From assembly GCA_028687335.1 (NCBI GenBank), contig JAQUAI010000001.1:124001-188000 (forward strand): a DNA stretch of 64,000 nucleotides, read 5' to 3'. A program made the position numbers and the translations under genes. This document shows, piece after piece, positions 1 to 64,000 of this stretch; positions within the stretch are counted from its first letter, which is position 1; each line of letters begins with the position of its first letter. The notes under the pieces are model-generated. The model had not been told where the DNA came from and made no database searches. It worked only from the letters and a program-made list of their open reading frames with translations. Origin of the DNA: Gallionella sp. (GTDB lineage: Bacteria; Pseudomonadota; Gammaproteobacteria; Burkholderiales; Gallionellaceae).

Positions 1-537
1 ACCGTGATGGCACCTGCCGATGAAAATGAGTGTCGACAAATGCTGACCACCGCTTATCGGATGAATACGCCCACGGCCGTGCGTTACCCACGTGGCACGG
101 GTGCGGGTGTGCAGGTTGATTTTGCGCTGCAAGCGTTGCCAGTCGGGCAGGGAGAGCTGCGTCGTCAAGGGCGTGGTGTTGCAATGTTGGCTTTTGGCTC
201 CATGTTGACTCCCGCTTTGCAGGCTGCAGAGCAGATTGATGCCAGCGTGGCGAATATGCGCTTTGTGAAACCGTTGGATGAAGCTTTGGTGCTGCGTTTG
301 GCGCGCGAACACGACCTCCTAGTCACGCTAGAAGAGAATACGATTCAGGGTGGAGCGGGCAGTGCAGTAGCCGAATGTTTGGCGGCACACGGTATGGCGG
401 TGCCTTTGTTGCACTTGGGCTTGCCGGATTATTTTGTCGAGCAGGGTGAGCATAAAGTTTTACTGGCAGATTGCGGACTTGATGCGGCAGGTATTGTGCA
501 ATCTATCGGTGCGGTAACAAGTCGGAAAATTTCCTGA
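1..537 (+). CDS. dxs: 1-deoxy-D-xylulose-5-phosphate synthase, C-terminal part
   Basis: This is the end of the thiamine diphosphate enzyme that joins pyruvate and glyceraldehyde 3-phosphate in the first step of the MEP isoprenoid pathway. The reading frame is already open at base 1, so about 178 codons of a protein that is normally about 620 residues are seen. They cover the end of the pyrimidine-binding domain (AVRYPRGTG) and the transketolase C-terminal domain ([28 protein letters not shown]), and end with the usual [10 protein letters not shown]-type tail. folE2 follows 56 bases later in the same direction, a pairing often seen in betaproteobacteria. Confidence 0.95.
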
Positions 538-564
538 TTGATTTTGTCGGGTAATGGTTATAAT
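538..564 (+). promoter_or_regulatory. possible sigma-70 promoter of folE2
   Basis: A perfect TATAAT box lies at 559-564, with TTGATT at 538-543 as a possible -35. The 15-base spacer is shorter than ideal. The folE2 start codon lies 30 bases downstream. The call rests on the -10 box and its place between two genes. Confidence 0.35.
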
Positions 565-593
565 GCCTATAGTCCATTTACGGAAAGTTAGAA

Positions 594-1391
594 ATGAATT
601 CAACTGCTTCAATCCCGGATGTGCAAAACAGCGCGGATGCGCGTCAACTAGCTATCAATAAAGTTGGTATTAAAAGCATCCGCCATCCGGTGGTGGTGAA
701 AGATAAGAGTGTCGGTGTGCAGCACACGGTGGCTACTTTCAATATGTATGTGCATCTGCCGCATAACTTTAAAGGCACGCACATGTCTCGTTTTGTCGAA
801 ATACTCAACCAGCATGGGCGTGAAATTTCGGTTGAGTCGTTCGAGAGCATCCTGCGTGAAATGGTGGAAAAGCTGGAAGCCCGTTCCGGCTATATCGAAA
901 TGAGCTTTCCCTATTTTGTCAACAAAACAGCACCGGTCTCGGCGGTGCAAAGTTTGCTCGATTACGAAGTCACTTTTGTGGGGGAAATTATTGAGGGCGA
1001 GTATCGCTTCACCATGAAAGTACTGGTGCCGGTGACCAGCCTTTGTCCTTGTTCTAAAAAAATCTCCGAACGCGGTGCGCATAACCAACGTTCGCATGTC
1101 ACACTGACCGTGCGCACGAAAAAAGTAGTGTGGATTGAAGATTTGGTGCGTGTGGCGGAAGAGCAGGCATCGTGCGAATTGTTTGGCTTGCTCAAACGGC
1201 CCGACGAAAAATTTGTTACCGAGCGGGCTTACGATAATCCAAAATTTGTTGAAGATATGGTGCGTGATGTTGCCGCCGTACTGAATAAAGATGAGCGTAT
1301 TGACGCATTCGTGGTTGAGTCGGAAAATTTTGAGTCCATACATAATCACTCTGCATATGCGTTGATCGAAAGAGACAAGTCGCAGGCGTGA
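594..1391 (+). CDS. folE2: GTP cyclohydrolase FolE2 (type IB)
   Basis: The 265-residue protein matches the COG1469 family of GTP cyclohydrolases, which convert GTP to 7,8-dihydroneopterin triphosphate for folate and queuosine-type pathways and can replace zinc-dependent FolE. The signature stretch with the active-site cysteine ([18 protein letters not shown]) lies near residues 148-166. Conserved [22 protein letters not shown] and the late [13 protein letters not shown] block are also present. Length is normal for the family. It is transcribed after dxs, and folK, a later folate gene, lies 2.7 kb downstream. The start at ATG 594 follows GGAAAG at 581-586. Confidence 0.95.
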
Positions 1392-1414
1392 ATGCGTTCG
1401 GTGCATAAGGATTA

Positions 1415-2134
1415 GTGCCTACTCCAATGAAACCTGTCGCTGTCTTCCGTCACTCTCCAGGCGAGGGCCCCGGTTATTTTTCCGAGTTGCTTGATGCGCG
1501 AGGTATTGACTGGATCCTGATCGCTGTTGATGCGGGCGATGCGATTCCGCTGAGCTCATCGTACTTTTCTGGCTTGGTGTTTATGGGCGGGCCGATGAGT
1601 GTGAATGATGATCTGCCGTGGATTGCGCCGGTATTGGCGTTGATCCGCGATGCGGTGGAGCGGGATATTCCCGTTCTGGGGCATTGTCTTGGTGGGCAGT
1701 TGATGTCTAAAGCCTTGGGGGGGGCGGTGTCGCGCAACACAGTTAAAGAAATTGGCTGGGGTGAGGTTGTGGTGGATAGTCACGAACAAGCGCGTGGCTG
1801 GTTTGGCGAGCTACGCTCTTTTGATGCTTTTCACTGGCATGGTGAGACATTTTCGCTGCCAGCGGGAGCGACTCATCTACTTTCTAGTTCTCATTGCGCT
1901 AATCAGGCTTGGTCTATCGGTAAGCACCTTGCGCTGCAATGCCATGTGGAAATGACTATGACGATGATTACCCATTGGTGTGAAATTGGCGCGAATGAGA
2001 TAGCCGAAGCGGCGGCGAGTCCTGTCGTGCAATTTCCGACACAAATCATCGCTGAAGCAGTACACAAATTACCTTCGCTGAATCAGGTTGCCGAACAGCT
2101 TTATTCTCGCTGGCTTACAGCACTTAAGTATTAA
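1415..2134 (+). CDS. class I glutamine amidotransferase-like protein
   Basis: The 239-residue protein has the GATase1 fold used to release ammonia from glutamine. The nucleophile elbow GHCLGGQLMSKALGG holds the catalytic Cys near residue 91, and CHVEMT near residues 178-182 supplies the His and Glu of the triad. No synthetase domain is attached, so this is a stand-alone domain of the kind often annotated as GMP synthase-like, and its acceptor substrate is unknown. AAGGA at 1407-1411 sits 3 bases before GTG 1415. An alternative ATG at 1427 lies too far from it, so GTG is preferred. The gene follows folE2 by 23 bases. Confidence 0.8.
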   Translation: MPTPMKPVAVFRHSPGEGPGYFSELLDARGIDWILIAVDAGDAIPLSSSYFSGLVFMGGPMSVNDDLPWIAPVLALIRDAVERDIPVLGHCLGGQLMSKALGGAVSRNTVKEIGWGEVVVDSHEQARGWFGELRSFDAFHWHGETFSLPAGATHLLSSSHCANQAWSIGKHLALQCHVEMTMTMITHWCEIGANEIAEAAASPVVQFPTQIIAEAVHKLPSLNQVAEQLYSRWLTALKY

Positions 2135-2256
2135 CCTTTCGACACAGTCGCAAAACATTGCAAGCTGTCAAATTGTCGCTCTCCTGAGTCCTATAATCGT
2201 CCGCGTCTCCTGAGTTATTTGGAGATTTTTCGACAACTTACATCAAGGGGATACTC

Positions 2257-2589
2257 ATGAAGAAATTGATCGCAGTGGTTTGCTTGGGATTTGTTTTCGC
2301 AGTGTCGGCTCCAGCTTTTGCAGGTGCGCAGCACAATAAGATGAAAGGTTGCAACAAAGAAGCAAAAGGGATGAAGGGCGATGAGCGCAAGGCGTTCATG
2401 AAGAAGTGCCTATCCAAAGATTACGAATTGAAGAGCGGGGCGGAGGCGACCAAGCCGGTAGCAAGTGCTGATTCCCCAGCAGCGGGAGGGCAACGCGACA
2501 AGATGAAGAACTGTAATACGGAAGCCAAAATCAAAGATTTGAAAGGCGATGAGCGCAAAGCATTTATGAGCTCCTGCCTAAAAGGCTGA
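2257..2589 (+). CDS. psiF: PsiF repeat protein, secreted
   Basis: This 110-residue protein begins with a clear signal peptide (cleavage after SAPAFA, near residue 22). It then carries two copies of the short PsiF repeat: NKMKGCNKEAKG..GDERKAFMKKCL near residues 28-52 and DKMKNCNTEAK..GDERKAFMSSCL near residues 81-108. Each copy has two cysteines that could pair. PsiF was named as a phosphate-starvation-inducible protein in E. coli, but its molecular role is unknown. A TATAAT box at 2192-2197 and a good ribosome site (AAGGGG, 2245-2250) precede ATG 2257. A hairpin terminator follows, so it is probably monocistronic. Confidence 0.85.
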   Translation: MKKLIAVVCLGFVFAVSAPAFAGAQHNKMKGCNKEAKGMKGDERKAFMKKCLSKDYELKSGAEATKPVASADSPAAGGQRDKMKNCNTEAKIKDLKGDERKAFMSSCLKG

Positions 2590-2612
2590 CTGGTAAAACA
2601 ACCTCAAATAAT

Positions 2613-2638
2613 ACGCGCCGCAAGGCGCGTTTTTCTTT
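2613..2638 (+). terminator. rho-independent terminator after psiF
   Basis: The stem ACGCGCC / GGCGCGT (2613-2619 and 2624-2630) with a GCAA loop is followed by TTTTTCTTT. Confidence 0.85.
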
Positions 2639-2716
2639 GGCGGACGGTAAATTGTCGCAGTGTATAATCCGCGCCCTGTAGCGCGACTACCTGTCGTGCC
2701 TCTATGAAAAAAATTC

Positions 2717-4054
2717 ATGATCAGAAAATTTATCAAACGCGTATTTGGCCGCGCCGAGCGTCCTAGGTTGGACGGTTCGGCTCAGATAATTCCGTTTAAA
2801 GCTCATGGCGTATCGCGCGAGCAAATCAGCTACGGCTCAAAAAAAGTCACCGACGGTTTGCAAGCGGCGGGCTATCAGGCTTATGTGGTGGGTGGTGCGG
2901 TACGTGATCTGCTACTTCAGCGCACGCCCAAGGATTTTGACGTGGCGACCAATGCGACACCGGAAGAGGTTCGGCGAGTGTTTCGCCGTTCGCGCATTAT
3001 TGGACGGCGCTTCCGCCTAGTGCATGTAATGTTTGGTGAAGAGGTAGTCGAAGTTTCCACCTTTCGTCGCATGATCGAGGAAGAGGACGCTGAGACGGAT
3101 GCGCATGGACGTTTGTTGCGCGACAACGAGTTTGGTGATCAGCAGCAGGATGCTGCGCGGCGCGATTTCACCGCGAATGCTTTGTTTTACGATCCTTCCA
3201 CACAAGAAATACACGATTTTCATCAGGGCTATGCCGATACGCGCAATCATCTGTTACGCATGATTGGAGATCCAGCTACGCGCTATCGCGAAGATCCGGT
3301 GCGTATGTTGCGTGCAGTTCGTTTGTCGGCAAAACTGGATATTCGTCTGGATGCGGCCACAGCTGCGCCGATAGGCAAGATGAAGGACTTGCTCAATAAC
3401 GTGCCGGAGGCACGTTTGTTGGATGAAGTCTTGAAGATGTTGCTATCGGGACACTCGGTGGAGTGCATCCAGCAATTGCGCAAGATGGATTTACATCACG
3501 GTTTGTTGCCACTGCTTGATGTGATTCTTGAGCAGCCTATGGGTGAGAAGTTTGTCATGCTGGCACTGCGCAACACTGACGAGCGTCTTGCGCAGGAAAA
3601 GCCGGTTTCGCCAGCCTTTCTGTTTGCTGCCCTGTTGTGGCATGAGGTGTTATCTTCATGGGCTAAGTTCAAGCAGCGAGGGGAAAATCCCGTACCGGCC
3701 TTGCATATGGCGATGGATGAGGTGTTACATAAACAGAAAGCCAAGCTGGCTATTCCACATCGGCATGATGCGGTAATGAAGGAAATATGGTTGTTGCAAC
3801 TGCGTTTCGATCAGCGCGCGGGGCAGCGTCCGTTCCGTTTGTTAGAGCAGCCGCGTTTCCGTGCCGGATTCGATTTCCTCTTGCTACGATGCGCCAGCGG
3901 CGAGGTAGATGATGAGCTGGGCTTGTGGTGGGACGAGTTTCAGGATGCCAACGTGGAGCGTCGCGCAGAGATGTTGCAGCCGGAACGGGCGGGCGATAAA
4001 AAGCGTCGCCGTCGTCCGCGCAAGAAGGCAGTGGTGACGGAGAGTGCTGCCTGA
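2717..4054 (+). CDS. pcnB: poly(A) polymerase I
   Basis: This adds 3' poly(A) tails to RNA and so speeds decay. The nucleotidyltransferase domain shows VVGGAVRDLLL and PKDFDVATNATPEEV (residues about 57-82, with the DxD metal ligands), then RRDFTANALFYDP and the RMLRAVRL block of the RNA-binding half. The 445-residue length fits PcnB rather than the shorter CCA-adding enzyme, as does the basic C-terminus (KKRRRRPRKK near residues 429-438), which is typical for RNA contact. A TATAAT box lies at 2663-2668. The stop overlaps the folK start by one base, so pcnB and folK are translationally linked. Confidence 0.93.
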   Translation: MIRKFIKRVFGRAERPRLDGSAQIIPFKAHGVSREQISYGSKKVTDGLQAAGYQAYVVGGAVRDLLLQRTPKDFDVATNATPEEVRRVFRRSRIIGRRFRLVHVMFGEEVVEVSTFRRMIEEEDAETDAHGRLLRDNEFGDQQQDAARRDFTANALFYDPSTQEIHDFHQGYADTRNHLLRMIGDPATRYREDPVRMLRAVRLSAKLDIRLDAATAAPIGKMKDLLNNVPEARLLDEVLKMLLSGHSVECIQQLRKMDLHHGLLPLLDVILEQPMGEKFVMLALRNTDERLAQEKPVSPAFLFAALLWHEVLSSWAKFKQRGENPVPALHMAMDEVLHKQKAKLAIPHRHDAVMKEIWLLQLRFDQRAGQRPFRLLEQPRFRAGFDFLLLRCASGEVDDELGLWWDEFQDANVERRAEMLQPERAGDKKRRRRPRKKAVVTESAA

Positions 4055-4545
4055 TGTCGCATATCGCTTTTGTTGGGTTAGGTAGTAATCTGGCTGATCC
4101 TTCCGCGCAGTTGGTGAGAGCTTTTGAGGATCTGGACGGGTTGGATGGCACTTGTTTGTTGGCGCGCTCCTCGCTCTACCGTAGTGCGCCGGTCGGTTAT
4201 CTTGATCAGCCTGATTTTGTGAATGCGGTTGCCAAACTTTCCACCAAGTTGTCGCCGCAAGCCTTGCTGCATGCGGTGTTGCAAATTGAGCACAAACACG
4301 GGCGCGAACGGACATTTCGCAACGCCCCGCGCACGTTGGATATTGATGTGTTGCTGTATGACGATGTGATGCTGCATGAACACGGATTGACGATTCCACA
4401 TCCGCAATTGCAGCACCGCGCATTTGTTTTGTTGCCGTTACTGGAAATCGAGCCGACGTGCGTTATCGCAGGCTTCGGGGCAGCAAAAGAGGCGATGGCG
4501 CTATGTCAGGATCAGCAAGTGGAGCGTGTGATTGATGCTGTTTGA
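4054..4545 (+). CDS. folK: 6-hydroxymethyl-7,8-dihydropterin pyrophosphokinase
   Basis: FolK transfers pyrophosphate from ATP to 6-hydroxymethyl-dihydropterin in folate synthesis. The N-terminal GLGSNLADPSAQL block and the signature NAPRTLDIDVLLYDD (metal-binding DxD, near residues 91-105) are both present. The 163-residue length is normal. It overlaps pcnB by one base and the downstream kinase gene by 11 bases, which implies one transcript through to panC. Confidence 0.93.
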   Translation: MSHIAFVGLGSNLADPSAQLVRAFEDLDGLDGTCLLARSSLYRSAPVGYLDQPDFVNAVAKLSTKLSPQALLHAVLQIEHKHGRERTFRNAPRTLDIDVLLYDDVMLHEHGLTIPHPQLQHRAFVLLPLLEIEPTCVIAGFGAAKEAMALCQDQQVERVIDAV

Positions 4546-5176
4546 TAAGTATCGCTATGTGGTGGTGGAAGGCCCGATAGGCGTTGGTAAGACTAGCTTG
4601 GCTCGTCGCTTGTCCGATCACTTTGGCGCGAATACTTTGTTCGAAAAGCCTGACGAAAATCCATTTTTACCCAAGTTTTATCGTGAGCCGGAACGTTACG
4701 CGCTGGCGACGCAGCTATTTTTTTTGTTTCAGCGCGGCAATGAGGCACGAGATTTGGCGCAAATGGACTTGTTTGATTCCAGTACGGTTGCGGATTACTT
4801 GCTGGATAAAGATATGCTGTTCGCACGCTTGAATTTGACCGACGAAGAGTTTCGTTTGTACCAGCAAATTTACGCCACGCTGCAACCACAGGTGCCAGCC
4901 CCAGATCTGGTGATTTATTTGCAAGCCAGCCCTGAGACGCTGGTGGAGCGGGTACGCCGCCGGGCCAAGAGTTATGAGCAAACCATTTCGGATAATTATC
5001 TGCTGCGTCTGGCGCAAAGCTACAGCGATTTCTTCTATCATTACCAAGCTGCGCCAGTATTAACGGTGAATAGCGAGCAGTTGAACTTTGTTGATGGTGA
5101 CGAAGATTTTTCCTTGTTGCTGAAGCGCATCGGTCAGATGCGCGGTGAGCGTGAATTTTTCAGTCGGGGAAGTTGA
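4535..5176 (+). CDS. deoxynucleoside kinase family protein
   Basis: The 213-residue protein carries a P-loop ([16 protein letters not shown], residues about 10-25) and the fold of the deoxyadenosine/deoxyguanosine kinase family. It also shows [24 protein letters not shown] and the [16 protein letters not shown] lid-like segment. Such enzymes phosphorylate deoxynucleosides for salvage, but the exact substrate cannot be read from sequence. It lies between folK and panB, a placement common in betaproteobacteria. ATG 4535 is preferred to the TTG at 4532. Its stop overlaps the panB start by one base. Confidence 0.85.
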
Positions 5177-5964
5177 TGCGAAATACATTAAGTAAGTTGC
5201 AAGCGATGCCGGGACGGGGCGAGAAAATCGCTGTGTTGACTTGTTACGATTCCAGTTTTGCCACTTTACTGGAGGCGCAGGGGGTCGATGTCCTGCTAGT
5301 GGGGGATTCACTCGGTATGGTATTGCAGGGGCGTGAAACGACGCTGCCGGTGACACTCAGTGATGTGGCTTATCACTGCGCCTGTGTGGCCACTGGTGCG
5401 CCTCAGACATTTGTGATTGCCGACATGCCGTTTGGTACGTCGCAAGTAAGTCCGCGCGAAACCTTTGCCAATGCGGCACAGTTGATGGCGGCAGGGGCGC
5501 AGATGGTTAAGCTTGAGGGCGGAGCAGAGATGACTGAGACTGTGGCATTTTTGGTCGGGCGCGGCATTCCGGTTTGCGGCCATATTGGGTTGACACCGCA
5601 GTCGGTACATCAGATTGGTTACAAAGTGCAGGGGCGCGAGTCTGATGCCGCGCAACGGTTGCGTGATGATGCGCTGGCGTTGCAGCAGGCGGGCGCTGGT
5701 ATGGTGGTGATGGAGGCTGTGCCAGCTGGCTTGGCTGCTGAGATTACTCGTGTACTTTCGATTCCAACCATTGGCATCGGCGCGGGTGCGGGGTGCGCGG
5801 GTCAAGTGCTTGTACTGTACGACATGCTTGACATCTACCCGGGTAAAAAGCCGCGCTTCGTGAAAAATTTCATGGCTGGCGCGGGTTCGATTGCGGAGGC
5901 AGTTCGTGCCTACGTCATGGCGGTGAAGTCGGGGCAGTTTCCGTCCTCGGAGCATTGTTTCTGA
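5176..5964 (+). CDS. panB: 3-methyl-2-oxobutanoate hydroxymethyltransferase
   Basis: PanB adds a hydroxymethyl group from methylene-tetrahydrofolate to alpha-ketoisovalerate, giving ketopantoate. Visible family blocks are [32 protein letters not shown] with the metal-binding Asp, [23 protein letters not shown], and the [17 protein letters not shown] block. In that last block the family usually has Asp where this protein has Ala (CAGQ), a small oddity. Length (262 residues) is normal. ATG 5176 overlaps the upstream stop by one base. The folate-dependent reaction suits the neighbouring folK. Confidence 0.95.
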
Positions 5965-6800
5965 TGTTGACGCTGCACACGGTTGGTGAGTTAAGGGCGA
6001 GGCTCGCCAGTGAGCGCGAGGTTGTGTTCGTGCCAACCATGGGGAATCTGCATGAGGGGCACATCGAATTAGTTCGGCTGGCGCAGCAGTATGGCCGTTG
6101 CGTAGTGGTGAGTATTTTTGTTAATCCACTGCAGTTTGGGCCGAGCGAGGATTTTGAGCGTTACCCGCGTACCCTTGAGGCGGATTGTGCCAAGTTGATC
6201 GGCTTGGCAGACGTGGTGTTTGCTCCGACAGTGGCTGAGATGTATGCGCAACCGCAGCATGTGTTTGTTGAGCCGCCGCCGATTGCCAACGAGTTGTGCG
6301 GTGCGGCGCGTCCAGGGCATTTTCGCGGCATGGCTACCGTTGTGCTGAAGCTGTTCAATATTGTGCAGCCGCGAGTGGCTATCTTCGGCAAAAAAGATTA
6401 CCAGCAGCTACTGATTATTCGGCAGATGGTCGAGCAGATGAATTTGCCTATCCGAATTATCGGGGGCGAGATTGTGCGTGCAGCCGATGGGCTGGCACTC
6501 AGTTCGCGTAACCAATATTTGAATGCTAACGAGCGTGCCGAAGCCCCGCACTTGTATCAGCTAATTTGCGAAATTCGCGAAGCATGGTTGCGTGATGGGC
6601 TTGTTGCGGCCGAGTTGGTGCGGCAGCGGGTGCTCACAGAGTTGGCGGAGCGGGCTTGGGTGGTGGATTATATTTCGTTGCGCAAGCTGGATACGCTGGC
6701 TGTGGCTGAAGCGGGGGATGGGTGTGGGGTCGTTCTGGTAGCCGCCAAACAAGGGGTGACCCGTTTGCTCGATAATGTCGAAGTTTTGCGCAGCGAATGA
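5964..6800 (+). CDS. panC: pantothenate synthetase
   Basis: PanC joins pantoate and beta-alanine using ATP. The nucleotidyltransferase HxGH motif is seen in [15 protein letters not shown] (residues about 24-38). The FGKKDYQQL block and the KMSKS-like [10 protein letters not shown] loop are also present. The 278-residue length is normal. ATG 5964 shares one base with the panB stop, so the two are coupled. panD, which makes its beta-alanine substrate, follows 43 bases later with its own promoter inside the panC end. Confidence 0.95.
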
Positions 6801-6813
6801 CTGCGTATATAAT
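6786..6813 (+). promoter_or_regulatory. probable sigma-70 promoter for panD
   Basis: TTGCGC at 6786-6791 and TATAAT at 6808-6813 are separated by 16 bases, 30 bases before the panD start codon and overlapping the panC 3' end. It would let panD be expressed apart from panBC. Confidence 0.45.
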
Positions 6814-6843
6814 CCGCGCCCCACTGAATCGGGAGGTTACTCC

Positions 6844-7224
6844 ATGCAAACAATGATGCTAAAAGCCAAGTTGCACCGTGTGCATGTTACGCATGCCGAG
6901 TTGCACTATGAGGGCTCCTGCGCTATCGATGATAATTTGTTGGAAGCCTCCGGTATTCGTGAGTACGAGCAGATTGAGATATACAACGTTAGCAACGGGG
7001 AACGTTTTGCTACTTATGCGATACGCGCGCAGCGCGGTTCGGGAGTGATTTCCATTAATGGCGCGGCGGCTCATCGAGCGAGTCCTGGTGACATCATCAT
7101 TATCGCTGCATACGGAATTTACTCCGAAGCGGAGCTGCAAAATTATCATCCTCAGCTTGTGTATGTTGACGAACAAAACTGTGTGCTTGCCAAGCGCGGG
7201 CACATCCCTGTGCAAGCCGCATAA
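6844..7224 (+). CDS. panD: aspartate 1-decarboxylase precursor
   Basis: PanD makes beta-alanine from aspartate using a pyruvoyl group formed by self-cleavage. The cleavage site Gly24-Ser25 is visible in HYEGSCAID, preceded by [15 protein letters not shown]. The [10 protein letters not shown] and [21 protein letters not shown] blocks complete the family pattern. The 126-residue length is typical. GGAGG at 6832-6836 lies 7 bases before ATG 6844 and fixes the start; the in-frame codons further upstream belong to the panC end. Confidence 0.96.
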
Positions 7225-7335
7225 TTGCTTGCTTATTTACTGCTGAACTCGACGAAAGAGGTCTTCTTTCGTTGACCGGTTTGTGGTTACCGAGTAGCAT
7301 TCGAAGTCGATTGAATTAATGCCGGAGTCTAAGTG

Positions 7336-8097
7336 ATGCGTCGAAAACTTGTCGTTGGAAATTGGAAGATGTACGGAAGTTTGGCGCGCAACAAGGAATT
7401 ACTGGAAGGCGTTCTCCAAGGGGTTAATGGATTTAAGGCGGCTGATTTTGGTGTGTGTGTGCCTTATCCTTATCTGGCGCAAGTGCAGGCAATGCTGCAT
7501 GGAAGTAACGTTGCTTGGGGTGCGCAAAATCTTAGTCAGCACGAGCAAGGTGCGTTCACTGGTGCGGTTGCGCCGGGTATGCTGCTTGATTTTGGGTGTC
7601 GCTACGTCATCATCGGACACTCGGAGCGTAGGGCGTTATTCCATGAGAGCAATGATATTGCGGCTGCAAAGTTTGATGCTGCTATCAAGGCTGATTTAAC
7701 CCCGATATTTTGTGTTGGTGAGACGCTTGCGGAGCGTGAATCTAATGTGACTGAGGAAGTGATCGCGCGCCAGCTTGAGGTTGTGCTGAATCATGCGGGT
7801 GTGTCGGCTATAACCAAAATGGTTATCGCTTACGAGCCTGTTTGGGCGATTGGAACGGGGAAAACGGCAACGCCAGATCAGGCGCAGGCAGTACACGCCT
7901 TTATCCGTCAAAGGCTTGCGCAATTAGATGGTCAGATGGCGCAGGGCTTGTGTATACTCTACGGCGGTAGTGTTAAGGCGAATAATGCCGAGCAGCTGTT
8001 TTCAATGCCCGATATTGATGGCGGTTTGATTGGTGGTGCATCTTTGGTTGCTGATGAGTTTGTTGCAATTTGCAAGGCTGCGAACGGCGCTCAGTAA
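7336..8097 (+). CDS. tpiA: triosephosphate isomerase
   Basis: TpiA interconverts dihydroxyacetone phosphate and glyceraldehyde 3-phosphate. Substrate Asn/Lys (VVGNWKM), the catalytic His in VIIGHSERR (near residue 97), the catalytic Glu and loop 6 in AYEPVWAIGTGKTAT (near 168-182), and the phosphate-binding LYGGSVKANN and GLIGGASL are all present. At 253 residues it is complete. ATG 7336 follows GGAG at 7323-7326; the GTG at 7333 is not needed. secG follows within 30 bases, as in many proteobacteria. Confidence 0.97.
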   Translation: MRRKLVVGNWKMYGSLARNKELLEGVLQGVNGFKAADFGVCVPYPYLAQVQAMLHGSNVAWGAQNLSQHEQGAFTGAVAPGMLLDFGCRYVIIGHSERRALFHESNDIAAAKFDAAIKADLTPIFCVGETLAERESNVTEEVIARQLEVVLNHAGVSAITKMVIAYEPVWAIGTGKTATPDQAQAVHAFIRQRLAQLDGQMAQGLCILYGGSVKANNAEQLFSMPDIDGGLIGGASLVADEFVAICKAANGAQ

Positions 8098-8127
8098 TTC
8101 AGGTTAAGTAAATTTTTGGGGTTGAGT

Positions 8128-8472
8128 GTGGAAACATTGGTTTGGGTTGTGCATGTACTGACTGCGGTAGTGCTGGTAGGTCTGGTGTTGTTGCAGCATG
8201 GTAAAGGCGCTGATATGGGCGCGGCATTTGGTACCGGCTCAGCTGGTAGTCTTTTTGGTTCCAGTGGTTCTGCGAATTTTCTTAGTCGTAGTACTGCGGT
8301 TGCGGCAGCTGTATTCTTTGTGACCAGCTTGTCGTTGACTTATATCTACTCGCACTCTTCGGGCTCGCAAGGCTTGATGGATCGGGTGGATGCTGTTGAA
8401 ACTCAGGTGGCACCCGTAGCCCCTCCGGCTGCTCCGGTGGATGGATCGAAGTCCAAGGAGATTCCGAAATAG
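8128..8472 (+). CDS. secG: preprotein translocase subunit SecG
   Basis: SecG is the small subunit of the SecYEG channel in the inner membrane. Two membrane segments (residues about 3-22 and 52-72) flank the conserved cytoplasmic loop LLQHGKGADMGAAFG and GSAGSLFGSSGSANFLSRST. The Pro/Ala-rich C-terminal tail is usual for the betaproteobacterial form. The likely start is GTG 8128, with GGGG at 8118-8121 as ribosome site. A TTG at 8116 would add four residues. The tRNA-Leu gene starts 13 bases after the stop. Confidence 0.92.
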   Translation: METLVWVVHVLTAVVLVGLVLLQHGKGADMGAAFGTGSAGSLFGSSGSANFLSRSTAVAAAVFFVTSLSLTYIYSHSSGSQGLMDRVDAVETQVAPVAPPAAPVDGSKSKEIPK

Positions 8473-8485
8473 TTACTGTAGCAAT

Positions 8486-8570
8486 GCCGATGTGGTGAAA
8501 TTGGTAGACACGCTATCTTGAGGGGGTAGTGGCGAAAGCCGTAGCAGTTCGAGTCTGCTCATCGGCACCA
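8486..8570 (+). tRNA. tRNA-Leu (anticodon GAG)
   Basis: The acceptor stem GCCGATG / CATCGGC (8486-8492 with 8560-8566) closes a class II tRNA with a long variable arm. The anticodon stem CTATC / GGTAG holds the loop TTGAGGG, giving anticodon GAG for leucine CUC/CUU codons. The T-arm AGTTCGAGTCT is standard. Discriminator A and an encoded CCA end the gene at 8570. secG followed by tRNA-Leu(GAG) is also the E. coli order. Confidence 0.96.
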
Positions 8571-8661
8571 ACATTAGGATCGACACCATAGGTGTCGGCG
8601 CGATAACAAAACTAACAAGACGACTGTAAGTAAAGTCGCAGCGAGCAAAGGGGAGAACTCG

Positions 8662-9018
8662 ATGTTGGAAAATTATTTTCCGGTGCTGTTGTTTGTTGTA
8701 ATCGGTATTGTGATGGGGGTTGTTCCCGTCATTCTTGGTAAGCTTGTTTCTCCAAACAGGCCTGACAGTGAAAAGCTGTCTCCCTACGAATGTGGTTTCG
8801 AGGCATTTGAAGATGCGCGCATGAAGTTTGATGTGCGTTACTACCTCGTCGCCATTCTGTTCATTCTGTTTGATCTTGAAATCGCATTCCTATTTCCTTG
8901 GGCAATCGTCCTTAAAGAGATTGGAACGTTCGGTTTCGTTTCCATGATGATTTTCCTTGCCATCCTAGTGGTTGGCTTTATCTATGAATGGATGAAAGGG
9001 GCCTTGGAATGGGAATAG
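8662..9018 (+). CDS. nuoA: NADH-quinone oxidoreductase subunit A
   Basis: NuoA is a three-helix membrane subunit of respiratory complex I near the quinone site. The conserved loop [20 protein letters not shown] (residues about 38-57) and the acidic [12 protein letters not shown] segment are characteristic. The 118-residue length is normal. AAGGGGAG at 8648-8655 is a strong ribosome site for ATG 8662. It opens the 14-gene nuo operon and overlaps nuoB by 10 bases. Confidence 0.96.
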
Positions 9019-9485
9019 AAGGCATTTTGGAAAAAGGCGTTGTGACCACAACGCTGGATACCATTATCAATTACACCCGAACTGGCTCCTTGTGGCCGAT
9101 GACTTTCGGTTTGGCGTGTTGTGCTGTGGAAATGATGCATGCGGGCGCGGCGCGCTATGACCTTGATCGTTTTGGCGTAGTGTTTCGCCCAAGTCCGCGT
9201 CAGTCAGACGTGATGGTGGTGGCAGGTACGCTGTGCAATAAGATGGCTCCCGCATTACGTAAAGTTTATGACCAGATGGCTGAGCCGCGCTGGGTAATCT
9301 CAATGGGTTCCTGCGCTAATGGTGGTGGTTACTATCATTATTCCTATTCTGTGGTGCGCGGGTGTGATCGCATCGTGCCGGTTGATATTTATGTGCCCGG
9401 CTGTCCTCCTACTGCTGAAGCTTTGCTGTATGGCATCATTCAGTTGCAAAACAAGATCAAACGTACCAACACCATTGCTCGCTAG
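9009..9485 (+). CDS. nuoB: NADH-quinone oxidoreductase subunit B
   Basis: NuoB carries the N2 iron-sulfur cluster that passes electrons to quinone. Cluster ligands are seen in ACCAVEMM (adjacent cysteines), [10 protein letters not shown] and [11 protein letters not shown]. Starting at ATG 9009 gives a normal 158-residue protein beginning GIEGILEKG. The frame is also open further upstream inside nuoA, but that extension is not part of the family. Confidence 0.96.
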
Positions 9486-9493
9486 GATGAATC

Positions 9494-10084
9494 ATGGCTA
9501 CTGATTTGGGTGTATTGAAAACTAGATTGACCGAATTGCTGGGCGAGCGTCTGGTAAGTGCTGATGTTAAGCTGGGCGAGTTGACTGTGGTGGTCAAAGC
9601 TACCGAAATGCTGGCTTCGATGACGTGCTTGCGTGATGAGGCTGGTTTTGAGCAGATGATTGATCTGTGCGGGGTTGATTATTCCGAATATGGCAACGGG
9701 GCATGGGATGGGGCGAGATTCGCAGCCGTTTACCACTTGTTGTCGGTTAAAAATAACGTCCGCGTTCGCGTGCGAATTTTTGCTGTCGATGATGAATTTC
9801 CGGTGTTGGAGTCGGTGACCAAAATCTGGCCTTGTGCGGGTTGGTTCGAACGCGAGGCATTTGATTTGTTTGGTATTGTTTTTAACGATCATCCCGATCT
9901 GCGTCGCCTGCTAACTGACTACGGTTTTGTTGGAAATCCTTTCCGTAAAGACTTCCCGCTTTCGGGGCACGTCGAGATGCGTTATGACCCCGAGCAGCGG
10001 AGGGTGGTGTACCAGCCTGTTACGGTTGAACCGCGCGAAGTCACTCCGCGCATTATCCGCGAAGCAACTTACGGTTGCGATTGA
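9494..10084 (+). CDS. nuoC: NADH-quinone oxidoreductase subunit C
   Basis: NuoC is a 30 kDa-type peripheral-arm subunit that packs against NuoD. The 196-residue protein shows [20 protein letters not shown], the family signature (residues about 116-135), and the [19 protein letters not shown] block. It is a separate gene from nuoD, unlike the fused nuoCD of enterobacteria. It starts 8 bases after the nuoB stop. Confidence 0.95.
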
Positions 10085-10095
10085 GAGAGAGCGTC

Positions 10096-11349
10096 ATGGC
10101 GGAAATCAAAAACTACACAATGAATTTTGGCCCGCAGCATCCGTCTGCGCACGGCGTGTTGCGTCTGGTACTTGAGCTTGATGGCGAAGTGATTGAGCGA
10201 GCTGATCCTCACATTGGATTGCTGCATCGCGGCACAGAAAAGCTGGCGGAGCATAAGACTTTCTTGCAATCAGTTCCCTACATGGATCGGCTTGATTACG
10301 TCTCGATGATGAGTAATGAGCATGCTTATGTGATGGCAATTGAGAAGCTGGCTGGTATCGAAGTTCCATTGCGCGCGCAGTATATTCGTGTGATGTTCGA
10401 CGAGATTACCCGCGTGCTGAATCACCTGCTGTGGCTGGGTGCGCATGGCTTAGATATTGGTGCGATGACGATCTTCCTGTATTGCTTCCGCGAGCGCGAA
10501 GATTTGATGGATGCCTACGAAGCTGCATCTGGTGCGCGTATGCATGCGGCGTACTACCGTCCCGGCGGCGTGTATCGCGACCTGCCAGATTCGATGCCGC
10601 AGTATCAAGCGTCCAAGATTCATAATGCGGCGGCAGTGAAAAAGCTGAACGAAAATCGTCAAGGGTCGCTGTTGGATTTCTTGGATGACTTTGTTGCCCG
10701 CTTCCCGACTTATATCGATGAATATGAAACTCTGTTGACCGACAATCGTATCTGGAAGCAGCGTACCGTGGATATTGGTATTGTCACTCCCGAGCGTGCT
10801 TTGGCACTGGGTTTTAGCGGGCCGATGTTGCGCGGTTCGGGTATCGCATGGGACTTGCGCAAAAAGCAGCCTTATGAGGTTTATGGGCAGTTAGATTTTG
10901 ACATACCGGTAGGTACTAATGGTGACTCGTACGACCGCTATCTGGTTCGTGTTGAAGAAATGCGCCAGTCAAATCGCATCATCAAACAGTGCATCGACTG
11001 GCTGAAAAAGAATCCAGGTCCAGTCATGGCTACTAGTGCAAAGTTCTGTCCGCCACAGCGCGAGGCGATGAAGCAGAACATGGAAGAGCTGATTCACCAT
11101 TTCAAACTTTTCACCGAGGGAATGCATGTTCCTGCTGGTGAGGCATATGCCGCAGTTGAGCATCCGAAGGGAGAGTTTGGTATCTATCTGGTGTCGGATG
11201 GTGCCAACAAGCCTTATCGTATGAAGATTCGCGCGCCAGGCTTTGCCCATATGGCGGCACTGGACGAAATGTGTCGCGGTCACATGATTGCGGACGTGGT
11301 GACTATCATTGGTACTCAGGACATCGTTTTTGGAGAGGTGGATCGCTGA
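10096..11349 (+). CDS. nuoD: NADH-quinone oxidoreductase subunit D
   Basis: NuoD is the 49 kDa-type subunit that forms the quinone-binding pocket with NuoB. The hydrogenase-derived signature [15 protein letters not shown] lies near residues 11-25, with [17 protein letters not shown] following and [17 protein letters not shown] near the end. The family-typical C-terminus is DIVFGEVDR. With ATG 10096 the length is 417 residues, as usual. The stop shares one base with the nuoE start. Confidence 0.96.
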
Positions 11350-11828
11350 TGCTATCTGAACAGACAATAGGCAAGATTGAGCGCGAACTGAAAAAGTATC
11401 CTGCCGATCAGCGCCAATCGGCGGTAATGGCTGCACTGCGTTTTGTGCAGGATGAAAAAGGCTGGATATCAAACGATGATATGGCGGATGTTGCCGACTA
11501 TCTTGGCATGGCCAAAATGGCCGTGTACGAAGTGGCTACTTTCTATCATATGTACAACCTCAAGCCGATGGGGAAGCATATCCTCACCATATGTACCAAT
11601 TTGTCTTGCACCTTGTGCGGCGCGCTAGACACCGTGGCTTACATCGAATCCAAATTGGGGATTCGTATGGGAGAGGTAACTGCAGACGGCAAGTATGGCT
11701 TGCGTGAGGGTGAATGTATGGGGGCTTGTAAGGATGCGCCGTTGTTGACGTTGAACAACAAAAAGATTTGTGCGCGTTTGAGCAAGGAAAAAATCGATCA
11801 AATTCTCGCGGAGCTGGACAAATCATGA
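11349..11828 (+). CDS. nuoE: NADH-quinone oxidoreductase subunit E
   Basis: NuoE is a thioredoxin-fold subunit with the 2Fe-2S cluster N1a, next to NuoF. The four cysteine ligands are [11 protein letters not shown] (first two) and [11 protein letters not shown] (last two). The N-terminal helix block [22 protein letters not shown] is typical. Starting at ATG 11349 gives 159 residues. The last codons overlap the nuoF start by 4 bases. Confidence 0.95.
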
Positions 11829-13090
11829 GAGGCCCAGTGATTTATACAACCATGGATTTCGACCAGCCTTGGACGCTGGAGAATTACCTTAAGGTTGGCG
11901 GATATCAAGCGCTGCGAAAAATTTTGACGGAGCAGATGTCACCCGATGCCATCATCGCCGAGGTCAAGTTGTCGGCATTGCGCGGGCGTGGTGGTGCAGG
12001 TTTTCCGACTGGCTTGAAGTGGAGCTTCATGCCAAGAAATTATGCTGGTGACAAATATATCGTTTGCAACACTGATGAAGGCGAGCCGGGCACCTGCAAA
12101 GATTGGGACATCCTGTTGTATAACCCGCACCTGCTCATCGAAGGGATGGCAATTGCCGCTTATACGATGGGTGTTAAAACGGGTTACAACTACGTGCATG
12201 GTGAGATATTCGAAGCCTACGAACGCATGGAAGAAGCGTGTGAAATTGCGCGTGCAGCCGGTTATCTCGGTAATAACATCCTAGGTTCCGACTTCAGCTT
12301 TGATTTGCATAACCACCTTGGTTACGGGGCTTATATTTGTGGTGAAGAAACGGCTTTGCTGGAGTCCATTGAGGGCAAAAAAGGGCAGCCGCGCTTCAAA
12401 CCGCCGTTTCCCGCAACCTTCGGTTTGTACGGTAAACCAACTACCATCAATAACACCGAAACTTTTGCCAGCATTCCGTACATTATTAATAACGGCGGGC
12501 AAAAATTCCTCGAATTGGGTAAGCCCAACAACGGTGGAACCAAAATGTTTTCGGTTTCTGGTCATGTAAATAATCCGGGTAATTTCGAAGTGCCAATGGG
12601 TACCCCGTTCAGCAAGTTGTTGGAGATGGCTGGCGGAGTGCGCAATGGACACACGCTCAAAGCGGTGATCCCAGGCGGATCTTCCATGCCCGTATTGCCG
12701 GGGGCGTTGATGATGGATTTGACCATGGACTACGATTCGATTTCAAAAGCGGGTTCTGGTCTAGGGAGCGGTGCGGTCATCGTGATGGATGAAACCACTT
12801 GCATGGTGCGCGCGTTGGAGCGTTTGTCCTATTTCTATCACGAAGAGTCTTGCGGACAATGCACTCCATGTCGAGAGGGTACGGGTTGGCTCTACCGCGT
12901 GGTGCATCGCATCGAGCACGGTCAGGGACGTCCTGAGGATTTAGATCTGTTGCTGAGTGTGGGTGACAACATTGCCGGTCGTACCATTTGTGCATTGGGT
13001 GAGGCAGCTGTCTGGCCGGTACAAGGAATGTTGCGCCACTTCCGTGATGAGTTTGAATATCACATCGAGAACAAGCGTTGCTTGGTATAA
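11825..13090 (+). CDS. nuoF: NADH-quinone oxidoreductase subunit F
   Basis: NuoF binds NADH and FMN and holds the 4Fe-4S cluster N3. The FMN/NADH glycine-rich loop [15 protein letters not shown] (residues about 54-68) and [12 protein letters not shown] are clear. Cluster ligands occur in [12 protein letters not shown] (near 343-354), with the fourth cysteine in [11 protein letters not shown]. Length is 421 residues from ATG 11825; a second ATG at 11852 would also be acceptable. Confidence 0.95.
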
Positions 13091-13107
13091 AAGTTGACGG
13101 GTGAGCA

Positions 13108-15435
13108 ATGATTAATATTGAAATCGATGGCAAATTAGTTCAGGCCGAGCGCGGCGAAACCGTGATGGATGCGGCGCATACCGCAGGTGTGTATATCCCC
13201 CATTTCTGCTACCACAAAAAGTTGTCCATTGCGGCCAATTGCCGTATGTGTCTGGTGGAAGTTGAGAAAGCACCGAAGCCGTTGCCAGCTTGTGCAACAC
13301 CGGTGGCGGATGGTATGAAAGTGCGTACCCGCTCGGAATTGGCAGTCAAAGCGCAAAAAGGTGTGATGGAGTTTCTGCTCATCAATCACCCCTTGGATTG
13401 CCCGATCTGCGATCAAGGCGGCGAATGCCAGCTGCAAGACGTTGCGATGGGGTATGGCGGCGGAGCCTCGCGTTATCAGGAAGAAAAGCGCGTAGTGATG
13501 CGCAAGGATATTGGGCCATTGGTATCCACTGAAGAAATGTCCCGTTGCATTCAATGTACCCGTTGTGTCCGTTTTGGTCAGGAAGTGGCCGATATGATGG
13601 AACTTGGTATGGCGAACCGTAGCGAGCACGCCGAGATTATGAGTTTCGTCAACAGTACCGTTGATTCCGAGCTATCCGGCAACATGATTGATCTGTGCCC
13701 TGTCGGCGCATTGACCAGCAAGCCTTTCCGTTACACCGCCCGAGCATGGGAGTTATCTCGCCGCAAATCGGTCTGCCCACATGATGGGCTGGGTTCGAAT
13801 CTGGCGATCCACATCAAAAACAACAAAGTATTACGCGTCACGCCAGTTGAAAATGAAGCAGTCAATGAATGCTGGCTGTCGGATAAAGACCGCTTTAGTT
13901 ACGAAGGGCTGAACTCCCCGCAACGCCTGACACAGCCGATGATTAAACAAGACGGCAAGTGGCAGGAAGTGGCGTGGCAAACGGCGCTTGAGTATGTTGC
14001 CAATGGCTTGCGGCAAGTCGTGAGTTCGGCTGGGGCTGAACAAATCGCTGCATTAGCCACTCCGCACAGCACTTTGGAAGAATTGTATTTGCTGCAAAAA
14101 CTGGTGCGTGGCTTGGGTAGCGAAAGTATCGATACGCGTTTGCGTCAGAGCGATTTTAGTGCCGACGGTAAACGTGCAGGAGCCCCTTGGCTAGGTATGC
14201 CCGTGGCAGAAATTAATACGCGTGATCGCTTGTTGATCGTGGGGAGTTTCTTGCGCAAGGATCATCCTTTGTTGGCACAGCGCGTGCGTCAAGCTGTGAA
14301 AAAGGGTGCGCAAGTTAGCGTGGTGCATGCGGCGGACGATGATTTGTTGATGAAAGTGGCGCACAAGTCGATCGTTGCGCCGGATCAGATGGTGAGCGTA
14401 CTAGCGCAGATACTTAAAGCTTTAGCTAGCGAAAAGCAGGCGGGTGATCAAGGTGTGGGTGATGTCGCCGTTGGTACGGAAGCGGCGGCTATTGCTAAGA
14501 GTTTGGCTGCGGGCGAGCGTGTGGCGATTTTGTTGGGTAACTTTGCCCAGCAGCATCCGCAGGCGGCGCAGTTACAATTGCTCGCAGAAAAAATTGCGGC
14601 GTTGTCTGCAGCTCAATTTGGATTCCTAGGTGAGGCGGCAAACAGTGTCGGTGCGTATGTGGCCAATGCGATTCCAAGCGAGCGTGGCTTGAACGCCGCG
14701 AGCATGCTAACCGCACCGCGCAAAGCTTATATTTTGCTGAATGCAGAACCTGAGCTGGATTGTGCCGATCCGCAGGCGGCGATGACTGCGCTATATGCGG
14801 CCGATTTGGTGGTGGCAATCTCCGCTTACAAACATCACGCAAGCGATTATGCCGACGTGTTACTGCCTATCACTCCATTCACCGAAACATCCGGTACTTT
14901 TGTGAGTACCGAAGGCCGAGTGCAAAGTTTCAAGGGGGCGGTAAAACCATTGGGCGAAGCTCGTCCGGGGTGGAAAGTGTTGCGCGTTCTGGGCAATTTG
15001 CTGCAACTACCCGGTTTTGACCAAAACAGTAGCGAGGCCGTGCGTGACGAAATCGTTGGAACGAATGGCGTTGTTGATCGTTTGAACAATCACCTCGATA
15101 TGGTTGTGCAACTAGCAGCCTCTCCTGCGCAAGGTTTGCAGCGCGTTGCAGAGGTGCCGGTTTATGCAGCTGATGCGATTGTGCGTCGTGCGGTGGCTTT
15201 GCAACAAACCCGTGATGCCGCTGCGCCAACTGTATCGCTGTGTGCGAGTGAATTGCAGAAGCTGGGCTTGAATCCGGGCGAGATGGCGAAAGTAAGCCAA
15301 GGTAAAGCCAGCGTACGACTGATGGTGCAAGCCGATCAGGGTTTGCCTGAGGGGGTTGCGCGTGTTGCGGCAGGTCATCCGGCCACCGCTGAGTTGGGCG
15401 CGATGTTCGGGACGATTACAGTGGAGCGCGCATGA
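13108..15435 (+). CDS. nuoG: NADH-quinone oxidoreductase subunit G
   Basis: NuoG carries several iron-sulfur clusters in the peripheral arm. The N-terminal ferredoxin domain shows [16 protein letters not shown] His-ligated cluster region follows ([18 protein letters not shown], near residues 92-109). Two further sets are [14 protein letters not shown] and [14 protein letters not shown]. The remaining two thirds is the molybdopterin-oxidoreductase-like domain, which binds no cofactor in complex I. Length is 775 residues, usual for betaproteobacteria. The stop overlaps the nuoH start by 4 bases. Confidence 0.95.
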
Positions 15436-16472
15436 TGGAATTGCTGCAAATGCTAGAACAGCTAGGGCAAGGATTGCTTGGCCCCGCTTGGTTGCCAATC
15501 TGGACTATCGTCAAGATCATGCTCATCGTCCTGCCTATCATGGGGGCGGTTGCCTATCTGACCTTGGCAGAACGCAAAGTCATCGGTTATATGCAGATTC
15601 GTATCGGTCCTAATCGTGTTGGGCCATACGGTTTGCTGCAACCGATTGCGGATGGCGTGAAACTGCTGTTCAAAGAAATTATTATTCCCAGTGGATCGAA
15701 CAAATTTCTGTTCATTCTTGCGCCAATTATGGCGCTGGCGCCTTCGCTGGCGGCTTGGGCGGTGATTCCTTTTTCTGATGGCATGATGCTGGCTAACGTC
15801 AATGCGGGCCTGCTCTATATTCTGGCAATGACCTCGTTGGGGGTGTATGGCATCATTATTTCCGGCTGGGCTTCCAATTCGAAATATGCCTTTCTGGGTG
15901 CGGTACGTTCGGCAGCACAGATTGTGTCGTATGAAATTGCCATGGGCTTTGCCTTGGTGTGCGTACTGATGGCATCGCAAAGTATGAATCTGAGCGAGAT
16001 CGTGAACGGTCAGAAGGGTAGTTATGGTGCCCTGAATTGGTACTTGCTACCGCTGTTCCCGATGTTCCTTGTGTATCTGATTTCCGGCGTTGCTGAAACC
16101 AATCGCGCACCGTTCGACATGGCGGAAGGCGAATCGGAAATCGTGGCGGGTTTCCACGTTGAGTACTCGGGGATGGCCTTCGCACTGTTTTTCTTGGCCG
16201 AATACGCCAACATGATTCTGATTGCATTCCTGACCTCCATCATGTTCTTGGGCGGATGGTTGTCGCCGTTGCCGTTCTTGCCGGACAGCTTCGTATGGTT
16301 GTTGGGCAAAGTGTCCTTCATCCTGTTCTTGTTCCTGTGGTTCCGTGCCACTTTCCCACGCTACCGCTATGACCAGTTGATGCGTCTGGGTTGGAAGGTA
16401 TTCATTCCGCTGACCATCGTGTGGGTGATCGTTGTGGCCACATGGATGCAGACACCGTTGTGGGTCTGGTAA
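15432..16472 (+). CDS. nuoH: NADH-quinone oxidoreductase subunit H
   Basis: NuoH is the eight-helix membrane subunit that links the quinone chamber to the proton-pumping arm. Conserved [20 protein letters not shown] (residues about 45-64), [12 protein letters not shown] and [19 protein letters not shown] are all present. Length is 346 residues. It starts with two consecutive ATG codons inside the nuoG end. Confidence 0.96.
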
Positions 16473-16484
16473 CGGCTGGAGAAG

Positions 16485-16976
16485 ATGATGGAAATGATTA
16501 AGAACTTCTTTAAAACCTTCCTGCTCTACGAGTTGGTTAAGGGTATGGCACTGACCGGGCGGTATTTCTTTGCGCGCAAAATTACGGTGCAATTCCCTGA
16601 GGAAAAAACACCGCAAAGCTTCCGCTTTCGCGGCTTGCATGCGCAACGTCGTTACGCCAATGGTGAGGAACGTTGTATCGCTTGTAAGTTGTGCGAGGCG
16701 GTCTGCCCAGCCTTGGCCATCAAGATTGAGGTGGCGGAGCGCGAGGACGGTACGCGCCGAACGACTCAATACGACATTGATTTGACCAAGTGTATTTTCT
16801 GCGGTTTTTGCGAAGAGTCCTGCCCCGTCGATGCCATCGTCGAAACTCGCGTTTTGGAGTACCACGGTGAAAATCGCGGCGACCTTTATTACACCAAACC
16901 CATGTTGTTGGCGATTGGTGACAAACATGAACAGCAGATCGCCAAAGATCGCGCTGCCGATGCGAAATACCGCTAG
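16485..16976 (+). CDS. nuoI: NADH-quinone oxidoreductase subunit I
   Basis: NuoI holds clusters N6a and N6b. Two ferredoxin motifs are visible, [12 protein letters not shown] (near residues 65-76) and [12 protein letters not shown] (near 104-115), followed by [18 protein letters not shown]. Length is 163 residues. It sits 12 bases after nuoH. Confidence 0.96.
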
Positions 16977-16996
16977 CCAGTGAAGAGGATTCATAC

Positions 16997-17620
16997 ATGA
17001 ATTTTGAAACGGTTGTCTTTTATCTCTTTGCTGCATTGACCTTGTTTGCCGCCGTGCGCGTTATTACTGCGCGCAACCCGGTACACGCGGTCATGTTTTT
17101 GGTGCTGGCGTTTATCAGTTCTTCCGGTATCTGGCTGTTGCTCGAAGCTGAGTTTTTGGCGATCACGCTGGTGTTGGTGTATGTGGGCGCGGTGATGGTG
17201 CTGTTCCTGTTCGTGGTGATGATGCTGGACATCAATCTGGTTCGTCTGCGCGAAGGGTTCTGGCGCTGGTTCCCGTTTGGTTTGGCACTGGCTGCATTGA
17301 TGGTGTTCCAGATGGTGTGGGTGCTGGGCGCGGTTGATGTAAATGGTGGTGCAGAAGTGGTCAAGCATGCGGCGGACTACAGCAACACCAAAGAGCTGGG
17401 ACGTTTGATCTATACAGAGTATGTCTATCCGTTTGAGATTGCAGCCGTGCTGTTGCTGGTAGCCATGGTTGCGGCTATTGCCCTGACGTTGCGTCGCCGC
17501 AAGGATGCCAAATCGCAGGTGGTATGTGAGCAGATCGCCGTGAAGAAGGCAGATCGATTGAAAGTCATTTCCATGCCGGCAGAGTCTGCCGCCGTGACCA
17601 AAGAAGAACAGGGAGTGTAA
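16997..17620 (+). CDS. nuoJ: NADH-quinone oxidoreductase subunit J
   Basis: NuoJ is a five-helix membrane-arm subunit. The [17 protein letters not shown] start and the [18 protein letters not shown] helix (near residues 56-73) are characteristic. Length is 207 residues, with a polar, charged C-terminal tail after the last helix. RBS GAGGA at 16985-16989. Confidence 0.93.
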
Positions 17621-17625
17621 GACTT

Positions 17626-17931
17626 ATGTTGACCCTTTCCCATTATCTGATTCTGAGTGCTTTGCTGTTCGCGATCAGTGTGGTTGGTATTTTTCTCAAC
17701 CGCAAAAATCTGATTGTGCTGCTGATGGCGATCGAAATGATGTTGCTCGCGGTGAATACCAACTTTGTCGCTTTCTCGCATTATCTGAATGACACCGCCG
17801 GTCAGGTGTTCGTGTTTTTCATTTTGACCGTTGCGGCTGCTGAAGCGGCCATCGGTTTGGCGATTCTAGTGGTGTTGTTCCGTAACTTGAGCACCATCAA
17901 TGTTGATGACCTCGATAGCCTGAAGGGGTAA
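17626..17931 (+). CDS. nuoK: NADH-quinone oxidoreductase subunit K
   Basis: NuoK is a three-helix antiporter-like subunit. Two buried glutamates needed for pumping in the family appear in [19 protein letters not shown] (near residue 36) and [13 protein letters not shown] (near residue 70). Length is 101 residues, exactly typical. The stop shares one base with the nuoL start. Confidence 0.96.
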
Positions 17932-19952
17932 TGGGCATGAGTATGGAAAATTTGTATTTACTGGTTCCGCTGGCTCCTCTGGTTGGTGCGATCATCGCTG
18001 GACTGTTCGGCAAGGTGATTGGTCGCGCTTGGTCTCACCGCGTAACGATTGCTCTCGTGGCGGTTTCTTTCTTCGCGTCGGTCAGCATCTTTAATGACGT
18101 GCAGGCCGGTAATGAGTTCAACGGGGCGATCTATACTTGGCTGACTTCTGGACACACCTCGTTCCAAGTGGGCTTTTTGATCGACAAGCTCACCGCGACC
18201 ATGATGTTGGTGGTTACCTTCGTGTCGCTGATGGTGCATATCTATACCATCGGCTATATGCAAGAAGATCCGGGTTACCAGCGTTTCTTCAGCTACATCT
18301 CTCTGTTCACGTTCTCCATGCTGATGCTGGTGATGGCGAATAACTTCATGCAATTGTTCTTCGGTTGGGAAGCGGTTGGTTTGGTTTCTTACCTGCTAAT
18401 CGGTTTTTGGTATCAGCGTCCAACAGCAATCTACGCCAACCTCAAAGCATTTTTGGTCAATCGTGTGGGCGACTTTGGCTTCCTACTCGGTATCGGTTTG
18501 GTGTTGATGGTTTTCGGTACGCTGCAATATGACGCAGTGTTCGCAAATGTCGCCAGCCATGCGGCAGATATGGCACCGATTCCAGGTATGTCGGTGAATC
18601 TGATTACCGCTATTTGTGTTCTTTTGTTCATCGGTGCAATGGGTAAGTCGGCGCAATTTCCGCTGCACGTGTGGCTACCTGATTCGATGGAAGGCCCAAC
18701 TCCGATTTCAGCTTTGATCCATGCGGCAACCATGGTGACCGCCGGTATTTTCATGGTGGCGCGTATGTCGCCGATGTACGAGTTGTCGGATGCGGCTCTT
18801 TCCTTTGTGATGGTCATCGGCGCGATCACCGCTTTGTTTATGGGTTTCTTAGGCATTATTCAGAACGACATTAAACGCGTTGTGGCTTACTCGACGCTTT
18901 CCCAGTTGGGCTACATGACCGTTGCATTGGGGGCTTCGGCCTATACCGGCGCGATCTTTCACCTGATGACGCACGCGTTCTTCAAGGCTCTGTTATTCCT
19001 TGCGGCAGGTTCGGTCATCATCGCTATGCATCACGATCAGGATATTCGCAACATGGGCGGCCTGAGAAAGTACATGCCGATTACTTGGATTACTTCGCTG
19101 ATCGGTTCTTTGGCTCTGATTGGCACTCCGTTCTTCTCCGGCTTCTACTCGAAAGACAGCATCATCGAAGCAGTTGCGCTGTCTGGTTTGCCTGGTTCCG
19201 GCTTTGCTTACTTTGCGGTGGTGGCGGGTGTGTTTGTCACTGCGTTCTACTCCTTCCGTATGTACTTCTTGGTGTTCCACGGCGAAGAGCGTTTCGGTAA
19301 GGCACATCATCACGATGCGCATGATGCCCATGCTGACGCGGACGATCACGACCACCATCATGGTCTTGCGCCGGGACAGAAACCGCACGAAACCTCATGG
19401 GTTATCACGCTGCCACTGATTCTGCTCGCCATTCCGTCGGTGTTCATCGGTTATGTAGCGATTGGTCCGATGTTGCACGCCGAATATTTTGGTGATGCGA
19501 TTTATATCGCCGCGAATCATCCCGCAATGCACGAGTTGACCGAGGAATTCGAAGGTCCGGTTGCGATGGCCATGCATGCCTTGCACACTCTGCCGTTCTG
19601 GCTGGCAGTTTTGGGAGTGGTCTCGGCATGGTTCTGCTACATGAAGCGTCCCGAAATTCCTGCTATGGTGCAAAAGCGTTTCCAGTTCATTTACACCTTG
19701 CTGGACAACAAGTATTACTTTGATCGCTTTAATGACTGGTTCTTTGCTGGTGGTGCGCGTCGCATTAGCGGAGTTTTCTGGAAAATTGGTGATGTGAAAA
19801 TTATTGATGGTTGGATCGTGAATGGTTCCGCCAATGCGGTTGGTTTGTTCTCGCGAGTGGTGCGCCACCTGCAATCTGGATATATCTACCACTATGCCTT
19901 CTCCATGATCATCGGCGTATTCGTGCTGCTGAGCGTGCGGACTTGGTTTTAA
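17931..19952 (+). CDS. nuoL: NADH-quinone oxidoreductase subunit L
   Basis: NuoL is the distal proton-pumping subunit, homologous to Mrp antiporters, with a long lateral helix at its C-terminus. Family blocks include FFGWEAVGLVSYLLIGFWY, KSAQFPLHVWLPDSMEGPTP (near residues 238-257) and SALIHAATMVTAGIF. A His/Asp-rich cytoplasmic loop lies near residues 459-478 (19305-19365) and could bind metal weakly. I believe similar loops occur in other betaproteobacterial NuoL proteins. Length is 673 residues. The start at ATG 17931 could alternatively be ATG 17937. Confidence 0.95.
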   Translation: MGMSMENLYLLVPLAPLVGAIIAGLFGKVIGRAWSHRVTIALVAVSFFASVSIFNDVQAGNEFNGAIYTWLTSGHTSFQVGFLIDKLTATMMLVVTFVSLMVHIYTIGYMQEDPGYQRFFSYISLFTFSMLMLVMANNFMQLFFGWEAVGLVSYLLIGFWYQRPTAIYANLKAFLVNRVGDFGFLLGIGLVLMVFGTLQYDAVFANVASHAADMAPIPGMSVNLITAICVLLFIGAMGKSAQFPLHVWLPDSMEGPTPISALIHAATMVTAGIFMVARMSPMYELSDAALSFVMVIGAITALFMGFLGIIQNDIKRVVAYSTLSQLGYMTVALGASAYTGAIFHLMTHAFFKALLFLAAGSVIIAMHHDQDIRNMGGLRKYMPITWITSLIGSLALIGTPFFSGFYSKDSIIEAVALSGLPGSGFAYFAVVAGVFVTAFYSFRMYFLVFHGEERFGKAHHHDAHDAHADADDHDHHHGLAPGQKPHETSWVITLPLILLAIPSVFIGYVAIGPMLHAEYFGDAIYIAANHPAMHELTEEFEGPVAMAMHALHTLPFWLAVLGVVSAWFCYMKRPEIPAMVQKRFQFIYTLLDNKYYFDRFNDWFFAGGARRISGVFWKIGDVKIIDGWIVNGSANAVGLFSRVVRHLQSGYIYHYAFSMIIGVFVLLSVRTWF

Positions 19953-19982
19953 GTGATTGCGGTTTGAATAAGGAATAACAGC

Positions 19983-21473
19983 ATGATTTTTGGATTCCCC
20001 GTCATTAGCGTCGCAATTTGGCTGCCCATCATCTTCGGGATATTGGTGCTGGCAACTGGCGACGACAAGAATGCTCCGCTGGCGCGCATGATCGCTTTGG
20101 TCGGTTCGGTGCTGGGCTTTCTGGTAACGATTCCGCTTTACACCGGTTTCATGCTCGATACCGCCGAGATGCAATTTGTCGAAAGACACCAGTGGATACC
20201 GCGCTTCAACATCGAATACTTTTTGGGGGTCGATGGCATCTCGGTATTGTTCATTCTGTTGACGGCATTCTTCACGCCGCTAGTAGTGGTGGCTGGTTGG
20301 AAAGTTATTGAGAAGCGCGTGGCGCAATACATGGCTTCATTCCTCATTATGTCGGGCATTATGATCGGCGTATTTGCCGCGCTAGATGCCATCCTGTTCT
20401 ATGTGTTCTGGGAAGCGATGCTAATTCCGATGTTCCTGATCATCGGCGTTTGGGGCGGTGCAAACCGCGTCTATGCGGCAGTTAAGTTCTTCCTGTACAC
20501 CCTGTTGGGCTCGTTGTTGATGCTGGTGGCACTGATTTATCTCTACAACCAGTCGGGTGGCAGCTTCTCTATTTTGGATTTCCATCAGACATTGATTCCG
20601 ATGTCTGCACAAATTCTGATTTTCATCGCCTTCTTCTTTGCCTTTGCGGTGAAAGTGCCGATGTTCCCAGTGCATACTTGGTTGCCTGATGCACACGTTG
20701 AAGCGCCGACCGGCGGCTCGGTAGTGTTGGCTGCGATCATGCTGAAGGTGGGGGCTTACGGTTTCCTGCGTTTCTCCATGCCGATTGCACCAGATGCCAG
20801 CCACGAACTGGCCGGAGTGATGATTGCCCTGTCGCTGATCGCCGTGGTTTACATTGGTCTGGTTGCCCTGACGCAAACCGATATGAAAAAACTGGTGGCG
20901 TATTCCTCAATTTCACATATGGGCTTTGTCACGCTCGGATTCTTTATCTTCAATGCCTACGGTATGGAAGGTGCGCTGTTGCAGATGATTTCGCACGGCT
21001 TTGTGTCCGGTGCGCTGTTCCTGTGTATTGGTGTGCTGTATGACCGCATGCATTCGCGCAACATTGCCGACTACGGCGGCGTGGTTAACACCATGCCGGT
21101 GTTCGCTGCCTTCTTTATGTTGTTCGCCATGGCTAACAGCGGTTTGCCGGGTACCAGCGGTTTCGTCGGTGAATTCATCGTGATCCTCGGCGCGGTCAAA
21201 GCAAATTTCTGGTATGCCTTTGCTGCAGCAAGCACACTGATTTTCGGTGCGGCTTACACTTTGTGGATGTACAAGCGCGTGATCTTCGGGGCAGTGGCCA
21301 ATTCTCATGTGGCCGAATTGACCGATTTGACTTGGCGCGAAATCGCCATCTTCACGGTTTTGGCAATCACCGTTTTGGGCATGGGTCTCTACCCGTTGCC
21401 ATTCAGCGAAATCATGCACACCTCGGTCAACGAGTTTCTAGTGCACGTAGCGCGTTCCAAATTGCCGATGTAG
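19983..21473 (+). CDS. nuoM: NADH-quinone oxidoreductase subunit M
   Basis: NuoM is the second antiporter-like pump subunit. FYVFWEAMLIPMFLIIGVWG (near residues 139-158) carries the key Glu. KVPMFPVHTWLPDAHVEAPT (near 222-241) and KLVAYSSISHMGFVTLG follow. Length is 496 residues. It begins 30 bases after nuoL with AAGGAA as ribosome site. Confidence 0.95.
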   Translation: MIFGFPVISVAIWLPIIFGILVLATGDDKNAPLARMIALVGSVLGFLVTIPLYTGFMLDTAEMQFVERHQWIPRFNIEYFLGVDGISVLFILLTAFFTPLVVVAGWKVIEKRVAQYMASFLIMSGIMIGVFAALDAILFYVFWEAMLIPMFLIIGVWGGANRVYAAVKFFLYTLLGSLLMLVALIYLYNQSGGSFSILDFHQTLIPMSAQILIFIAFFFAFAVKVPMFPVHTWLPDAHVEAPTGGSVVLAAIMLKVGAYGFLRFSMPIAPDASHELAGVMIALSLIAVVYIGLVALTQTDMKKLVAYSSISHMGFVTLGFFIFNAYGMEGALLQMISHGFVSGALFLCIGVLYDRMHSRNIADYGGVVNTMPVFAAFFMLFAMANSGLPGTSGFVGEFIVILGAVKANFWYAFAAASTLIFGAAYTLWMYKRVIFGAVANSHVAELTDLTWREIAIFTVLAITVLGMGLYPLPFSEIMHTSVNEFLVHVARSKLPM

Positions 21474-21494
21474 GCGAGAGAGTTAGAGGTCGAT

Positions 21495-22955
21495 ATGGGT
21501 TCGGATTTGATGACAAACTTGATGCCAGTGAGCGCGGAAATTTTTCTGCTGGTCATGGTCTGTGCGATTCTGGTTGCCGACCAGTTAATCAAGCAAAGCG
21601 GTCGTTTATTTACATATATGCTGGTGCAACTGACACTGCTGGGCTGCTCGCTCATCACGGTCGGTACGCATGAGCCGGGTGTGGCTTACGTATTCAACGG
21701 CATGGTGGTGGATGATTTGATGTCCGACATACTCAAGCTGCTGACATACCTTAGCGTATCGATGATGCTGGTGTACACCCGCCAGTATTTGACCGACCGA
21801 GGCCTGTTCACTGGCGAGTTTATGGCGCTGACGCTGTTTGCCACCATGGGCATGATGGTGATGATTTCCGCGAACCATTTCCTCACGCTGTACCTAGGTT
21901 TGGAATTACTGTCGCTGGCGCTCTACGCAATCGTCGCTTTGCAGCGCGATTCCGCCGTGGCGACCGAAGCTGCGATGAAATATTTCATTCTTGGCGCGCT
22001 TGCTTCCGGCCTGTTGTTGTACGGCATGTCTATGCTCTACGGCGCGACTGGCTCGCTACACTTGCAAGCGGTGTCGCAAGCGATTGCTTCCGGTGCAGCC
22101 GATCAGAATCTGCTCGTATTCGGGCTGGTGTTCGTAGTTGCGGGATTGGCGTTTAAGCTGGGCGCGGTTCCGTTCCATATGTGGGTGCCCGACGTTTATC
22201 ACGGTGCGCCAACCGCAATGACCATGCTTATTGGCTCCGCTCCTAAGCTGGCTGCATTTGCATTTGTTTCGCGCATCTTGGTTGAGGGCTTGCAGCCGCT
22301 GATGCAGCATTGGTCGGGTATGCTGATTATTCTGGCCATTGGTTCGATGGCGCTGGGTAACATCACCGCGATTGCGCAAACTAACATCAAACGTATGTTT
22401 GCCTATTCAACTATCGCACACATGGGCTTCCTGTTGCTCGGCTTCATCAGCGGCAGCATCGAGGGCTACGGCTCGTCCATGTTCTATGCCGTGGTTTACG
22501 TGCTGATGTCGCTGGGTGCGTTCGGCATGATTATGCTGCTGTCACGCGAGGGCTTCGAGTCCGATAAACTAGACGACTTCAAGGGACTCAATCAACGCAG
22601 TCCGTGGCTTGCTTTCATGATGCTGCTCCTGATGTTCTCAATGGCGGGCGTGCCACCGACAGTGGGTTTCTACGCCAAGTTCATGGTGCTGAATGCAGTA
22701 GTGCAAGCCGGATATATCTGGCTTGCGGTCGCAGCGGTTATGTTCTCTCTGATTGGTGCGTTCTACTACTTGCGCATCGTCAAGCTAATGTACTTCGATG
22801 CGCCCGAAACGCATGCACCGATTGTCGTGGGTTCGGATACCTCTTTGCTGATGACCGTCAATGGTTTGGGCGTATTGGCACTCGGCTTATTGCCCGGCAC
22901 ATTGATGTCGGTTTGCTCGGTCGCGGTGCAGCAATCGCTGCTGATTGGACACTGA
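21495..22955 (+). CDS. nuoN: NADH-quinone oxidoreductase subunit N
   Basis: NuoN is the third antiporter-like pump subunit and closes the operon. [38 protein letters not shown] (near residues 219-238) and the [18 protein letters not shown] block identify it. Length is 486 residues. A strong terminator follows at 22981. All fourteen subunits are present with short spacings or overlaps, so one long transcript is expected. Confidence 0.95.
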
Positions 22956-22975
22956 TTACCTTGTAGTCGAAAGCC

Positions 22976-23008
22976 AAAAAACTCCCGCCATTGAGCGGGA
23001 GTTTTTTA
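22976..23008 (+). terminator. rho-independent terminator of the nuo operon
   Basis: The perfect 8-bp stem ACTCCCGC / GCGGGAGT (22981-22988 and 22995-23002) has a CATTGA loop, is preceded by an A run and followed by TTTTTTATTT. Confidence 0.93.
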
Positions 23009-23064
23009 TTTGAGGCCGCATTTTTCATGGCAAAATGCTGCGGTAATTTTTAGGGAGCGCGGGC

Positions 23065-23481
23065 ATGGATGCACATTGGTTATGGTGGCTGTGTGCGGTG
23101 ATTTTGGTCATCGCCGAGATGTTTAGCGGAACCTTGTATTTATTGGCAGTTTCATCCGGTTTGGCCGTGGCTGGCATCGTCGCGCTCGCGGGCGGATCGT
23201 GGGCGGCGCAGGCGAGCGTGGCAGCACTTCTGTGTACCGCCAGTGTCAGCATTTTGTATCGCTGGCGCAGAAACGTACCGGCGCAGATCGACAACAGCAA
23301 TCTATCTGCCGACATCGGGCAAGAAGTGCATATCGTAAACTGGCAGGACGAGCGGCGCGCGCGTGTCAGTTATCGTGGCGCGGAGTGGGATGCAGAGCTA
23401 GTTCCACATGTACTGAGCGACCATGAGCGGAATAGCTGGCGTATCAAAGAAGTCGTCGGCAGTCACTTGATCATCGAATAA
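23065..23481 (+). CDS. NfeD-like membrane protein
   Basis: The 138-residue protein has two to three hydrophobic segments at residues about 5-25, 28-50 and 52-70, then a small soluble beta-barrel (OB-like) domain of the NfeD family (GQEVHIVNWQDERRARVSYRG). NfeD proteins pair with SPFH proteins, and indeed an SPFH gene follows after 15 bases. The pair is thought to organise membrane microdomains or help membrane protein quality control; the precise role is not known. RBS GGGAG at 23052-23056. Confidence 0.8.
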   Translation: MDAHWLWWLCAVILVIAEMFSGTLYLLAVSSGLAVAGIVALAGGSWAAQASVAALLCTASVSILYRWRRNVPAQIDNSNLSADIGQEVHIVNWQDERRARVSYRGAEWDAELVPHVLSDHERNSWRIKEVVGSHLIIE

Positions 23482-23496
23482 TCTGGAGAATATCGC

Positions 23497-24402
23497 ATGG
23501 ATACTTTTGTCATCGTCTTGGGCGCATTCGCCGCCTTCCTTGCCTTTCAATCTATCAAAATCGTGCCGCAGCAATCGGCTTGGGTGGTCGAGCGTCTCGG
23601 CAAATACTACGCCACGTTAGAGCCTGGGCTAAATATCGTCATTCCGTTTATCGACCGAGTTGCCTACCGTCACCGCCTGACCGAATTTCCTATCGACATT
23701 GCACCCCAAGTTTGTATCACTCGCGACAACACCCAAGTGCAAGTGGATGGCGTGCTGTACTACCAAGTGACCGATGCGGCTCGGGCCAGTTACGGCACCT
23801 CTAATTATCTAGCGGCAATTTCGATGCTGGCACAAACCTCGCTGCGTTCGGAGTGCGGTAAACGCGATCTGGATAAGCTGCTGGAAGACCGTGATGCGAT
23901 CAATCGCGCGGTAGTGTTTGCACTGGACGAAGCCGGTTTGAACTGGGGGGTGAAAGTGTTGCGTTACGAAATTAAGGATATTACGCCGCCGCAACAAGTG
24001 TTGGCCGCGATGCAGAAACAAATTACCGCCGAGCGCGAAAAGCGTGCGCTGATTGCGCAATCGGAAGGCAAGCGGCAAGAAGAGATCAATCTGGCTGACG
24101 GCGCCAGACAAGCTGCGATTGCCGAATCGGAAGGCGCAAAGCAAGCCGCCATCAACAATGCGCAAGGTGAGGCGGAGGCTCTATTGCTAGTTGCCAATGC
24201 CACCGCAGCATCGATCAAGGTTGTTGCCGATGCAATCCAGAGCGAGGGCGGGCTGACAGCCATTAATCTCAAAGTGGCAGAAAAATATGTCGATGCTTTT
24301 GGCAACATAGCCAAACAGGGCAACACCATGTTGCTGCCCGGTAATGCGGCAGATATTGGAAGCATGGTGGCGACAGCGATGCAGATCATTAAAAAGAATT
24401 AA
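23497..24402 (+). CDS. SPFH/stomatin-like membrane protein (QmcA/slipin type)
   Basis: The 301-residue protein has one N-terminal membrane segment (residues about 3-20), followed by an SPFH domain (VPQQSAWVVERLGKYYATLE, residues 27-46). A long Ala/Glu/Lys-rich helix follows (residues about 175-240) with repeated EREKRALIAQSEGKRQEEI-type heptads that drive oligomer formation. It resembles E. coli QmcA, an inner-membrane protein implicated in membrane protein turnover with FtsH. The NfeD-like partner lies directly upstream in the same operon. Confidence 0.88.
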   Translation: MDTFVIVLGAFAAFLAFQSIKIVPQQSAWVVERLGKYYATLEPGLNIVIPFIDRVAYRHRLTEFPIDIAPQVCITRDNTQVQVDGVLYYQVTDAARASYGTSNYLAAISMLAQTSLRSECGKRDLDKLLEDRDAINRAVVFALDEAGLNWGVKVLRYEIKDITPPQQVLAAMQKQITAEREKRALIAQSEGKRQEEINLADGARQAAIAESEGAKQAAINNAQGEAEALLLVANATAASIKVVADAIQSEGGLTAINLKVAEKYVDAFGNIAKQGNTMLLPGNAADIGSMVATAMQIIKKN

Positions 24403-24430
24403 TACATAACACCGGTACACGCACACCCCG

Positions 24431-26374
24431 ATGAACAACAGCTCCGAAGCGCTAATTGAACAGCTGACTATTCCAAACTTCGTCAATTTGCGGGCAGACG
24501 GGGTATTTGTTCAGCCTGCATTGCTGCAAACCAATGGCGATTTTGAGCTATTTGTTCACCGCCTATTTTCCAGCGAGGGGCGTTTTGCCGGCTTGGACTA
24601 TGCTGCTTTATTGTTTCTGTTATACGACTACGATGGTTTGCAGCAAGCGCGTAATAAAGGTTCGGAAATTAAACTTGCCACGCAAATTGTCCGTTTTCTC
24701 CCTCAGCGACAGACACTGTACCGTGCGGTCAAAGTATTGGAAGGCGGCAAACGCGCGGAGTACGTGTTTGAGCCGGTGAGCATCCAAGTAAGCTATGAAG
24801 TGCCGGTGTATGGCGAGCCGGATGACGATGGCATGGCGCAAATAGTTGGATATGAAAGTAAAACGCGCGAGCAGCCTGCCAAACTTGATTTCGACGAATT
24901 TGTAGCCGACATGTGGCGCAAGGGAGTGAAGTTCGGCATAGACGAAACCGCTGTGCGCGAGAGCATTGCATCCGGTCAGGCGACACGCATGACATTCGCG
25001 CAGCATCGCGAACCAACAGAAGGGCGCGATGCCTCGATACTCGAAGCCTGTCCTGATTTACACCGCGACAATTCACCTAAAGTGCTGGCCAATGGGCAGG
25101 TCGATTTACGCGTCTTCAAAAATCGTTTTCCACAAATGACCAAAGGCACGCGCCTGCTCAAAAAAATTCCACGAGAGTTGGGCAAGCAGGGGCGCAAAGT
25201 GACGGGCGAGGCAATCGAGCCCAAGCTGCCGAAAGACATTGATCTAAGCGCATTGTCGGCTCAGGGGACGAAGGTTGAGCAGCTTCAAGGCAGCGAATAC
25301 ATTGTTGCCACGCTGGATGGCTTTCTGACACTGGATACCAAATCGAACCAAGTCAGCGTAACTGAAAAAATCGAAAACAAAGCCGGAGTTAGCGTCAAAA
25401 CCACCGGTGATTTGGCGCTTGGTGTGGATGAATTTATCGAGCATGGCGAAGTGCAGGAAGGGCGTGTGGTGAAAGGCATACACATGACCTTCCTATCTGA
25501 TGTTTTTGGTAAGTTAAGTTCGATCAACGGCAATATCCGTATCGATGGATGTCTGTCGGGTGGCGAGGCGGAAACGCTGGGGGGAAGCGTGACACTCAAG
25601 GGGCACGTTTCGCGTTCGCTGGTGCGCGCCAGTGACGGCGAGGTTACCGCTAAGCATTGCGAAAGCAGCACGCTTATCGGCAAAGTGGTGCGTGTCGAAC
25701 ACGCAATCAATTGCGAAATCGTCGCGGAAGAGGTGTATGCCGATCTTATCGAAGGCTGTGTTATCGCCGCGAATAAAATTGAAATCGGGGTTGCCGATGA
25801 GCGTCGGGGTAATGAGACGTTGGTGACCATAATGATTCCCGATCTTGCCTCGTTTGATCTCTACATAGCCAAAATGAAAAAGACGATTGCCGATACGCAA
25901 GCGGCAAAAAATACCAAACTGAGCCAAATCGAACAGGTGAAATCCAATCAGGAGTTCGCAAAATATCTGGCATTGGCTGAACAAGTGAAAAGTGGTGCGC
26001 TGAAGCTGACAGATGAACAACTGCCGGGGTGGAGAAAATTATTGGCCAAGCATGAAAACTTGGCCGCATTGCTGGTGCGACTTGAAGCGGAAATTGAAGC
26101 CCTTGCGATTACCGACAGGCAATGCGAGGAAGAACTGTCCTACACCGAGCGCGAGTGTGACGTGTTGATTCAGCGTGCCGTCTGTAATATCAATAAAGTT
26201 GCTGGGCAAACAAGCGGACAAACCATGAAGGCCGAGCCGGGAGTGAAAGCACTGAGTGCGATGAGTGGCAGTGACATTCGTGCTTTCCTGCAAAAAAGTG
26301 ATTCGCGCAAAGAGCGCATATTTTCCGGCGACTCTGGGCGTATCAACTGGAAACTCAAAGGCAATAATGCGTGA
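24431..26374 (+). CDS. FapA family protein (DUF342)
   Basis: The 647-residue soluble protein matches the DUF342/FapA family. The N-terminal half (to about residue 230) is mixed alpha/beta. A central beta-helix-like repeat region (residues about 250-460) has Gly/Val-rich turns such as TTGDLALGVDEFIEHGEV and GGSVTLKGHVSRSLV. A coiled coil follows at residues about 480-590. Family members are linked to flagellar assembly or polymer/envelope functions in some bacteria, but no flagellar gene lies nearby, so the role here is unknown. Its stop overlaps the Nudix gene start by 8 bases. Confidence 0.72.
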   Translation: MNNSSEALIEQLTIPNFVNLRADGVFVQPALLQTNGDFELFVHRLFSSEGRFAGLDYAALLFLLYDYDGLQQARNKGSEIKLATQIVRFLPQRQTLYRAVKVLEGGKRAEYVFEPVSIQVSYEVPVYGEPDDDGMAQIVGYESKTREQPAKLDFDEFVADMWRKGVKFGIDETAVRESIASGQATRMTFAQHREPTEGRDASILEACPDLHRDNSPKVLANGQVDLRVFKNRFPQMTKGTRLLKKIPRELGKQGRKVTGEAIEPKLPKDIDLSALSAQGTKVEQLQGSEYIVATLDGFLTLDTKSNQVSVTEKIENKAGVSVKTTGDLALGVDEFIEHGEVQEGRVVKGIHMTFLSDVFGKLSSINGNIRIDGCLSGGEAETLGGSVTLKGHVSRSLVRASDGEVTAKHCESSTLIGKVVRVEHAINCEIVAEEVYADLIEGCVIAANKIEIGVADERRGNETLVTIMIPDLASFDLYIAKMKKTIADTQAAKNTKLSQIEQVKSNQEFAKYLALAEQVKSGALKLTDEQLPGWRKLLAKHENLAALLVRLEAEIEALAITDRQCEEELSYTERECDVLIQRAVCNINKVAGQTSGQTMKAEPGVKALSAMSGSDIRAFLQKSDSRKERIFSGDSGRINWKLKGNNA

Positions 26375-26927
26375 CGAAAAAAGTATGAATCTGGAAGAAG
26401 TTTGTATCTCGACTACGTCGGTTTACGAAGGCAACTTTATTCAAGTACGCAAAGACACGGTGCGCCTGCCCGACGGCGCGGAGAGCACACGCGAATACCT
26501 GACCCATCCTGGGGCAGTCGCCATCCTCGCTTTGCTGGATAACGGCAAACTAGTTATGGAGCGGCAATATCGCTATCCGCCCCAGCGCGAATTCATCGAG
26601 CTCCCAGCAGGCAAGATCGATCCGGGTGAAGCGATTTTGCGTACTGCCCAACGCGAGCTGCTGGAAGAAACCGGTTATGAAGCAAGCGAGTGGATACACC
26701 TCACCACGGCTTGGCCTTGCATCGGTTATGCCGATGAACGTATGGAATACTTTCTGGCACGTGGACTCACATTTCGTGGTCGCCAGCTCGATGAGGGCGA
26801 GTTCTTGGAAGTATTCGAACTATCGCTCGATGAAGCAATCGAGTGGATAAGGCAGGGCAAAATCAACGAAAGCAAGACCATCGTCGGCCTGTTCTGGCTG
26901 GAGAAATATCTCAAAAACTGGGTGTAA
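26367..26927 (+). CDS. Nudix hydrolase, ADP-ribose pyrophosphatase type
   Basis: The complete Nudix box G-x5-E-x7-REUxEE-x-G is visible as GKIDPGEAILRTAQ then RELLEETG (residues about 89-110). The upstream blocks EYLTHPGAVAILALLDNG and MERQYRYPPQREFIELPAGK are those of ADP-ribose pyrophosphatases (NudF/ADPRase), which hydrolyse ADP-ribose to AMP and ribose 5-phosphate. At 186 residues it is complete. ATG 26367 has AAAGG at 26357-26361 and overlaps the upstream gene. ATG 26385 is an alternative start. Confidence 0.85.
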   Translation: MRDEKSMNLEEVCISTTSVYEGNFIQVRKDTVRLPDGAESTREYLTHPGAVAILALLDNGKLVMERQYRYPPQREFIELPAGKIDPGEAILRTAQRELLEETGYEASEWIHLTTAWPCIGYADERMEYFLARGLTFRGRQLDEGEFLEVFELSLDEAIEWIRQGKINESKTIVGLFWLEKYLKNWV

Positions 26928-26933
26928 CTTATC

Positions 26934-26948
26934 GCACTATTATGGTGC
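26934..26948 (+). promoter_or_regulatory. NtrC-like enhancer site upstream of amtB
   Basis: GCACT-ATTAT-GGTGC matches the NtrC consensus GCAC(C/T)-N5-GGTGC and sits in a longer palindrome (26933-26949). It lies about 107 bases upstream of the sigma-54 element, a normal enhancer distance. The half-site TTATGGTGC recurs at 26953-26961 and an inverted GCACCAATAGTG at 26976-26987, so more than one dimer may bind. Confidence 0.65.
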
Positions 26949-27054
26949 GACGTTATGGTGCAATCTAAAATTTATGCACCAATAGTGAAATACTTGCTTT
27001 GTGCTAATTGATGTTGGCTTAAATCAACCATTTAATATCAGTTAGTTATAAAAG

Positions 27055-27070
27055 TGGAATGCATCTTGCA
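27055..27070 (+). promoter_or_regulatory. sigma-54 promoter of amtB
   Basis: TGGAATGCATCTTGCA matches the sigma-54 consensus TGGCACG-N4-TTGCA with the invariant GG and GC exactly 10 bases apart. The expected start of transcription is near 27081, 23 bases before the amtB start codon. With the NtrC-like site upstream this indicates induction under nitrogen limitation. Confidence 0.75.
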
Positions 27071-27103
27071 TATGTCCCGCGATTCGCACCAAAGGAGATA
27101 GCT

Positions 27104-28306
27104 ATGGAAGAGTTGAAAGTCAGTACCGATGTTTTATTCGTATTGCTGGGCGCCATCATGGTATTAGCAATGCATGCCGGATTCGCATTTCTCGAACTGG
27201 GGACCGTTCGCAAAAAAAACCAAGTCAACGCACTGGTCAAAATTCTCAGCGACCTGTCCATCTCCACCATCGCTTACTTCTTTATCGGCTATGGCATTGC
27301 CTATGGCACGCACTTCTTTGTTGGCGCGGAACAGCTGGCAGAAAAGAGCGGCTACGACCTCGTTAAGTTTTTCTTCTTAATGACCTTCGCGGCCGCGATT
27401 CCTGCCATCGTATCCGGCGGCATTGCCGAACGCGCCAAGTTCAACCCGCAACTCGCGGCCACCTTCATGCTGGTGGGCTTCGTTTATCCCTTCTTCGAAG
27501 GCATTGCTTGGAACGGACACTTTGGCATTCAGGCTTGGCTGCAAAACACCTTCGGCGCACCGTTCCATGACTTCGCTGGTTCCGTGGTCGTTCATGCAGT
27601 TGGTGGCTGGATCGGGCTGGCTGCCGTGCTGCTGTTGGGCGCGCGCCACGGACGCTACAACAAAGAGGGCCGTATCGCCGCCCATCCGCCGTCGAGCATC
27701 CCATTTTTGGCGCTGGGTGCCTGGATATTGACCGTGGGCTGGTTCGGCTTCAATGTCATGTCGGCACAAACCATTAGTGGCATTAGCGGATTGGTTGCAG
27801 TCAACTCGCTGATGGCCATGGTTGGCGGCACACTTACCGCGCTGTGGGCGGGCAAAAACGACCCTGGCTTCGTGCATAACGGCCCCTTGGCTGGACTGGT
27901 TGCCGTGTGCGCTGGCTCTGATGTCATGCACCCGATTGGCGCACTGCTGGTCGGCGGAATCGCAGGTGTTCTGTTCGTCTACATGTTCACGCTTACGCAA
28001 AATCGTTGGAAAATCGACGACGTGCTTGGTGTTTGGCCATTACACGGACTGTGCGGCGCATGGGGCGGACTCGCCGCCGGTATCTTTGGTCTGCAAGCCT
28101 TGGGCGGGCGCGGTGGCATCAGCTTCATGTCACAACTGATTGGCACTCTCATGGGCGTGGCCATAGCCTTGATTGGAGGATATCTGGTCTATGGCGCAAT
28201 CAAAAAAATGGTTGGCATCCGGCTCGATCAGGAAGAAGAATTCAACGGCGCAGACTTGAGCATTCACAAAATTACCGCGACACCGGAACGCGAGTCGGGC
28301 TGGTAA
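27104..28306 (+). CDS. amtB: ammonium transporter
   Basis: AmtB conducts ammonium/ammonia across the inner membrane as a trimer. The 400-residue protein has about 11 membrane helices. The twin pore histidines are seen in SVVVHAVGGW (near residue 164) and PLHGLCGAWGG (near residue 314). The N-terminal MHAGFAFLELGTVRKKN is typical. AAAGGAG at 27092-27098 fixes ATG 27104. The family usually has glnK beside it, but no PII gene is in this window. Control is by the sigma-54/NtrC elements upstream and a terminator downstream. Confidence 0.93.
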   Translation: MEELKVSTDVLFVLLGAIMVLAMHAGFAFLELGTVRKKNQVNALVKILSDLSISTIAYFFIGYGIAYGTHFFVGAEQLAEKSGYDLVKFFFLMTFAAAIPAIVSGGIAERAKFNPQLAATFMLVGFVYPFFEGIAWNGHFGIQAWLQNTFGAPFHDFAGSVVVHAVGGWIGLAAVLLLGARHGRYNKEGRIAAHPPSSIPFLALGAWILTVGWFGFNVMSAQTISGISGLVAVNSLMAMVGGTLTALWAGKNDPGFVHNGPLAGLVAVCAGSDVMHPIGALLVGGIAGVLFVYMFTLTQNRWKIDDVLGVWPLHGLCGAWGGLAAGIFGLQALGGRGGISFMSQLIGTLMGVAIALIGGYLVYGAIKKMVGIRLDQEEEFNGADLSIHKITATPERESGW

Positions 28307-28359
28307 AACTTGCTGGAATAAAAAAATAAAGCCGTCATCGGGTTACCGAATGACGGCGC

Positions 28360-28388
28360 AACGGGCGAATAAGTTTCGCCCGTTTTTA
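28360..28388 (+). terminator. rho-independent terminator of amtB
   Basis: The stem AACGGGCGAA / TTCGCCCGTT (28360-28369 and 28375-28384) is followed by a short T run. A second hairpin, GCCGTCAT / ATGACGGC (28331-28357), precedes it. The T run overlaps the stop codon of the relic GGDEF gene on the other strand. Confidence 0.85.
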
Positions 28389-28560
28389 TTTCGGCATAAA
28401 CAGTTGGTAGCGATTTTTGCCCGACTGTTTGGCCTGATACATCGCTTGGTTGGCGTGGCGCATTAACTGGTCGGCATCGGCATTGTCGTGCGTTTTTCTG
28501 CCAATAGAACGCGGTTAGGTACGTCGGTTAGTGCATCCCTATGGTGCATGTGTTGTATAT
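28386..28560 (-). pseudogene. relic of a GGDEF (diguanylate cyclase) gene
   Basis: Read on the minus strand, 28560 to about 28497 encodes the start of a GGDEF domain (DALTDVPNRVLLAEK, compare the usual DALTGLPNR). In a different frame, 28498 to 28389 encodes its very end (NADADQLMRHANQAMYQAKQ, then SGKNRYQLF and a stop). The central part, including the GGDEF motif itself, is deleted and the join shifts the frame. What remains cannot be an enzyme. The C-terminal piece is well conserved, so the loss looks fairly recent. It lies between amtB and the CHASE2 gene. Confidence 0.8.
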
Positions 28561-28616
28561 CTGACTGACAGGTATTTTGCGGTGATGCACAGAGGTAATC
28601 GGCTAAACTATCGGCT

Positions 28617-30314
28617 ATGAGTTTCCATCTACATCTTGTTAGCCGCATCCGCCGCATCATGGGCGGATTGTCCGATCTGCTTGCCAAATACTGGAAGCAG
28701 AATTTTTACCTCTATCTGGCTGCGTTGTTCACTGTGTTGGCGGTACTGGATAACGCCGTATTCCATGTCACGTCCGAGATGCGCCAAGCCGCATTTGACA
28801 CCATGGTGCGCTATCGCGTGGTCGTACCCAAGCCCGACCCCGATATTGTCATCGTCGATATTAACGAAGCCAGTCTGGCTGCTATGGCGCAGGACTATGG
28901 TCGCTGGCCGTGGCCACGCCAAGTGCTGGGCGAGTTTGTCGAACAGATCGAAAAGCAACAGCCGAAAGCGGTGATATTTGACGTATTGTTTAGCGATGCC
29001 GACATTTACAACGCCGATAGCGATGCTTATTTTGATGCTGCCATCGGCGGCACGAACAACACCTTCTTCCCCATGCTGCGGCTGGACTCATCCAGCGATT
29101 CGTTAAGCCAACTCAAACCGGGCATGATTCCCGGCGTACGTCCCCTGCCGGAAGTAACAGCGGATGAAAACGCAACGGTGGCGATGGTATTGCCGCATTT
29201 CCAATCCGCGCTGGACGGTGGGCGCTTGGGATTGCACAACATCACCCCAGATGCGGATGGCGTTGCGCGGCGCTATCAGGTGTACAGCGCGGATTACGGC
29301 TGGCGCATCCCATCGCTGCCTGACCGAGTGGCGAGCGAGCTGGGCTGGCCCGAGCAAAGCGCGCGCGAGGTTTTGCTGAACTGGCGCGGCCAGCCGTTCA
29401 CCTATCAATACGTTAGCTTCAGCGACGTATTTACCGACATGGGCAGCAAGGACAAAAAACGCCCAGCGGATGAATTCAAAAACAAAATTGTGCTGATCGG
29501 TTCAACTGCTCCCAGCCTGTTTGACATCAAAGCCACGCCGATGAACAAAGCCTTCCCCGGTGTTGAAATTCTGGCGACGGCAATCGACAACTTCAAACAC
29601 GACGACGCGCTGCGTTTCCCCGAGGGACGCATCTGGTATCTTGCACTCACGCTGCTCATCGTATGGCTTACCGCTTGGGCGTTTTATCGTGATGTTGGGC
29701 GCGACAAAACCGACAAACTGTTCGGACTGTCGCAGTTCATCCTGATCGGTATCACCTACGCCAGCATCAATTTCACCAACACCTACATCAACCTGACCGG
29801 GCCGGTCACGGTCGGCTTGGCCTTCTTCATGATCGCGCGCCTGTACGCCAGTGCCACCGGCAAAGCACTGGAGCAAAACATGGTGCGTGCCGCTGCCGCG
29901 CGTGACGGCGAATTGCGCGCCGCACTCATGCTCATTCGGCTAGATGATAGAGATAACGTGATGACCGACGCACTGATGAAAAAATTGCGTCACGGCCTAG
30001 AGCGTGCTGGCACGTTACCCAAGAGCGTTGACGTGCTCAACGGCGACCAGAAAGGCTTGTGGGACTTGTTCGAAAACACCATTGCCGTGTCATGGGTCGA
30101 AGAAGGCGGGCAGGGAGATGCGTTTGTCGCAGCGGTGGATGCCGATGCGCAAGTGCTGGCCGATACTTTGCAAACCTTGTTACAAAAGCATATTGCCCGT
30201 CCCGAGGGGGTTGCATTATGGTTCACGCATCACGGCTCGCTAAGCGGCGGTGACGGAGCACGAGAAGGCTGGCGGCGGATGTTTGGTGAAACCCTGCTAG
30301 CGTGGAAATACTAG
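28617..30314 (+). CDS. CHASE2 domain membrane protein without known output domain
   Basis: The 565-residue protein has an N-terminal membrane helix (residues about 31-48). A periplasmic CHASE2 sensor domain (about 50-330) shows FDTMVRYRVVVPKPDPDIVI, RWPWPRQVLGEFVEQ and KNKIVLIGSTAPSLFD. Three C-terminal membrane helices follow (about 340-415). Family members normally end in a cyclase, kinase or GGDEF domain. Here the last 130 residues (KALEQNMVRAAAARDGELR onward) match none that I recognise. The signal sensed is unknown. It may work with a separate partner, or the tail may be an undescribed output domain. Confidence 0.8.
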   Translation: MSFHLHLVSRIRRIMGGLSDLLAKYWKQNFYLYLAALFTVLAVLDNAVFHVTSEMRQAAFDTMVRYRVVVPKPDPDIVIVDINEASLAAMAQDYGRWPWPRQVLGEFVEQIEKQQPKAVIFDVLFSDADIYNADSDAYFDAAIGGTNNTFFPMLRLDSSSDSLSQLKPGMIPGVRPLPEVTADENATVAMVLPHFQSALDGGRLGLHNITPDADGVARRYQVYSADYGWRIPSLPDRVASELGWPEQSAREVLLNWRGQPFTYQYVSFSDVFTDMGSKDKKRPADEFKNKIVLIGSTAPSLFDIKATPMNKAFPGVEILATAIDNFKHDDALRFPEGRIWYLALTLLIVWLTAWAFYRDVGRDKTDKLFGLSQFILIGITYASINFTNTYINLTGPVTVGLAFFMIARLYASATGKALEQNMVRAAAARDGELRAALMLIRLDDRDNVMTDALMKKLRHGLERAGTLPKSVDVLNGDQKGLWDLFENTIAVSWVEEGGQGDAFVAAVDADAQVLADTLQTLLQKHIARPEGVALWFTHHGSLSGGDGAREGWRRMFGETLLAWKY

Positions 30315-30363
30315 TTTATTGAGCAATGCAAAGCTGGGTTCAATTAAGTTAAGGGTGGTTGAG

Positions 30364-31380
30364 ATGAAACATGTTCGCTTTATTGATTTGTTTTGTGGGA
30401 TAGGTGGTTTCCGTTTTGGAATGGAGCGCGCTGCTCGCAAGCGCAATATAACAACAGAGTGCTTGTTCTCCAGTGACATTGATGCGGCTTGTCAGGTTGC
30501 CTATGAGGAGAATTTTGGTGAAAAACCATGGGGCGACATCACGCTTAAAGATGCAGGTTCTATTCCCGCGCATGATGTGTTGCTTGCTGGTTTTCCGTGT
30601 CAGCCATTTAGCATCATGGGACAAATGAAGGGGTTTGAAGATACAAGAGGTACGCTGTTTTTTGAAATTGCACGAATTCTGGAGAAAAAACGCCCTAAAG
30701 CATTTGTACTGGAAAATGTGAAGCTTCTAAAGGGGCATAACCAAGGAAAAACGCTCAAAGCAATCCAAGATGTATTGTCGTCATTAGGTTACAGGCATGA
30801 TTACCGGATATTTAATGCGTTGGATTTTGGGTTGCCGCAAAAACGGGAACGCATCTGGATCGTTGGGTTTGTTGAAGATACTTCTTTTAGATGGCCGTTG
30901 CCAGGCCATCCGATGCGCCCACTATCGAACATTCTAGAAGCCAAAGTTGATCAAAAACATTACGTTTCTGATCGCATTAGACAAAAGCGTTTGCAACATT
31001 GTATGCCGACTAAAGAGCCGACTATTTGGCATGAAAATAAGTCGGGACACATTAGTGCATATCCATATTCGTGTGCGTTGAGAGCGGGGGCTTCATATAA
31101 CTATTTATTGGTAAATGGGGAGAGGCGTTTGACCTCACGGGAAATGTTGCGTCTACAAGGATTTCCTGAAGAATTTAAAATTGCCTGCACAGATTCCCAA
31201 ACTAGAAAACAGGCGGGTAACAGTTTGCCCGTAAATGTTGCTGAGGCAGTTCTTGGTAGCGTCCTCGATGCACTGAATAAGCAAGATCCCAATTACTCGA
31301 CTAAGCGAATTAAAGAAGAGCAAGTCGAACAACTCGTTTTGTTGCAGAAGAACAGTTCCTATCAAACTCAAACTGTATAG
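30364..31380 (+). CDS. DNA (cytosine-5-)-methyltransferase of a type II R-M system
   Basis: The 338-residue enzyme shows the cytosine-5 methyltransferase motifs in order: I FIDLFCGIGGFRFGM (residues about 6-20), IV GFPCQPFSIMG with the catalytic Cys (near 79), VI FVLENVKLL, VIII LPQKRERIWIVG, IX RLQGFPEEF and X QAGNSLPVNV. The target recognition region between VIII and IX is short. The DNA is AT-richer than its flanks, as expected for acquired DNA. ATG 30364 gives the natural N-terminus. A putative endonuclease gene starts 3 bases after its stop. Recognition sequence cannot be read by eye. Confidence 0.92.
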   Translation: MKHVRFIDLFCGIGGFRFGMERAARKRNITTECLFSSDIDAACQVAYEENFGEKPWGDITLKDAGSIPAHDVLLAGFPCQPFSIMGQMKGFEDTRGTLFFEIARILEKKRPKAFVLENVKLLKGHNQGKTLKAIQDVLSSLGYRHDYRIFNALDFGLPQKRERIWIVGFVEDTSFRWPLPGHPMRPLSNILEAKVDQKHYVSDRIRQKRLQHCMPTKEPTIWHENKSGHISAYPYSCALRAGASYNYLLVNGERRLTSREMLRLQGFPEEFKIACTDSQTRKQAGNSLPVNVAEAVLGSVLDALNKQDPNYSTKRIKEEQVEQLVLLQKNSSYQTQTV

Positions 31381-31383
31381 ATC

Positions 31384-32112
31384 ATGCCAAGTCCAAAATT
31401 AAGAAGCGTTCAAAAATATAAACCGCCATACCCTCTTAATAAGTTCCCAAAAAATTTGCCCTATGACCTAGGGCGGGAAATTGTTTATTTATTGGCAACA
31501 AGGGAAAGCCCAAGAATTGAAGGTGGCGATTGGGAGGAAGTTTTTTCACGCTTGATTTCAGCTCGCTGGAAGCCATCAAACGTTGGCTTGGATGATGTCG
31601 TATTGGAGCAAACAGCTTGGAGTGCCAAAACTGTTAAGAATGACAATCCTGCGGAAGCGCAGCGGGTGCGATTAATCTCTGGGAGAAACTCACCCGTTTA
31701 CTCTTTTGGGGATAAGCAAATAACAGAGGTTGATCCCGATGTGTTAGGTGAAAAAATATTAAGCATTTGGAACGAGCGAGTTGCTGCAGTTAAGAAAAAC
31801 TATCTACATATGCGGACGGTTGTATTGCTAAAGTCTGATGATCTACTTGAGCTCGCATTGTTTGAGTTCGATACTGAAATTTATCCTGCGGAGCAGTTTC
31901 ACTGGGAGTGGAACCCGAGGGGAAATCTTGAAGGTAAAGATAAGCGAGGGCAGCATCGGTTTACTTGGCAGCCACATGGCTCTCAATTTACGATTATCGA
32001 GGATGTGCCAGCAGATCGTTTGGCAATACGAATTAAAGCTCCCGCCTTAATGTCTAGAGATCAGGTAACAAGTGCTTTGGGTTTTGATAGCTCTTGGGTG
32101 GAGATAATCTAA
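31384..32112 (+). CDS. putative type II restriction endonuclease
   Basis: I do not recognise the 242-residue family with certainty. It follows the methyltransferase by 3 bases and shares its low GC, the classic layout of a restriction partner. A plausible PD-(D/E)xK-type core is WEEVFSRLISARW (residues about 48-60), then GLDDVVLEQTAWSAKTVK (residues about 66-83), where the Asp pair and the Lys could be catalytic. The region GRNSPVYSFGDKQITEVDPD may contact DNA. No membrane or signal sequence is present. Length suits a small type IIP enzyme. The call rests mainly on context. Confidence 0.65.
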   Translation: MPSPKLRSVQKYKPPYPLNKFPKNLPYDLGREIVYLLATRESPRIEGGDWEEVFSRLISARWKPSNVGLDDVVLEQTAWSAKTVKNDNPAEAQRVRLISGRNSPVYSFGDKQITEVDPDVLGEKILSIWNERVAAVKKNYLHMRTVVLLKSDDLLELALFEFDTEIYPAEQFHWEWNPRGNLEGKDKRGQHRFTWQPHGSQFTIIEDVPADRLAIRIKAPALMSRDQVTSALGFDSSWVEII

Positions 32113-32190
32113 GAGATGCTGAGTCATTCAACATAATTGTTCTAGCGTGCCAGAAGGCAAAACTTGTTTGTAGCGAAAGTGAGGAAAAAA

Positions 32191-32685
32191 ATGAAATTTA
32201 AACTAGGTTTTATTTTTGCGACCTGCCTGTTGGCAAGCGCGGCAATGGCGGGTGAAAGCGGTACGGCACTGAAAGCCGATGAAATCAAAGTCGAGCCATT
32301 CCGCGATGCGAAAACCGTTGCCAAGTTGGCTACAGGTGACAAGGTCGATATTCTCAAAAAAGACGGCGGCTGGCTGCAAGTAAAAGCGGGTAAGCAGCAA
32401 GGCTGGGTGCGTATGCTGAGCATTCGTCAGGGCGCGGCTGGCAAGACTTCCGGTGGTGCATCCGGCTTAGCTGCGCTGGCATCTGGGCGTGCGGGAACCG
32501 GCAAAGTGGTGGCAACCACCGGCATACGCGGCTTGAACGAGGAAGAGTTGAAGTCGGCGCATTTTGATGCGGCACAGATCAAGCGTTTGGATAGCTATAC
32601 CGCCACTGCCGCCGCCGCTGGCAGCTTTGCCAAACAAGGCAAACTGCAAGCCCGTCGTGTCGATTATTTGCCAGCCGTGAAGTGA
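32191..32685 (+). CDS. secreted SH3-domain protein
   Basis: A signal peptide (residues 1-20, cleavage after ASAAMA) precedes a bacterial SH3 domain (about 25-80: VEPFRDAKTVAKLATGDKV, DGGWLQVKAGKQQGWVRM). Such domains bind peptidoglycan or peptide ligands in the periplasm. The C-terminal half is Ala/Gly-rich and ends without further domains. AGGA at 32182-32185 precedes ATG 32191. A metalloprotease gene follows after 8 bases, and the two are probably co-transcribed. Confidence 0.82.
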   Translation: MKFKLGFIFATCLLASAAMAGESGTALKADEIKVEPFRDAKTVAKLATGDKVDILKKDGGWLQVKAGKQQGWVRMLSIRQGAAGKTSGGASGLAALASGRAGTGKVVATTGIRGLNEEELKSAHFDAAQIKRLDSYTATAAAAGSFAKQGKLQARRVDYLPAVK

Positions 32686-32693
32686 GGGATGCC

Positions 32694-33515
32694 ATGAAAA
32701 AAATTATCGGAATGTGTTTATTGAGTCTGGCTTGTGGCACAGCTCAGGCCGCCTCGCCATTTGAGCAAGAACTGTTCAAAACACTCAAGCAAAGCGTGCA
32801 GGAAAAAGTGCAGGGAACACCGTCCGGCGCGACGGAAGAAGAGCTTGCTATTGGTCAGCAGATTGCTGGCAATTTGCTGGGTGCTGCGCCGTTGGTGAAA
32901 GACGACCGCTTGCAAAAGTACGTCAATCTGGTTGGGCGTTGGGTGGCAAGCCAGAGCGAACGGCCTGATTTGGTGTGGCATTTCGGCGTGATCGAGTCGA
33001 ACGATGTGAATGCCTTTGCCGCACCTGGCGGATATATATTTTTGACGCGCGGGCTTTACAAATTGCTGCGCGACGAAGCCGAGTTGGCTGGGGTGTTGGG
33101 GCACGAGATTGGCCATGTCATTCGCCAGCACCATCTCAAAATATTGCAGCAAAGCAAGCTGCTCGATCTCGGTAGCAAAGCGGTTGCACGCAGTGTCAGC
33201 AACAACGACAAAGTGCAGGGGTTGATCGGTAGCGGTGCTGAAGTGGTCGCGCGTGGCTTGGATAAAGATGCCGAATTCGAAGCCGACCGTATTGGCGTGG
33301 TGCTTTCCGCGCGTGCTGGTTACGATGCATTTGGTCTGCCCGGTGTATTGCAGCAGATTGGCCATTACGCCAAGGATGACGGCGATGTTGCCCTGCTGTT
33401 CAAGACGCATCCGCATCCCGATGATCGCCTCGGCAAGCTCGATGTGTCGATGTCCGACCGTTTCGATTCCGTCAAAGGACTCACGCTGAGCAAGCGCTTC
33501 TACAAACTCAAGTGA
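32694..33515 (+). CDS. M48 family periplasmic metalloprotease
   Basis: The 273-residue protein has a signal peptide (cleavage near residue 19, GTAQA). The zinc motif HExxH is present in VLGHEIGHVIRQHH (near residues 140-153), with the third ligand Glu in EFEADRIGV. These mark M48 peptidases of the BepA/LoiP type, which act on outer-membrane proteins. No TPR extension is present, so it is closer to LoiP/YggG than BepA. It starts 8 bases after the SH3 gene, and ydbH follows 1 base after its stop. Confidence 0.87.
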   Translation: MKKIIGMCLLSLACGTAQAASPFEQELFKTLKQSVQEKVQGTPSGATEEELAIGQQIAGNLLGAAPLVKDDRLQKYVNLVGRWVASQSERPDLVWHFGVIESNDVNAFAAPGGYIFLTRGLYKLLRDEAELAGVLGHEIGHVIRQHHLKILQQSKLLDLGSKAVARSVSNNDKVQGLIGSGAEVVARGLDKDAEFEADRIGVVLSARAGYDAFGLPGVLQQIGHYAKDDGDVALLFKTHPHPDDRLGKLDVSMSDRFDSVKGLTLSKRFYKLK

Positions 33516-33516
33516 A

Positions 33517-35460
33517 GTGAGCGTGCGGCGAAAAATGATTTTCTCCGCTTGGTTGAATGCGAGCATGCTCCTGCTCGCATTCTTGTTTCTACCCGCGCAA
33601 ACAAATGCCGCGACACTTTCGCTTTCTGTTGGCGATATTGTCGCGCCGGATATGTCGATGCGCGGCATCGTGCTCGGCTTGGATGACAGCGGGGCGGCTG
33701 ATCTGACTATCGCCGCGTTGCAACTTCAGCAGCGCACCTTTAAAAATCTCAAATTGCATTGCGTCGAATTTGCCGCATCCACCGCTGAATTGCATTGTCG
33801 GCAGGGGCGTTCGCCGCAATTTCCCGGTACAGCATTCGATTTCGACTATCGCTTTGATCGCGGCGAATGGCAGGTGTTGCTGACGCTCACCGCCGCCGCC
33901 GCGCAGCCGTATGCGCAATGGTTGCCGCAGGATATGCCGTTGCCGAATCACGGCAAGTTAGACGGTACCGTGCGCGTGGCCGGAGCGAAAAATGGCTTGA
34001 GTATTATCAAAGCCGACGTGCGCGCCAGTGAGCTGGGATTTAGCGATCAGGCCGGATTGCACGCGGCGGAAAATATGCGTGCATCGTTGCGGCTGGACGC
34101 GCAAAACGGGCGCGACGGCTGGCAGTGGAATGCCATGTTGGACTGGCGTTCCGGCGATCTATTTTGGCAGCCGCTATTTTTGCGCGGCGGTCTGGTGTTG
34201 AACGGCACGGGTCGTATTTCAGACACCGAGTTTCGTGTCGATCACTTGAGTGCGGAAACAGCGCAAATTGGCAAGGTCGAACTGGCTGGTGTTTGGCAAC
34301 GCCAGCGCGGCGAATTTAGCGAGTACAGCGTGCGCGGCAAGCAGATTGGTTTGGAGCAACTGTTTGCTGATTTTGTGCGCCCCTATCTGGATAAAAGCGC
34401 GCTGGCCGAGACCAGCTTATCTGGGCGTGCTGATGTGGAAAGTTATTACCGCGACGGCGCACTGCGTTCTTTGCAACTCACGCTGCACGATGCCGGTATC
34501 GTGGATAAACAGAATCGCTTTGCTTTGCAGGGCATGAATACGCGCATTAATTGGCAGCCGGAAAACGCGACTGCTGCGCTGATTCATTTTCAGGGCGGGA
34601 AGCTGCTGGGCGCGGAATTTGGCGCGAGCCAGTTTGAGTTGAAAATGCAAGGCAGCGCATTCGACGCAAACCTGATCCCTTTGTCCTTATTGGACGGCAA
34701 GCTGGATGTACGCGATTTTCACCTGCATCAGGAACAAGGAAATTGGCACTGGTCATTTGCTGCTGCGCTGGGCGGCATTTCGATGGAACGTTTTAGTCAG
34801 GCACTGGGTTGGCCTGCAATGCACGGCAAACTTGCCGCGCGCATTCCGCGTGTGACGTATGACGGCAGCGAGATCAAAGTTGATGGCGCACTGATGTTTA
34901 ACGTGTTTGACGGCACGGTGATTGCCAGCCAGTTGCGCATGGCAGACCCCTTCGGGCGCGCGCCTAAGCTGTCCGGTAATCTTGATATGCACGAGCTCGA
35001 CCTTGACCTGCTCACACGCACATTTTCCTTTGGCAATATGCAGGGGCGCATCGACGTGGTCGTGAAAGATTTGCAGTTGCAAGATTGGCAGCCGGTGCGC
35101 TTTGATGCCAGCCTTTTCAGCAGTGCCGGAAACTATCCCAAAAAAATCAGTCAAAAGGCAGTGCAAAACATTTCCTCGCTGGGCGGAGCGGGCGCGGCGG
35201 CAGCCATACAACGTAGCTATCTGCGCTTTTTTGAGAACTTTGGCTACGACCGCATCGGCTGGCGTTGTGTCATGCGCAATAACGTATGCAATATGAGCGG
35301 TGTCGATGCGGGCAACAGCAGTGGTGCTTATGCCATTATCAAAGGTGGCGGCATACCGGCCATCAATGTGATGGGCTACAATCATTCCGTCTCTTGGAAA
35401 GAACTAGTCACGCGACTGAAGCGTGTGACGCAAAACAATGTAAAAGCAGTGGTCAACTAA
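33517..35460 (+). CDS. ydbH: YdbH-like AsmA-family envelope protein
   Basis: The 647-residue protein has an N-terminal hydrophobic segment (residues about 8-30) and then a long, repetitive beta-rich periplasmic region typical of AsmA-like proteins. The C-terminal block (YLRFFENFGYDRIGWRCVMR and the PAINVMGYNHSVSWKELVTRLK end) is that of the YdbH family. YdbH, TamB and YhdP act in lipid transfer between the inner and outer membranes in E. coli, with YnbE and YdbL as partners; both partners follow here. It is shorter than E. coli YdbH. The start may be GTG 33517 or 33523. Confidence 0.8.
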   Translation: MSVRRKMIFSAWLNASMLLLAFLFLPAQTNAATLSLSVGDIVAPDMSMRGIVLGLDDSGAADLTIAALQLQQRTFKNLKLHCVEFAASTAELHCRQGRSPQFPGTAFDFDYRFDRGEWQVLLTLTAAAAQPYAQWLPQDMPLPNHGKLDGTVRVAGAKNGLSIIKADVRASELGFSDQAGLHAAENMRASLRLDAQNGRDGWQWNAMLDWRSGDLFWQPLFLRGGLVLNGTGRISDTEFRVDHLSAETAQIGKVELAGVWQRQRGEFSEYSVRGKQIGLEQLFADFVRPYLDKSALAETSLSGRADVESYYRDGALRSLQLTLHDAGIVDKQNRFALQGMNTRINWQPENATAALIHFQGGKLLGAEFGASQFELKMQGSAFDANLIPLSLLDGKLDVRDFHLHQEQGNWHWSFAAALGGISMERFSQALGWPAMHGKLAARIPRVTYDGSEIKVDGALMFNVFDGTVIASQLRMADPFGRAPKLSGNLDMHELDLDLLTRTFSFGNMQGRIDVVVKDLQLQDWQPVRFDASLFSSAGNYPKKISQKAVQNISSLGGAGAAAAIQRSYLRFFENFGYDRIGWRCVMRNNVCNMSGVDAGNSSGAYAIIKGGGIPAINVMGYNHSVSWKELVTRLKRVTQNNVKAVVN

Positions 35461-35470
35461 AGGAGTTGCG

Positions 35471-35674
35471 ATGAAAACAAGCGTGGCAAGTGTCTCTAAA
35501 AAAATCTGGTTAATCGTTCCTCTCGCGGCATTTGCGCTGAGTGCCTGCGTCACCATCAACATCTACTTCCCCGCTGCTGCGGCAGAAAAAGCGGCAGATA
35601 AAATCATCGAAGAAGTCTGGCAAACCCCTAAGGCAGATACCGCCACCGAACCCGCAGTGAAGGAGACAAAATGA
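35471..35674 (+). CDS. ynbE: YnbE-like outer membrane lipoprotein
   Basis: The 67-residue protein has a signal with a lipobox (FALSAC, Cys at residue 26), then CVTINIYFPAAAAEKAADKI, the conserved YnbE core. The short tail is polar. In E. coli YnbE lies in the outer membrane and pairs with YdbH by beta-strand addition to complete a lipid bridge. AAAGGAG at 35459-35465 precedes ATG 35471. The stop overlaps the ydbL start by 4 bases. Confidence 0.87.
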   Translation: MKTSVASVSKKIWLIVPLAAFALSACVTINIYFPAAAAEKAADKIIEEVWQTPKADTATEPAVKETK

Positions 35675-36084
35675 ACGCCCTGATTAAAACACTCACCAGC
35701 TTTTTTGTACTGCTGTTTGCTTTCAATGCCAACGCGGTTGATCTGGAAGTAAACAGCCCCGGCGTAAATGCCATCAAACAAAGCATGCAAGCGCGCCATG
35801 CGCAACTCGCCCCGCATTACGCCAGCGGTGCGGTCGGCATCTCCGCTGACGGCATGGTTGCACTGCGTGATGCCGGTGCGGTGCCGTTGGCACAACGCCA
35901 AGCGGTGAATGCTTTAGTTGCCGCTGAGAATCAGGATCGCAACGCACTCTATGCCGAAATCGCCAATGCCAACGGCCACCCCGAATGGCAAGCCGAAATT
36001 CGCAGCACCTTTGCGCAACGCTGGGTACAGCGCGCGCAACCGGGCTGGTGGGTACAGCAAGGCGGTAGCTGGTCGCGCAAATAG
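35671..36084 (+). CDS. ydbL: YdbL family periplasmic protein (DUF1318)
   Basis: The 137-residue protein has a signal peptide (residues 1-21, after FNANA) and the DUF1318 core (NAIKQSMQARHAQLAPHYASG, ENQDRNALYAEIA). In E. coli YdbL is a periplasmic modulator of the YdbH-YnbE complex. The extra C-terminal residues (RWVQRAQPGWWVQQGGSW) follow the usual domain. It is the last gene of the SH3-M48-ydbH-ynbE-ydbL run and is closed by a terminator. Confidence 0.85.
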   Translation: MNALIKTLTSFFVLLFAFNANAVDLEVNSPGVNAIKQSMQARHAQLAPHYASGAVGISADGMVALRDAGAVPLAQRQAVNALVAAENQDRNALYAEIANANGHPEWQAEIRSTFAQRWVQRAQPGWWVQQGGSWSRK

Positions 36085-36106
36085 TAGGTGGCGCATAGCA
36101 TCAAGC

Positions 36107-36138
36107 AAAAAGGGAAGCGTTGCCGCTTCCCTTTTTTA
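36107..36138. terminator. bidirectional rho-independent terminator
   Basis: AAAGGGAAGCG / CGCTTCCCTTT around a TTGC loop, with an A run before and a T run after, lies between the convergent ydbL and trxC. Confidence 0.9.
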
Positions 36139-36192
36139 TTGCACCTGCTTTTCTGTTGAATCTGGAAACTACAGTTGAGCCGGATCAACCGT

Positions 36193-36627
36193 TCACGCGT
36201 TTGATTTCGCCCAAGCCACAATACCGTTCACATCCATCGCCCCAGCCTGACGCGCGACCTCTTTACCACCTTTGAACAGTGCCAACGTCGGGATGCTGCG
36301 AATGTTGTATTGCGCGGCGATCTGTTGCGCCTGTTCCGTATCCAACTTCACCACGCGCATGTTCGGCTCCAGACGTTCGGCGGCTTGTGCGTAGGCAGGT
36401 GCCATCATGCGGCAAGGGCCGCACCACGGCGCCCAGAAATCCACCAGCACAGGCACATCACTACGTGCGATGTGCGTCGCAAAATTGTTCGCGTTGAGCT
36501 CCACGGGATGCGCGGTGAACAGCGCTTGTTTGCATTTGCCGCAGGTTGGGGCAGCTCTCAGTTTGTCTTCTGGCACACGGTTGACTGCGTCGCAGTGGGG
36601 GCAAACGATATGTTTAGGCTCGCTCAT
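36193..36627 (-). CDS. trxC: thioredoxin 2
   Basis: TrxC is a cytoplasmic disulfide reductase with an extra zinc-binding N-terminus. Two Cys pairs (CPHC near residues 9-12, CGKC near 29-32) form the zinc site. The thioredoxin domain follows with the active site FWAPWCGPCRMMAP (near 64-77) and the cis-Pro in RSIPTLALFKGG. Length is 144 residues, as in E. coli. It reads towards the ydbL terminator. Confidence 0.95.
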   Translation of the reverse strand: MSEPKHIVCPHCDAVNRVPEDKLRAAPTCGKCKQALFTAHPVELNANNFATHIARSDVPVLVDFWAPWCGPCRMMAPAYAQAAERLEPNMRVVKLDTEQAQQIAAQYNIRSIPTLALFKGGKEVARQAGAMDVNGIVAWAKSNA

Positions 36628-36703
36628 GATGACTCCGATTGAATCAGGGGATTCTAATATGCGGGTGAATTGGGAGATTTCAAGAGCGCTTGTCGATCAG
36701 AAT

Positions 36704-36782
36704 CAACCCCCTCCAACTCCCCCTTATCAGGGGGAGAGCTGACCCGCTCCTCCCCTGATAAGGGGAGGTTGGGAGGGGTTGG
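36704..36782. repeat. dispersed palindromic repeat, copy 1
   Basis: CAACCCCCTCCAACTCCCCC and its near inverted copy (ending GGAGGTTGGGAGGGGTTG) each contain a smaller CCCCTTATCAGGGG-type palindrome. The same family recurs, reversed, inside the rlmN gene at 43839-43919. It sits between trxC and nadC. Confidence 0.85.
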
Positions 36783-36803
36783 TTTTTGATTTGGAATGAT
36801 GGA

Positions 36804-37655
36804 TTAAACAGGAGGCAACGAGATGCGCATCGACAGATCGATGGCCTTCACATCTTTGGTGAGCGCACCGATAGAGATACGATCCACGCCAGTCTCCGCC
36901 ACAAGACGGATATTGTCCAAGGTGATACCGCCAGACGCTTCCAACTCCGCGCGCTTGGCGGCGTGGGTCACCGCAGTGCGCATGTCTTCGAGGGAGAAGT
37001 TGTCCAGCAGGATGAGCCGGGCACCAGCGAGCAAGGCTTCATCCAACTCTGCCATGGATTCCACCTCGACCTGTATCGACATATTGGGCGGAGTGATCTG
37101 GAAGGCGTGTTCCATCACCTTGCCGATGCCGCCTGCTGCTGCGATGTGATTCTCTTTGATGAGCACGCCATCGAACAATCCGATACGTTGGTTATGCCCT
37201 CCGCCCACTTTCACCGCATGTTTTTGCGCGATGCGCATGCCAGGCAGGGTCTTGCGCGTATCCAGCACCTTGGCTTGCGTGCCGCTCACCTCGTTCACAT
37301 AGCGGCGTGTCTGCGTGGCGACTGCCGAGAGCGTCTGTAAGAAGTTCAGTGCAGGGCGTTCTGCCGATAACAGCGCACGCGCATCGCCATGTATCTCGCA
37401 AAGTGTCTGCTTGGCTTCGACGGCATCGCCTTCTTTATATTTCCACTCGACCTTGCAGTCGGGGTCGAGTTGCATGAAACACTCCTCCAACCACAGCGTG
37501 CCGCACAGCACCATGTCTTCGCGGGTGATGATCGTGGCGTGCGCTTGAGTGTGCTCGGCGATCAGTTGAGCGGTGAGGTCGCCCGTGCCGATGTCCTCGG
37601 CAAGCGCATTGATGACGTCGGAACGGATCTGGTGTGCAAGGCTGGTGTGTGGCAT
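36804..37655 (-). CDS. nadC: nicotinate-nucleotide pyrophosphorylase
   Basis: NadC converts quinolinate and PRPP to nicotinate mononucleotide, the last de novo step before NAD assembly. Signature blocks are ALAEDIGTGDLTA near the N-terminus, ALNFLQTLSAVAT, DTRKTLPGMR (near residues 140-149), KVGGGHNQRIGLFDG, EVESMAELDEAL and LLDNFSLEDMR. From ATG 37655 it is 283 residues. AGGGA lies just upstream of the start. The frame is open further upstream but without a family-like N-terminus. It is divergent from clpB. Confidence 0.95.
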   Translation of the reverse strand: MPHTSLAHQIRSDVINALAEDIGTGDLTAQLIAEHTQAHATIITREDMVLCGTLWLEECFMQLDPDCKVEWKYKEGDAVEAKQTLCEIHGDARALLSAERPALNFLQTLSAVATQTRRYVNEVSGTQAKVLDTRKTLPGMRIAQKHAVKVGGGHNQRIGLFDGVLIKENHIAAAGGIGKVMEHAFQITPPNMSIQVEVESMAELDEALLAGARLILLDNFSLEDMRTAVTHAAKRAELEASGGITLDNIRLVAETGVDRISIGALTKDVKAIDLSMRISLPPV

Positions 37656-37703
37656 CGAACATTCCCTAAGTGGATGTCGGTAGTATAAGGGATGAAGGAT
37701 GGG

Positions 37704-37731
37704 CTTGAAATCGAACTGACCTACCCCATCT
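37704..37731 (+). promoter_or_regulatory. sigma-32 heat-shock promoter of clpB
   Basis: CTTGAA (37704-37709) and CCCCATCT (37724-37731) are 14 bases apart, an almost perfect sigma-32 (RpoH) consensus. The start of transcription should fall near 37738, leaving a leader of about 150 bases before clpB. Confidence 0.82.
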
Positions 37732-37746
37732 ACTGCACACCTAAAA

Positions 37747-37852
37747 TCCGTTCGTGGTGAGTAGGCTGCAAGCCGTATCGAACCATCCGACGCGGTACGC
37801 GGCGGTGCGCCCTCGATACACCGCGCGATGCGCGGCACTCGGGACGAACGGA
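37747..37852. repeat. palindromic repeat in the clpB leader
   Basis: TCCGTTCGT (37747-37755) and ACGAACGGA (37844-37852) enclose GC-rich inner inverted repeats (CCGCGCGATGCGCGG). The TTCGTGGTGAG motif is shared, inverted, with 49361-49385. The unit would be transcribed as part of the clpB leader and could fold into a long hairpin. Confidence 0.65.
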
Positions 37853-37886
37853 CTAATTACTAATTTGATTACAGAAGGAGTCAATC

Positions 37887-40472
37887 ATGCGTTTCGACAA
37901 ATTCACCACCAAACTGCAACAAGCACTTTCCGATGCCCAAGGGCTGGCTGTCGGTGCGGACAATCAATTCATCGAGCCACAGCACCTGCTGCTGGCGCTG
38001 CTTAACGATGCCGACAGCGGGGCAGGCTCGCTGCTGGCCCGTGCGGGCGGCAACACCAATGCGCTGAAGACCGCGCTGACGGATGCCGTCTCACGTTTGC
38101 CCAAAGTAGAAGGCCATAGCGGCGAAGTGCAAGTCGGACGAGACCTGAGCAATCTGCTCAACCTTACCGACAAAGAAGCACAGAAGCGCGGTGACCAGTT
38201 CATTGCCTCCGAGATGTTCTTGCTGGCGCTCACTAACGACAAGGGCGAGACAGGCCGTTTGCTGAAGACGCATGGCGTATCGCGTGCGCCGCTGGAGACT
38301 GCCATCGCTGCCGTACGAGGTGGCGAGTCGGTCGGTTCGCAAGAGGCGGAAGGTCAGCGCGAGTCGCTCAAGAAATACTGTGTCGATCTGACCGAGCGTG
38401 CCCGTCTGGGTAAGCTCGATCCCGTCATCGGTCGTGACGACGAGATTCGTCGCGCCATCCAAGTGCTGCAACGCCGCACCAAGAACAACCCCGTGCTCAT
38501 CGGCGAACCCGGCGTGGGTAAGACCGCGATCGTTGAAGGTTTAGCTCAACGGATCATCAATGGCGAAGTGCCCGACTCACTCAGAGGCAAGAAAGTGTTG
38601 TCACTGGACATGGCCGCCCTCGTGGCAGGTGCGAAGTATCGCGGTGAATTCGAAGAGCGTCTCAAAGCCGTGTTGAAAGAACTGGCCCAAGACGAAGGTA
38701 ACAACATCGTCTTCATCGACGAACTGCACACCATGGTGGGTGCAGGTAAGGCGGATGGTGCGATGGACGCGGGCAACATGCTCAAGCCTGCGCTTGCACG
38801 CGGCGAGTTGCACTGCGTGGGTGCGACCACGCTGGACGAATATCGAAAATACATCGAGAAAGATGCCGCGCTGGAACGTCGCTTCCAAAAGGTGCTGGTA
38901 GATGAACCGAGCGTGGAATCTACCATCGCCATCCTGCGTGGTTTGAAAGAGAAATACGAAGTGCACCACGGTGTCGAGATCACCGATCCCGCCATCGTCG
39001 CGGCGGCGGAGTTGTCACATCGCTACATCACAGATCGCTTCCTGCCCGATAAAGCCATCGACCTCATCGATGAGGCTGCATCGCGCATGAAGATGGAGAT
39101 CGACTCCAAGCCCGAGGTGATGGATAAACTCGAACGTCGTCTCATCCAGCTGAAGATCGAGCGCGAAGCCGTTAAGAAAGAGAAAGACGAAGCTTCCAAG
39201 AAACGTTTCGCATTGATCGAAGTCGAGATCAAAAAACTCGAACGCGAATACGCCGACCTCGAAGAAGTGTGGAAAGCAGAGAAGGGCGCAGCCCAAGGTG
39301 CGGCCACCGTGAAGGAAGAGATCGAGGCCATGCGTGCCGAGATCGTGCGTCTGCAACGCGAAGGCAAGCTGGAGAAAGTCGCCGAGCTGCAATACGGCAA
39401 GCTGCCGCAGTTGGAAGCCAAGATGAAAGAAGCCGCCCAACGCGAAGCGGAAGGTGGTACATCGAAGAACAAACTGTTGCGTACCCAAGTCGGTGCGGAA
39501 GAGATCGCTGAAGTGGTGAGCCGCGCGACGGGTATTCCCGTGAGCAAGATGATGACGGGCGAGCGCGACAAGTTGCTCAAGATGGAAGAGAAGTTGCACG
39601 AGCGCGTAGTGGGGCAGGATGAGGCCGTGCGTCTCGTGTCGGATGCCATCCGCCGTTCACGTTCCGGCTTGTCCGATCCGAATCGTCCTTATGGCTCCTT
39701 CCTGTTCCTCGGCCCCACGGGTGTGGGCAAGACCGAGCTGTGCAAAGCGTTGGCTGGCTTCATGTTCGATTCGGAAGACCATCTCATCCGCATCGACATG
39801 AGCGAGTACATGGAGAAACACTCGGTCGCACGGTTGATCGGTGCACCTCCTGGCTATGTGGGCTATGAAGAAGGTGGTGGCTTGACCGAGGCCGTGCGGC
39901 GCAAACCGTACAGCGTCATCCTGCTGGACGAAGTAGAGAAGGCGCACCCCGACGTGTTCAACGTGTTGCTGCAAGCGCTGGATGATGGTCGTATGACCGA
40001 CGGCCAAGGCCGCACCGTGGACTTCAAGAACACCGTCATCGTGATGACGTCCAACTTGGGTTCGCAGATGATCCAGCAGATGCAAGGCGACGATTACCAA
40101 GTGGTGAAGCTGGCCGTGATGGGCGAGGTGAAGACCTACTTCCGTCCCGAGTTCATCAATCGTATCGACGAGGTGGTGGTGTTCCACGCGCTGGACGAAA
40201 AGAACATCAAGAGCATCGCGCGTATCCAGTTGCAGTATCTGGAGAAACGCCTCGCCGCGATGGAGATGAAGTTGGATGTGAGCGAAGCCGCACTTGCAGA
40301 GATTGCCAACGCAGGCTTCGATCCGGTGTATGGTGCGCGTCCGCTGAAACGTGCGATACAAGCGCAGTTGGAGAATCCACTCGCCAAGCACATCCTCGAA
40401 GGACAGTTCGCTGCGAAAGACACCATCAAGGTGGATTGCAAAGCGGGTGTCATGCGATTTGAGAAAGGTTGA
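37887..40472 (+). CDS. clpB: disaggregase chaperone ClpB
   Basis: ClpB is a hexameric AAA+ chaperone that pulls apart protein aggregates together with DnaK. The order is an N-terminal double Clp repeat (residues 1-145), first AAA+ (Walker [19 protein letters not shown] near 207-224), a long coiled-coil middle domain (about 405-525, rich in Glu/Lys/Arg), and second AAA+ ([19 protein letters not shown] near 610-628). The ClpB-specific C-terminus ([20 protein letters not shown]) follows. Length is 861 residues. It has a sigma-32 promoter upstream, and a small membrane protein gene follows 5 bases after its stop. Confidence 0.97.
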
Positions 40473-40477
40473 TATCG

Positions 40478-40789
40478 ATGCAACAAAGATTCGTGTTGAA
40501 CTCGCAAGCCCAGCCGCCTAGCTTGTTGCGCAAGCTGGTGGCTTTGGTCATCACCGTGGCGATGTTCGCTTTGGTGCTGATGTTCTCGGCGGTGGTGCTC
40601 GTCGTCCTGCTTATCGTCGGCATCCTCGCTTTTGCCTATATGTGGTGGAAGACGCGCGAAGTGAGAAGGGTGATGCGCATGATGCGTAGCGTCGCCACAC
40701 CAGAAGCGCAGCGCGCGGCACAAGCTAGCAACGACGGCGTGTTTGAAGGTGAAGTGATACGAGTGGTCGATTCCAAAGATGTGAAGTGA
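40478..40789 (+). CDS. small membrane protein of unknown function
   Basis: The 103-residue protein has one or two membrane segments (residues about 20-55, very hydrophobic) and a basic, Arg/Met-rich cytoplasmic segment (WWKTREVRRVMRMMRSVA). A short C-terminal strand-like stretch follows (FEGEVIRVVDSKD). I recognise no family. AAAGG at 40464-40468 precedes ATG 40478. Its place 5 bases after clpB and before a shared terminator suggests co-expression in heat stress. Confidence 0.72.
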   Translation: MQQRFVLNSQAQPPSLLRKLVALVITVAMFALVLMFSAVVLVVLLIVGILAFAYMWWKTREVRRVMRMMRSVATPEAQRAAQASNDGVFEGEVIRVVDSKDVK

Positions 40790-40814
40790 TGTGCAGTACG
40801 CAGTAAGTCGCATG

Positions 40815-40848
40815 AAATAAAGCCCGGTGATGCCGGGCTTTATTTTTT
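40815..40848. terminator. rho-independent terminator of the clpB operon
   Basis: AAATAAAGCCCGG / CCGGGCTTTATTT with a TGATG loop and T run. It could also serve the convergent cyclase gene that ends at 40864. Confidence 0.92.
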
Positions 40849-40863
40849 GATGAGTGACACTCC

Positions 40864-42192
40864 TTAGCTGCTTAAAGCAGCATCGCTCAAGCCACTTTGT
40901 TCTGCGCACTCTTGTTTTCTGCGTCCCGTTTCATCGCCCAGCCTGTCAGATACGGTATCGCCTGCTTCCCAGAGTAGTTGGAACACCGCCATCGCATCTT
41001 GTTTGCCACGGAACGATGCGCGGGTGACAGGAACGATCTTGTCTTCGAATTCGTCAGGCAGCACGTCGACGAACTCTTGTGATGTCATGGTCTGGCGCGC
41101 CCTTGTGATGGATGCGATGCGGGCTGCGACATTCACCGTGTCGCCGAACACATCGTTGGCCTTGAGGATGACTTCACCAAAATGGATGCCGATGCGCAAA
41201 GCGATGGTTTGCTCACCGCCAGGTTTTCTTGTATCGATGGCAAAGTGCATCGCACGCGCCGCAGCGGCTGCCAGTGCCGCATTAGGGAAGGTACACATCA
41301 CCTCATCACCGATGGTTTTGACCAGTGTTCCCTTGTGTTTGGCGATCTCCTGTTTCACAAGGTTCAAGGTGCGCGTGATCATATTTAGCGCGGCCTTGTC
41401 CCCCAATTGCTCGTACAAGGCAGTACTGCCGCAAATATCAGCGAACATCACGGCCATATTTCGTGTCATCTGTGAGGAGTAGATAGCGCGGCTCTGGATA
41501 GCCATGTTTTGCGTTTCGGCGTAGTGCAGGATCTTCGCGACACGCGCTAAACGCAACTTCAGAGCAAGATCGGTGGGTGTCATGTCGAATTGGTTTTTTA
41601 TCTTGAGCTTTGCTCCATGCAGCAATAACAGCAAAACGACATCGGCATTACCTTTTTCAACGGCGGCGAAGATGGGGATGCATCCATCCTGACTGAAGTT
41701 CACTTCCACATCCGAGATCAGCAATTGGTGCAGTGCGGCAAAGTCACCATTCATGATGGCGGAAAGTATGAGACTCCTAGATTCGATGGTGTCACGTAAT
41801 TGGCTGACGAAAGCATCTGCCTCTGCGGGTGTTTCGTGGCCATACTCAACCGATTTCTCACGATCTTTTTTTAGCTTGTCGTAAAGCTTATACAGCAATG
41901 CGACTGCTACCAGCACACCAGAAGCAATGATGAATGCCGTCTGACTGAGGTGGAGTTGAGTCGCCAACTGCGCTGGCAGATTCGCACCGATGGCCAGCAC
42001 CGACACCGTGAGGAACAACATGAACTTGAGATAGCGGAACAGTGAGATGAACACCGTCACTACCAGCGCGATCAACAACAGATTGCGGTCGACCACATTG
42101 CCGACTACGTCCGCTGGTAGATTGGCGCCGAACGCCATCAGCGAAACGATAACTAACAACAAAACATCGTTGCTCTTGAAATTGATTTGCAT
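40864..42192 (-). CDS. membrane-bound class III nucleotidyl cyclase with ankyrin-like repeats
   Basis: The 442-residue protein starts with about four membrane helices (residues 8-120). A cytoplasmic ankyrin-like region (about 150-225: GCIPIFAAVEKGNADVVLLL, FDMTPTDLAL) and a class III cyclase domain (about 245-410) follow. Both metal-binding Asp positions are visible, VMFADICGSTALYEQLGD and KTIGDEVMCTF. GIHFGEVILKANDVFGDTVN carries the usual dimer/active-site elements. The product is probably cAMP, though substrate-choosing residues cannot be judged safely. AGGAGG stands just before ATG 42192. A c-di-GMP-I riboswitch lies in its leader. Confidence 0.87.
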   Translation of the reverse strand: MQINFKSNDVLLLVIVSLMAFGANLPADVVGNVVDRNLLLIALVVTVFISLFRYLKFMLFLTVSVLAIGANLPAQLATQLHLSQTAFIIASGVLVAVALLYKLYDKLKKDREKSVEYGHETPAEADAFVSQLRDTIESRSLILSAIMNGDFAALHQLLISDVEVNFSQDGCIPIFAAVEKGNADVVLLLLLHGAKLKIKNQFDMTPTDLALKLRLARVAKILHYAETQNMAIQSRAIYSSQMTRNMAVMFADICGSTALYEQLGDKAALNMITRTLNLVKQEIAKHKGTLVKTIGDEVMCTFPNAALAAAAARAMHFAIDTRKPGGEQTIALRIGIHFGEVILKANDVFGDTVNVAARIASITRARQTMTSQEFVDVLPDEFEDKIVPVTRASFRGKQDAMAVFQLLWEAGDTVSDRLGDETGRRKQECAEQSGLSDAALSS

Positions 42193-42282
42193 ACTCCCCT
42201 CCTAAATATCTACTTTCACTATCGGAGAGAGACGCGGATTTCGGTTGGACGAAGCTAAGATACTAACGGAAACCGCTCGAAG

Positions 42283-42384
42283 GCTGAGTGGCTGCCGGCA
42301 ATCCCGCTGTCGTAGAGCTAACCTCACTCCTTAGACCGGAAACTTTGCGTCCCTATCTTTCAATAGGTTTGCTCTTGGTTTGCT
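42283..42384 (-). promoter_or_regulatory. c-di-GMP-I (GEMM) riboswitch in the cyclase leader
   Basis: Read on the minus strand from 42384, the GEMM-I landmarks appear in order: GAGCAAACC, a hairpin CCTATT-GAAA-GATAGG whose GAAA tetraloop is the docking loop, GGGACGCAAAG, a stem with TTTCC, GGTCTAAGGAG, and a second arm GGTTAGCTCTACGACAGCGGGATTGCC. This parallels the Vibrio cholerae Vc2 aptamer element by element. The aptamer ends about 90 bases before the cyclase start. No clear terminator hairpin follows, so control of translation is possible. The G before CAAACC is the one I align with Vc2 G20, which would favour c-di-GMP over cGAMP. Confidence 0.9.
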
Positions 42385-42394
42385 GCTGGGGCGC

Positions 42395-42422
42395 ATTATC
42401 TTCCTGCCGTTTAAGATAGCAA
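42395..42422 (-). promoter_or_regulatory. promoter of the riboswitch-cyclase transcript
   Basis: On the minus strand TTGCTA (42422-42417) and GATAAT (42400-42395) are 16 bases apart. Transcription would begin just before the riboswitch. Confidence 0.5.
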
Positions 42423-42477
42423 GAGGGGAAGCCCTCCGTCTGTCGGTTTCACCAAAGGGGACGAACGGAAAGCCGAT

Positions 42478-42506
42478 AAAAAAGCCCAGCAGAGCCGGGC
42501 TTTTTA
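42478..42506 (-). terminator. rho-independent terminator of the 45-residue ORF
   Basis: On the minus strand AAAAAGCCCGGC..GCTGGGCTTTTTT forms a stem with a short mismatch and a T6 run, 18 bases after the small ORF stop. Confidence 0.82.
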
Positions 42507-42523
42507 TTCACAGATACAAAAGC

Positions 42524-42661
42524 TTAGTGTGTGGTGGAAGGGGTGATGAACGGCTGAGCATCGTGATGATGCTTCTTCTCATGTTTCGCCATCCGCTTCT
42601 CCTTAGCGGTCATCAACGGCTTCTTCTTACTATCTTTGTGAGTGTTATGTGTCTTAGGCAT
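42524..42661 (-). CDS. 45-residue Lys/His-rich small protein
   Basis: The start ATG 42661 has a consensus AAGGAG 8 bases upstream, and a good terminator follows the stop, so this short frame is very likely expressed. The product begins MPKTHNTHKDSKKKPL and continues TAKEKRMAKHEKKHHHD, then a short neutral tail. About half of it is Lys or His, so it should be very basic and could bind nucleic acid or metal. I recognise no family. It lies downstream of the exonuclease gene in the same direction. Confidence 0.7.
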   Translation of the reverse strand: MPKTHNTHKDSKKKPLMTAKEKRMAKHEKKHHHDAQPFITPSTTH

Positions 42662-42706
42662 GATCTGACTCCTTATATTGATTAAGAGCGGAACTGCGAT
42701 TTCATC

Positions 42707-43417
42707 CTACTCTGATAGATCAGCCTTGTCCGTAGATTGTTTTGACTCACTCACCCCCATGAGCGGCAACTTGTTGCGCGGTAGCTTGAGTGCTTCGAAC
42801 ACTTTCAATGCCGCGTAAGCATCGTTCGCGGCGTAGAGCAATTGCTGCGGGGTGAGCGTGGGTTGTGACCAATTCGAGGTGCTGATCTTGCCCGACTTGG
42901 CAAAGCGCTGATTGAAAATCAGGCCGACTGCGGAGCGAACGCCGATTTCCTTGCGATGTCCTTGCATGCTGAACACCGTATTCAGATCAAGCACGCCGCT
43001 GAATTTGATACCCAGCTTTCGGAAAATATGGCCGCTATCCGACCTGAGGCCAAAGCCCACTTTGAGCACATCTTTAGCCTGCAATAACTCGATCAAAAAC
43101 AGCAAACCTTCCGCACGGTGTGATTGAAACAAATACGCCTGGTCATGCAGAGCGAACTGCACCACATGCGGCCCGTTGCTCACCTCGCCAACAGAAAAGG
43201 TTGGCTTCGATTCCGTATCAAAACCCGCGATGCCAGCCGCTTTGATGGCAGCAGTAGCAGCTGCAAACTCTGCTTCGCTGGCGGGCACGTGGATGCGCTC
43301 CAACGTAAGGCCGACGAAGGGAGGCATCAGCGCGATGTCTGACTTGTTGGGGAGGGTGTTTTCCATTGTGGTGCTTAAATTCAAATTATCTGTAGAAGGC
43401 ATCGTACTGTGACTCAT
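42707..43417 (-). CDS. 3'-5' exonuclease, RNase D-like (DEDDy)
   Basis: The 236-residue protein has the three exonuclease motifs: FDTESKPTF (Asp and Glu, near residues 67-75), the SDSGHIFRKLGI block with Asp (near 127), and YAANDAYAALKVF (Tyr and Asp, near 196-208). It lacks HRDC domains, so it resembles the small ribonuclease D-like or WRN-exonuclease-like proteins rather than Rnd. Start ATG 43417 overlaps the stop of rlmN by four bases (ATGA), which implies translational coupling. Substrate may be RNA or DNA. Confidence 0.85.
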   Translation of the reverse strand: MSHSTMPSTDNLNLSTTMENTLPNKSDIALMPPFVGLTLERIHVPASEAEFAAATAAIKAAGIAGFDTESKPTFSVGEVSNGPHVVQFALHDQAYLFQSHRAEGLLFLIELLQAKDVLKVGFGLRSDSGHIFRKLGIKFSGVLDLNTVFSMQGHRKEIGVRSAVGLIFNQRFAKSGKISTSNWSQPTLTPQQLLYAANDAYAALKVFEALKLPRNKLPLMGVSESKQSTDKADLSE

Positions 43418-44544
43418 CGTGATTTTTCCGCTCGTGCTCGCAACTGTCCGCACGCACCCTCCACCTCTTGCCCTGCGGAATCACGCACGCGGGAATAGAT
43501 GCCTTGCTGATTGAGTGTGTGCATCATCGCAGCCGTGCGCTCGGTAGAAGGGCGGCGATAGGGCAAGCCATCCACCGCGTTGAACGGGATGAAATTCATC
43601 AGCGCGTATTTTCCTTTGAGCAATTGCGCGATGCGCGCCACCTCGGCATCGCTGTCGTTCACACCCTCGATCAACGTCCATTGATACTGCGTTGGGTAAC
43701 CTGTGGCACGCGCATACACCTCGGCGCGTTCTACTAATTCTTCTACCGAAATGTCTGGTGCGTGGGGCAACAACTTCGCACGTAATGTCGCGTCGGTGCT
43801 GTGCAAGGAAAGGGCGAGGGCGGGTTTAACGGCAAAATCCAACCCCTCCCAGCCTCCCCTTTTCAGGGGCGGTGCTGTTTTGGCTCTCCCCCTGACAAGG
43901 GGGAGTTGGAGGGGGTTTGCATCTGATGTTTGAACTCGCGCCATCAACCCCTCAAAAACCCTTACATCTCCCACCGTCGAAAGCACCAGATTCTTATGCC
44001 CGATGCCGCCCAACGTACCCAGCACATCAATCGCTTCCAACACGTTATCCAGATTGTGCGCAGGCTCACCCATGCCCATGAACACTACCTTACTCACCGC
44101 ACGGCGTTTGCGTGCCAGCACCACCTGCGCCACGATTTCTGCACTGCCTAGTTGGCGGATCAGACCGTCGCGCCCGCTCATGCAAAACACACAGCCCACC
44201 GCACATCCCACTTGAGTTGAGACACACAACCCGCCGCGCGGCAACAACACACTCTCCACCATCTGCTCGTCGTGCAGTTGCACCAACAAGCGTGCGACTT
44301 CTGCATCGACCGGATACTCACCATGCAAACGTGCCAGCCCAGCCAACGCCGACTCGATGGTGGGCAGCTCATCGCGCAATGCAGCCGGAAAAAATGTCTC
44401 AGCAGGGCTACCCTTGACATCATATGAGCGCAGCTGGCTCCAGCCGCGCAGCAGACGATCTTCGTGGCAGGGTTTGCAGCCTAACGCTTGCAGGCGTTGG
44501 CGGAGTTGAGTGATGCGTAGCGGGGGAAGAGAGGCTTGAATCAA
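43414..44544 (-). CDS. rlmN: RlmN-like radical SAM RNA methyltransferase with in-frame insert
   Basis: RlmN-type enzymes methylate C2 of adenine in 23S rRNA and some tRNAs. The radical SAM cluster motif CxxxCxxC is seen as CAVGCVFC (near residue 117), with the preceding STQVGC and a later MGMGEPAHNLDNVLEA. The second catalytic cysteine is in EGACGQLRAR near the C-terminus. At 376 residues it is about 35 longer than expected. The extra stretch (residues about 201-235) is the translation of a palindromic repeat (43839-43919) placed between SMALL-subdomain strands just before KPALALSLHSTD. The short betaproteobacterial subfamily may differ in target from E. coli RlmN. Confidence 0.83.
   Translation of the reverse strand: MIQASLPPLRITQLRQRLQALGCKPCHEDRLLRGWSQLRSYDVKGSPAETFFPAALRDELPTIESALAGLARLHGEYPVDAEVARLLVQLHDEQMVESVLLPRGGLCVSTQVGCAVGCVFCMSGRDGLIRQLGSAEIVAQVVLARKRRAVSKVVFMGMGEPAHNLDNVLEAIDVLGTLGGIGHKNLVLSTVGDVRVFEGLMARVQTSDANPLQLPLVRGRAKTAPPLKRGGWEGLDFAVKPALALSLHSTDATLRAKLLPHAPDISVEELVERAEVYARATGYPTQYQWTLIEGVNDSDAEVARIAQLLKGKYALMNFIPFNAVDGLPYRRPSTERTAAMMHTLNQQGIYSRVRDSAGQEVEGACGQLRARAEKSR
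43839..43919. repeat. dispersed palindromic repeat inside rlmN, copy 2
   Basis: This is the reverse complement of the 36704-36782 family: CCAACCCCTCCCAGCCTCCCC at one end (first 20 bases shared in type) and GGGGGAGTTGGAGGGGGTTT at the other, with inner CCCCTGACAAGGGG palindromes. It keeps the rlmN frame open. Confidence 0.85.
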
Positions 44545-44714
44545 CGCGGTTTTGAAAAAGATGACGGGAAAGAGGGGCGGATTTTAACCCAAGCTTAGCG
44601 AGCTCATGCCGCGCATGGCAGCCGATGCATATTGCATTTAACAAAGGAAAGACGGTAGTGCGGCTGCCTATCCTTTAGAATCCTCATCCCGCACCCACAC
44701 ATAATGAAAGTGAT

Positions 44715-45686
44715 ATGAAACACATCGGCTTGTTAACCAGCGGCGGCGACGCTCCCGGCATGAATGCAGCGATACGCGCTGTCGTGCGTGCAGCCACCTT
44801 TCATGGCATCCAAGTGACAGGCATCGAGCGTGGCTACAAAGGCATGATAGAAGGCACGACACGCTCTCTCGGTCCGCGTGATGTTAGCGGCATCATCAGC
44901 CGTGGCGGCACCATCCTCCACACGGCGCGCTGCCACCAATTTCTGGAACCGGACGGGCGTAAACAAGCGGCGGAAAATCTAGCGAAATGGGGTATCGAAG
45001 GCCTCGTGGTAATTGGCGGTGATGGCTCCTATCAGGGCGCAGAAAAACTGCATCAAGAATTCGGAATTCGCTGCATCGGACTACCCGGCACCATTGATAA
45101 CGACATCGGCGGCACCGACTACACCATTGGTTTCGACACCGCCATCAACACCGCAATGGAAGCCATCGACCGCATCCGCGACACAGCCGCCTCACACGAC
45201 CGCATCTTCTTCATCGAAGTAATGGGGCGACGCAGCGGTTACGTCGCCATGATCAGCGGCATCGCGGGTGGAGCGGAAGACATCCTGCTGCCGGAAGTAG
45301 AGATGACAGTCGAGAAACTGATCGAACGACTGCGCGGCGGACAACAGAGCGGCAAGAGTTCCTCCATCATCATCGTCGCCGAAGGTTGCGAATACGGCGG
45401 CGCAACGGCACTGGCGAAAATGGTGAGCGAACGTTCCGAATACAAAGACAATCGCATCACCGTGATTGGCCATTTGCAACGCGGCGGCTCCCCCTCTGCT
45501 TTCGACCGAGTACTCGCCAGCCAGATGGGCGTGTACGCCGTCGAAGCCCTGATCGCAGGCGAGTCGGGAAAAATGGTCGGCATCTCAGGACAAAAATTGC
45601 ACCTATGTCCCCTCAGCGATGCATGGGAAAAACGCACCCGATTCGACATGGGATTACTGCGCGTAGCGCATGTGCTGAGTATCTAA
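44715..45686 (+). CDS. pfkA: ATP-dependent 6-phosphofructokinase
   Basis: PfkA phosphorylates fructose 6-phosphate in glycolysis. The N-terminal nucleotide loop LLTSGGDAPGMNAAIR (residues about 6-21), GGDGSYQGA (near 103-111, Gly at the position linked with ATP use), the catalytic TIDNDIGGTDYT (near 126) and the MGRRSGYVA block are all present. Length is 323 residues, as in E. coli PfkA, and the AMP/ADP effector region is complete. Many betaproteobacteria lack PfkA or use a PPi enzyme, so its presence is informative about sugar metabolism. Confidence 0.95.
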   Translation: MKHIGLLTSGGDAPGMNAAIRAVVRAATFHGIQVTGIERGYKGMIEGTTRSLGPRDVSGIISRGGTILHTARCHQFLEPDGRKQAAENLAKWGIEGLVVIGGDGSYQGAEKLHQEFGIRCIGLPGTIDNDIGGTDYTIGFDTAINTAMEAIDRIRDTAASHDRIFFIEVMGRRSGYVAMISGIAGGAEDILLPEVEMTVEKLIERLRGGQQSGKSSSIIIVAEGCEYGGATALAKMVSERSEYKDNRITVIGHLQRGGSPSAFDRVLASQMGVYAVEALIAGESGKMVGISGQKLHLCPLSDAWEKRTRFDMGLLRVAHVLSI

Positions 45687-45708
45687 GGGATCAAATGCTC
45701 TTTGATCT

Positions 45709-45779
45709 ACTGGATTGCCACGCTACGCTCGCAATGACAAACAACCCCACTGGATTACCGCGCTGCACTCGCAATGACA
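45709..45779. repeat. two tandem 31-base repeats
   Basis: ACTGGATTGCCACGCTACGC and its continuation to GCAATGACA (45709-45739) recurs with a few changes at 45749-45779. Each copy holds the GGATTGC..GCAATGAC inverted pair common in intergenic repeats of proteobacteria. Confidence 0.7.
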
Positions 45780-45827
45780 GACTTGGTGAATAAAACGGTA
45801 TCGTCCTAATTACTCGAACCTGCTATT

Positions 45828-46508
45828 TCAATCAAACTTCGCGCGTAGCTCGTCGCGGTTAAACCACCACTTGTCGCTGACGATGATATTCACCACTTTG
45901 CTCAAACGCGGCAAGAAAATTTGCGGGTCGCGCAGTTCCAATTTATTCATCCACTGGTCGAGTGCGGCTTGGTCGCGCACTTTGCTGTGGCGTTCAGCTA
46001 CGCGGCCAATCAGGGTGTTGGCGAGAAAGCTCAAGCTCGCGTGCGCCTCATCATCGGCGCGCAGATCAATCACATAACGCGCAACAACAGCGGCGAGTGC
46101 CGCACCGTCGGAGTTGTCTGGTGTTTCTTCCACGATATGCATCAGCATCGCCAGTGTCAGCTCGGGATCAACTGGAAAACTCACCGCCAACCACACGCCC
46201 ATGCCCAGTGCTGCGACAGAATCTTGCTGCTCGCACTGATACAACACATCGCAAGCTTCCACCGCATCTTTCCATGCATCGAGTTGCAACGCTGCATCGA
46301 ATGCCTCGCGTGCCAGCGACCAAGCTTCCGGTTTGCGTTCCAGCGCTACCAAAATCTCGGCCACGTCCAATTGCGCGCGCACACGATCTAGCGGTGATGC
46401 ATTGGCCAGCTCTTTGAGCGCCTGCAACTTATCAAGCAATTGCTTCTTCAGTTCGGCTGATTCCTGCTCTTTTGCATCGTCTCTTTTTTCGACAAAGTTT
46501 TTGCTCAT
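45828..46508 (-). CDS. conserved hypothetical alpha-helical protein
   Basis: The 226-residue soluble protein is predicted to be almost all helix. The N-terminus is charged (KRDDAKEQESAELKKQLLDKLQALKEL). Two TPR-like helical hairpins may lie at residues about 45-100 (RAQLDVAEILVALERKPEAW, REAFDAALQLDAWKDAVEAC). The end, KVVNIIVSDKWWFNRDELRAKFD, is distinctive. I recognise no family. The gene stands alone, with REP-like repeats on both sides. Confidence 0.7.
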   Translation of the reverse strand: MSKNFVEKRDDAKEQESAELKKQLLDKLQALKELANASPLDRVRAQLDVAEILVALERKPEAWSLAREAFDAALQLDAWKDAVEACDVLYQCEQQDSVAALGMGVWLAVSFPVDPELTLAMLMHIVEETPDNSDGAALAAVVARYVIDLRADDEAHASLSFLANTLIGRVAERHSKVRDQAALDQWMNKLELRDPQIFLPRLSKVVNIIVSDKWWFNRDELRAKFD

Positions 46509-46530
46509 AGGTGTTCTGCCATCTATATTT

Positions 46531-46558
46531 CGTCATGCTGGCCTACGCCGGTATGACA
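46531..46558. repeat. short palindromic repeat
   Basis: CGTCATGCTGGCCTACGCCG and onward to GTATGACA form a hairpin (GTCAT..GGC / GCC..ATGAC). The pattern is a common dispersed repeat in proteobacterial genomes. It separates two hypothetical genes. Confidence 0.6.
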
Positions 46559-46580
46559 GTCGAATGATGATTTGCTCTCG

Positions 46581-46856
46581 CTACTCTTTCGCAGGCTTCA
46601 CAAAGTTGATCACTTGCGCACTTGGCAATTCGCCGTCTTGGTAATAGGGTTGCGATTGATTAAAGCCAAGCTGCTCGGCCAACTCCTTCTCCCGTTCCGA
46701 GATCAACGCAAAACAGTCCTTGATGTCCTGAATCGTGTCACCCGTCAACGGATTAGGTCGTCCGCCCAGCGGCGTAACATCTCTCACAACATTGCCCAGC
46801 GTCTTGCGCATCACACGCAAAATTTGCTGTTCCTTGCTTAATTCTTCTGTGTTCAT
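46581..46856 (-). CDS. conserved hypothetical protein, 91 residues
   Basis: The protein is small, soluble and acidic-basic mixed, beginning MNTEELSKEQQILRVMRKTL. A central VTPLGGRPNPLTGDTIQDI is followed by the amphipathic helix KDCFALISEREKELAEQLG. I recognise no catalytic motif. It is transcribed in the same direction as the 226-residue hypothetical gene and may share a transcript. Base use is like that of the chromosome core. Confidence 0.65.
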   Translation of the reverse strand: MNTEELSKEQQILRVMRKTLGNVVRDVTPLGGRPNPLTGDTIQDIKDCFALISEREKELAEQLGFNQSQPYYQDGELPSAQVINFVKPAKE

Positions 46857-46982
46857 GGAAATAAACCGAGGTTGATAGCGAAGGCCGACTTTACTAAAAC
46901 CAATGCCGCGTAGCTACGCCCCTTTCGGGTCAGAACTTGAGCCAATATCTCCCGCTGGTGCGACCACGAGAACCAAACCTCA

Positions 46983-47046
46983 TGTAGGAGCGCAATTCAT
47001 TGCGCGATACAGGCCACAAAATCGCCCGATAAATCGAGCTCCTACA
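46983..47046. repeat. REP-like element (GTAGGAGC type)
   Basis: TGTAGGAGC (46983) and GCTCCTACA (47038-47046) bound a unit containing the inner hairpin GCGCAATTCATTGCGC. This is the form of the REP elements known from Pseudomonas and relatives. Confidence 0.8.
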
Positions 47047-47123
47047 GAGAGCTGAATTTCATAATCGGTAATCTGGCTTAATCCGAGTTTGGTGTGGTTG
47101 GCTCGCTATTGATTCGGCATCAA

Positions 47124-47273
47124 TTATCCGTGATAGGTGACGTGACCAAGTTCCTCCCCCTTCAAGGGGGAGGTTAGGTGGGGGATGGGGCAACGGCCTG
47201 TATTTCACCCATCCCCACCCTAGCCCTCCCCTTGAAGGGGAGGGGGCAATCAAGGCTGTACATTCACGGATAA
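47124..47273. repeat. long nested palindromic element (about 150 bases)
   Basis: Perfect 10-base outer arms TTATCCGTGA / TCACGGATAA enclose a unit (47153-47247) of paired CTCCCCCTTCAAGGGGGAG-type palindromes, with the complementary halves GGTGGGGGATGGGG and CACCCATCCCCACC. Together with 46983-47046 it fills most of the 510-base gap between the hypothetical gene and the DISM diguanylate cyclase. Confidence 0.8.
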
Positions 47274-47366
47274 ATCGTACCGGATCAATAAGGACTCACG
47301 ACGGGGCTGCAACGCTGCCACCATGCAGCTACAATCAAACTCATTTCGTTTTCGAAACAGCCCGCT

Positions 47367-49223
47367 ATGCATAGGAACACTCGAAACTGGCATTCGCTAT
47401 TACTGCTCCTGTGCATGTTGCTACAGGTGCAAATATCCAGCGCTTTTGCGGCGGACAAAAATTTGGACGCGAGCCGCATGGAACAGATGCCGGTTGTGCT
47501 GAGCGAATATTTTTCTGTACTAGAAGACACCACCCAGACACTCACGCTGGCCGACGTGCAAAAGCCCGAAGTGGCCGCGCGTTTCAATACCGATCAAGCC
47601 CCAGCATCCGCTTTGAATTATGGGCTCACCGGCTCGGCTTACTGGCTGCGACTAACCTTGAGTAACACCAGTGATCAACCCCTTGAGCGGATGCTTGAGG
47701 TCGCCTATCCCATCCTCACCAGCATCCAATTCCACTATGCCGATGCGCAGGGTGGCTACCGCACGGTGGACACCGGCAATGCTTTGCCTTTCGCCACGCG
47801 CGCCTACAAAAATAGAGCTTATGTTTTTCCAGTGACACTGCCGGCGCGATCTGGGCAGGTCGTGTATCTGCGGCTTCAATCCACCACACCCATCATCGTT
47901 CCAGCCAACCTGTGGGAGCCGCAAGCTTTTCATACGCATGAGCGGAACGACTACATTGCGCAGTCATGGTATTTCGGCATGGCTACCGCCATGATCTTAT
48001 TCAACCTGCTGCTGTTCATTGCCCTGCGGGATGCCATCTACCTGTTCTATGTCAACTTCGCCTTCTGCACCGCGCTCGCTTTCTCTTCGGAATACGGCCT
48101 AGCAAAAGAATTCCTGTGGCCTGGGGCGACCCATTGGGCCATCATCTCCACTGGCATTCTGCTGTCGCTCTCAGTTGCGGCTGGCATAGCCTTCATGCGG
48201 CGCATGCTCGATACCGTCAAGCTCATTCCCAAGCTAGACAAGCTACTCAAGGCGTTGACCTATCTCTTCCTGATCATTCCCTTCAGCCTCGTTCTATCCA
48301 TCGAGACCTTCATCCGCCCAGCCGTCAGCCTCATCGTCGCAACGATACTGCTGATCTTTAGCGTGGGGCTGTACTGCTCATTCAAGCGCCAGCGTAGCGC
48401 CATCCTCTTCACCATCGCCTTCGCCATCTTACTTGCGGGTGCTGCCGCTATGGTTCTGCGAGGGCTGGGGTACTTGCCTACCAACGGTTTTACAGCTTAC
48501 GGCGTGCAACTGGGCTCTGCTATCGAAATGCTCTTACTGGCTTTTGCACTGGCCGACCGCTTTAACGTGATGCGCCGAGAAAAAGCCAAAGCACAAGAAG
48601 AAGCACTAAAGGCACAGCAACATCTGGTCGAACACCTGCAATCGCACGAACGCATCCTTGAAGACCGCGTAGCAGAACGCACCGGCGAATTAGAGATACT
48701 CAACCGCAAGCTTGAAGCGCTGAGCACGACAGATGGCCTGACCGGCATCGCCAACCGACGCCGCTTCGACCAAGTGCTAGAAAGCGAATGGAATCGCGCC
48801 GCGCGATCAGGGCAACCGCTGGCGCTCGCACTCATCGATGTGGACTGGTTCAAAAAATTTAACGACCACTACGGCCATCAAGCGGGTGATGACTGCCTAC
48901 GTCACGTTGCGGATGTGCTTGCCGCTAGCGTGTGCCGCACCAGCGATCTAGTCGCGCGCTATGGCGGCGAAGAATTCGCCTTCATCGCCCCCGCCACAGA
49001 TGCAGACAGCGCCCTCACCATGGCACGCAAGATTTGCGAAGCACTCCATGCGCGGGGCTTACCCCATGAGAAATCAGACTTCGGCTGCTTATCCGCAAGC
49101 ATCGGAGTTGCAGTCATGATCCCCAAAGAAACCGACAAAGCAGACGTTCTGTTAAAAGCCGCCGACGCCGCACTCTACCGAGCAAAAGAGCAAGGCAGAA
49201 ACAAAGCAGTGCTTGCGGAATAA
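47367..49223 (+). CDS. 7TMR-DISM diguanylate cyclase
   Basis: The 618-residue protein makes c-di-GMP in response to an extracytoplasmic signal. The order is signal peptide (residues 1-28), periplasmic 7TMR-DISMED2 domain (about 40-175; GSAYWLRLTLSNTSDQPLER), seven membrane helices (about 190-395), a coiled coil (about 400-445, EKAKAQEEALKAQQHLVEHL) and a GGDEF domain (about 455-615). The active-site loop is GGEEF (near residue 533, in ARYGGEEFAFI), so the enzyme should be active. No RxxD inhibitory site is evident at the expected place. The carbohydrate-like binding fold suggests a small-molecule ligand. A terminator follows. Confidence 0.9.
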   Translation: MHRNTRNWHSLLLLLCMLLQVQISSAFAADKNLDASRMEQMPVVLSEYFSVLEDTTQTLTLADVQKPEVAARFNTDQAPASALNYGLTGSAYWLRLTLSNTSDQPLERMLEVAYPILTSIQFHYADAQGGYRTVDTGNALPFATRAYKNRAYVFPVTLPARSGQVVYLRLQSTTPIIVPANLWEPQAFHTHERNDYIAQSWYFGMATAMILFNLLLFIALRDAIYLFYVNFAFCTALAFSSEYGLAKEFLWPGATHWAIISTGILLSLSVAAGIAFMRRMLDTVKLIPKLDKLLKALTYLFLIIPFSLVLSIETFIRPAVSLIVATILLIFSVGLYCSFKRQRSAILFTIAFAILLAGAAAMVLRGLGYLPTNGFTAYGVQLGSAIEMLLLAFALADRFNVMRREKAKAQEEALKAQQHLVEHLQSHERILEDRVAERTGELEILNRKLEALSTTDGLTGIANRRRFDQVLESEWNRAARSGQPLALALIDVDWFKKFNDHYGHQAGDDCLRHVADVLAASVCRTSDLVARYGGEEFAFIAPATDADSALTMARKICEALHARGLPHEKSDFGCLSASIGVAVMIPKETDKADVLLKAADAALYRAKEQGRNKAVLAE

Positions 49224-49271
49224 AAGCAACAGCACCAAGGCATTGAGACGCGCGAGTGTGTTGCGTTACAG

Positions 49272-49299
49272 AAAAAAGCCCGGCGATGCTGGGCTTTTT
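49272..49299 (+). terminator. rho-independent terminator after the DISM diguanylate cyclase
   Basis: AAAAAAGCCCGGCGATGCTG then GGCTTTTT forms a stem with one mismatch and ends in a T run. Confidence 0.88.
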
Positions 49300-49360
49300 G
49301 TTGGGGAGTATTTCACCGCTGCGGGGGCATTGTCGAAGGGCTCTGGTTGCGTAGCTGGTG

Positions 49361-49385
49361 GTTCGACAAGCTCACCACGAACGGT
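49361..49385. repeat. half palindrome of the TTCGTGGTGAG repeat family
   Basis: GTTCGACAAGCTCACCACGA followed by ACGGT is the inverted form of the motif opening the clpB-leader repeat (TCCGTTCGTGGTGAG). The region 49300-49448 otherwise shows nothing coding. Confidence 0.6.
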
Positions 49386-49448
49386 TAAGTGAACAGTATT
49401 GGGGCTATCCCAGATTATTCGATTCAAACTTCTGAGTTTTTGTGTAGC

Positions 49449-49736
49449 TCAGCTATGTCGAATTTCCGCATGCAAATTCACGCCTAGTGCCCGAACCACT
49501 TTCATTACCGTTTCGTAACGCGGTTTAGCCCCGGGAGAAAGCGCTTTGTACAAACTTTCGCGCCCCAAGCCGGAATCTTTTGCCAGCTGCGTCATGCCTC
49601 GTGCACGCGCCACCGCCTTTACCGCCATCAGAAAAGCATCAGGATCGGGTTCTTCAAGCGCGGCGGTTAAATAGGCTGCAATCGTTTCCTCGTTGTCGAG
49701 ATAATCAGCCACGTCAAATGTGGTGAAATTGGTCAT
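49449..49736 (-). CDS. HigA-like antitoxin (addiction module antidote)
   Basis: The 95-residue protein begins with the family's TFDVADYLDNEETIAAYLTA. It then has an Xre-type helix-turn-helix (GMTQLAKDSGLGRESLYKAL, residues about 48-67), matching the putative addiction module antidote family. It should bind the toxin and its own promoter. Its start overlaps the toxin gene stop by four bases, the usual toxin-first order of HigBA-type pairs. Its toxin partner is broken, so it may be an orphan antitoxin. Confidence 0.87.
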   Translation of the reverse strand: MTNFTTFDVADYLDNEETIAAYLTAALEEPDPDAFLMAVKAVARARGMTQLAKDSGLGRESLYKALSPGAKPRYETVMKVVRALGVNLHAEIRHS

Positions 49737-50041
49737 GATATTTTGTCCTCGGGTAATGTGTTTGCCATCTCGATGGCGCGTTTGATGTCGCGTTTCTGTG
49801 TCGATTTATCGCCGCCCACCAGCAGTAGGTAAACGACATTTCCTCGCCGAGTGAAATACACCCTGTAACCCGGCCCAAAGTGAATCCGCATTTCAGAGAC
49901 CCCCGCGCCGACGGATTCGCAGTCTCCGAAATTCCCCCGTGCCGCACGATCAAGACGCAAAGCGATTTGGGCTTTTCCAATCCGGTCTTTCAAACCGGCC
50001 AACTAAGTATCGAATTCGTCAGATTTCTGGACGATGTTCAT
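49733..50041 (-). pseudogene. HigB/RelE-like toxin gene with a nonsense codon
   Basis: From ATG 50041 the frame reads MNIVQKSDEFDT, then TAG (50005-50003), then LAGLKDRIGKAQIALRLDRA and on to the family's VYLLLVGGDKSTQKRDIKRA. Addiction-module killer proteins of this family have Trp at the stop position (DTWLAGLKDR), so a single TGG to TAG change explains it. The rest of the frame is intact to the normal C-terminus. A product started at the TTG directly after the stop would lack the first strand. The toxin is therefore probably silent unless the codon is read through. Confidence 0.85.
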
Positions 50042-50382
50042 GGCGAGAGCGTATTCGCTTGGATACAAAAGTCAAGGCATTGCATTGCCGTAGACTGGTG
50101 GTGATTGTCAGCCGCCACATTGCCGCGATCAGTTAGCAGCTCAACCTGCTTGCTGTTTGCATTGACGATAGTATCCAGTCGCCAGTCTTTCACCTCCTGC
50201 ACCACAATGCCCTGATTCGGATGCAACACCACAAAATCAGGACGCCTGCCGAAAGGCCCGACCGGAATGTTGTGCCACACCCAAGCGTTGTCTTCGAGGC
50301 AATCTTTCAGGCGTTCAGCGAGACGCAACTCGCCGCGTGCATCGGAGCGGGCAGAACCGAGGGAGGGGATTAGGGTGGCCAT
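50038..50382 (-). pseudogene. truncated NERD-domain protein
   Basis: The 114-residue frame starts like NERD (nuclease-related) proteins: LIPSLGSARSDARGELRLAE, then PDFVVLHPNQGIVVQEVKDW with the Asp and the Glu-x-Lys of the nuclease-like core (near residues 49-68). Full-length relatives continue for several hundred residues, often with a helicase domain. Here the family match fades after LLTDRGNV, and the frame ends at the first bases of the toxin gene. It looks like a 5' fragment left by a deletion that joined it to the toxin-antitoxin pair. Confidence 0.65.
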
Positions 50383-50592
50383 GGGGTGGGGTAGTGGTTA
50401 AGTGGCGGGTAAAAAATCGAAAGGGGGCAGGCTCTTTTTGTTTTCAGATGCATCGTGATTTGCATTACGTAAGTGGTTTTCAAAAATCAATTCGACCCGT
50501 TGATTGCGTTGATACGAGTAGGGTGATCTCTAATGATTTTACTTTTGAGAGCAGGTGGAACTATTACGATGCAGCCCCTTGATCACTCACCG

Positions 50593-51327
50593 CTAGCCCA
50601 CATTCACCAGAATCGGTTTAGTCAGCGCTGACAGCGCCACACGCTGCTTGCCTTCAGCATCGAAGTTATCCGGCGACAGCCAAGTCTGAAACGCCTGATC
50701 AAGCGCGGGCCATTCTTTATCGATGGCGGCAAACCAGGCGGTGTCGCGGTTGCGTCCTTTGATGACCGTGGCTTGGCGAAACACGCCTTCAAACGACAAG
50801 CCAAGACGTAGTGCCGCAACGCGCGAGGGCATGTTCAGCGCATTGCATTTCCATTCGTAACGGCGATAGCCCAGCGCAAAAGCCTCCTTCATCATGAGAT
50901 ACATGCTCTCGGTGGCGATTGGTGTGCGCTGCATCAACGGCGAAAAATTCAGGTGGCCGACCTCGATAGAACCGCTGGCCGGATCGATGCGCAAAAAGCT
51001 AGCAACGCCCACAGCCTTGCCAGTGGCATTGCTGACGATGGCGAAGAACAACGGGTCTGTGGTGTTGCTGAATCGCTCTACCCAACTGCGATACGCATCA
51101 AGAGAATCGAACGGCCCATAGGGCAGGTAAGACCAGTTCCGTCCCTCGGCATCCAGTGCATTGCCTGCATACAGATCCGCAGCATGGCGCGCCGCATCAA
51201 GTGGCTCCAGTCGGCAATAGCAGCCAGTCATCACCTTGTGTGACGGGCGCGCTGCCGCTTGCCAGTTGGGAACGGCATCACCGATAACTTGGCCGAGAGA
51301 ATTCTGGTTGGGGTGTGTGTGGTTCAT
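50593..51327 (-). CDS. GNAT family N-acetyltransferase (RimL-like)
   Basis: The 244-residue protein shows the RimJ/RimL-type acetyltransferase pattern: RLEPLDAARHAADLYAGNAL, FFAIVSNATGKAVGVASFLR, SIEVGHLNFSPLMQRTPIAT with the acetyl-CoA loop, EAFALGYRRYEWKCNALN and SRVAALRLGLSFEGVFRQA. Such enzymes acetylate protein N-termini or small amines. The target is not predictable. It lies upstream of no obvious partner; the apeB-like gene behind it is on the same strand. Confidence 0.87.
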   Translation of the reverse strand: MNHTHPNQNSLGQVIGDAVPNWQAAARPSHKVMTGCYCRLEPLDAARHAADLYAGNALDAEGRNWSYLPYGPFDSLDAYRSWVERFSNTTDPLFFAIVSNATGKAVGVASFLRIDPASGSIEVGHLNFSPLMQRTPIATESMYLMMKEAFALGYRRYEWKCNALNMPSRVAALRLGLSFEGVFRQATVIKGRNRDTAWFAAIDKEWPALDQAFQTWLSPDNFDAEGKQRVALSALTKPILVNVG

Positions 51328-51376
51328 GGTGTAAGCGGTTTGTAGTGTTCAGGTTTGGTTTGGTTTCTTCATTTAT

Positions 51377-52678
51377 TCAGCTGCCGAACGCCGCCTGCAT
51401 CACCTTGATCATGTAGCTCACATCCTGCACGCCCGCGCTCTCACGCAGGCTGTGCATGGCCCACATCGGTGAGCCGACATCCACGCTGGCGATGCCTAGG
51501 CTGGCCGCGACGATGGGGCCGATGGTGCTGCCGCAGCCGAGATCGGTACGGTGGGTGTAGTTCTGGCAGGGCACGCCGGCACTTTCGCACAGCGTGATGA
51601 AACGCGCGGCGGTATCCGCGTTGGTGCTGTAGCGCTGGTTGGCATTGGTCTTGATCACCGGGCCGGCATTCACCAGCACGCGGTGATTGGGTTCGTAGGC
51701 ATTGGGGAAATTGGGCTGGTAAGCGTGCGCCATGTCCGCGCTGATGAAGAAGCTGTGGGCCGCCGCGCAATGCTGCTGTTCCTCATCCAGCCCCAGGCAC
51801 AACGAGATGCGCGCGATCACGTCACCGGCAAAACTGCCGCCCGCGCCCGCAGCGCTTTCGCTGCCCACTTCCTCATGGTCGAAAAAGGCTGCAATGCAGG
51901 TGGCTGCCGGGGTTGCCGTGGCGAGCAGGGCAGTGAGCGCGGCGTGGCAAGAGGCCAGATTGTCCAGCTGGCTGCTGGCGATGAATTCCTGCTCCGCTCC
52001 CCAGAACACACCCGGCTGGGTGTCGGTCACGGCAAGCTCGTAAGTGAGGATGTCTGCCGCCTGCACCTGCAACGCATCCGCCAGCAGCTTGAGGAATCGC
52101 TCACCGGCGGCAAGTTGGCCATCGGTCATGCCAAGCAGCAACGGCAACTCGGTCTGCTTGTTCAGCTTGAGGCCTTGCTCGTTCACATCACGGTTCATGT
52201 GGATGGCGAGGTTGGGCAGGCGCAGCAGCGGCTGATCGAAATCGACCAAACGTGTTTCAAAACCCTGCGCCGTGCGCACATTCACGCGACCAGCCAAGCC
52301 CAGATCGCGGTCGGTAAAGGTCGCCAGTATCGGCCCGCCGTATACCTCAACCCCCAATCTCACCACGCCGTCAGTGGCCTGTGCCGCATTCGTCTTGAGG
52401 CGCAAGCCGGGTGAATCAGTGTGCGCACCTATCATGCGCAAGCCGGTATCCGCCAAAGGCTGCTGCCCAATTCGAAAAGCGATCAGCGATTCACCGCGCA
52501 CCACGTAATAGCCGCAGCCAGCTTCCAGCTTCCAGCGCAGCTTCTCCTGTAGCGGCACAAACCCCTGCGCCTGCAAACGTTGCGTGATGGACTGCACGGC
52601 ATGCCACGGGCTGGGGCTGGCGTCGATGAAATTCAGCAGATCTTGCGCGTAGGCGCGGTCTTCAGGCGTGATGGGCAT
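51377..52678 (-). CDS. apeB: M18 family aminopeptidase
   Basis: This cytoplasmic zinc aminopeptidase removes N-terminal, often acidic, residues. Metal-site blocks are GAHTDSPGLRLK (near residues 86-97), DHEEVGSESAAGAGG (near 267) and ADMAHAYQPNFPNAYEP (near 315), with a last His in the C-terminal HSLRESAG block. At 433 residues it matches the family. ATG 52678 is preferred to the TTG six codons upstream. Confidence 0.93.
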   Translation of the reverse strand: MPITPEDRAYAQDLLNFIDASPSPWHAVQSITQRLQAQGFVPLQEKLRWKLEAGCGYYVVRGESLIAFRIGQQPLADTGLRMIGAHTDSPGLRLKTNAAQATDGVVRLGVEVYGGPILATFTDRDLGLAGRVNVRTAQGFETRLVDFDQPLLRLPNLAIHMNRDVNEQGLKLNKQTELPLLLGMTDGQLAAGERFLKLLADALQVQAADILTYELAVTDTQPGVFWGAEQEFIASSQLDNLASCHAALTALLATATPAATCIAAFFDHEEVGSESAAGAGGSFAGDVIARISLCLGLDEEQQHCAAAHSFFISADMAHAYQPNFPNAYEPNHRVLVNAGPVIKTNANQRYSTNADTAARFITLCESAGVPCQNYTHRTDLGCGSTIGPIVAASLGIASVDVGSPMWAMHSLRESAGVQDVSYMIKVMQAAFGS

Positions 52679-52803
52679 AGTGCTTTCTTGGGGCAATGTG
52701 GACAGACGGGCGCAGTACGAAACTGCTTTGCGGGAAGAATTATAGAGGACAGCGTTGGGCTTGGTTCAGGCAATACCTGCTACTAAGAGACGGGCAGGGG
52801 TGA

Positions 52804-52936
52804 TGTGGGAGCGGGAAGGTACCGGAGCGATATTTCTTTTAAATATCTCAGCCGACTTCAAAAATGATTCGACTCAGGTACCTTTGGTTCTAGCTTCAGC
52901 TGCGAAAGCGCTTTCTCGGCTGAAGTCGCTTCCACA
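52804..52936. repeat. REP-like element (TGTGGGAGCG type)
   Basis: TGTGGGAGCG (52804-52813) and CGCTTCCACA (52927-52936) are the outer arms. An inner hairpin CTTCAGCTGCGAAAGCGCTT then TCTCGGCTGAAG fills the right half. It occupies most of the gap between apeB and the DUF4143 ATPase gene. Confidence 0.75.
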
Positions 52937-52957
52937 GTAAGTCTGCCGTAGTTTCGG

Positions 52958-54133
52958 CTAATGCGTTGCGGATTCCACTGATTGCGCCAACGCCTGCCAA
53001 CCAACCACCTGGCAGCCTTCGCGCACATACTGCCCATCACCACCATAAACAATGCCCGGTGGTAATGCGGCATCGCCGAACAAAGCCGACAACTTTCGCA
53101 ACGCTGTCGTCCAATCGTTGCTGAAGGTCGCGCCGGATTTGATTTCCACCGGCATGAACTGATTGCCCTGCGGGATCAGCAGATCAACCTCGTGCCCCAC
53201 GTTGTCCCGCCAAAAATACAGCTCGGCAACCTGGCCGGCATTGAACTGGCGCTTCACCCACTCTGACACCACCAGCGTTTCAAACAACGCACCACGCGAG
53301 GCATGGGTGGCCAGCGAATCAGCATCGCGTATGCCCAGCAAATACGCCATCAAACCGGTATCAAGAAAATACAGCTTGGGCATCTTCACCAGCCGCTTGC
53401 CGAAATTCTGGTGATGGGGACGCAACAGATAAACGATATAACTCGCCTCCAGTACCGTCATCCACTCCCGCGCCGTCACATGAGAAATACCGCAATCCGC
53501 CGCCAGCGCAGAAAGATTGAGCAACTGCCCCGAGCGAGCGGCACACATCTTGAGGAAACGTTGGAACAGAGACAGATCGCGAACCGCCAACAACTGCCGC
53601 ACATCTCTTTCCAGATAAGTCGATACGTAGTTGGGGAACCAGTCGCCGGGCGCAACCGGGCGGTCGTACAGCGGCGGATAACACCCTCGCAACATCGTTT
53701 CATCCAGTGTTGCGGGCAGTAAGCCGCCATCCTTCAACTCAGTCAATGCGAACGGCAACAACTGCAATAACCCCACCCGTCCTGCCAGCGACTGGCTGAT
53801 GTTCGACATCAAACCGAACTGTTGCGACCCCGTAAGAATGAACTCGCCCATCCGTTTGCGCGTATCCACCACGCCTTGCAGATAAGAAAACAAATCCGGG
53901 CAACGCTGCACCTCATCCAGAATCGCCCCCTGCGGAAACCGCGCCAGAAAACCGCGCGGATCGGAGTCGGCAAACGAACGCTCCTCCGGGTCTTCCAGCG
54001 AAACATAGGGCTTATCGGCAAACAGCGTGCGCGCCAACGTCGTCTTGCCGGATTGGCGCGGCCCCGTGATCGCCAGCACGGGGAAGCCCTGCGCCAGACG
54101 CAGGGCGGTGGAAAAAGCAGATCGGTTTAGCAT
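52958..54133 (-). CDS. AAA+ ATPase with DUF4143 domain
   Basis: The 391-residue protein has Walker A in ITGPRQSGKTTLARTLF (residues about 22-38), Walker B in GAILDEVQRCPDLFSYLQGV (near 69-88) and sensor 1 in ILTGSQQF. The C-terminal DUF4143 (about 200-340) has a winged-helix part (LAADCGISHVTAREWMTVLE) and a PD-(D/E)xK-like core (HEVDLLIPQGNQFMPVEIKS). The family is widespread in accessory DNA, but its role is not established. A 27-base palindrome directly before the start may be an operator. Confidence 0.85.
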   Translation of the reverse strand: MLNRSAFSTALRLAQGFPVLAITGPRQSGKTTLARTLFADKPYVSLEDPEERSFADSDPRGFLARFPQGAILDEVQRCPDLFSYLQGVVDTRKRMGEFILTGSQQFGLMSNISQSLAGRVGLLQLLPFALTELKDGGLLPATLDETMLRGCYPPLYDRPVAPGDWFPNYVSTYLERDVRQLLAVRDLSLFQRFLKMCAARSGQLLNLSALAADCGISHVTAREWMTVLEASYIVYLLRPHHQNFGKRLVKMPKLYFLDTGLMAYLLGIRDADSLATHASRGALFETLVVSEWVKRQFNAGQVAELYFWRDNVGHEVDLLIPQGNQFMPVEIKSGATFSNDWTTALRKLSALFGDAALPPGIVYGGDGQYVREGCQVVGWQALAQSVESATH

Positions 54134-54138
54134 ATTTA

Positions 54139-54165
54139 CAATTTGAAAGTTGAAACTTCAAATTG
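54139..54165. promoter_or_regulatory. palindrome upstream of the ATPase gene, possible operator
   Basis: CAATTTGAA (54139-54147) and TTCAAATTG (54157-54165) are perfect inverted 9-mers, 5 bases upstream of the ATPase start codon. Binding of a dimeric regulator here would block translation or transcription start. Confidence 0.45.
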
Positions 54166-54465
54166 CATAGTAAGGGAAAGCGGGGTGGAGGGGAAGGGGT
54201 ATGCCGTTAAAGCTATTGGGAGGCAGCCCCCTTTAGTTGATGAACGAAACCGTGGGCAGTCCCCGGTTACCTTGCTTAAGGCGGCTTGAGGACTGGAAAA
54301 CAACTCGACCCAGGCCCCTTTGATTGGACGCGGGTGATGGCTGTTGCGGTGCAGGGCTTTCAGGCGTACTTCGACGTCCTGATATTGGTGCTCAATATAA
54401 TTGGTTATGGCGAAGACCGGCGCGATCTGTGCACCGCGCTCGGCGGGGGGGCATTTAGTACACTG
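54166..54465. other. intergenic region, no confident gene
   Basis: On the minus strand a frame stays open through most of this stretch (for example APVFAITNYIEHQYQDVEVR, then LKALHRNSHHPRPIKGAW). It has no plausible start codon or ribosome site and I recognise no family. It may be a fragment of a lost gene. Confidence 0.3.
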
Positions 54466-54498
54466 AAAAGAAGAAGCCCGGCGATGCCGGGCTTCTTC
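54466..54498 (-). terminator. terminator of the methyltransferase-GHKL operon
   Basis: The perfect 13-bp stem GAAGAAGCCCGGC / GCCGGGCTTCTTC (54470-54482 and 54486-54498) is followed on the minus strand by a T-rich CTTTTC. It stands 43 bases after the last gene of the operon. Confidence 0.8.
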
Positions 54499-54540
54499 AA
54501 TGGAAGGTGTTTCGATGCTGATTCCGTTAGCTCAGGATTA

Positions 54541-55509
54541 CTACCCCTCTAGAACTGCAAAATTCGGGAGATATCGATACAGTGATACAAAATGGTTTGC
54601 ATCGCTTAGCGGGATGTTACCAATTTGAAGATTGTCCCCCTCTTGCAGCGGAAGCTGGCTCTCTAGTTTCTTCAGCTCCCGAACAGTGAGTTTAGGTACA
54701 TTGATTCGAATAGGCGTAGCCTCATTTGGGAGAAAATCTAGCGTTTCAAAATGGCACTGCGCTAACAAATGCTCCTCTTCTGGAGAGTAAAATACACCGA
54801 CAAGCGTAGTCATTTTTGCACCGTCTTCGTATTCAATTTCGCAGATCTGCTTAAACTTCATTTGATTTTCATGGCTTCCGGAATTACGGGCAGCTAGTCC
54901 AGCTTCAATTTCCTGCAACAAAATCTTGCGACTGAGCTGTCCAAGTCTCCATGAATACAAATCTACCTCAACTGTTTCATGAGGAACTCTCTCTCGCCCA
55001 AATAGATTTATAAAACGGTCCAATGCATTGGGTGAGCCGGGTTGGTTATCTACTTTGGCTTCCGCTACTTGCGGTGCTGTTGAGCACTGCACAGAAATGG
55101 TAAGGACGGTACCGGATTTCGCCCTGCTGGCGACAGTCTGCATATCGTGAAGCATCTCAAGAGAAAGCGTATCGTCATAATCTAACCAAAGCAAATGATG
55201 TTTCGTCCAATCTAGCTTCGGCAGGGCATCTTTTGAGTGGCTAAAAATTACTGGTATGCGAAACGGCTTATTTTCTTCGATTCGATTTTCGGCAGTTACA
55301 GCTTGCTCAATGGAAATCATATCTTTGATTCCGAGTGCTCGGTGAAACAAAGAAAAATCTGAAAACCAAATTGAGCCAAAGCCAACATACACATAGTTTT
55401 CGATACGACAAAATGGCGTCACCCTGCGGTAAAGTTCGCAAAGCATCCTGCGTTCAGCATGTTTTGCGGGACGCAATGAGTAGTCGATACGCTTGAAGCT
55501 GGCGCTCAT
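54541..55509 (-). CDS. uncharacterised Rossmann-like protein, third gene of a putative defence operon
   Basis: I do not recognise this 322-residue protein as a named family. It begins SLRPAKHAERRMLCELYRRV. A stretch YVGFGSIWFSDFSLFHRAL, then KDMISIEQ (residues about 40-70), resembles SAM-binding motif I and the acidic end of strand 2 in Rossmann methyltransferases. LLWLDYDDTLSLEML (near 106) could be the motif IV strand. The C-terminal 100 residues are different and mixed. It overlaps the GHKL ATPase gene by four bases and ends the operon before a terminator. Base composition is low GC like its two partners. A methyltransferase-like fold is inference; no nuclease motif is visible. Confidence 0.6.
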   Translation of the reverse strand: MSASFKRIDYSLRPAKHAERRMLCELYRRVTPFCRIENYVYVGFGSIWFSDFSLFHRALGIKDMISIEQAVTAENRIEENKPFRIPVIFSHSKDALPKLDWTKHHLLWLDYDDTLSLEMLHDMQTVASRAKSGTVLTISVQCSTAPQVAEAKVDNQPGSPNALDRFINLFGRERVPHETVEVDLYSWRLGQLSRKILLQEIEAGLAARNSGSHENQMKFKQICEIEYEDGAKMTTLVGVFYSPEEEHLLAQCHFETLDFLPNEATPIRINVPKLTVRELKKLESQLPLQEGDNLQIGNIPLSDANHFVSLYRYLPNFAVLEG

Positions 55510-56843
55510 TCTCCCCCCATTTCCTTGTAGGTGAGTTCAAATGTCTTCTCCCCAACACTTTTTGCGCTGCTTAAGCTAAGTTCCTGCATAAGGTAGCTCA
55601 CTTGATTGAGAGGTTTTGAGTACTGAATTTTAACGGTCTTGACTGTTTGTAGGATGGAGCCACGCGCAGGAGCAATAAATTCGGCTTTCTTGAGGTCTTC
55701 GGGTTTCACCGAAGTGGATTCACTGACGTACTTGAGAAGCGGGCTATTCTCTTTTGTGTGTTCGTCAATATCGCGATCTAGCTCATTTAAGAAAGTAATT
55801 ACAGGGCGCATCATTTCCGTCATGCGCACAAAAGTTTTTTGCCATATTGAGCTATCCTGATCGACATCCGTCTTTGTAGTATTCCATGGGACAAGTGCTG
55901 AGTCGTTGGAGTCAAATGAGACAATGCCACGAAAGCGTGAAAACTGATTGTGGTAACTCGGAATGACAATTGCACTATTTGCGTCCTCGACCATCCCCCA
56001 TCCGGTTGTGTTGCTACGATCAGCCTCCAGAATCACCCGGCCATTGCAGATGACATACCATCCAGCTTCACGAGGAGAGCTATAGGCAACACCAACAATA
56101 ATCCGGACTTTAACCCCATTTAAATCAAACTCATCTACACCAGGGCGAAACTTCGCGTCATTAGCTACTAAGAGATAAAGGCTTGTGGCATCAATGTGCT
56201 GATCGTTGACGGTAATCGATAACCCACCGGCAATAAACTGCCGATGTTTTGACTTGATCATTGCAAGTATTGTATTTTCAAACAGCTTTGTCGAAAACCG
56301 CGTTGCGACCTCCGGTTTCAATTCGGTCACAACAATATCGGTTCCCGGTTTCTCCTTTGCGATTTTGTCATCATCAACATATGTACCCCAAGGAAAAGTC
56401 CAACCGTCCTGCGCTTCCCATTCGGGCACTTTCACATCTACTGACCAAGAGTCATTTGTGGTGGCGGAGCGGACAACGAAATGATTGCCAAACTTGAAAA
56501 GTGCTCTTTTCATTCCCACGCCAAACTGCCCAATGGAGTGCGGCGTACGCTCTTTCCTTCCATGCGGACTGCCAAATCTAAATGCATAGGTTCTAGCGGC
56601 GTCGCTGTCAAACCCTCCGCAATTGTCGAAGATTTCAAACTTTTCTTTTGAAAACTTTATTTGAATTTTGCGCCCATCAAATGGCAATGGTCCGTTGTCT
56701 TTTAGTGCTTTTGCACCATCTACTGAGTTGTCGACAAGATCAAGTACGGCCTGTTCCAAAGCAATGTCACGGGTAAGCATATCGACGAAAAATGACTTTG
56801 TTGGCTCTGCGCTAATTGGTTGCTTTGCTTGTTCATCGGACAT
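55506..56843 (-). CDS. GHKL (MORC/Hsp90-like) ATPase
   Basis: The 445-residue protein has the Bergerat ATP-binding fold: N-box ALEQAVLDLVDNSVDGAKAL (residues about 28-47), G1 IFDNCGGFDSDAA (near 71-83) and G2 IGQFGVGMKRALFKFGN (near 103-119). G2 of the form GxFGxGxK is typical of MORC-like proteins rather than histidine kinases. A transducer-like S5 domain follows (about 210-330). There is no phosphoacceptor or kinase region. Prokaryotic MORC-like ATPases are known to lie beside cytosine methyltransferases and to be linked with restriction. It overlaps the methyltransferase gene by 11 bases and the downstream gene by four. Confidence 0.85.
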   Translation of the reverse strand: MSDEQAKQPISAEPTKSFFVDMLTRDIALEQAVLDLVDNSVDGAKALKDNGPLPFDGRKIQIKFSKEKFEIFDNCGGFDSDAARTYAFRFGSPHGRKERTPHSIGQFGVGMKRALFKFGNHFVVRSATTNDSWSVDVKVPEWEAQDGWTFPWGTYVDDDKIAKEKPGTDIVVTELKPEVATRFSTKLFENTILAMIKSKHRQFIAGGLSITVNDQHIDATSLYLLVANDAKFRPGVDEFDLNGVKVRIIVGVAYSSPREAGWYVICNGRVILEADRSNTTGWGMVEDANSAIVIPSYHNQFSRFRGIVSFDSNDSALVPWNTTKTDVDQDSSIWQKTFVRMTEMMRPVITFLNELDRDIDEHTKENSPLLKYVSESTSVKPEDLKKAEFIAPARGSILQTVKTVKIQYSKPLNQVSYLMQELSLSSAKSVGEKTFELTYKEMGGE

Positions 56844-58005
56844 GGCTTACCCCCCCAAAATTAACAATCCTTTTTGCTATAGCACTCAGTATTGCTTCAG
56901 CCACAATTGGACTAACGCTATTTCCTATCTGCCTAAAACTATGCCATTTGGTTCTATGCAATAAGAACCAATCAGGGAAACCTTGCAGTCTGGCTGCTTC
57001 GCGAGGAGTAATTACCCTGGGGCGCAAGTAATGAATGGGGCGTACGGCTTGAAAGCTCCCCTTGTCGCTTCCTGTACCAGCCCTAAGTGTTGGGCAAAAT
57101 CCATCGGGATTTAGTTTGGTAGATTTCGATATGGCATCCTGTTCGCCATAGCGCAATTCGGAGTAGCGCTTTTCGACTTCGGGTGAATGAATTGTTCCGA
57201 TACATCCAGAAACAATATTCTTTTCTAAGTAAATCTCTAGTGCAGTATTGTCGCCCACACCAATTGGTACGGCGTTAGAAACCCTGCTTAGGAAAGCACT
57301 CGCTTTTGCAATCTTCGTGCGCCCCCATCCATTGCTAGTGTCGTTCTTCCAGTCTGAAAGAATGTCTCTGGGTAGGCCATGCAATGCTTCTCTTACGGTT
57401 GTTGGTTCAACATCAATATTTGGTTCAAAGTCGGACATGGTCATGTCCTTCATCTTGGATGGGTCGTACCCAAAAAAGAAAATACGTGTTCGCGTAGTAG
57501 GCGCACCGTAGCGATCAGCCTTAACAGTTATCGGCGCGAGCATGATGTAGTTCTTGGGAAGGTGTGCAAATGCAGCTTTTCTTAAATCGTCATATTTCTC
57601 ATTGAGGATTCCCGGCACGTTCTCTGCAAGGAAAAATGCAGGCCTTGTTTCGTTAACTAGGCGCATGAAGTGCCCAAACAAATCGTTGCGTGAGTCTTCC
57701 AGATTTTGCTTCCCCATTGTGCTGAAGCCTTGGCATGGTGGGCCGCCGATTAAGCCATCTAATTCGCCCTTGACTAGCCCCGCGCGCATAAGCAACTCTT
57801 TGCCTGTCAGTTTGGAAACATCGTTATCCAAATGAGTTGTAAAAGGGAAATTCTTGGTGTGACTTTCTAGGGCAAAGCGATCAAATTCAACAGCGGCAGC
57901 GACTGTAAATCCTGCGCGAGAAGCACCTAAACTTAGTCCGCCTGCGCCCGCATACAAATCGATTATTTTTGGTTGGGAGTTGAGGTGTAGCTGTACATTT
58001 TCCAT
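56833..58005 (-). CDS. DNA (cytosine-5-)-methyltransferase, first gene of a putative defence operon
   Basis: The 390-residue enzyme has motif I IIDLYAGAGGLSLGASRAGF (residues about 14-33), IV GGPPCQGFSTMG with the catalytic Cys (near 91), VI FFLAENVPGIL, VIII APTTRTRIFFFG, IX EAARLQGFPDWF and X QIGNSVSPIVAEAI. The target recognition region between VIII and IX is longer than in the other methyltransferase of this window, and the two are not close copies. The start ATG 58005 lies 8 bases after a TATAAT box, so the message may be leaderless. It heads the overlapping three-gene operon. Confidence 0.93.
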   Translation of the reverse strand: MENVQLHLNSQPKIIDLYAGAGGLSLGASRAGFTVAAAVEFDRFALESHTKNFPFTTHLDNDVSKLTGKELLMRAGLVKGELDGLIGGPPCQGFSTMGKQNLEDSRNDLFGHFMRLVNETRPAFFLAENVPGILNEKYDDLRKAAFAHLPKNYIMLAPITVKADRYGAPTTRTRIFFFGYDPSKMKDMTMSDFEPNIDVEPTTVREALHGLPRDILSDWKNDTSNGWGRTKIAKASAFLSRVSNAVPIGVGDNTALEIYLEKNIVSGCIGTIHSPEVEKRYSELRYGEQDAISKSTKLNPDGFCPTLRAGTGSDKGSFQAVRPIHYLRPRVITPREAARLQGFPDWFLLHRTKWHSFRQIGNSVSPIVAEAILSAIAKRIVNFGGVSHVR

Positions 58006-58013
58006 GGCGGCAA

Positions 58014-58019
58014 ATTATA
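58014..58019 (-). promoter_or_regulatory. -10 box of the methyltransferase operon, possibly leaderless
   Basis: TATAAT is read on the minus strand 8 bases before the ATG. Transcription would begin one or two bases before the start codon, and no ribosome-binding site is present between them. The -35 region is weak. Confidence 0.4.
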
Positions 58020-58061
58020 CAGATAAAATAATCAGAGACAGGCCATGGTTTTTTGCAGCCA

Positions 58062-58916
58062 TCATTTTACCCCCACCCCCAGCCAAGCATCCGAAGTCAG
58101 CGGCCCCTTCAGCGTAGGCAGTGTCTCTTCCAGCCAAGCCAGCGCAAGCTTTTCCTTCTCGCGCCACAACGCTTCGCCCAATCCCTTCTTCATCATCTGT
58201 ATCGGCGCGCTGCCCTTGACCATGTGCTCCCAAAATTCGGCGGTGCTGCCGACGGGGAAGGCTTTGGTGACGCTGCGTATCTCGATGTTGCGGAACCCGG
58301 CTTCTTCCATTTCTTGTTTGAAGCGTTCGGGGTTTTCCAGTGTGGCGATGGAGCGTTGCGGTTGCGGCAGGTCGGGCTTGATGGCGCGCAGTGCGCCGAA
58401 CATGGTCTGCATGGCGGGCGATTGGTCCACGGGCGCCCAACTGGTGATGGCGATGCTGCCGCCCGGTTTGAGCGTGCGGTGGATCTCGGCGAAGCCGCGT
58501 TGCCTGTCGGGGAAGAACATGAGGCCGAACAGTGAGAAGGCGGCGTCGAAGGTGGCGTCGGCATAGGGCAGGGTTTGCGCGTCGCCGCAGTGCAGGGCGA
58601 TGTTGCGGTGTCCGGCTTGTTCGATCTCACACTGAGGCAAGCTGGTTGCGGGTGTTCCCTCACCCCAACCCCTCTCCCGGTGGGAGAGGGGCTTTGCTCC
58701 CTTCGCCTTCCGGGAGAAGGGCTGGGGATGAGGGTTAGCGCAATGTCGATGCGCGGCCCACTTTGTTTTCTTGTTTGAGTTCGGTTTGAGCTTGCTGGCC
58801 GCGATGGCTTCGTCAGCGAATTGCTCGAACACGAGCATGGTGGTCTCGGCGTAGCCATCGGCGACGAGGTTCCACGGTTCGCTGGCGGAGAGGGGGGTGG
58901 AGGCTGGCTGTGTCAT
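58062..58916 (-). CDS. class I SAM-dependent methyltransferase, motif I replaced by a palindromic element
   Basis: The 284-residue frame shows [20 protein letters not shown] at its start. Post-I motifs of small-molecule methyltransferases follow: [40 protein letters not shown] and [18 protein letters not shown]. The expected motif I (VLDxAxGxG) and the next strand are missing. In their place residues about 59-87 are the translation of a palindromic repeat (58657-58736). The frame is kept, but SAM binding should be lost, so the gene is probably a pseudogene although open. Its start overlaps the ORF6N gene stop by four bases. Confidence 0.75.
58657..58736. repeat. dispersed palindromic repeat inside the methyltransferase gene
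   Basis: CCCTCACCCCAACCCCTCTC starts the element and GGGCTGGGGATGAGGG ends it. Inner parts pair as CTCCCGGTGGGAG and TTCCGGGAGAAGG. This type is common between genes in beta- and gammaproteobacteria; here it lies within coding sequence. Confidence 0.85.
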
Positions 58917-59452
58917 TTCTTTTCCCAAGGCGCAAAGCCGATGGGGCGCTTCTTTTTGTGTTCAGGCGGGGACATCAATTCATGGATGGCCTCGAAGACT
59001 GCCTTGAAACGCACGTCGTATTTCTTCTCCATCGCGTTGAGCTTGCGTGCGAGTTCGACATTGCTACCCAACATTTGCCGCAGGCGCACAAAGGTTCGCA
59101 TTATCTCGATGTTGACCTGAATGGCGCGCTCGCTGTGGAGGACGCTGGAGAGCATGGCGACACCTTGCTCGGTGAAGGCGTAGGGTGCGTAGCGGCGACC
59201 GCCACGCACAGCGGACTTTTCGTTTGAGGTGCCATATTGGAACCTCAAACTTGCGAATTCCTCAGCCGTAAGTTGAAACATGAAATCAGCGGGGAATCGA
59301 TCAAGGTTGCGCTTGACCGCTCGGTTCAACGCTTTGGTTTCAACTTCGTAAAGTGCGGCAAGGTCTTCGTCCAGCATCACTTTCTGGCTCCGAATCAGAA
59401 ACATCTTCGATTCGATCTGCGCTACTGATGCGATCAATTTTTCAGTAGTCAT
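58913..59452 (-). CDS. ORF6N domain protein
   Basis: The 179-residue protein carries the ORF6N (KilA-N related) DNA-binding domain at residues about 8-95: [56 protein letters not shown] and [21 protein letters not shown] helical tail ends in the Lys-rich [18 protein letters not shown]. Such proteins derive from phages and large DNA viruses (antirepressor-like), and many chromosomal copies are orphans. Overlaps (ATGA) on both sides suggest a small operon with an upstream short frame and the methyltransferase. Confidence 0.85.
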
Positions 59453-59688
59453 CGTGCGACAGCCTTTGCAAAGGGCGTGCGAATTTCCCCGAAGATGTCA
59501 CGGGCTGAGCAATGCGTGCTCGGTGTGATGTGGTTCAAGTGATTCCCCTCATTTGAACAGTTCTGATACTGGCGATGCGTCCCGTCGTTGCGGGTTTTTA
59601 TTTCTTGCGCCAGCCTCACTGTTCTGGGGATTCTGCTGTGTGCCTCGCGCCATTCATGTGGCGTGATGTGCGTTGAGTAGATCTGCAA
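59449..59688 (-). other. short open frame or structured leader before the ORF6N gene
   Basis: A 79-codon frame from ATG 59688 ends by overlapping the ORF6N start as ATGA. The encoded residues (PRTVRLAQEIKTRNDGTHRQ) look little like a normal folded protein. The DNA holds several small hairpins, including CCCGTCGTTGCGGG followed by a T run on the plus strand (59581-59601). It could be a coupled leader peptide, a regulatory RNA or a phage-derived control region. I cannot decide. Confidence 0.3.
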
Positions 59689-60007
59689 GTGGGGCGAACT
59701 TTATGCCTGCGAGGTGGGGAGTGTCAATGCGGACGGGAGAATGCCGACAAGGCTTTCAAAGCCCGCGCATATAAATCGGCATCTGATTCGATGAAACTGA
59801 GGAAACGACACACAGGTTGTTTTTAGGTGGGATGAAGATCGGTTTTACGCATTGGAAAGGTTTAATGGCGACATTCTTATTAAGAGTTACTGTGCTATAT
59901 GCTTAATCAAAGTGCTCGCAATTAAATCTTTAGCCCAGTAGAGGCAGGGCGGGGATTGTCGCTGCCTTATGGCTTTCGCATATGAGCTGGCTTTAGCAGC
60001 CTATCTT
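59689..60007. other. intergenic region without recognisable features
   Basis: I see no gene, strong hairpin or repeat here. It separates the ORF6N gene start from the patatin gene end. Confidence 0.5.
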
Positions 60008-60967
60008 TTAAGGCATGCCCGCTACGCGCCTTGTTTCGTTGAGTTTGGCGAGTTTGGCTTTTAGTTCGGGCAAGATTGCGGCGACGGCTTTTTCTCCTTC
60101 GAGCACGGCTTTGTTGCGGCCACTGACATCGGCAGAGGGTAGCCCCGTGGTGATGGGGCGAATGATGATGTCGGCGTTGGTGTGTTCGTGGCGGTTGATG
60201 GTTTGGCCAAAGATGGAGAAGGTTTGCCAGAGGATGTCGGTGAGGCCGTTGGTTGTTCTATCTTGTGGGCGGTCGGAGATGTCGACGGCGATGACAAAGT
60301 CGGCGCCGAGTGAGCGAGCCACGCTGGCGGGAACGGGGGCGACGAGGCCGCCGTCAACGTAGTCTTGTCCGCCGATGTTCACGGGCTCAAAAAATACGGG
60401 AACGGAGGATGAGGCGCGCACTGCCATGCCGGTGTTGCCAGAGCGGAAGACGATCATTTCTCCAGTGTTTAGGTTGGTGGCGACGGCGGCAAAGGTCTTT
60501 TTGAGTTTTTCCATCCGGCGATTTTTGACGTTTTGGTTAACGAAGTCTTGCAGGGCTTGTCCTTTGATACAGCCGCGTTTGGTTGAGAGGGTGCTTTCGA
60601 CGATGCATTTGTACATGCCTGAGCCGTCGAGTACTTGTTCTACGCCCATGTCCATGGAGAGTTCTTGTATTTGAAAGCCGTTGAGTCCGCTTGCGTAGAG
60701 CGCGCCAACCACTGAGCCCGCGCTGGTGCCGACGATGATGTCAGCCGAGATGCCTTGGGCTTCCAGTGCTTTGATGACACCCACATGCGCAAAGCCGCGC
60801 GCCGCGCCGCCGCCCAATGCGAGTGCGATTTTGGCGGGCGGACGTATCACGACAGGCGGTGCAACAGGTTGTTCGACGGGCGGGGTGACTGGGGGCGGGA
60901 CAACCGGTGGGGTGGTGCAGGCGGCGGTGCCAAGTAGCAGGAGCAGGGCGAGGGCGATTTTTTTCAT
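60008..60967 (-). CDS. patatin-like phospholipase lipoprotein
   Basis: The 319-residue protein has a lipoprotein-type signal ending in GTAAC (Cys near residue 17). A Pro/Val-rich linker (PPVVPPPVTPPVEQPVAPPV) leads into a patatin domain (about 45-240). The oxyanion loop GGGAARGF, the catalytic Ser in GTSAGS (near residue 84) and the catalytic Asp in VDGGL (near 208) are all present, so lipase activity is likely. The linker would span the periplasm or hold the enzyme off the membrane. Related RssA-type proteins are cytoplasmic, so the signal is notable. Confidence 0.87.
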   Translation of the reverse strand: MKKIALALLLLLGTAACTTPPVVPPPVTPPVEQPVAPPVVIRPPAKIALALGGGAARGFAHVGVIKALEAQGISADIIVGTSAGSVVGALYASGLNGFQIQELSMDMGVEQVLDGSGMYKCIVESTLSTKRGCIKGQALQDFVNQNVKNRRMEKLKKTFAAVATNLNTGEMIVFRSGNTGMAVRASSSVPVFFEPVNIGGQDYVDGGLVAPVPASVARSLGADFVIAVDISDRPQDRTTNGLTDILWQTFSIFGQTINRHEHTNADIIIRPITTGLPSADVSGRNKAVLEGEKAVAAILPELKAKLAKLNETRRVAGMP

Positions 60968-61112
60968 GGTTGCGGTTCGGCGGGTGAGGGCGATATGCGG
61001 ATTATTTTAGAGGAAGTCGAAGCGGGTTCGGCGATGATTTTTATCGAGGGTCTGATTGAGGTGGCTTCGAGGTATGATGTGAACGCTTTTTGGCGCAAGG
61101 GATGAATAAAAG

Positions 61113-62891
61113 TTGGAAGCCAGCCGTAACAATACACAGTACAAACTCACGCTAATGCTTTTGCTGGGCGTGTTTTTGTGTATGAGTGTCGTTGCGTATT
61201 CCGTTATCAAAAATACGGTCAATGAGACAATCGAACATCAGGCGGTTGCTTTTGCCGAGATTGCGGCGGCGCAGGCGACGACAGCGCGTTCGGTGTATGC
61301 GAGAGAGGTGGTAGAAAAGCTCAAGCGCGATGGTTTCGGTCCGCATGAGGATTCCGCGCATATGCCAGGCTATGTGCCGATTCCCGCCCAATTTCTTAAG
61401 TTGCTCGGTCAAGCATCGACCGAAAATACGTCGAATCTATTTCAGTATAAGCCGGTGAGTAAGTGGAATTTACAGGCATCGCAGGGACTCAACGATGATT
61501 TTTTGCGCTGGGCATGGCCGCAGGTTGAGCAGCAGGATGAGGAGAATCCGACGCAACCTATCGACTGGAAACCGGTCTGGCGTTTTGAGCAGCAAAACGG
61601 GGTGCGGGTGTTGCGTTATCTCAATCCAGATGCGGCCTCGCTAGCCTCGTGTGTAAGCTGCCACAACAGTTATGAAAATCGACCTGAGATCATGGCACGC
61701 CGCGCGGCAGATAATGTGCCGGTCGGTAAGCAGTGGCGTCAGTATCAGTTGATTGGTGCGCTATCCATCACGATTCCGCTGGATAAGGTGGAGGCAGTGG
61801 CGGCGATCAAGGTGCGTAAAACGGCTATTTTGATTTTTGGTATTTTATTTGCCAGTTTGGGTTTGGCGATTTGGCTTGTGCGCAGGCTGTCAAAGCAAGA
61901 GCTGAGTTTGCAAGTTGCCGCACGCGATTTACGCTTGTCTGAAAAAGAGGCGCGAGATGCGAAGGAGTTGTTGCTGGCCAAGCAGGATGTGGAGCGTGCT
62001 TTTACCGAGCTTTCCGCTTACATCCGCGCGATTGATCAGCACGCTATCGTATCGGTAGCCGATACGCAGGGACGCATCACGCAGGTCAATCAAAAGTTTT
62101 GTGAGGTGAGCGGTTATAGCGAGGCGGAGTTGATCGGGCAGGATCATCGCATCGTGAATTCCGGCCATCACTCGAAGAGTTTCTTCGTTGATCTGTGGCG
62201 CACGATTGCGCAGGGAGAAATTTGGCGTGGCGAGTGTTGCAACCGTTCCAAAACGGGAGAGTTGTACTGGGTGGATTCGACTATCGTGCCGGTGAAAAAT
62301 AGCGCGGGCGAGATCGAACACTATATTTCAATTCGCATTGACATCACCGAGCGCAAGTTGGACGAGCAGCGCATTACGCACCTCGCCAACCATGATGCAT
62401 TGACTGGTTTGCCTAATCGCTATTTGCTGGAAGACCGTTTCAAAACGGTGCTAGCGGCCTGTCGGCGTGGCGAGATGAAGACGGCGGTTATGTTCATTGA
62501 TCTGGATAAGTTCAAGCCCATCAACGATACGCTGGGGCACAAGGTTGGTGATTTGTTGCTGGTTGAAGTAGCGCAACGTTTGCGCAACAGCATCCGTGAA
62601 GTCGATACGGTGTCACGTCACGGCGGCGATGAGTTCATTATTTTGCTGGCGGGAATTTCGGGCGTTGCAGATACCGAGGTGCTGGTGAAAAAGCTGCTGG
62701 AGTCAGTGATTCGGCCTTACGAAATTTTAGGCAACACACTGACAATCAGCGCCAGTATTGGTATCGCCGTATTCCCCGACGACGGCGACGATATGGATGT
62801 GTTGCTGAAACACAGCGATATTGCGATGTATATCGCAAAGCAAAAAGGCGGTAACAACTGCCAGTTCTATACACCGGATATGCACAAGTAA
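61113..62891 (+). CDS. haem-binding DUF3365-PAS diguanylate cyclase
   Basis: The 592-residue protein has a membrane helix (residues about 13-33) and a periplasmic DUF3365/Tll0287-like domain (about 35-220). That domain carries a c-type haem site SCVSCHNSYEN (CxxCH near residues 180-184). A second helix (about 230-250), a coiled segment, a PAS domain (about 300-410, RITQVNQKFCEVSGYSEAEL) and a GGDEF domain (about 420-590) follow. The motif RHGGDEFIILL (near 503) is intact, so it should make c-di-GMP. The haem suggests sensing of redox state or a gas. The start is TTG 61113 with AAGGGA upstream; the ATG at 61102 is out of frame. Confidence 0.88.
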   Translation: MEASRNNTQYKLTLMLLLGVFLCMSVVAYSVIKNTVNETIEHQAVAFAEIAAAQATTARSVYAREVVEKLKRDGFGPHEDSAHMPGYVPIPAQFLKLLGQASTENTSNLFQYKPVSKWNLQASQGLNDDFLRWAWPQVEQQDEENPTQPIDWKPVWRFEQQNGVRVLRYLNPDAASLASCVSCHNSYENRPEIMARRAADNVPVGKQWRQYQLIGALSITIPLDKVEAVAAIKVRKTAILIFGILFASLGLAIWLVRRLSKQELSLQVAARDLRLSEKEARDAKELLLAKQDVERAFTELSAYIRAIDQHAIVSVADTQGRITQVNQKFCEVSGYSEAELIGQDHRIVNSGHHSKSFFVDLWRTIAQGEIWRGECCNRSKTGELYWVDSTIVPVKNSAGEIEHYISIRIDITERKLDEQRITHLANHDALTGLPNRYLLEDRFKTVLAACRRGEMKTAVMFIDLDKFKPINDTLGHKVGDLLLVEVAQRLRNSIREVDTVSRHGGDEFIILLAGISGVADTEVLVKKLLESVIRPYEILGNTLTISASIGIAVFPDDGDDMDVLLKHSDIAMYIAKQKGGNNCQFYTPDMHK

Positions 62892-63030
62892 GAGGTGTCT
62901 GACTCGGCTCCGCCCGCTGACAGCGGAAGGGGCGCTGCGTTGCAGCGTGGCATCCTCCGGCGTACTCCTTGCGGGTGCAGCGGAAGGTCGGGAGGGGTTT
63001 AGCTTTGGCTGCAAACCCCACTTATCCAGA

Positions 63031-64000
63031 TCAATCAGTGGCGATTTGCGCCAGCGTACATTCGATTTCGTCAAACAGCGGGCGTTGATTTATCTCGGGG
63101 GTGGCGCAGCGTTGTTGTAATACGCGCAATGCGGCAACGGCGGTGCGGGTCTCGGCTGTTGCGTCGCAGCGATCTAATAATTCTTCCAGCAGGCAGGCAT
63201 AGGCGCGTACTTCGATGCGTTGTAATGCGGTGGCTTGTTGTGTGTTTTTCGGCAAAAACGAGGCCGCGCCAAAGTCGCCCAAGAGGCTGTCGCCTTGTTC
63301 GTTCCACAATATGTTGTGCGCGTACAAATCGCCGTGCGTGATGCCTTGCGCGTGCAGGTGTGCGGCTACGGCGGCGATACCGCGTGCGATGTTGAGTGCG
63401 GTGGAAAAGTCGAACCGTGTTTCAGCGGGGTAGATGTCGCGCGTGCACGATTCCAAACTGGGCGGCCCTGCCAGATTGCGGAAGCTGGGTTCGATGAGTG
63501 ACATGACCAGCCCCGGTGTTTGTTCGGGATGGTCGGCAAGTTTACCGATGACAGGGATGAGTCCGGGGTGCGCGCCCGCCGCGATGCAGGCGGCTTTTTC
63601 GCTGCGCGGTAGGCCGTCGCTGGTGAGCGCACCTTTGAATATTTTTACCGCTACGGCGACATCGTTGGTGTGGTGATGAGCACGGTAGATGATGCCGGAT
63701 GCGCCTTCGCCCAGCTTGTGTTGTAAAGCGAGCGTGTGCCACTCGATCTGGGTGACGGGTAGTTGTGCCAGTGCGGCGACTTCGTGGCTATCGCTGCACG
63801 GGTTGCCGGAGTAGGCCAGCCAAGCCAGACGCGGCATTTCAAACAGCCAAGCCGGTAAGTACGCGAAACGGTTCGCGGCGATGCGCAGTAATTCAAGATT
63901 TTTGCATGCAGCCAGTTCGTCCGGCAGTTGCGTGAGTTGGTTGCCTGCCAGCATGAGTTTTTGCAGGTGCTCGCACTGGCCGAGCTCGGCGGGAATGGTG
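63031..64000 (-). CDS. leucine-rich repeat protein kinase, C-terminal part
   Basis: The frame is open to the window edge, so the N-terminus is missing; 322 residues are seen. It begins in leucine-rich repeats (TIPAELGQCEHLQKLMLAGN, LPDELAACKNLELLRIAANR) and passes into a small protein-kinase-like domain. There the glycine loop LGEGASGIIYRA, the lysine of VAVKIFKG, HGDLYAHNIL (HRD-like catalytic loop, Asp present) and GDFGAASFL (DFG) are all present. It should be an active Ser/Thr or similar kinase. LRR-kinase fusions are scarce in bacteria and of unknown function. An atypical HGD replaces HRD. Confidence 0.85.
   Translation of the reverse strand, partial: TIPAELGQCEHLQKLMLAGNQLTQLPDELAACKNLELLRIAANRFAYLPAWLFEMPRLAWLAYSGNPCSDSHEVAALAQLPVTQIEWHTLALQHKLGEGASGIIYRAHHHTNDVAVAVKIFKGALTSDGLPRSEKAACIAAGAHPGLIPVIGKLADHPEQTPGLVMSLIEPSFRNLAGPPSLESCTRDIYPAETRFDFSTALNIARGIAAVAAHLHAQGITHGDLYAHNILWNEQGDSLLGDFGAASFLPKNTQQATALQRIEVRAYACLLEELLDRCDATAETRTAVAALRVLQQRCATPEINQRPLFDEIECTLAQIATD

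Follow-up and report, generated by a model that had tools for sequence, protein, structure and literature searches.

A GEMM-I riboswitch conserved in front of a probable adenylate cyclase gene of Gallionella sp. and its putative role between cyclic dinucleotides and cAMP

In the stretch of Gallionella sp. DNA analysed here in its entirety (64,000 nucleotides, hereafter the window), the leader of a gene for a membrane-bound, probable adenylate cyclase carries a complete aptamer of the c-di-GMP-I (GEMM-I) riboswitch family. Computational comparison finds this aptamer, in the same place, conserved with this gene only, and the catalytic residues of the encoded enzyme preserved. The reading that we favour, and that we hold to be fairly probable as a whole, is that the riboswitch leader directly controls the cyclase by an OFF switch of translation upon ligand binding, with c-di-GMP as the likeliest ligand.

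Specifically, transcription would start just before the aptamer. As long as the ligand is missing, a downstream element of the type UUUGnGUCnCU would be taken up by pairing with the invariant core GGGACGCAAA of the aptamer, so that the Shine-Dalgarno sequence would be more accessible. Binding of a cyclic dinucleotide would fold the aptamer and release the element, which would then itself sequester the Shine-Dalgarno sequence, with a consequent fall in translation. In other words, high levels of the cyclic dinucleotide would result in less cyclase and, in turn, in less cAMP. A link between riboswitch and cyclase is plausible because the host is rich in c-di-GMP enzymes, with 44 GGDEF matches in a genome of 2.4 Mb. 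A riboswitch for one nucleotide messenger that sets the level of the synthase of another would represent about the shortest link of two second-messenger systems, established without a protein receptor.

The aptamer and its leader

The preliminary description of this DNA had recognised a near-complete GEMM-I aptamer in the minus-strand leader at 42192-42424 and had proposed a search of that strand with the RF01051 covariance model. The search returns a match that is in fact complete, extending over positions 1-87 of the 87 of the model at 42383-42294 of the minus strand, within the interval described, with a score of 73.5 bits (gathering score, 35) and an E-value of 1.6e-12; it is the sole Rfam match at gathering thresholds in the 64-kb window. 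A chance match is ruled out by this score together with the conservation of the aptamer before all 15 orthologs of the gene, and the aptamer is almost certainly real. In the window, 101 nt separate it from the start codon, and what follows it on the minus strand is AGGAGGGG and then the ATG at 42192. The features of the leader and of the gene are collected in Table 1.

Table 1. Features of the riboswitch leader and of the cyclase gene (window coordinates, except for the paralog in the last line)
Feature	Position	Strand	Evidence
c-di-GMP-I (GEMM-I) riboswitch aptamer	42294-42383	-	RF01051, 73.5 bits; present before 15/15 orthologs
Promoter-like TTGCTA-16-GATAAT	42395-42422	-	Sequence scan; similar motif recurs in ortholog leaders
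Ligand-discriminating base, Rfam position 11 (taken to be Vc2 position 20); A here, family consensus G	42373	-	RF01051 alignment
Aptamer core GGGACGCAAA, predicted target of the downstream anti-core element	42344-42353	-	Sequence
Hairpin CGG-n-AGCC / GGUU-n-CCG, directly 3' of the ligand site	42267-42297	-	Consensus fold, 15 leaders
Putative anti-core element (42236-42227 complementary to the core, 42230-42223 to the Shine-Dalgarno sequence)	42223-42236	-	Duplex prediction
Shine-Dalgarno sequence AGGAGGGG	42196-42203	-	Sequence
Membrane-ankyrin-cyclase gene, 442 aa, probable adenylate cyclase	40864-42192	-	ORF; PF12796 and PF00211
Ankyrin repeats, residues 145-223	41524-41760	-	PF12796 (Ank_2), 30.4 bits, cut-off 27.3
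Class III nucleotidyl cyclase domain, residues 240-401	40990-41475	-	PF00211 (Guanylate_cyc), 72.2 bits, cut-off 21.9
Paralog (222 aa) of the membrane-ankyrin part, lacking both cyclase and riboswitch	L324 1377-2045 (G061:C46)	-	

The promoter-like sequence TTGCTA-16-GATAAT ends 11 nt 5' of the aptamer. Taken alone, this match is no evidence, as chance would give 1.4 such sites, according to shuffles, in the 1.7 kb scanned, where one is observed. A motif of the form TTGCnn-N16/18-[GC]ATAAT is shared by 10 of 16 leaders, at 9-23 nt 5' of the aptamer, and a promoter belonging to the aptamer, which the preliminary description had put forward, is plausible. With respect to folding, the whole window leader is no more stable than its own shuffles (z -0.51), a common outcome that has no bearing on the covariance-model match, and its 3' part is likewise unremarkable (z 0.21).

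Upstream of the leader, on the same strand, lies a 45-codon ORF rich in His and Lys (42524-42661) with a Shine-Dalgarno-like AAGGAG; a hairpin resembling a terminator comes after it, at 42496-42483. Elsewhere in the window's genome there is only one other RF01051 match (G000:C1:9059-9141, minus strand, L002; 67.9 bits, G at the ligand-discriminating base), which precedes a 188-aa ORF resembling, by eye, a small exported protein; a similar pair is present in G036 (L073). In a further genome, two identical GEMM-I aptamers (G026:C4:264388-264472 and 683263-683347; L005 and L062) lie before what is apparently the same start of a membrane-fusion-type protein.

The cyclase and its catalytic residues

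The gene behind the leader encodes, as the preliminary description had stated, ankyrin repeats joined to a class III cyclase domain, both matches being above their cut-offs, and the N-terminal part of the protein, about 110 residues long, is hydrophobic. An AlphaFold model computed from 15 sequences has helices at the N-terminus, but it is a poor one (mean pLDDT 59.1, pTM 0.35) from which no topology can be derived.

Six residues of the cyclase domain, namely D252, K292, D296, D347, N354 and R358, show no variation in an alignment of 15 proteins. D252 and D296 are presumably the two metal-binding Asp residues, and K292 and D347 align with K101 and D157 of Ma1120, the best match of the protein among PDB sequences (E 2e-15). 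The residue set of ATP-specific class III enzymes is present in full, that is, the two metal Asp, the Lys/Asp pair for adenine and the transition-state pair N354/R358. Ma1120 is described in the accessible text of PMC4215837 as a class III adenylyl cyclase in which K101 and D157 specify ATP. The 'cAMP-type' label attached to the domain in the preliminary description fits, since the metal, adenine-specifying and transition-state residues are all kept, and an active adenylate cyclase is probably the simplest reading of the gene product.

The riboswitch-linked cyclase is one among several cyclases of its genome, where 7 matches to Guanylate_cyc are found together with 12 to cNMP_binding, 10 of which lie above the cut-off. 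The 12 cNMP-binding matches are plausible candidates for cAMP receptors. No CRP-type cAMP pocket was recognised in 12 loci with a regular expression, a result that carries no evidential weight.

Conservation of the riboswitch-cyclase pair

Genome contigs were scanned with the full-length proteins of the genus, of which three are known, and this yielded 77 loci. In 15 of them (L102-L116) the match starts at residue 1 or 3 and takes in the N-terminal half as well as the ankyrin and cyclase regions, and these are treated as orthologs, including L115, which ends at the contig end after 357 residues. RF01051 is found on the coding strand before all 15, with scores of 71.0-82.5 bits and an end 95-111 nt before the start codon, and the orthologs bearing the aptamer span two clades of the protein tree. 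The nearest named relatives of the cyclase come from MAGs assigned to Sideroxydans, Sideroxyarcus, Gallionella, Gallionellaceae and Nitrosomonadales, besides a few whose label goes no further than Gammaproteobacteria or Proteobacteria; they point to an iron oxidiser of the Gallionellaceae as the likely host of the gene.

Within the genus, 46 of 76 genomes contain some match to the cyclase protein at E 1e-30 or better, and a near full-length match is restricted to three of the 76 (G000, which is that of the window, G019 and G036). In the latter two, RF01051 lies immediately upstream of the gene; the aptamers of these two loci are identical to those of L113 and L116, so that the loci probably derive from the same genomes and were counted once.

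In the remaining 62 loci of the search (L117-L178), where the match begins at residue 167 at the earliest and where some loci have little upstream sequence, no RF01051 precedes the cyclase. Likewise, 17 further cyclase loci of the genus show no Rfam match of any kind, and no RF01051, at E up to 1, was detected in the 4 kb read for the 222-aa paralog of the N-terminal half (G061, L324). The presence of the aptamer before every ortholog and before none of the other cyclase loci scanned means that the riboswitch goes with this particular gene, and the idea of a riboswitch tied to cyclases in general is discarded on account of those loci.

An ORF resembling a methyltransferase lies upstream in 11 of 16 loci, that of the window included, and is absent from L112-L116, some of the loci compared being short. 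As these five keep the riboswitch without the shared ORF, riboswitch and gene stay together in different gene neighbourhoods, and synteny alone was rejected as the cause of the pairing. A shared operon was rejected as well: the ORF downstream is convergent, and the terminator-like site at 42496-42483 separates the cyclase from the small upstream ORF. Since none of the 15 orthologs has lost the aptamer, a genuine regulatory link is very probable, and we are highly confident that the aptamer controls the cyclase.

In one of the 62 loci, which comes from an uncultured Granulosicoccaceae MAG, four RF01051 and one c-di-GMP-I-GGC match fall within 2.9 kb (L145, 5078-7944, minus strand), on the strand opposite to the cyclase of that locus and beyond its 3' end.

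Expression platform and direction of control

The direction of control, left open in the preliminary description, was approached through an alignment of 15 leaders (A3), that is, the window and 14 orthologs; L106, a near copy of L105, was omitted from this alignment as well as from A4. Within the core, GGG and CGCAAA are invariant and the A is kept in 14 of the 15. The hairpin at 42297-42267 has 7 pairs, with 97.1% of the cells of the alignment paired and 2 pairs changed on both sides, and no canonical P1 pairing between 5' and 3' flank is predicted in the consensus fold of the 15 leaders.

At 44-58 nt upstream of the start codon, each of the 15 leaders has a UUUGnGUCnCU-type element with complementarity to the core. 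Compared with dinucleotide shuffles, the duplex of core and element reaches p<0.05 in 10 leaders (p 0.034 in the window; the weakest case is L105, with 0.67). In 13 of the 15 leaders, no other partner of the Shine-Dalgarno region is better than this element, and this second pairing exceeds shuffles at p<0.05 in one of the 15.

When formation of the aptamer is enforced in fold models of the 15 leaders, the mean unpaired fraction of the Shine-Dalgarno sequence drops by 0.27, against 0.02 in shuffles; the largest mean of a shuffle set is 0.08 and none of 100 sets reaches the observed value. The drop amounts to at least 0.25 in 8 leaders, and is small or lacking in L102, L103, L107, L114 and L115. 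In the same way, opening the Shine-Dalgarno sequence with the aptamer formed costs on average 3.5 kcal/mol more, against 0.8 in shuffles (largest set 1.4, with 0 of 60 sets reaching the observed mean). No terminator-like site was found by a terminator scan of the window between the aptamer and the start codon. For the family of leaders, these models make ligand-OFF control of translation likely.

The window's own leader behaves differently in the same models, with an unpaired fraction of 0.05 when free and 0.10 with the aptamer, that is, with no switch above chance, and with an opening cost of +1.00 kcal/mol against +1.03 in its own shuffles. In addition, enforcing the aptamer makes its fold 10.9 kcal/mol less favourable, a penalty that would have to be overcome by tight binding or by folding during transcription. 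Taken alone, this leader gives the models no support for ligand-OFF translation, which is accordingly less probable here than for the family.

Base 20 and the synthases of cyclic dinucleotides

The base that discriminates between ligands, by reading one of the ligand's purines, is at Rfam position 11 and immediately precedes the GCAAA of the first junction; we take it to be equivalent to G20 of Vc2. In the window it is A, departing from the G of the family consensus. Among the 15 orthologs it is A in nine (L102, L103, L104 and L110-L115) and G in six (L105-L109 and L116), which requires at least three changes on the protein tree, at least two of them forced by well-supported branches. In the 71 RF01051 hits of 61 genomes, A20 occurs three times, twice before this cyclase (G000 and G019) and once in a divergent hit of G051, so that outside the two cyclase leaders it is found in 1 of 69 hits; within the genus it occurs in 2 of 57. 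The assumed equivalence is consistent with the list of Geobacter contacts (A14, C15, G40, A41 and C75) in the available text of PMC6274999.

Six divergent RF01051 hits (L081, L084, L089, L090, L094 and L095) have C in place of G at position 21, and most of them have G for C opposite to it (CGGAAAG), as in the Geobacter contact list; L095 combines A20 with C21. They may belong to the c-di-GMP-I-GGC type or to a cGAMP-type variant.

As to the enzymes that could supply a ligand, Hypr GGDEF proteins carry Ser or Thr in place of the canonical Asp, as the accessible parts of PMC6456294 and PMC9140294 report. In the genome of the window (2.40 Mb in 31 contigs, 88.51% complete), the specificity position is Asp in 42 of 42 domains read, 38 by script and 4 by eye, the GGDEF matches outside this count being a 32-residue fragment and L221, which does not cover the position. 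One of the GGDEF matches is fused to a 7TMR-DISM receptor and lies in the window itself, at 47367-49223 of the plus strand. Two other genomes with A20 leaders give a similar picture: in G101 (genome of L110) all 45 domains read have Asp, one of them by eye, and in G103 (genome of L113) 19 of 20 matches, the fragment L270 not covering the position and being excluded, comprise one Asn, one degenerate sequence and otherwise Asp, with no Ser or Thr. Among the domains read, a cGAMP synthase of the Hypr GGDEF type was found in none of the three A20 genomes. The SMODS domain of CD-NTases was not detected in the window's genome, at the completeness given above; across 16 genomes only G112, which has a G20 leader, scores above the cut-off, and G101 has a sub-threshold match.

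As all 42 readable GGDEF domains have Asp, c-di-GMP is surely made in the window's genome, and it is favoured as the ligand because no source of cGAMP was found in the three A20 genomes.

Alternative explanations

That the aptamer is a degenerate, non-functional relic appears extremely improbable: the lack of P1 pairing with the 5' flank in the consensus fold and the departure of base 20 from the consensus might be taken as signs of decay, but the match extends over the full model at 73.5 bits, the aptamer is retained in all 15 orthologs and the core is invariant across 15 leaders differing up to about 53% in protein identity. A product other than cAMP is also improbable, if somewhat less so. 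The assignment of the enzyme comes from its sequence and the structural model is poor (mean pLDDT 59.1), and a cGMP-forming enzyme or a pseudo-enzyme might be envisaged; against this, the ATP-specifying K292 and D347 are invariant in 15 proteins, as are D252, D296, N354 and R358. More weight, while still being the less likely case, goes to a switch that turns expression ON rather than OFF, or that works through transcription or the stability of the RNA. Both ON and OFF switches occur among GEMM-I riboswitches, according to the available text of PMC9262584, and the window's own leader does not discriminate between the two states. On the other hand, formation of the aptamer lowers the modelled accessibility of the Shine-Dalgarno sequence in 14 of 15 leaders at 37 °C and in 13 of 15 at 20 °C, the set as a whole lies above shuffles, and a terminator-like site between aptamer and start is lacking.

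The identity of the ligand is where the preliminary description requires most revision. It had named cGAMP among the possible ligands, and had let c-di-GMP specificity follow from membership in the family; this does not hold, as A20, which the window shares with nine of 15 orthologs, is linked to cGAMP and argues against a plain c-di-GMP sensor. The alternative is a 3',3'-cGAMP sensor similar to GEMM-Ib, in which A20 would pair with the adenine of cGAMP, so that cGAMP and not c-di-GMP would control the cyclase. It draws on the rarity of A20 in other RF01051 hits (1 of 69) and on the G20A GEMM-I RNA, which binds 3',3'-cGAMP and was crystallised with it, the equivalent base in Geobacter being A14 (accessible portions of PMC6274999 and PMC7288161). 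Opposed to it are the Asp-type GGDEF domains of the three A20 genomes, with no Ser or Thr (Hypr) form among those read, the missing SMODS match in the window's MAG (88.5% complete) and the G20 of six of the 15 orthologs. Moreover, the available text of PMC9262584 calls position 20 'a selectivity factor' and not 'a hard filter', and reports that cGAMP riboswitches are able to bind c-di-GMP via a protonated adenine. Overall, 3',3'-cGAMP is the main alternative ligand but a rather unlikely one, and c-di-GMP is likely to be the main physiological ligand, bound perhaps with a specificity relaxed by A20. Of the claim that c-di-GMP is wired to the cyclase, the regulatory link therefore stands as very probable, with the aptamer before 15 of 15 orthologs, and the identity of the ligand is not established.

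A doubtful but attractive possibility is that within Gallionellaceae-type bacteria base 20 has alternated between the A of cGAMP-type and the G of c-di-GMP-type aptamers, with a minimum of two or three changes, while gene, spacing and platform stayed the same. If functional, this would represent a natural ligand-switching series and would imply an unrecognised cGAMP synthase in iron oxidisers, with an RNA standing directly between a cyclic dinucleotide and the synthesis of cAMP. The A/G series on one orthologous leader provides, in any case, a ready set of RNAs for studying the natural drift of riboswitch ligand specificity.

Comparison with known systems

The GEMM-I riboswitch is a known kind of element; a cyclase as its target was not found reported, and base 20 varies between A and G among the orthologs. 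In particular, no description of a GEMM riboswitch on an adenylate cyclase, in Gallionella and Sideroxydans or elsewhere, was found in the openly licensed literature, represented mainly by titles and abstracts. With the Vc2 type of RF01051 the present leader shares the full-length covariance-model match, the core and the junctions; it differs in having A20 for G, a hairpin in the place of the 3' flank with no conserved P1, and a class III cyclase as target. The Geobacter GEMM-Ib or 3',3'-cGAMP riboswitches likewise have A at the ligand-discriminating position, but in them this base is followed by a C that faces a G (A14, C15 and G40 in the accessible text of PMC6274999), whereas here a G faces a C. 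Furthermore, as far as the available text of PMC6456294 describes them, their targets are cytochromes, pili and the like instead of a cyclase, and their cGAMP comes from Hypr GGDEF enzymes, none of which is among the GGDEF domains read in the three A20 genomes.

The protein resembles the class III adenylyl cyclases Ma1120 of M. avium, Rv1264 and Rv1900c in its catalytic residues. It differs from Ma1120-type enzymes in its N-terminal hydrophobic helices and ankyrin repeats, and N354 corresponds to Ala in Ma1120 (accessible part of PMC4215837). The nearest functional parallel is gbpA of Vibrio cholerae, where, according to the available text of PMC4545359, cAMP and c-di-GMP signalling also meet with the involvement of a riboswitch. 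There, a single effector gene receives both signals, through cAMP-CRP and through a c-di-GMP riboswitch, whereas here the riboswitch would act on the synthase of the other messenger.
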